DNA of 20,132 bases, taken from the IMG/VR virus record IMGVR_UViG_3300027983_000150, positions 1 to 20,132 of that record; one strand, given 5' to 3'. The translations under genes and the position numbers were made by a program. Positions 1 through 20,132 of this stretch are shown here, one piece after another (the stretch's first letter is position 1; each line of letters begins with the position of its first letter). This DNA is from a virus. The notes beneath the pieces were generated by a model that saw nothing but the letters and a program-made list of their open reading frames with translations, did not search any database and was not told where the DNA came from.

Positions 1-125
1 AAATTGAGTTTGAGCCAGACCACTACGAAGAAGCGTATGCACTTGTGAAGTTTTGGAGAGAGCAAGACGCTTATGTAGGTAAAATGATTTTAGACTTTTT
101 AAAATCTGAAAAAGAAAAAATATGA
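1..125 (+). CDS. 3' end of an unidentified protein (partial)
   Basis: An open frame enters from the left edge (first whole codon at position 3) and gives the last 40 residues of a protein before a TGA at 123-125. The tail is charged and probably helical (for example KFWREQDAYVGKMILDFLK) and ends in a Lys/Glu-rich stretch. The stop overlaps the start of the next gene as ATGA, typical of coupled phage genes and the main support for this being a real coding end. The first residues (IEFEPDHYEEAYALV) faintly resemble the C-terminal acidic 'E-x-D-x-x-Y-x-x-A' stretch of some DNA methyltransferases, but 40 residues are too few to assign a family. Confidence 0.6.
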   Translation, partial: IEFEPDHYEEAYALVKFWREQDAYVGKMILDFLKSEKEKI

Positions 126-814
126 TTCGATCAGAAATAAAAGGCATAAAATTTTACCATAGAGAAGGAACAAGCGATTTAAAAACATTTGAAGAAGTGA
201 TTGGTAAAGACGTTTACCGAAAAAAAGGAATGACTATTGAAGCGGGTGAAACATGGATTGATTGCGGTGGCAATGTAGGGGCGTTTACTTTATTAGCTTG
301 CAGTTTAGGCGCAAAAGTTATTGTTTACGAACCAGATCCGAGCAACTGCAAAATGATTGAAATGAATTTAAGGTTAAACGGTTTTAATGCTGAAATAAAA
401 AATGTTGCTTTGGTTCACAACGATAGCAAACAAGCAAATTTATACGTAGGTAATAATGGCAATGTTTGGCGTAATTCATTATTTAAAAATTGGAATGGCA
501 AAGGAATTAAAGTTAATTGCGTAAAGTTTGACGACGTGATTCAAGATGGAGTTTGCATAAAAATTGACATTGAAGGCGCGGAAATGTCAATACTAGAAAC
601 AACAAACAGGAAGTTTAAAAAGATGGTTTTTGAATGGAGTTTTGATATTGATGATTCTTTATTTAGGTTTTGGAATATTATTGAAAAATTAGAAAGTATT
701 TATAAAATAGCAAGTATTGGAAACACAGCGAAGTTCATAAGTAGAGATTATGACACTTGGCAAAAATCATGGTTTCCAGCATGCACAAACGTATTTTGTT
801 ATGAAAAGAATTGA
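122..814 (+). CDS. FkbM-family SAM-dependent methyltransferase
   Basis: This 230-residue protein has the class I SAM-methyltransferase fold. Motif I is WIDCGGNVGAF (residues 45-55), which binds SAM. An acidic residue ends the second strand in VIVYEPDP (E70). KIDIEGAE (147-154) is the hallmark of the FkbM family. FkbM enzymes are known mostly as O-methyltransferases acting on sugars, glycans or small molecules, so the substrate here cannot be read from sequence. The start overlaps the upstream stop (ATGA), and the 3' end overlaps the next gene by 14 nt, so it sits in a tight operon with the dioxygenase and the terminase genes. Its length is normal for a compact FkbM domain and nothing looks broken. 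It may modify a host surface glycan, a virion component or a modified base; none of these is shown. Confidence 0.85.
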   Translation: MIRSEIKGIKFYHREGTSDLKTFEEVIGKDVYRKKGMTIEAGETWIDCGGNVGAFTLLACSLGAKVIVYEPDPSNCKMIEMNLRLNGFNAEIKNVALVHNDSKQANLYVGNNGNVWRNSLFKNWNGKGIKVNCVKFDDVIQDGVCIKIDIEGAEMSILETTNRKFKKMVFEWSFDIDDSLFRFWNIIEKLESIYKIASIGNTAKFISRDYDTWQKSWFPACTNVFCYEKN

Positions 815-1616
815 TTTAATAAAAGTAGAACACGACACAAAAATAGGGCAAGAATGTCCTTATATTGAGCCTAACATTTTAGAAGACTGCATATTTTATG
901 AAGATGGAATTGCTGTCGGTTTTTATATTAAACAGATGCCCGAGCGAATGTGCAAAATTGCTGATTTGGCAAATGCCGAATTTAACTCGAATAGGGTAAA
1001 AAAACAAACAATAAAGCGAGTAAATATGAAAGAAGTTATTATTGATGGCAAAACAATAAGAACAGATAGGTATGCAGAAATAAGCGGACAAGAAGTAAGA
1101 CAAAAATGTACGCAATTAGGTAGCGTTCCTCCTAAACCACAATTTGGAAGACCTTACGCTACAAAAACACAATTACATTTAGAAAAAACAGCACAGCCAT
1201 TTATAAAAGCGATGTTGCTACTAGCAAAAGAAAGTGAAGTGTTAATAAAAGAAATTCTTCCAAGGCAATACGAAGCACAAAAAAAACTATTTGAACAAGT
1301 AGACAAAAAATGGCAGTTTGGAAACCTTTGGACAAGTTCAATTTCAAATTATAATATTTCAGCACAATTTCACAGAGATACAGGTAACATAGTCGGAGCG
1401 GTAAACGTAATTATCACAAAAAGACTAAACGCAAAAGGTGGTAATTTACACGTGCCAGATTATAACGCAACGATGGATAGCGCAAATAATTCAATTTTAG
1501 TATATCCAGCGTGGAAAAACATTCACGGAGTTACGCCAATTGTACCAACACACGAAGGCGGGTACAGAAACTCACTTATATTTTACCCTTTAAAAGCATT
1601 TGTAAATTTAAAGTAA
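801..1616 (+). CDS. 2-oxoglutarate/Fe(II)-dependent dioxygenase, TET/JBP-like
   Basis: From the ATG at 801 the protein has 271 residues. The C-terminal half carries an apparently complete 2OG-Fe(II) oxygenase site: HRD (H191, D193) and H242 (in IHGVTP) as the iron facial triad, and R256 (GGYRNSLIFY) for the 2-oxoglutarate carboxylate. The spacing (49 residues from D to the second H, then 14 to R) fits the family. The surrounding pattern, HRDTGN followed by GGNLHVPDY and then HGVTP with GGYRNSLIFY, resembles the TET/JBP branch that oxidises methylated pyrimidines in DNA. That sub-family call is from memory of the motif pattern and is tentative. Residues 1-180 show no recognised domain. An in-frame ATG at 750 would add 17 residues, but 801 gives the short overlap (14 nt) seen at other junctions here. 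Confidence 0.7.
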   Translation: MKRIDLIKVEHDTKIGQECPYIEPNILEDCIFYEDGIAVGFYIKQMPERMCKIADLANAEFNSNRVKKQTIKRVNMKEVIIDGKTIRTDRYAEISGQEVRQKCTQLGSVPPKPQFGRPYATKTQLHLEKTAQPFIKAMLLLAKESEVLIKEILPRQYEAQKKLFEQVDKKWQFGNLWTSSISNYNISAQFHRDTGNIVGAVNVIITKRLNAKGGNLHVPDYNATMDSANNSILVYPAWKNIHGVTPIVPTHEGGYRNSLIFYPLKAFVNLK

Positions 1617-1637
1617 CTATTGAATAACAATTGAGAT

Positions 1638-1958
1638 ATGGCAAATAATGAAAACTTAAAAAAGGCACGTGGTTTTGATGTAAACCCGCAGAACATAAAC
1701 CGAAAAGGAGCACCCAAAACAAAGATGCTGAAAGATGTATTAATGGCTGAATTGCAGACCGAAAGTAACGGAGTTGATAAATTAACGGCTATTATAAATA
1801 AACTCACTACAATGGCAGTAAAAGGCGATATGAATGCAATTAAAGAAGTATTGGATAGGTATGCAGGAAAATCAGGACAGGCGATTGATATCACAACCAA
1901 CGGAAAAGACGTAGCACCAACGATTTTATTTAAGGATTTTAAAGAAGATGCCGATTGA
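1638..1958 (+). CDS. Putative terminase small subunit (DUF5681-like)
   Basis: The protein has 106 residues. A basic N-terminal NRKGAPKTK stretch (21-29) is followed by a helical region and then the pattern KGDMNAIKEVLDRYAGKSGQ (62-81). This combination of a GxPK-type basic start and GD-x-x-A-(3)-LDR-x-x-GK-x-x-Q is familiar from small phage proteins encoded just before the large terminase (DUF5681-like). Position supports a DNA-recognition role in packaging: its last 11 nt overlap the large-terminase start. No classical helix-turn-helix is obvious. It could alternatively be a small accessory packaging protein, with the true small subunit elsewhere. Confidence 0.65.
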   Translation: MANNENLKKARGFDVNPQNINRKGAPKTKMLKDVLMAELQTESNGVDKLTAIINKLTTMAVKGDMNAIKEVLDRYAGKSGQAIDITTNGKDVAPTILFKDFKEDAD

Positions 1959-3219
1959 AATATCTAGTAAATTCAAGCCTTTATTCAGGCTATTAGACGA
2001 CAACTATTTGCCTGAGGTTGATACCGTTATTTTAACAGGAGGGAGAGCTTCTAGTAAGTCTTTTAATGTAGCTTTATTAAATCTAATCGGGACAGTAGAG
2101 AATCATTGGAAAGTACTTTATTCGAGGTTTACAAATACATCTATTGGAGACAGTATAAAGTCGGAGGTTTCGGACAAGATAGAGTTGTTGAATTATGAAA
2201 ATAAAGTTGACGATATCCAAAATAGAATAACGGCTAAAAATGGTGAAGGCTCAATTTCGTTTAAGGGAATAAAAACAGGGTCAAAAGGTCAAACAGCTAA
2301 TCTAAAATCATTACAAGGCTTCAATTGCTTTGTAGTTGATGAAGCCGATGAGATACCTAGTTTTGAAACATTTAAGAAAGTGTTTTATTCGATACGATCA
2401 ATCGATAGACGTAATATTTCTATACTTATTTTAAATCCAACACTTAAAACACATTGGATATTTAAACATTTTTTCAGTAAAAAAAACATTCCAGAGGGTT
2501 TCTGTGGCGTCGTTGATAACGTGCTATACATACATTCAAGCTATTTGGATGTCAACCCTGAATTTATACCCGACAATATACGAAGAGATTACGAAAGACT
2601 AAAGGAAGAAAACCCTAGCGAATATAAGAATGTTGTATTAGGGGGGTGGATTTCAGAGCAGGAAGACGCGTTATTTAAGAAGCGTGAACTACAATTTTAT
2701 ACAAAGGATAAGGTAGATTTTAAGGATGCAATAGGTAAATTATCATTCATTGATGTAGCTGATGAGGGCAATGACTTTCATAGCGTACCAATTGGGATAC
2801 TGAAAGACGATAAAATATACATTGATGATGTATTATTCACTAAGCTAGGAACTACGGTAAACGTTCAAATGACAGCCGATATACTAAACCTACATAAACC
2901 CGAATTTGTACGTATAGAGTCTAACTTTGGAGGCTCAATGTATTCAAGTCTATTGACTCCTTTATTGAATGGTAACATTACACCGCTATCAATTAGAGCC
3001 ACGACAAATAAGCATAGTAGAATAATGCAGTTATCAGGATTTATTAAGCGTTATTGTGTTTTCCGTGAGGATTATGAAATTGGAAGCGATTACGATAAAT
3101 TTATGACTAATATATTTGAATATACGCAAGACGGCAAATCAGAACATGACGATGCGCCCGATAGTTTGGAGGGGCTATGTAGCATGGCTCGATCATTCCA
3201 TAGTCATTTATGGGGATAA
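1948..3219 (+). CDS. terL: Phage terminase large subunit (ATPase/nuclease)
   Basis: This 423-residue protein is the DNA-packaging motor. The N-terminal ATPase has a Walker A-type loop LTGGRASSKS (29-38), the variant typical of PBSX/Terminase_3 enzymes, and a Walker B FVVDEADE (128-135). A coupling-motif-like SILILNPT lies near 158-165. The C-terminal RNase H-like nuclease domain begins near SFIDVADEG (266-274; D269 and D272 are metal-ligand candidates), continues with VRIESNFGGS (321-330; E324) and ends with HDDAPDSLEGL (400-410; D402/D405). Length and domain order are normal, so it should be functional. The start overlaps the small-subunit gene by 11 nt. It is the last plus-strand gene before the inverted portal, and its stop codon lies in the T-tract of the portal's terminator. 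Confidence 0.95.
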   Translation: MPIEISSKFKPLFRLLDDNYLPEVDTVILTGGRASSKSFNVALLNLIGTVENHWKVLYSRFTNTSIGDSIKSEVSDKIELLNYENKVDDIQNRITAKNGEGSISFKGIKTGSKGQTANLKSLQGFNCFVVDEADEIPSFETFKKVFYSIRSIDRRNISILILNPTLKTHWIFKHFFSKKNIPEGFCGVVDNVLYIHSSYLDVNPEFIPDNIRRDYERLKEENPSEYKNVVLGGWISEQEDALFKKRELQFYTKDKVDFKDAIGKLSFIDVADEGNDFHSVPIGILKDDKIYIDDVLFTKLGTTVNVQMTADILNLHKPEFVRIESNFGGSMYSSLLTPLLNGNITPLSIRATTNKHSRIMQLSGFIKRYCVFREDYEIGSDYDKFMTNIFEYTQDGKSEHDDAPDSLEGLCSMARSFHSHLWG

Positions 3220-3243
3220 AAAAAGCGCACCGTTTAAGTGCGC
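3218..3243 (-). terminator. Rho-independent terminator of the portal gene
   Basis: Read on the minus strand, 20 nt after the portal stop there is a perfect 6-bp stem GCGCAC/GTGCGC (3243-3238 pairing with 3230-3225) with a 7-nt loop, followed directly by seven T residues (complement of 3224-3218). This is a strong intrinsic-terminator layout for leftward transcription. In the rightward direction the hairpin is followed by CAAAAGTATATTTTT, so it could stop terminase transcripts only weakly. The T-tract overlaps the terminase stop codon (3217-3219). Confidence 0.85.
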
Positions 3244-3263
3244 CAAAAGTATATTTTTACAGT

Positions 3264-4472
3264 TTATAGTTGTATAATATCTTTTAGTTCTTGCGCTGAA
3301 TAAGTGCCTAATTGGCTCAATATATTCATTGCATTAGCTTTTTTCTCTAGTATTTCCGCTTTCTCCTTTTGATTTTGCTGTAAGATTGGAATATGTGAGT
3401 AGTCTAATTCTAAAAATTCGCCTTTCTTTTCAAGACCGAATAACGTTGTGCGGTTCATAGCTAACTCTTCAGCTTCAGGAATAATTGTAGATTGATACGC
3501 TTGACGTAAGCCTTCTGCCATGTTCTCGAAAGTTGCGCCTTTATCTTTACTAAACAGATTGTCGTTCAACCCGTATTGATCTATGATTGTTTTGAAATTG
3601 ATATCAACTTCTTCAAATAACATTAAATCTTTTGTTGGGTATGTCATAGGCTGCCAATTTAATGACGAGTTTGTCATGATGACCTGACTTTGTGTATCAC
3701 CCATTCCGTATGCACGTTGATATTCTCTCTCTAGTCTTAATCTTTCAGTTTCATTCAATGGAATAGCTCCAGAACTATCTTTGGCATTATTCGATAATAT
3801 ACCCAGCGCACCTTTTTTTGTGATTATTACATTTCTAAAACCATAAGCAGCACGGATGTTTGATATAGGCATGTGTAACGGTATCATTGGGCTTTCACCT
3901 TTCACGGGATTTTTACCGTTCACAACTCGTGTATGATTAATATCTTTCGTTTCAAACGTTTCAATATCAATTCCTGTGCGTAATTTGTACCCTAAAATAA
4001 TATCGTCAATCTTCGTTTGCTTGTATATTTTTCCCGAAATAATCATTTCCATTTGGGCAGGTGGTAAATTATTCAGAGTTGAAGGGTCGGCAGTAGCGAA
4101 AGCACGATTAACATATTCGTAATTATTGCCATAAATACACTTATTTTCATTCCATTGTCTTATAAGGTCGTTGCCTTTCATTAGTGGATTAGGATTTTCT
4201 AATAGTTGAACATAAGGACTATTCTCTATTTCTTTACCTAATTTATTATAATGCTTCCATTGACCACTAGCTAATAAATAACCTCTTCTTTGAATGACTG
4301 CGTACAATTGCGGAGTGGTCAAATAAATATCATAAGCGTCCCACGTGTCGGGGGCTAGGAATTCAGGTTTTCCATTAAGGATTTGCGACATGTGATTTAA
4401 CGATGGAGTAGATTGATAAGCGTCTGTTCCTGTTAATAGTCGTGTAATAAAAGCTAAGGGATGAAATTGCAT
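3264..4472 (-). CDS. Phage portal protein (HK97/SPP1-like), on the opposite strand
   Basis: The 402-residue protein forms the ring at the capsid vertex through which DNA passes. Portal-like features include an N-terminal region with YLTTPQLYAVIQRRGYLLASG (50-70), the segment PLHMPISNIRAAYGFRN (198-214) followed by a helix, and a C-terminal DINFKTIIDQYGLNDNLFS...ATFENMAEGLRQAYQSTIIP region (290-332), the equivalent of the portal stem and crown stretch with its conserved 'F-x-N-x-x-E' and 'T-I-x-P' elements. A Gln/Lys-rich helical tail follows (364-402). The length is typical. I chose the ATG at 4472; a TTG at 4490 would add six residues but overlaps the promoter box. Uniquely in this window it is read leftwards, between the terminase and the protease. 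It has its own terminator and promoter-like region, and the frame is intact with the same base composition as its neighbours, so it does not look decayed. Confidence 0.88.
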   Translation of the reverse strand: MQFHPLAFITRLLTGTDAYQSTPSLNHMSQILNGKPEFLAPDTWDAYDIYLTTPQLYAVIQRRGYLLASGQWKHYNKLGKEIENSPYVQLLENPNPLMKGNDLIRQWNENKCIYGNNYEYVNRAFATADPSTLNNLPPAQMEMIISGKIYKQTKIDDIILGYKLRTGIDIETFETKDINHTRVVNGKNPVKGESPMIPLHMPISNIRAAYGFRNVIITKKGALGILSNNAKDSSGAIPLNETERLRLEREYQRAYGMGDTQSQVIMTNSSLNWQPMTYPTKDLMLFEEVDINFKTIIDQYGLNDNLFSKDKGATFENMAEGLRQAYQSTIIPEAEELAMNRTTLFGLEKKGEFLELDYSHIPILQQNQKEKAEILEKKANAMNILSQLGTYSAQELKDIIQL

Positions 4473-4487
4473 ATTATTTTTTTTTAA

Positions 4488-4495
4488 CAAATATA
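4488..4495 (-). promoter_or_regulatory. Putative leftward promoter -7 box for the portal gene
   Basis: The minus strand reads TATATTTG, an exact match to the Bacteroidota sigma consensus TAnnTTTG, 15 nt before the portal ATG at 4472. Transcription would start within or next to a run of nine A residues (complement of 4477-4485), giving a very short A-rich leader. I see no TTG -33 element at the usual distance, so the promoter may be weak or activator-dependent. Confidence 0.55.
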
Positions 4496-4496
4496 A

Positions 4497-4525
4497 TTGT
4501 ATTTAACATAATAACATTATATTTG
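4497..4525 (+). promoter_or_regulatory. Putative rightward promoter for the protease-capsid operon
   Basis: TTG at 4497-4499 and TATATTTG at 4518-4525 are separated by 18 nt. This matches the Flavobacterium-type consensus (TTG, 17-23 nt, TAnnTTTG). It would start transcription near 4531 and drive the 32-residue peptide, protease and capsid genes. It is needed by context, because the inverted portal gene separates these genes from the terminase operon. The first operator-like repeat lies inside its spacer. Confidence 0.6.
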
Positions 4526-4565
4526 ATACTTATTATGTTAAATAGCTTAGTATTATGTTAAATAG
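4500..4565. repeat. Three-copy operator-like repeat between divergent portal and protease units
   Basis: The 14-bp sequence TATTATGTTAAATA occurs three times: inverted at 4500-4513 (as TATTTAACATAATA), and direct at 4531-4544 and 4551-4564. The two direct copies extend to 15 bp with a final G and start exactly 20 bp apart, about two helical turns. A degraded further half (TAACATTA, 4512-4519) adjoins the inverted copy. Copy 1 is between the rightward -33 and -7 boxes, copy 2 is at the expected start of transcription, and copy 3 contains the ATG of the small peptide. A repressor or late activator binding here could control both strands. Confidence 0.6.
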
Positions 4566-4653
4566 AACTGAAAAATTAACGCCAGAAGAGATTAAAAAGT
4601 TGCGTAAAATCAAGACAAAACAAGTGAAAGACCAAATTATAATTGTAAAATAA
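4555..4653 (+). CDS. 32-residue basic peptide upstream of the prohead protease
   Basis: A short frame starts at the ATG inside the third repeat copy and encodes 32 residues, MLNRTEKLTPEEIKKLRKIK and then TKQVKDQIIIVK. It is Lys-rich, with a predicted helix at about residues 9-24. The stop overlaps the protease start as TAATG, an arrangement seen at another junction in this window, which argues for real translation and coupling. I do not recognise a family. It might be a small scaffold or leader peptide, or only a ribosome-loading device for the protease. Confidence is limited by its length. Confidence 0.5.
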   Translation: MLNRTEKLTPEEIKKLRKIKTKQVKDQIIIVK

Positions 4654-5474
4654 TGGAGATTCCAAATTTTGAAACTATAAAAGAAACGATTGATTTTGTC
4701 GTTGCTAATAAATCAGCGATTGCAGCGAGTAAAAAGATGCAAACAAAATGCACTGATTCAACGATGTACCAACCGACAATCGAAACACTAGACACTACTA
4801 AAGCAGCAGACGGATATACAGATAGAAATGTCATTAATGCGAAAGTCGCTATCAATACAACTAACATATTGGACAGTCATGGCGACGTCCACATTGATGG
4901 AATATGGAATAAAACGGTAAAGGAGCAAAAGAACGTGTATCTATTAGAGGAACACGTTATGAGTTTTCGCACTATTATTTCAGATAAAGTTGTTGCTAGT
5001 GTTCAAAATGTTAGTTGGAAAGAACTAGGAGTGAAAGCGGAAGGTATGACACAGGCTCTTATTTTTGATGCTGAATTGAAAAGAGATCGTAATGCTTATA
5101 TGTTTGGAGAATATGAGAAAGGACACGTAAAAAATCACAGCGTAGGAATGAGGTACTCTAAATTAGAACTTGCCGTTAACTCGATAGATTATCCAAAAGA
5201 AAAGGCTATTTGGGATAAACACATTGATAGTATTGTGAACCGAAAAGATGCTGAAAATGTAGGTCATTTTTGGGCGGTTTATGAAGCTAAAATGATTGAA
5301 GGTTCAGCCGTTCCAATTGGTTCAAACGTTGCAACTCCGACATTATCCACAGAAATTAAAAACATTGAGCCGTCAGCAGACACTCATATAACAGAGCCGT
5401 TGCAAGACACTCAAACAAATACAACTGTTCCAAAGGATGGAAAACAGTATTTTATTAACCTCTTAATTAAATAA
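4653..5474 (+). CDS. Prohead (capsid maturation) protease, HK97 S78-like
   Basis: The 273-residue protein resembles the herpesvirus/HK97-type serine protease that trims the capsid protein and scaffold inside the procapsid. The core starts with AKVAINTTNILDSHGDVH (63-80, the 'T-x-x-x-D-x-x-G-D' region). It then has a catalytic His candidate in YLLEEH (H101), a nucleophile candidate in NHSVGM (S163) and the acidic EGSAVPIGSN element (E216), equivalent to the 'E-x-S-x-V-P' motif of this family. About 45 residues after that are Thr/Glu-rich and probably disordered. The gene directly precedes the major capsid gene (2-nt gap), as expected. The start is fixed by the TAATG overlap with the small peptide. 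Confidence 0.85.
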   Translation: MEIPNFETIKETIDFVVANKSAIAASKKMQTKCTDSTMYQPTIETLDTTKAADGYTDRNVINAKVAINTTNILDSHGDVHIDGIWNKTVKEQKNVYLLEEHVMSFRTIISDKVVASVQNVSWKELGVKAEGMTQALIFDAELKRDRNAYMFGEYEKGHVKNHSVGMRYSKLELAVNSIDYPKEKAIWDKHIDSIVNRKDAENVGHFWAVYEAKMIEGSAVPIGSNVATPTLSTEIKNIEPSADTHITEPLQDTQTNTTVPKDGKQYFINLLIK

Positions 5475-5476
5475 AA

Positions 5477-6766
5477 ATGAAAGAGAAATTTAATTTGTTC
5501 CTTACAAGTAAAGGAATTACAAATGAGCAGTTTACTGCTATGTCTGCTGATGAAATGGCAGGTGTTTACAATGATTTCAATGATGTGCAAAACGCTGAAA
5601 TGAAGTCATTGATTGATGGAAAAGCGTCTAAAGAAGATATTGACACGGCTATCAACTCGTTGCAAGATTCTCAATTAGAGCAAATGAAAGCGTTGAACGA
5701 AGCGATGAAAGAAATCGGTCTTTCTATTAAAGCTAGTTCAGAGCCAATCAAAGCGACTAGAACAGGAACGTTGCGTGAGGCATTGACAAAGAATCTTGAA
5801 AACTTAAAGAATCTTAAGTCTGACAAAAAAGAAAGTCACCGTGATGCTGAATTCTCAATGGAGATAAAAGCAGTTGGCACAATGTTAGAGTCTGTAAATA
5901 TCTCAGGTGGGAATGTTCCAGTTGAGCAAAGATTGGCAGGTTTAAACACTATTGCATCAAGAAGAATTCGTTTGATGGATTTAGTATCAAGTGGTACGGC
6001 AACTTCTAACATTATCTCATGGGTTTACCAAGCAGGTAAAGAAGGTGCAGCAGGTGGAACAGTTGAAGGTGCTACAAAGAATCAAATTGATTTCGATTTA
6101 GTGGTTGCTTCTCAGGTTATTGTTAAGCGTTCAGCATTTATCAAAGTATCAACTGAAATGTTAGACGATATTGATTTTATCGAAAGTGAAATTAACAATG
6201 AGTTAATGCGCGAATTGATGAAAGATGTTGAACTTACAGCGTATTCAGGAAACGGAACAGCTCCAAATATGAATGGTGTTCATACGGTTGCGACTGCTTT
6301 TGCTGCTGGTGACTTTGCTCTTGCGGTTGATAATGCTAATCAAGTTGATGTACTTGTTGTTGCAGCTAATCAAATAGCAATTGCAGAACAAGAAGAGCCA
6401 AACGCTATCTTAATGCACCCTACTGATGTCGCTAAATTATTAGTTATTAAAGTAAGTGCTTCTGATAAGCGTTATGTTGATCGTTTAGTATTGGTTGCAG
6501 GTCAATTATCATTGGATGGTATCCCAATCATTAAAACTACATTAGTAACAGCAGGAACGTACCTAATAGGTTATTTCCCTCTTGCAACTTTGTATTCTAA
6601 GGGGACTATAACAATTCAGGTTGGTTTAGATGGTAACGATTTTACAAAAAATCTACGTACTATAATCGCTGAATACCGCGGTGCAATGGTTGTTAAGAAT
6701 AACGACAGAACAGCATTTGTCAAAGGTGTTTTCGCTACTAACATGGCAGCATTAGAAACAGCATAA
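5477..6766 (+). CDS. Major capsid protein (HK97 fold) with N-terminal delta domain
   Basis: The 429-residue protein is the shell subunit. Residues 1-85 are charged and helical, rich in Glu, Lys and Gln (QDSQLEQMKALNEAMKEIG), and act as the delta (scaffold-like) domain expected when a protease gene is adjacent. A linker (90-125) is followed by the HK97 core, with the N-arm and E-loop (VPVEQRLAGLNTIASRRIR, 147-165, then SWVYQAGKEGAAGGTVEGATK) and the spine-helix stretch TEMLDDIDFIESEINNELM. The C-terminal part (AEYRGAMVVKNNDRTAFVKG) is typical of the A-domain and P-domain ends in this family. Processing probably occurs near residues 115-135, but the exact site is not readable. A terminator hairpin follows the stop, consistent with separate high-level expression. 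Confidence 0.93.
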   Translation: MKEKFNLFLTSKGITNEQFTAMSADEMAGVYNDFNDVQNAEMKSLIDGKASKEDIDTAINSLQDSQLEQMKALNEAMKEIGLSIKASSEPIKATRTGTLREALTKNLENLKNLKSDKKESHRDAEFSMEIKAVGTMLESVNISGGNVPVEQRLAGLNTIASRRIRLMDLVSSGTATSNIISWVYQAGKEGAAGGTVEGATKNQIDFDLVVASQVIVKRSAFIKVSTEMLDDIDFIESEINNELMRELMKDVELTAYSGNGTAPNMNGVHTVATAFAAGDFALAVDNANQVDVLVVAANQIAIAEQEEPNAILMHPTDVAKLLVIKVSASDKRYVDRLVLVAGQLSLDGIPIIKTTLVTAGTYLIGYFPLATLYSKGTITIQVGLDGNDFTKNLRTIIAEYRGAMVVKNNDRTAFVKGVFATNMAALETA

Positions 6767-6773
6767 TTTTAAC

Positions 6774-6805
6774 GGGGATTGCAATATATCCCCTTAATAT
6801 TTTTT
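6774..6805 (+). terminator. Intrinsic terminator/attenuator after the capsid gene
   Basis: GGGGAT (6774-6779) and ATCCCC (6788-6793) form a perfect 6-bp GC-rich stem with an 8-nt loop, followed by TTAATATTTTTT. It begins 8 nt after the capsid stop and ends just before the next ATG. Partial termination here would give much more capsid mRNA than mRNA for downstream connector and tail genes. Confidence 0.75.
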
Positions 6806-6808
6806 GAA

Positions 6809-6982
6809 ATGGAAAAGGAAATCAAAGCGAAAGCGAAAGTAAAAGCAGAATTAGACCACAACAAAATGTACAACATCAAATCTACTGGCACGGCTTTAAG
6901 CATGCCAAAAGGTGTTGAATATGAAGTTGATGGAAAGTTAGCTGAAATACTAATCAATAGCGGAAAAGCTACTCAAATTTAA
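6809..6982 (+). CDS. Small protein following the capsid gene (57 residues)
   Basis: From the ATG at 6809 the protein is 57 residues, with a Lys/Ala-rich N-terminus (EKEIKAKAKVKAEL) and a compact C-terminal part, MPKGVEYEVDGKLAEILINSGKATQI. The pattern 'V-x-G-x-x-A-x-x-L-I-x-x-G-x-A' recurs in small phage proteins encoded between capsid and connector genes; their exact role is not known to me. An in-frame ATG at 6779 would put the start inside the terminator stem, so I prefer 6809, which follows a T-rich/A-rich leader. Confidence 0.7.
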   Translation: MEKEIKAKAKVKAELDHNKMYNIKSTGTALSMPKGVEYEVDGKLAEILINSGKATQI

Positions 6983-6985
6983 AAG

Positions 6986-7480
6986 ATGATTGTTGTTGCT
7001 ACAGATTTTGAGAATGGAAAATTTAAGGCTGCTTTTAACGAAGATACAGTTTTAGATTTAACGGCTTGTATCGAAAGGTATGAAGACAGATTAATGAGCG
7101 AATTGCTAGGTGTGGAATTGTTCGCACTATACACGCTAGGAGTTATTGCAGTTGATCCAATTTACACTAAGATACAGTTGCAATTCATTGAACAAGATAC
7201 TTGGAGTAATTTATTAGTATCGAATGGGGTTAAAGACATGTTGCAGGGTTTTATATGGTGCGAGTATCAGCGAGAAATTTATAGCCAAACTACGACATTC
7301 GGGTCGGTAAAAAATAAGGGCGAAAATTCAGATAACGTATCATTTCCAGCAAGCATGTACCAAATAAAGTATTTGGAATCTTTAACAACTTATGATGCGA
7401 TTCAGCAATATATTTTAGAGAACGAAGCGATTTACCCTACCTTCAAAGGATTAAGAAAATACCCAATTTTGCCAATATGA
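6986..7480 (+). CDS. Putative head-tail connector protein
   Basis: The 164-residue protein is predicted to be mostly helical. The segment CIERYEDRLMSELLGVELFALYTLG (28-52) resembles the N-terminal helices of phage head-completion (gp6-like) connectors, followed by KDMLQGFIWCEYQREIYSQTT (83-103), where these proteins often have a 'G...Y..Y' helix. The order capsid, small protein, connector is normal for HK97-like siphophages. The stop overlaps the next start as ATGA. The assignment is by position and general pattern, not by a diagnostic motif. Confidence 0.65.
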   Translation: MIVVATDFENGKFKAAFNEDTVLDLTACIERYEDRLMSELLGVELFALYTLGVIAVDPIYTKIQLQFIEQDTWSNLLVSNGVKDMLQGFIWCEYQREIYSQTTTFGSVKNKGENSDNVSFPASMYQIKYLESLTTYDAIQQYILENEAIYPTFKGLRKYPILPI

Positions 7481-8178
7481 AAGATATTTATTTTATAGTG
7501 AGAGATGAAATAGTTGCAAGACTAGACAATTCTATTGAGCTAAAAAGTAAAACACTTTTGGCGGGCGTATGGACACTAGATGTTCAATGTTCCGTTAAAT
7601 GGGCGAGGGTTGGAAAAACAATCACCGATTCAAACGACGTAGTATTTAATATCGTTTCGGTTGATTACGAAGAAAATACTATTTCAGTTACAGACAACGG
7701 TTCTGTTCCTAGCAATAGTATATTAATTGAGTTACCGTATTTTTTCCTAGGTACTCCTTTAAAAACAAATGTTGAATGGAAACAATTTTCATCAAACGAG
7801 ATGAAAAAAGTACCGTTTATCTGGATGGTTGAACCGACTAAGGAACGTGAACAACCTGATACATCTAGTAATGAGCGTGAGAGCGATTTGTTTTTTATTC
7901 TATTAGACCATTCCAAAGTTAACAAATGGTTGACAAAAGAAGTTCATGAGAATAGATTACAAGCGTTGTACAATCTAGTTGATGCTATTAAAACTGCTAT
8001 AAATACGAATCCTAAATGGTTTCAAAGATTAGCTGTTAGTGTTGATTTAAAGAATTTTACAAGGTTTGGAACTGAAACAACAAACGGGTTTGATGCGAAT
8101 ATAATAGATGCAGAATTGGCAGGGGTGGAAATGCGATTTACCCTGACAATACGAAGACAATCGTGTGTTAATTGTTAA
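7477..8178 (+). CDS. Unassigned connector/tail-completion protein
   Basis: The 233-residue protein begins inside the ATGA overlap with the connector gene. It appears to have two parts: an N-terminal beta-rich region (about 20-95, with VVFNIVSVDYEENTISVTDNG) that could be a small barrel, and a C-terminal mixed region (about 110-233, with SDLFFILLDHSKVNKW) that may fold like a tail-terminator or tail-completion protein. It ends in Cys-Val-Asn-Cys. I recognise no family. Its position between connector and tail-tube genes fits a neck or tail-terminator role. Confidence 0.5.
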   Translation: MKDIYFIVRDEIVARLDNSIELKSKTLLAGVWTLDVQCSVKWARVGKTITDSNDVVFNIVSVDYEENTISVTDNGSVPSNSILIELPYFFLGTPLKTNVEWKQFSSNEMKKVPFIWMVEPTKEREQPDTSSNERESDLFFILLDHSKVNKWLTKEVHENRLQALYNLVDAIKTAINTNPKWFQRLAVSVDLKNFTRFGTETTNGFDANIIDAELAGVEMRFTLTIRRQSCVNC

Positions 8179-8197
8179 ATCTTTAAAATAAAATAAG

Positions 8198-9133
8198 ATG
8201 AGTCAAGAATGTGATTGCGCGGGAACAGCGTACGGAAATATGGGAGCGGATAATTGCCCTGTAATCGGTAAAGTGCCTCATAACATTATCGTTATGAACA
8301 GATATGCTGCGGATGGAACGTTGAACAGAATTGATCTTACTTCAGGAACGGTTGGTGCTGACATTCAAGCGATGATTTTAACAACTACTGTTGCGCAAAA
8401 TCGTTTATTTCCGTTTCCATTTGCTGAAAACTTTGTTATTACGAAGTCTGAAACTGTTTATGAAACAGCGACAAGTGGTAATAAGTATAAAATTAAAGAT
8501 GGTATTCGTTCTTTCTCTTTTGAGTTGAACGACAAACTTTCTTCTACTAGAATGTTGGAGCAAGCGAATAAATTCGGATGCACGGCATTATCGTATTTCG
8601 TTGTTGATATTGAAGGCAAAATTGAAGGTTACAAAGAAAGTGCTGCGGGTACTGAATTGTTCCCTATTCCAATGAGCCAATCAACGTATAACGCGATATT
8701 GATGTATGCAACTGACACGACAGTTCAGAAGATAGCTATTGATTTCGATCAATCGCAGTATTTCAATGATGGTAGTATCTACTATCTTACTGCGACGGAT
8801 TTAGGCTATTCAGCGACTACCTTGGTAGGATTGAAGAGTGTAGATACACCTGTTGTTTCAGCAATTACCACTACTTCGGCAACGTTTACAATTACACGTC
8901 CGGGCGGTAGCGCATTAGAAACTACTTTCTTGAAGCAATTATTGGTGGGTAATTTCTCAATCATAGATTTAAGCACAGGAGTTGCAATTCCGGGTGGAAT
9001 AACAGGATTCTCTGAAACTTCACAGGGAGTGTACGTCCTTAGTTATACAGCTATTGTCGGTACACCGATTTTAAGAATGGTAACAACAGCTACTGGGTAC
9101 GACGTGCCAAGTGTAGAATACTTAGACGTTTAA
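8198..9133 (+). CDS. Major tail tube protein candidate with C-terminal Ig-like domain
   Basis: The 311-residue protein has a beta-rich first part (about 25-205) and a separate C-terminal domain (about 215-311, from DTPVVSAITTTSATFTITRPGG) with the alternating Thr/Ser/Val pattern of Ig-like decoration domains found on tail tube proteins. Three Cys lie in the first 20 residues (CDC at 5-7, C20). Position between neck genes and the genes before the tape measure is where the tail tube gene normally lies. I saw no diagnostic tube motif, so the call depends on context and composition. The stop overlaps the next gene as TAATG. Confidence 0.65.
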   Translation: MSQECDCAGTAYGNMGADNCPVIGKVPHNIIVMNRYAADGTLNRIDLTSGTVGADIQAMILTTTVAQNRLFPFPFAENFVITKSETVYETATSGNKYKIKDGIRSFSFELNDKLSSTRMLEQANKFGCTALSYFVVDIEGKIEGYKESAAGTELFPIPMSQSTYNAILMYATDTTVQKIAIDFDQSQYFNDGSIYYLTATDLGYSATTLVGLKSVDTPVVSAITTTSATFTITRPGGSALETTFLKQLLVGNFSIIDLSTGVAIPGGITGFSETSQGVYVLSYTAIVGTPILRMVTTATGYDVPSVEYLDV

Positions 9134-9312
9134 TGAATGGTTGGGACGGAAGATTGGGCAATAGTTGGTTTAACGTTGCTTATCTTCAATCCGTAAACGT
9201 TGAAGAGGCAATCAAACACTTTGACGGCAAGCACGGAGACGACAACCGAGTTGTGAATGCTTGGAAAAAAGCAAATCCTAACAGGGCATTGAAGCCCCGA
9301 AAAGGTAAATAA
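9133..9312 (+). CDS. 59-residue protein downstream of the tail tube gene
   Basis: A small frame starts within TAATG at the tail-tube stop and encodes 59 residues: MNGWDGRLGNSWFNVAYLQS, then a probable helix (VNVEEAIKHFDGKHGDD), a second helix (NRVVNAWKKANP) and a basic end (RALKPRKGK). The start/stop overlap and the terminator immediately after its stop show that it is the last gene of the capsid-to-tube unit. I recognise no family. It is rich in Trp and charged residues and could be a small structural or DNA/RNA-binding protein. Confidence 0.65.
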   Translation: MNGWDGRLGNSWFNVAYLQSVNVEEAIKHFDGKHGDDNRVVNAWKKANPNRALKPRKGK

Positions 9313-9322
9313 ATTTAATGGG

Positions 9323-9352
9323 AAAGGGAAATGTAAAAGTTTCCCTTTTTTT
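9323..9352 (+). terminator. Intrinsic terminator after the tail-tube unit
   Basis: AAAGGGAAA (9323-9331) pairs with TTTCCCTTT (9340-9348) over 9 bp with an 8-nt loop, and the T-tract runs on to 9352. It lies 10 nt after the 59-residue gene and just before the ATG at 9364. I see no promoter after it, so downstream tail genes would depend on read-through. Confidence 0.8.
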
Positions 9353-9363
9353 ATACCAAAAAG

Positions 9364-9813
9364 ATGAAGATTGATTTTACACGTCTTGATAGAATGCTTA
9401 ATAAATTGGCAACAATTGACGAAGGTAAAATATGGAAATTCGCAATTGACTTAGAAGTTCAGGATGAGATAATCAGAATGAATACAGAAGACCAATTAGA
9501 AGAAGCCGGTATAGATAGTTTAGGTCGTAGTCTTGGCGAGTATTCACCATTCACGATAATTAGAAAACGTAGTAAAGGGCAAAGATTTGACCATATTACG
9601 CTAAAAGATACGGGTAAATTCTATGATAGTTGGCGAATTGTCGTGAACACAGATGGATTTACACTAGACGCAGACGACCAGAAAGAAGATACGGCATTGT
9701 TCGAGGTTTACGGAAATGATGTTTTAGGCTTAACCGATGAAAATAAAGTTTATTTGCAAGGAATGATAATTGAGAATTACATTAAATATTTGATAAATGA
9801 AGCATTATCATAG
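9364..9813 (+). CDS. Putative tail-completion/minor virion protein
   Basis: The 149-residue protein contains QLEEAGIDSLGRSLGEYSPF (43-62), then KGQRFDHITLKDTGKFYDSW (71-90), a pattern I associate with a small family found in tail regions of Bacteroidota phages, possibly gp10-like. 'L-K-D-T-G-x-F-Y-x-S' is reminiscent of HK97 gp10-like tail-completion proteins, which also have a 'L-x-x-T-G-x-L-x-x-S' strand. It follows the terminator and precedes the gene before the tape measure, overlapping that gene by 17 nt. Location and motif suggest a neck or tail-joining role; the biochemical function is unproven. Confidence 0.55.
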   Translation: MKIDFTRLDRMLNKLATIDEGKIWKFAIDLEVQDEIIRMNTEDQLEEAGIDSLGRSLGEYSPFTIIRKRSKGQRFDHITLKDTGKFYDSWRIVVNTDGFTLDADDQKEDTALFEVYGNDVLGLTDENKVYLQGMIIENYIKYLINEALS

Positions 9814-10237
9814 CATTGAATTTTTCATGATGGATTCATGGCTTAAATGTCAGGGAGGCGATTTAACACATACAAGATTAGATATTGAAATAGGCGATGC
9901 AGAAGAAGATTTAACGGCATGGGAGGCTTTGAATTATGACTATGTAATGACGTTTGGATTGACTCGGAAACACATACACATGATGCAATTGCAAAAACAA
10001 TTGATATTGTTAAGAATGGACTTGATTATAACCGAGGATATGTTTTTGCATAATCACATTGAAGATTTAGAAATGGAGATAAACGGCTTAGTTTCTTCTA
10101 CTGAAAGCGGAAATATTACAACGACATTCATTTTATTGAGCAAATGGATGAATCAAAAAGTTGCAGCAAACAATACAACGGTAAAGGAATTTTTTACAAT
10201 GTTAGAATTATACGGAAAAGATGGCAAAGAAAATTAG
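9797..10237 (+). CDS. Pre-tape-measure protein, possible tail assembly chaperone
   Basis: The 146-residue protein is helical, with TFGLTRKHIHMMQLQKQLILLRMDLIITEDMFLHNHIEDLEMEI in the middle (about 52-96) and LLSKWMNQKVAANNTTVKEFF near the end. Its slot directly upstream of the tape measure is that of the tail assembly chaperone, which coats the tape during tail building. Unlike the lambda G/GT pair, I see no second frame or obvious slippery heptamer making a frameshift product. It overlaps the upstream gene and the tape measure gene by 17 nt each. Internal ATGs at 9827 and 9830 are possible alternative starts. The assignment is positional. Confidence 0.5.
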   Translation: MKHYHSIEFFMMDSWLKCQGGDLTHTRLDIEIGDAEEDLTAWEALNYDYVMTFGLTRKHIHMMQLQKQLILLRMDLIITEDMFLHNHIEDLEMEINGLVSSTESGNITTTFILLSKWMNQKVAANNTTVKEFFTMLELYGKDGKEN

Positions 10238-13200
10238 TAAAATAGACTTAATTGAAGCGGGAACATTTGAGCAATTAAGAAAAGACATTGAATCAACAAA
10301 AACAAGTGTTGATGTATTAAAGACTGCATTAGAAACGGTCAACACAATTAGTAAGGAAATCAAAAAGAATGCTTCTTCGACAAAGAAAACAGCTAGTGGA
10401 ATAGATCCGTCCGACCCGAAAAATCTAAAGTTGTTGAATGATGAAATAGCTAAGGGAACAATATTATCAAAACAAGCAGCAGAAGCCGATAAACTAAAGA
10501 CAACGGTAAAACGTGCCTTAACAGTTGAAGAGCAAAAACACAAATTAGTTTTGGCGGCTGCCAACGCTGAAAGTAAGAAAGTCGCTCAATTAAAACTTGC
10601 TGAAAAGAACAGTATCGAGGCATTACGTGCAAAACTTAGTTTAGTAACGGTTGCATGGTCAAAACTTACGAAAGAAGAAATTGAAAATACTAAGCGAGGG
10701 CAACGATTATTTGAAAGCAAGAAAAAATTAACCGATCAAATAGGTAAATTAGAACGTGCGACAGGCGACCATAGACGAAACGTAGGTAATTACGGCAGCG
10801 CCCTAGATGGATTAAAAGGTAAGTTTTCTAGACTTATTGGCGTTGCTTCGCAGTTTGGTTTAGCATTGGGAGGTGTTGCTATTTTAAAAGGAGCGATTGA
10901 AACAATTAGTACATTCAATAGTGCAATAGCTGATTTAAGTGCCATTACAGGTGCAAGTGGTGCGGACTTGGATAAATACAAGAAAGCAGCCATTGAAATG
11001 GGCAACACTACGAAAGGCGGTGCTGCGGCTGTTGTTGAAGCGTTCAAATTAATAGGTTCGGCAAAACCTGAATTATTAGCAAATGCCGATGCACTTATAA
11101 AGGTTACGGATGCAGCTAAATTGCTATCAAAAGCGAGTGGTATGGAACTTCCAGATGCTGCTGCAAATTTGACAGATGCGATGAATCAATTTGGTGCCGG
11201 TGCGGATCAAGCGAGTAAGTTTGTGAATGTACTTGCTGCGGGTTCTAAATTTGGTGCTGCTGAAATTCCACAGATTACCGAAGCATTATTAAAATTTGGT
11301 GCGGTTGCTAAGACTTCAAATGTATCAATTGAAGAAAGCACGGCATTAATTGAAAGTTTAGCCGAAAAAGGTTTGAAAGGTGCGGAGGCGGGAACGGCAT
11401 TGAGAAATGTTATGCTAAAACTGTCTGCTCCTGATGCACTACCAAAAGAAGCACAACAGATGTTACAGGATTTAGGCGTTGACTTCGAGAAATTGAAAGA
11501 TACATCTAAGCCATTTGCTGAAAGATTGGATGCATTGAAGCCTATATTAAAAGACAATGCAGCATTAATTAAGGTGTTTGGAACAGAAAATGCGGTTGCA
11601 GCGGTCAACCTAATTAGTTCAACGGAACGTATAAAAGAATTAAACGAGCAAGTAACAGGAACTCAAACGGCATTTGAACAGGCGTCTGTTAGAAGCAAAA
11701 CGTTATCAGAGGCGTACAACAGTTTAAAAGAAACGGTAAACGGAACAATACTATCATTTGCTGACGGTGTAGATGCTGCTTCGGGTTTTGCTGGAGCGTT
11801 GGATTTCATTAGAGTAAATTTAGGATCAATCATATCTGTAACAGGAAACCTGATTAAAGTATTCCTTATTTACAAAGGCGTTCAAGCCGCTTTAAAACTT
11901 AAAGAAAGCTATCAGAATTGGAAACTAAATTCTGATGCGATTAAGAAAACAGGCGAGAATTTAACAGACGCACAGAAAAGCGCAAAAGGTTTCGGAGGTG
12001 CATTGAAAGGAATAGGTTTATCGGTTGCTATTGGGTTGGCTATTGAATTGGCATTGGCGTTCTATGATGTTGCGAGTGGTGCGGATGTTGCCCTTGCTAA
12101 AACAAAAGCGTTTGATTTGTATAAAGCAGGACAAGCAGGTAAGAATAAAAGATTTATAGATGGAATAACAGAAGAAATCGACGCTAATAATAAGATGCTA
12201 GAATTAAGGGTTGCGAATAAAGAAATTTCACAGGAACAAGCTGATTTAGATAGAAAGGCGTTTTTAAAAGAAAAAAGATTTTTTGAAGAGGTTTCCGATT
12301 TTAGAACGGGACAAACAAAGACTGAAAATTTTGACATCTTCGGAAAAATTCAAAGACAGGTTGATGAAGTCAATAGGCAAATTGTATTGGCTGAGGCAGA
12401 CATTAGAAGTCTAGAAAGTGACCCGTTAAAAAACAGATTATTAATAGGAGCAGAAAAAGGAAAAATAAAAGCATTAAAAGAAAGTAGAGGTGAATTATAC
12501 GCATACAATCAAGAGTTGAAAAACGAATTGCACAATCTTAACGTGTCAACTATTGCATCAAAAAATAATACAAATAAAAGAGAAGATAATAATTCTAAAA
12601 TAACTAAGTCAACGCGATCGACTAAAGAAAATACAGAAGCAATTGATAATGAGGCACTAGCATTGAAAGAAAATACCGACTTGCTTGATTATAGAAATGA
12701 GTTGCTTGATGATTTCAATTCTCAAATGGTCGATGTTGTTGGTGAAGATATTATTGATTTGCCACATTCGGAGCGACTACTAAAAGAGTATGAAATATTA
12801 CTTTTAGAAAGCAGTAAATCGCAGGAGGAAATAGCGAATGATTTGAGAGATTTTGAGATTAGAATACTTAAAGAACGTCAACTTTTATTTAGAGATTTAA
12901 AAATATCAACGATTGATATTGATTTAGAAATAGCAAAAAAGGAAAAAGCGCAAAAAGAAAGCCAAAATAATAAGCTAATAAAGTTAGACAAAGATAGATT
13001 CGACAATCAAAAAAAATACATTAATCTTACAAATGATTATTTGAAACGCTCATTGGATAATAGAATAGCAATGTTGCAACAGGAAGTTGAAGCAAGCCAA
13101 CGCAAAGAAGACGATTTACGAGAGCAGGCGAACAACGGAAATATTAACGCTCAACAATCTATTGCAGAACAGGAACGAATAAGAAACGAAGCATTTAAGA

Positions 13201-13754
13201 ATCAAGCTAAATTAACGCAAAGAAAAGCACAATTAGAAGCGGTTACTGCTTTCTTCACAAGCTATTTGAACGCGAAAGAAGCGGGTAAAACAAGCACAGA
13301 AGCATTTGCAGAGGCGAGTTTAGATAAGATTACTTTGGAGTCTATATTGGCAACTTTACCAACATTCTTGAAAGGAACAGAAGACACTGGAACAGGTGGG
13401 ATATTAGATAATGATGGAGGGTTTCACGCTATTTTGCACCCGAATGAACGTGTAATGACAAAAGAACAAAATATCGGTCTAGGTGGTTTATCGAATGCGG
13501 AGGTTGTTAGCATTGTGCAAAACAGCAAACTAACCGATTCAATGAGTACGATTAGTTCGGACGGATGGGGTAATCTTAAAGTACTTGCTGAATTGAATGG
13601 ATTGAAATCTGAATTATCAGAAGTGCGCAAGGCAATTGAAAATAAACCCGTTACCGATATTCAGTTAGGGCAAATCACGCAGAAGACAATGGAAATAATC
13701 CATTCGACAAAGCAGGGAAATAGAACGACACGATCAATATTTAAAGTGAAATAA
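10221..13754 (+). CDS. Tail tape measure protein
   Basis: The 1177-residue protein, the longest here, sets tail length; by the usual rule of about 1.5 angstrom per residue it suggests a tail near 170-180 nm. Residues 1-195 are coiled-coil-like (KLAEKNSIEALRAKLSLV). About 205-430 match the TP901-like tape core, with its Ala/Gly-rich helices (TGASGADLDKYKKAAIEMG, GMELPDAAANLTDAMNQFG, EKGLKGAEAGTALRNVMLKL). Hydrophobic stretches near 533-555 and 591-615 are typical of tape measures, which may insert into the host membrane. About 620-1050 are again charged coiled coil. The C-terminus carries GGFHAILHPNERVMTKEQ (about 1066-1083), which I know as a recurring element of tape measures in Bacteroidota phages. 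Confidence 0.92.
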   Translation: MAKKISKIDLIEAGTFEQLRKDIESTKTSVDVLKTALETVNTISKEIKKNASSTKKTASGIDPSDPKNLKLLNDEIAKGTILSKQAAEADKLKTTVKRALTVEEQKHKLVLAAANAESKKVAQLKLAEKNSIEALRAKLSLVTVAWSKLTKEEIENTKRGQRLFESKKKLTDQIGKLERATGDHRRNVGNYGSALDGLKGKFSRLIGVASQFGLALGGVAILKGAIETISTFNSAIADLSAITGASGADLDKYKKAAIEMGNTTKGGAAAVVEAFKLIGSAKPELLANADALIKVTDAAKLLSKASGMELPDAAANLTDAMNQFGAGADQASKFVNVLAAGSKFGAAEIPQITEALLKFGAVAKTSNVSIEESTALIESLAEKGLKGAEAGTALRNVMLKLSAPDALPKEAQQMLQDLGVDFEKLKDTSKPFAERLDALKPILKDNAALIKVFGTENAVAAVNLISSTERIKELNEQVTGTQTAFEQASVRSKTLSEAYNSLKETVNGTILSFADGVDAASGFAGALDFIRVNLGSIISVTGNLIKVFLIYKGVQAALKLKESYQNWKLNSDAIKKTGENLTDAQKSAKGFGGALKGIGLSVAIGLAIELALAFYDVASGADVALAKTKAFDLYKAGQAGKNKRFIDGITEEIDANNKMLELRVANKEISQEQADLDRKAFLKEKRFFEEVSDFRTGQTKTENFDIFGKIQRQVDEVNRQIVLAEADIRSLESDPLKNRLLIGAEKGKIKALKESRGELYAYNQELKNELHNLNVSTIASKNNTNKREDNNSKITKSTRSTKENTEAIDNEALALKENTDLLDYRNELLDDFNSQMVDVVGEDIIDLPHSERLLKEYEILLLESSKSQEEIANDLRDFEIRILKERQLLFRDLKISTIDIDLEIAKKEKAQKESQNNKLIKLDKDRFDNQKKYINLTNDYLKRSLDNRIAMLQQEVEASQRKEDDLREQANNGNINAQQSIAEQERIRNEAFKNQAKLTQRKAQLEAVTAFFTSYLNAKEAGKTSTEAFAEASLDKITLESILATLPTFLKGTEDTGTGGILDNDGGFHAILHPNERVMTKEQNIGLGGLSNAEVVSIVQNSKLTDSMSTISSDGWGNLKVLAELNGLKSELSEVRKAIENKPVTDIQLGQITQKTMEIIHSTKQGNRTTRSIFKVK

Positions 13755-13755
13755 G

Positions 13756-15474
13756 ATGGTAGCAGAAATGAAACACTTCATTAACGGAATTGAAATAAGA
13801 CCGTTAAATGCGGATAATATTGGTATTCGATTAGATTTCACAGGTGACGCAGAAGAGGCACAGTTAAACGTGGATAGCGTTGTTTTGTCAAATGAAGCGT
13901 ACAGTATTGTGAACGCTAGTATTGCAAATATTGGACTGTTTGAGGGCGTACCTTATCGCATTGAAATGGGTACTTTGTCAATTGATTACTTCGTTAATCT
14001 AACTGAAAATGCACAATTTACGGATAGCACTGTTGAATGTAAAATACAGAAACGCAGGGCGGTTGATTGGTTTATGACGCAAGCGAATAGCACAAGTTGG
14101 GAACTTATAAACAAGACAACTCTAATCACGGGGGCGTTTGATGTTCCATACATTATCGTAAAGGATAATCAAGTAGAATTGCTTGTTATGACATCACTAG
14201 CAACAGCGTCAATGACTATACAATTGGCGCAAGCAGTTCAAGACTTACAAACGACAATATCACAAGGGATTCAGGCAAGTACTCCAAATGTTGGTGTGCC
14301 TCCTTCAGTAGATGCGGGAGATATTATTGCATTTGCTCTAAATTTAGCTGCTCAAATAATAAAATTAGCGGTTATAATAGCCGCATTGATTGTGTTATTG
14401 AAGCAATTAATTGAGTTAATCGTGCCAAAAGTTCGCTATTTAAACGGTCAAAAAGCTAAGAACTTATTAATACAAGGTTGTGCCTTTCTAGGGTATCAAT
14501 TCTGTTCAACGGCTTTAGATGGTTTGTCAGGACTTACTATTTTACCAGTTCCTTTAGTTCAAACGAATAACTCGATTTTCGATATTCTATTAGGTAATGC
14601 GACAAGTTACTATAATAAGAAATATCCGAGCGCAAGCGATAGTGTTTCAACAGTTGGCAGCCTCATAATGGAAGTAAAGAAAATTATTAACGGGCGGGTG
14701 AAACTAATCGGAAATACTATTCATTTGGAGCGTCACGATTATTGGTATAATTTATCGAGCCAATCGGTTGTAAACACGTTGAACTTGCAGGACAGAAGAG
14801 AAAATTCCTTTACCTACAATTTTGGCGAAACATGGAAGCGTTACTATTTACACTATCAATTCGATATGTCAGATATGCACACGCTGGATAAAATCCAAGG
14901 TATGCAGACAGAACGATCAACAGAGCCTATCAATGTTTTGAATAGTGATTTGGTTTCGATTAAAGGATTAGTTGATGTTGCACCATTACTTTCGCTAGGT
15001 TACAGGAAAGAAAAATTAAACTACGCGGAAAACAAACTATTAACTCTCGCTACGTTTGGAGATTCGGTTGTTAATTTCCTTGGTGGTAATTCTAGTTTAG
15101 CAAGTAGTATTTCAGCGCGAATTGGTGTTTTGCAAATAAGTCAACAACATTATACAAACACGAAATTAATGTACACGGTTGGAGGGAAACAGCCCGCAAA
15201 CTATTTAGATTTTATTGGCGCAACTGCAATTTATAATAATTTTCATGCGATTAATCAAGTCAAAGAAAACCTTAAAACTATACATAAATCGACTATTCCA
15301 TTCAGCCCAAAACAATTTAATGCGTTATTATCAAATAATGTTGTCTATGATGAGGTTGGAAATCAATTAGAAATCATTAATTTTGACTACGTAAATTCTT
15401 CTGCAAGTGCTGAAATTGAATACACGCAATTTAGCGACAAAGGAAATAACACTAAAACAGTTGTAATATTATGA
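13756..15474 (+). CDS. Distal tail / baseplate hub-like protein with long hydrophobic segment
   Basis: The 572-residue protein is encoded 1 nt after the tape measure stop, where distal tail or hub proteins lie. The N-terminal 110 residues are beta-rich. A hydrophobic stretch, IIAFALNLAAQIIKLAVIIA and on to about 224 (from 190), is long enough for a membrane-spanning helix and is odd for a virion protein. Residues 225-400 are mixed, with a Tyr/Trp-rich part (ERHDYWYNLSSQ), and the C-terminal region (about 540-572) is beta-rich. A start at 13768 would remove four residues. The family is one I know only as uncharacterised tail proteins of Bacteroidota siphophages. The stop overlaps the next small gene as ATGA. 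Confidence 0.6.
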   Translation: MVAEMKHFINGIEIRPLNADNIGIRLDFTGDAEEAQLNVDSVVLSNEAYSIVNASIANIGLFEGVPYRIEMGTLSIDYFVNLTENAQFTDSTVECKIQKRRAVDWFMTQANSTSWELINKTTLITGAFDVPYIIVKDNQVELLVMTSLATASMTIQLAQAVQDLQTTISQGIQASTPNVGVPPSVDAGDIIAFALNLAAQIIKLAVIIAALIVLLKQLIELIVPKVRYLNGQKAKNLLIQGCAFLGYQFCSTALDGLSGLTILPVPLVQTNNSIFDILLGNATSYYNKKYPSASDSVSTVGSLIMEVKKIINGRVKLIGNTIHLERHDYWYNLSSQSVVNTLNLQDRRENSFTYNFGETWKRYYLHYQFDMSDMHTLDKIQGMQTERSTEPINVLNSDLVSIKGLVDVAPLLSLGYRKEKLNYAENKLLTLATFGDSVVNFLGGNSSLASSISARIGVLQISQQHYTNTKLMYTVGGKQPANYLDFIGATAIYNNFHAINQVKENLKTIHKSTIPFSPKQFNALLSNNVVYDEVGNQLEIINFDYVNSSASAEIEYTQFSDKGNNTKTVVIL

Positions 15475-15608
15475 CAGAATTAAGTTTATTGGAACAGGCG
15501 AAACAGTTATTGGAAACGATATTAACGCCTGATGTATTGTCGCAAATGACAGAAGAGCAGCAATCGGAAATTAATAAAGCACGAAATACAAAGATAGATG
15601 AGTTGTAA
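15471..15608 (+). CDS. 45-residue acidic helical protein
   Basis: A short frame starts in ATGA at the previous stop and encodes 45 residues: MTELSLLEQAKQLLETILTP, then DVLSQMTEEQQSEINKARNT and KIDEL. It is predicted to be two amphipathic helices broken by TPD. It overlaps the following 1022-residue gene by 11 nt. The exact coupling at both ends and the intact, in-register frame argue that it is translated. No family is recognised; it may be a small assembly factor for the tail tip or a coupling cistron. Confidence 0.6.
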   Translation: MTELSLLEQAKQLLETILTPDVLSQMTEEQQSEINKARNTKIDEL

Positions 15609-18600
15609 AATATCGGCTGAAAAATACAACAATTTACCTGCGCTTTATGCGAATGCTGGTAAATGGATTGATGGTGAATTCAATATCAAAAATGATTTTT
15701 ACGCGGGTTCGGGAGAATCAAATAAAATTATTTCATTAGGTGATACGTTGACGGTTCAGTTTTCGCAATGGTCTGATTTCGGTTTTGTTGTTGGTGACGT
15801 ATTGACTTTATCGTGGTCGTCTTTTGTTTTACCAATTGGAGCGCAAACAGCAACAAGGACAATTACATATATTAACGGTAATATAATATATATTGATTCA
15901 GCTCTACCTTCTCCGTTTACAAATGTTTCATTTCCTGAATCAGGGGTTACGACAGGGATGTCGGTGAAAGCTATCAAGCAACCGCAATCTATTGAGTTTA
16001 CATTTAACCTTACAAAAGATGGTGTAACGTCACAAGATAGCATTATTGATGGTGAATTAAATCGATTCATCTATAATTCCGTTCAATCAATGGCTGTTTT
16101 AGCAACTGCTAGCATGGTGCAATTAGGTAATAAGTCGGGAGGTATCATAAAAAATGTTGTACTTACTAGATTAGCTGATACAACTGCAAGTGTTTATTCT
16201 TATTCAAACTACAAAGTCACGTTTAAATTCATGCAATACGGCTTGTTTGAAGATGCGAATTTGTATGGTGCTGCAAGTTGTTTGACTCCATTTATTAAAG
16301 CTATCACGCTTCCATTGTCGGGTAATCCAAACGGGAAACAAACAGACACGAATGGAGCAAAAGAAGCGAATACGGGTTATTTTGGCGAAAATTACAACGG
16401 TGGTGCAAATCCTTATATTTTCAACAGCATCTCATGGCTGGATTCGTTGGGTAATTCTATTCCAAAATTAGATTATTCGAATGAATGTACCTTTACAGCA
16501 ACTTTAACAACTCCTGACCAATTGAACGCAACGAGTGTTTATAGAATTGGACTAGGATTCACCCCTGTAACGGATGCGCTTTACAAGAACCTATTAACAA
16601 GCGAAGAAAATAATTTACTTATAAACGCTCCAGAAGTTAATTTTTTACATTCTGCAGTTTCAAGCCCAACAGTTTACACGGGGGCAATCAATTCTGATGG
16701 TGTAGGTTACAACTTAACTGATTTAAAATTTTCCCATGCTGCAGGTGTATTAACGGTAAGCGGTAAGGTAGTTCCAAACGTAGCAAATATTGCTTTCTTT
16801 GATGACCTTGCTGATGGTGAGCGTAATATTATCATGTGGGTTCAGGTATCGAATCACGCGTTAACAGGTGTTTTGAATGATGAGGTAAATGTACTTATTT
16901 ACAATAATGATTGTTTTGATGCTCCTGCCGTTGGTGTTCAATATCCAAATATAGTAAAGGAAAGATTATTTGACATTGCAGACCAAAACATAACTTCGTC
17001 AGCATTTCCAAACACAACAACCGAGGATAATTTACTCTATATCACAGACATTCAACTGCCAACAAACACGATTTATGAGGGTATTCGGTGCGCTATTTCT
17101 GCAAAAAACAACATTACAGGTGAATCATTTGAGTTGGAAAGTAACTTCTTTGATTTCGGAAACGTTCCTTATGTTTCGGGAAAATATCAATTGAATGAAA
17201 CGATAAATCGACCGTTCAACATTTCGCCTTTATCAAACAGAAATAAAATTACTTTAGAACTAAATGCACTTAATGATGCGGTAGGGTTGTATGGTGTTAA
17301 ATTATCATACGCTTTCATGAATGATTGGCGTTATTGGGTTTCTGATAGTTCAGTAGATAATGACTTCTTTGATTTAGCACAGCCAAATAACGGACTTAAC
17401 AAGAATTGGCAGCGTTTCCAAAACGGAGAATGGGATTTGAACATTGATTTTTACGTACGCAAAGATGGCATTGAAGATTTTAATCATTTACCGTACATAA
17501 ACAGACCGTACGAAGATGACCCAAGCGTAACAGCAACAGAAACATTCACGGGTTCAAATGCAACCGTAGCGACAAATCTATTAAGTAATGACCTACAAAC
17601 ATTGGCGGTTACTTTTGCATGGAATCAATTATTTGATGCTGAATGGGTGGAAATTACAATTGAAGATTACGAGAGCGGGAATCGTTGGATAAGAAACTCA
17701 CTTGAAGATATTGGAAATATTGCGGGCTGCCCTATTAAGCCTATAATTGGACAAACGAAAGTAAGTCTTGTCAATGGTGGAATGACATTAACAGCTAGTG
17801 TATTAATCGATACTAACCTATTAAATGCACAAAATGTTTCATTAACTTATCGTGTTTATTCCAATCCTAGAGATTCAATCGGCTACATGATAACACTAAA
17901 CAAGGATGCGTCATTTGCTATTGGACTGCGTAAATTATCGAATGATTCGGTCTATTCAGGTGCATTAATTGAAGTTACTAGAGATAGCGATAACGCGACA
18001 ATGGATATTGGTCATATTGATGGTAATTTAGACACGGCAGCACTCCTGACATTTGCGGGTGTTGAAACTGTTTTTATCTCTAAATATTATTCGCAAAATG
18101 GTGACGTAAATGCAGTTACGCAAACGGATAAAACCAAAATGGACACTATTGTTTTGGCTGGCATCTTAATTGTTGACCCAACAAATGGTGTGGTTGCTGC
18201 AAGACGACAATTAAACACAGAATACGATTTACCCGTAGCAATATCAACGTCCGTTGATTCATTTACAACGCACGTTTTAACTCGATTATCAACATCCGAT
18301 TCTATTGTTGGCTTAGGAAATGAAGCAGATCAAAAATACACGTTGTATTGGGCTAGTTTCGCAGTAGATGTGAATAATATAAGAACAGGATTAGGTGCTT
18401 CTCCTATATTATACACGGCTGATAGTGGAACGGGAAATGTATTATTGACAACCATTCATGGATCTAATCAAACGGACTTATATTTTAATGGTTTCGGTTC
18501 GCATTCAAGTGCTGATGTTTTTCAAAATAATTTGTTTACTAAAATTAACCGTGCAAATGGAATAAGTGGAAGCGGATTGTTTCAAGAAATGGTTTTATGG

Positions 18601-18666
18601 AATAAAGATAAATCGGCTCAAAGAGTAGTTATTGAAACAAATATTGTCGATTATTATGGATTATAG
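15598..18666 (+). CDS. Large tail tip/fibre protein with ABF-B-like and lectin-like C-terminal domains
   Basis: The 1022-residue protein is mostly beta-rich and lacks a clear enzyme signature over residues 1-750, which contain repeated strand-rich modules with Asn/Thr/Ser-rich linkers. From about 773 (FAIGLRKLS) through RDSDNATMDIG (795-805), NLDTAALLTFAG and YYSQNG (830-835), it matches the arabinofuranosidase-B-like pattern 'Y-x-L-R-x-L ... R-x-S-D-N-x-x-x-D-I-G ... L-D-T-x-x-L-L-x-F ... Y-x-Q-x-G-x-G-x-x-A-x-Q' seen in tail proteins of Bacteroidota phages. About 870-1022 resembles a concanavalin/LamG-type lectin fold ending in LFQEMVLWNKDKSAQRVVIE (994-1013). Host-glycan binding is a reasonable inference. 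It overlaps the 45-residue gene and the next gene, each by 11 nt. Confidence 0.7.
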   Translation: MSCKISAEKYNNLPALYANAGKWIDGEFNIKNDFYAGSGESNKIISLGDTLTVQFSQWSDFGFVVGDVLTLSWSSFVLPIGAQTATRTITYINGNIIYIDSALPSPFTNVSFPESGVTTGMSVKAIKQPQSIEFTFNLTKDGVTSQDSIIDGELNRFIYNSVQSMAVLATASMVQLGNKSGGIIKNVVLTRLADTTASVYSYSNYKVTFKFMQYGLFEDANLYGAASCLTPFIKAITLPLSGNPNGKQTDTNGAKEANTGYFGENYNGGANPYIFNSISWLDSLGNSIPKLDYSNECTFTATLTTPDQLNATSVYRIGLGFTPVTDALYKNLLTSEENNLLINAPEVNFLHSAVSSPTVYTGAINSDGVGYNLTDLKFSHAAGVLTVSGKVVPNVANIAFFDDLADGERNIIMWVQVSNHALTGVLNDEVNVLIYNNDCFDAPAVGVQYPNIVKERLFDIADQNITSSAFPNTTTEDNLLYITDIQLPTNTIYEGIRCAISAKNNITGESFELESNFFDFGNVPYVSGKYQLNETINRPFNISPLSNRNKITLELNALNDAVGLYGVKLSYAFMNDWRYWVSDSSVDNDFFDLAQPNNGLNKNWQRFQNGEWDLNIDFYVRKDGIEDFNHLPYINRPYEDDPSVTATETFTGSNATVATNLLSNDLQTLAVTFAWNQLFDAEWVEITIEDYESGNRWIRNSLEDIGNIAGCPIKPIIGQTKVSLVNGGMTLTASVLIDTNLLNAQNVSLTYRVYSNPRDSIGYMITLNKDASFAIGLRKLSNDSVYSGALIEVTRDSDNATMDIGHIDGNLDTAALLTFAGVETVFISKYYSQNGDVNAVTQTDKTKMDTIVLAGILIVDPTNGVVAARRQLNTEYDLPVAISTSVDSFTTHVLTRLSTSDSIVGLGNEADQKYTLYWASFAVDVNNIRTGLGASPILYTADSGTGNVLLTTIHGSNQTDLYFNGFGSHSSADVFQNNLFTKINRANGISGSGLFQEMVLWNKDKSAQRVVIETNIVDYYGL

Positions 18667-19510
18667 AAAAAAGAAATCGTTTAGTGTAGTCACTATACCA
18701 ACAGGAATTGTAGAAGAGGACAGAGGGCTTATCGAATGCTGTTGCTCGTATGATGTTGTTGCTAGTTTAACGAGCAATGACACGTGGAAAAATGATGTTA
18801 AAGGGGTCTATTTAAAGCGCTCTTCGTTGAGTGATTCAGTTACTTTCGTGATTAAAAAGAACGATGTAATATTGGCTAATTTAGGCACGGTTGCAACTTT
18901 TCCGAATGAGCCTTTAGGAATTGGATTTATCTATGATTGGAAAAGATATTTAACTGCTCATGGGGTTGGATGTTATGAAATATCAAAATCGTTTACTATT
19001 TCAGGTGTAACAGGTGGATTTGTTGAGGGAATATTTAACCTATCAGAATATTCAACTGAAAGACTAGATAATACTTGCAGAATTAGAAGTGAATTTTCTT
19101 CGTATAATGTAAAGATGGATTTTGATTTCACAGGATCAAATTTAATAGATGACTTACGATTTGAGGGCTATTTCGGTTTAAGACAACCAAACACGGAGGT
19201 TAGTAATTTAGTGAACACAGGTCGTAAAGTAGTTAAAACAACTCGTGAACATTTGAACACTTATGAACTAATTGCAGAACCTATCACTAACTGTAAAAGT
19301 GGTTTATTGTTGGACATGCACCTGCTAAATGAAGATACTTGTTATTTGTCCGATTTTAATAAGGCAAATCATAGTCAATATTTAGATTTTTCAGTAATTT
19401 TGAACGGTAATGTTTCGGTGGAATATCCTGGCAATGCAAGAATAATGAAATTAAGCGCACAATTTGGAGATAAAGTAGTTAATCAAAAATCTATGTACAA
19501 TGTCATATAA
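18656..19510 (+). CDS. Tail-associated protein, unassigned
   Basis: From the ATG at 18656 the protein has 284 residues; an in-frame ATG at 18632 would add eight residues, but 18656 gives an 11-nt overlap with the upstream gene, matching other junctions here. It is beta-rich, with a Cys cluster ECCCSYDVVASL (27-38) and the segment GTVATFPNEPLGIGFIYDWK (about 77-96). I recall similar proteins only as hypothetical tail genes of flavobacterial phages. Its place between the tip/fibre protein and the tail fibre suggests a baseplate or fibre-attachment role. The Cys triplet might bind metal or form disulfides; this is a guess. Confidence 0.6.
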   Translation: MDYRKKKSFSVVTIPTGIVEEDRGLIECCCSYDVVASLTSNDTWKNDVKGVYLKRSSLSDSVTFVIKKNDVILANLGTVATFPNEPLGIGFIYDWKRYLTAHGVGCYEISKSFTISGVTGGFVEGIFNLSEYSTERLDNTCRIRSEFSSYNVKMDFDFTGSNLIDDLRFEGYFGLRQPNTEVSNLVNTGRKVVKTTREHLNTYELIAEPITNCKSGLLLDMHLLNEDTCYLSDFNKANHSQYLDFSVILNGNVSVEYPGNARIMKLSAQFGDKVVNQKSMYNVI

Positions 19511-20132
19511 GATAATAAAAGCGGGTAATTTCTTCAATATAGTTGACACGGTAACGGGTTTTACGGAAATAAACGAGCCTCGAGACATGGTGAAATGGTC
19601 GAAAAATAACACTGGAAACTATGTTTTTATTTCGAACATTCAACTAACATCTGACACTACAAAGATGTACATTCTCGGATCGGTTGCAAAAGAGTTTGTT
19701 TTTGCTGATATTGTCGATAGCGCTTCTGTTGCATTCGCTTCTGTTGCTATATTTGAAACTTTTCTAAATGACAATTTAGGGTTTATTACAGAAGTAGACC
19801 CTAGTATTTATGCAACAATAACAGCTTTAAACTTGAAGGCTAACATTGCTAGTCCAACATTCACAGGAATACCAACAGCACCAACAGCGGCATTAGCAAC
19901 GAACACAACGCAACTTGCAACTACGGCATTTGTTTTGGCGAATGCAGGTGGGAGCGGTGGTATTTGCGGAATCTCAAACGCGTCAGGAGTGTATACCTAT
20001 TACGCAACTTTGACGCTAGCAATTGCAGCGGCAGTAAGCGGTGAAGTTGTAGAAGTGTTTTCTGACATTGTAGAAACTGGAGCAGTTGAAATCACGTTGA
20101 AAAATGGAGTTAATATAAATGGGAATGGACAC
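19500..20132 (+). CDS. Tail fibre protein with beta-helix start (partial, runs off the window)
   Basis: The frame opens at ATGTCATATAA, overlapping the upstream stop by 11 nt, and stays open for 211 codons to the right edge. The N-terminal 100 residues probably anchor it to the tail. Residues 117-147 carry ASPTFTGIPTAPTA and TTQLATTAFVLANA, the repeat that recurs in phage tail fibres (Phage_fiber_2 type). After a Gly-rich hinge, YATLTLAIAAAVSGEVVEVF and later VEITLKNGVNINGNG look like the first coils of a right-handed beta-helix (pectin-lyase-like), the fold of many receptor-binding and depolymerase tailspikes. The catalytic part, if any, lies outside the window. Confidence 0.8.
   Translation, partial: MSYKIIKAGNFFNIVDTVTGFTEINEPRDMVKWSKNNTGNYVFISNIQLTSDTTKMYILGSVAKEFVFADIVDSASVAFASVAIFETFLNDNLGFITEVDPSIYATITALNLKANIASPTFTGIPTAPTAALATNTTQLATTAFVLANAGGSGGICGISNASGVYTYYATLTLAIAAAVSGEVVEVFSDIVETGAVEITLKNGVNINGNGH

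Follow-up and report, generated by a model that had tools for sequence, protein, structure and literature searches.

Within the head-gene block of a phage fragment from IMG/VR, the portal gene lies alone on the opposite strand. The head genes of HK97-type phages are commonly regarded as one conserved block read in a single direction, and the balance of portal (the ring for DNA entry into the head) to capsid is important for heads with exactly one portal. Comparison with relatives indicates that the portal gene was flipped long ago and has been stably kept. Probably, a promoter and the portal were inverted together in place, so that a two-way promoter now stands at the junction, where one motif would switch portal and capsid together from separate messages.

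The window, by which we mean the whole stretch of DNA analysed, is a 20,132-base IMG/VR virus fragment with a G+C content of 36% that covers a phage head and tail region. The portal is its sole convincing minus-strand gene; all remaining long ORFs of that region are on the plus strand. The features at issue are as follows.

1948..3219, plus strand: terminase large subunit (PF04466, E 2.6e-27), convergent with the portal
3224..3244, minus strand: intrinsic terminator of the portal transcript, GGCGCACTTAAACGGTGCGCT plus T tail (RNAfold -12.1 kcal/mol), overlapping the terminase stop codon
3264..4472, minus strand: portal protein, 402 aa, the lone inverted gene
4473..4483, minus strand: putative portal mRNA leader, 11 nt, with +1 at about 4483 placed from F. 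johnsoniae spacing
4488..4495, minus strand: -7 element TATATTTG of the portal promoter (portal-strand element at 30 of 37 clade loci, 3.7 in shuffles)
4500..4513, no strand assigned: central motif TATTTAACATAATA, 14 bp, at -30 to -17 of both promoters; recurs at structural-gene promoters of relatives
4518..4525, plus strand: -7 element TATATTTG of the head-operon promoter (head-strand element at 33 of 37 clade loci, 4.5 in shuffles)
4531..4544, minus strand: second motif copy, at about +2 to +15 of the head transcript
4551..4564, minus strand: third motif copy, exact, opposite in orientation to the central one
4555..4653, plus strand: small ORF rich in Lys (32 aa) that opens the head operon and whose stop overlaps the protease start; counterparts in relatives
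4653..5474, plus strand: putative head maturation protease, named from position and relatives; no Pfam match
5477..6766, plus strand: major capsid protein (PF05065, E 3.7e-19)

Upstream of the terminase, two genes (122-814 and 786-1616) match a PHROG methyltransferase (phrog_8156) and phrog_6059, which is labelled queuine tRNA-ribosyltransferase.

The original prediction, made from the window alone, had terminase, protease and capsid running rightwards and an intact portal frame on the other strand. Both points hold: PF04466 and PF05065 fall on the plus strand and PF04860 on the minus strand, and the portal reads open for 402 aa from an ATG at 4472, or 408 aa from a TTG at 4490, to a stop at 3264. 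The span it gave, 3218-4565, captures a real inverted gene with ends that need moving, as 3218 lies inside the terminase stop codon and 4472, the start conserved in alignment with relatives, is more likely than the TTG to be where translation begins. The protein matches Pfam Phage_portal almost end to end (PF04860, E 4.9e-30, profile positions 4-305 of 321) and also matches PHROG portal families. A predicted model of moderate confidence (pLDDT 68.5) has portals as its top Foldseek matches, including those of HK97 (8cez) and a GTA (6toa), with E about 1e-12. Selection on the portal is strongly purifying: dN/dS is 0.05 when it is paired with a relative 96% identical to it and 0.03 in two further pairs, so the gene is a working one.

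Comparing gene orientation in related phages had been suggested with that prediction. We gathered loci from IMG/VR by portal and terminase searches and used iterated profiles to place the terminase, portal, protease, capsid and neck genes in them. Among 133 single-portal loci, some of which overlap in source contig, the portal opposes all detected head neighbours in 84 and is co-directional with them in 46; mixed orientation occurs in none, and three loci have no detected neighbour. Every close relative (portal identity of about 41% or more, dozens of independent IMG/VR contigs) has the inverted portal, with the single exception of L179, and relatives more distant than this are co-directional. 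The junctions are thus not assembly joins, and this distribution supports the claim that the inversion is stable.

The phylogeny is nearly as simple. A portal tree of 78 dereplicated rows splits 40 inverted from 38 co-directional portals by one change (SH-aLRT 95). When 13 rows are added, the co-directional L179 falls inside the inverted clade and two changes are needed; constraining the inverted rows to one group costs 0.27 log units (AU p 0.49), and a single origin is not rejected. The tree thus suggests one inversion event, perhaps plus one reversal or second origin. L179 itself is a short contig (387-4978) in which terminase, portal, protease and capsid are co-directional and the portal lies beside or inside the inverted clade; it is either the nearest sister or a reversal.

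By portal, the cultured relatives are nearly all phages of Flavobacteriia (hosts Polaribacter, Flavobacterium, Cellulophaga, Tenacibaculum and Leeuwenhoekiella), so a Bacteroidota host is likely. The phage collections that we searched held no cultured member of the inverted clade. In bacterial genomes a first profile found zero prophage relatives; with a broader profile, four distant portals came up, of which two lie on Bacteroidota contigs. The inverted-portal group is probably a large, so far uncultured clade of phages infecting Bacteroidota.

What was flipped can be read from the neighbours. The nearest cultured phages by portal (Freyavirus of Polaribacter, Muminvirus of Flavobacterium and Tenacibaculum phage JQ, about 23–32% identity) share the gene order of the window, terminase, portal, small ORF, protease and capsid, down to a short ORF overlapping the protease start. 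Unlike the window, they keep their portal co-directional, with one direction throughout; the portal of Leeuwenhoekiella phage Arctus_1 is co-directional too. The small ORF (22–46 aa, lysine-rich, its stop over the protease start) is present in about 31 of 38 inverted loci, and the comparable ORFs of the three cultured groups sit in the same place, a homology judged by eye as these ORFs are too short for profiles. The ORF at 4555-4653, with its conserved tail resembling (E/Q)IVKK, recurs at this place in inverted and co-directional phages. Since the small ORF keeps to the protease whichever way the portal points, we place one breakpoint between that ORF and the portal and the second between terminase and portal. 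In lineages with insertions between terminase and portal, all the inserted genes in the gene lists examined are on the plus strand. The portal therefore moved alone, and a cassette carrying further genes with it is ruled out.

Several lineages (L150, L151, L153, L162, L169 and L174) have gained 1–5 kb where terminase and portal converge, which makes this junction a hot spot for insertion. The inserts include long proteins beginning MVYKVYKRGNY or MAYKVYAKGNY, always on the plus strand in the lists examined. Four loci (L042, L044, L047 and L152) carry a plus-strand terminase-like ORF of the MxATIVFxK type that the window-derived profile missed; in some members of the inverted clade the terminase seems to have been exchanged while the portal stayed inverted.

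The divergent promoter-like region proposed in front of the portal is real, and it is of the Bacteroidota type rather than sigma-70. Matches to a sigma-70 promoter are near chance (21 vs 15.6), and we rejected that reading because the Bacteroidota element accounts for the region. The window's portal/head junction carries TAnnTTTG on both strands, at 4495-4488 (minus) and 4518-4525 (plus). Both copies are the same perfect octamer, TATATTTG, which matches on each strand the TAHHTTTG -7 element of Bacteroidota sigma-ABfr promoters. In F. johnsoniae this element spans -12 to -5 (PMC6847099); with this spacing, transcription is predicted to start at about 4483 on the minus strand and 4530 on the plus strand. 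A divergent -7 pair, spaced mostly 29–31 bp, is found in 25 of 37 dereplicated inverted loci, against 0.2 (sd 0.4) expected from the dinucleotide shuffles used for all -7 counts; the strict pair is missing in the other 12. The likeness to Bacteroidota housekeeping promoters (TTTG / TAHHTTTG) is exact for the -7 element and stops there: the -33 TTTG is absent from its expected position in the window, where the motif fills the spacer, and the usual upstream TTG is almost absent across the clade, which has it at 0 of 30 portal promoters and at 3 of 33 head promoters. The Bacteroidota -33 TTTG element is reported not to be essential for expression (PMC2483708).

Co-directional relatives also have a promoter of this kind. 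TAnnTTTG lies upstream of the portal in 26 of 38 of them, against 3.6 (sd 1.7) expected, typically 23–31 bases before the ATG; no promoter was found before the portal of L179. The private portal promoter therefore predates the inversion, and what is new in the inverted clade would be that this promoter is paired with one for the head operon.

Between the two -7 elements, four bases from each and mirror-image for both strands, sits the 14-bp motif TATTTAACATAATA. Allowing up to two mismatches, the window holds no further copies beyond those at 4500, 4531 and 4551. Several relatives carry the motif in the equivalent place, although their portals share only about 41–51% identity with that of the window. 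A scan of all IMG/VR for the exact two-way element returned 17 contigs: in 13 it lies between an inverted portal and a protease, in two it is cut by contig ends beside such genes, and in two, from one phage, it lies elsewhere. In one relative, G004, the motif precedes -7 elements at the portal/head promoter and also at the promoters of two genes in the tail region (20435 and 29388), while TAHHTTTG sites before other genes lack it. Other carriers have a second copy 34–36 bases on and another about 4.8 kb downstream; in L196 this last copy follows a terminator and has no strict -7 element adjacent.

Most likely, a phage regulator of structural-gene promoters binds at the motif, and the positions of the copies, in the spacer and just past the start site, are as well suited to repression as to activation. 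The late promoters of P2-like phages are under an Ogr-type activator; here, a scan of a few genes of one relative identified no regulator, and the window is itself a 20-kb fragment. G004 has small HTH proteins that are candidates (a weak HTH_3 match at 6713-6919). The exact motif occurs in a minority of lineages; the majority have the divergent -7 pair without a recognisable shared motif. A search for a clade-wide repeat motif found none, and only 5 of 37 intergenic regions exceed shuffles. In L082, L171 and L174 the portal-protease gap contains repeats of other motifs (GAACGGTAATATTTAT; (A/G)ACGGTC) close to the start of the head transcript, which are perhaps lineage-specific operators. In another phage group, with a co-directional portal, the 14-bp motif stands before a TATCTTTG element in the terminase-portal gap (L211, 10896-10921; L210, 284-309), as if the same promoter type drove the portal there too.

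At the other end of the portal, the T-tailed terminator that had been described is indeed present, at 3244-3224, although it is not general. A strict scan found a portal-direction terminator in 12 of 40 inverted loci, so we reject it as a conserved component and leave it, as a local feature, outside the definition of the arrangement. Several lineages have terminase and portal genes whose stop codons overlap by at least 4 bases.

We propose the following history. The ancestor would have had the usual head block of terminase, portal, small ORF, protease and capsid, all pointing the same way, and a TAnnTTTG promoter immediately ahead of the portal. Because co-directional relatives have a Bacteroidota-type promoter at this place, the likely event is an in-place inversion of a segment made up of that promoter and the portal gene only. 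The portal would then face the terminase, with its promoter lying between it and the small ORF that heads the capsid operon. From the resulting two-way promoter, one -7 element would drive the portal leftwards and the other the small ORF, protease and capsid rightwards. In the window phage the central 14-bp motif would serve both promoters, with extra copies near the head start site, and a regulator bound there could time portal and capsid together from separate messages; the portal message would carry one gene, preceded by an 11-nt leader and ended by a terminator of its own. No relative shows an intermediate of such a flip. The symmetric shared element favours joint timing of the portal with the capsid operon. 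The portal is thus probably a separate transcription unit timed with that operon, so of the separate control first proposed, the separate transcripts, with their own promoter and terminator, stand, whereas the shared symmetric motif argues against independent timing. The wider claim, that a widespread uncultured clade has replaced the usual head operon with a symmetric two-way promoter and a single shared operator for opposite-strand portal and capsid messages, is tentative, and we lean against it. If it is true, one regulator at one site would set when portal and capsid are made, and possibly in what ratio.

Other explanations of the inversion deserve weighing. An assembly artefact or an active inversion switch could be suspected of a single contig such as the window. 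The same portal-protease arrangement recurs in contigs from other metagenomes with portals 96–99% identical to that of the window (L001, L002 and L019), and the same junctions throughout the clade, which for practical purposes excludes an assembly error, as the original prediction had leaned. A switch fares no better: as that prediction also held, no matching inverted repeats join the two ends of the portal segment. None exceeds 8 bp (the longest match is 8 bp of an A/T run), so the mechanism is not visible as repeats, and no close relative carries the portal in the other orientation, L179 being the exception for the clade as a whole. We regard either possibility as vanishingly small. It is also improbable, though less extremely so, that read-through from the terminase operon across the portal damps its expression until late infection, through antisense RNA or collision. 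The genes are convergent and a terminase-direction intrinsic terminator is found in just 1 of 40 inverted loci, so read-through could occur; such damping requires overlapping transcription, however, and many lineages have 1–5 kb of genes between terminase and portal.

The original prediction favoured dosage: separate control could hold the portal at a low copy number relative to capsid. A head needs only about 12 portal subunits, and a lone portal gene with its own promoter and, in the window, its own terminator would suit production in small fixed amounts through a weaker promoter or weaker translation, the motif being incidental. Yet the two -7 elements of the window are identical and symmetric about one motif, and the DNA gives no sign of a weaker portal promoter. 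Moreover, co-directional relatives already have a promoter before the portal, so separate control needed no flip, and the terminator is not conserved. We consider it unlikely that dosage is what has kept the inversion, although a lower dose of portal than of capsid is possible. A stronger candidate is a neutral inversion, fixed once and then locked in by the dependence of the head operon on the new junction promoter; a capsid operon relying on that promoter would make the flip hard to undo. One or two changes on the tree with almost no reversal, and no visible function unique to the inversion, are what such an accident would leave behind, but the symmetric shared motif and the conserved 29–31 bp spacing suggest a selected arrangement. 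As a full account we think it quite possible, short of probable. Lock-in and function are compatible, and lock-in is a serious partner explanation to the two-way promoter that we prefer.

There is a partial precedent in the P2-like phages, whose late operons P-Q and O-N-M-L diverge, as in the gene tables of three P2-like Burkholderia phages (PMC3091744). Their portal (Q) is likewise on the opposite strand to scaffold/protease (O) and capsid (N), and the two sets of genes read away from a short intergenic region. In P2-like phages, however, the terminase ATPase gene is flipped with the portal and precedes it, whereas the large terminase subunit of the window is on the opposite strand and convergent with the portal; the window portal is also of the HK97/PF04860 type and its promoters are of the Bacteroidota type. 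In the literature that we searched, with limited coverage, we found no report of a lone inverted portal within an HK97-type head block.

The arrangement is thus a natural, old and stable exception to the co-directional head block, confined essentially to one clade, in which the portal alone is on the other strand. It offers a comparison, made by nature, for work on the control of portal supply. Moreover, the promoter element is recognisable, and may provide a route to the structural-gene regulon of these uncultured phages.
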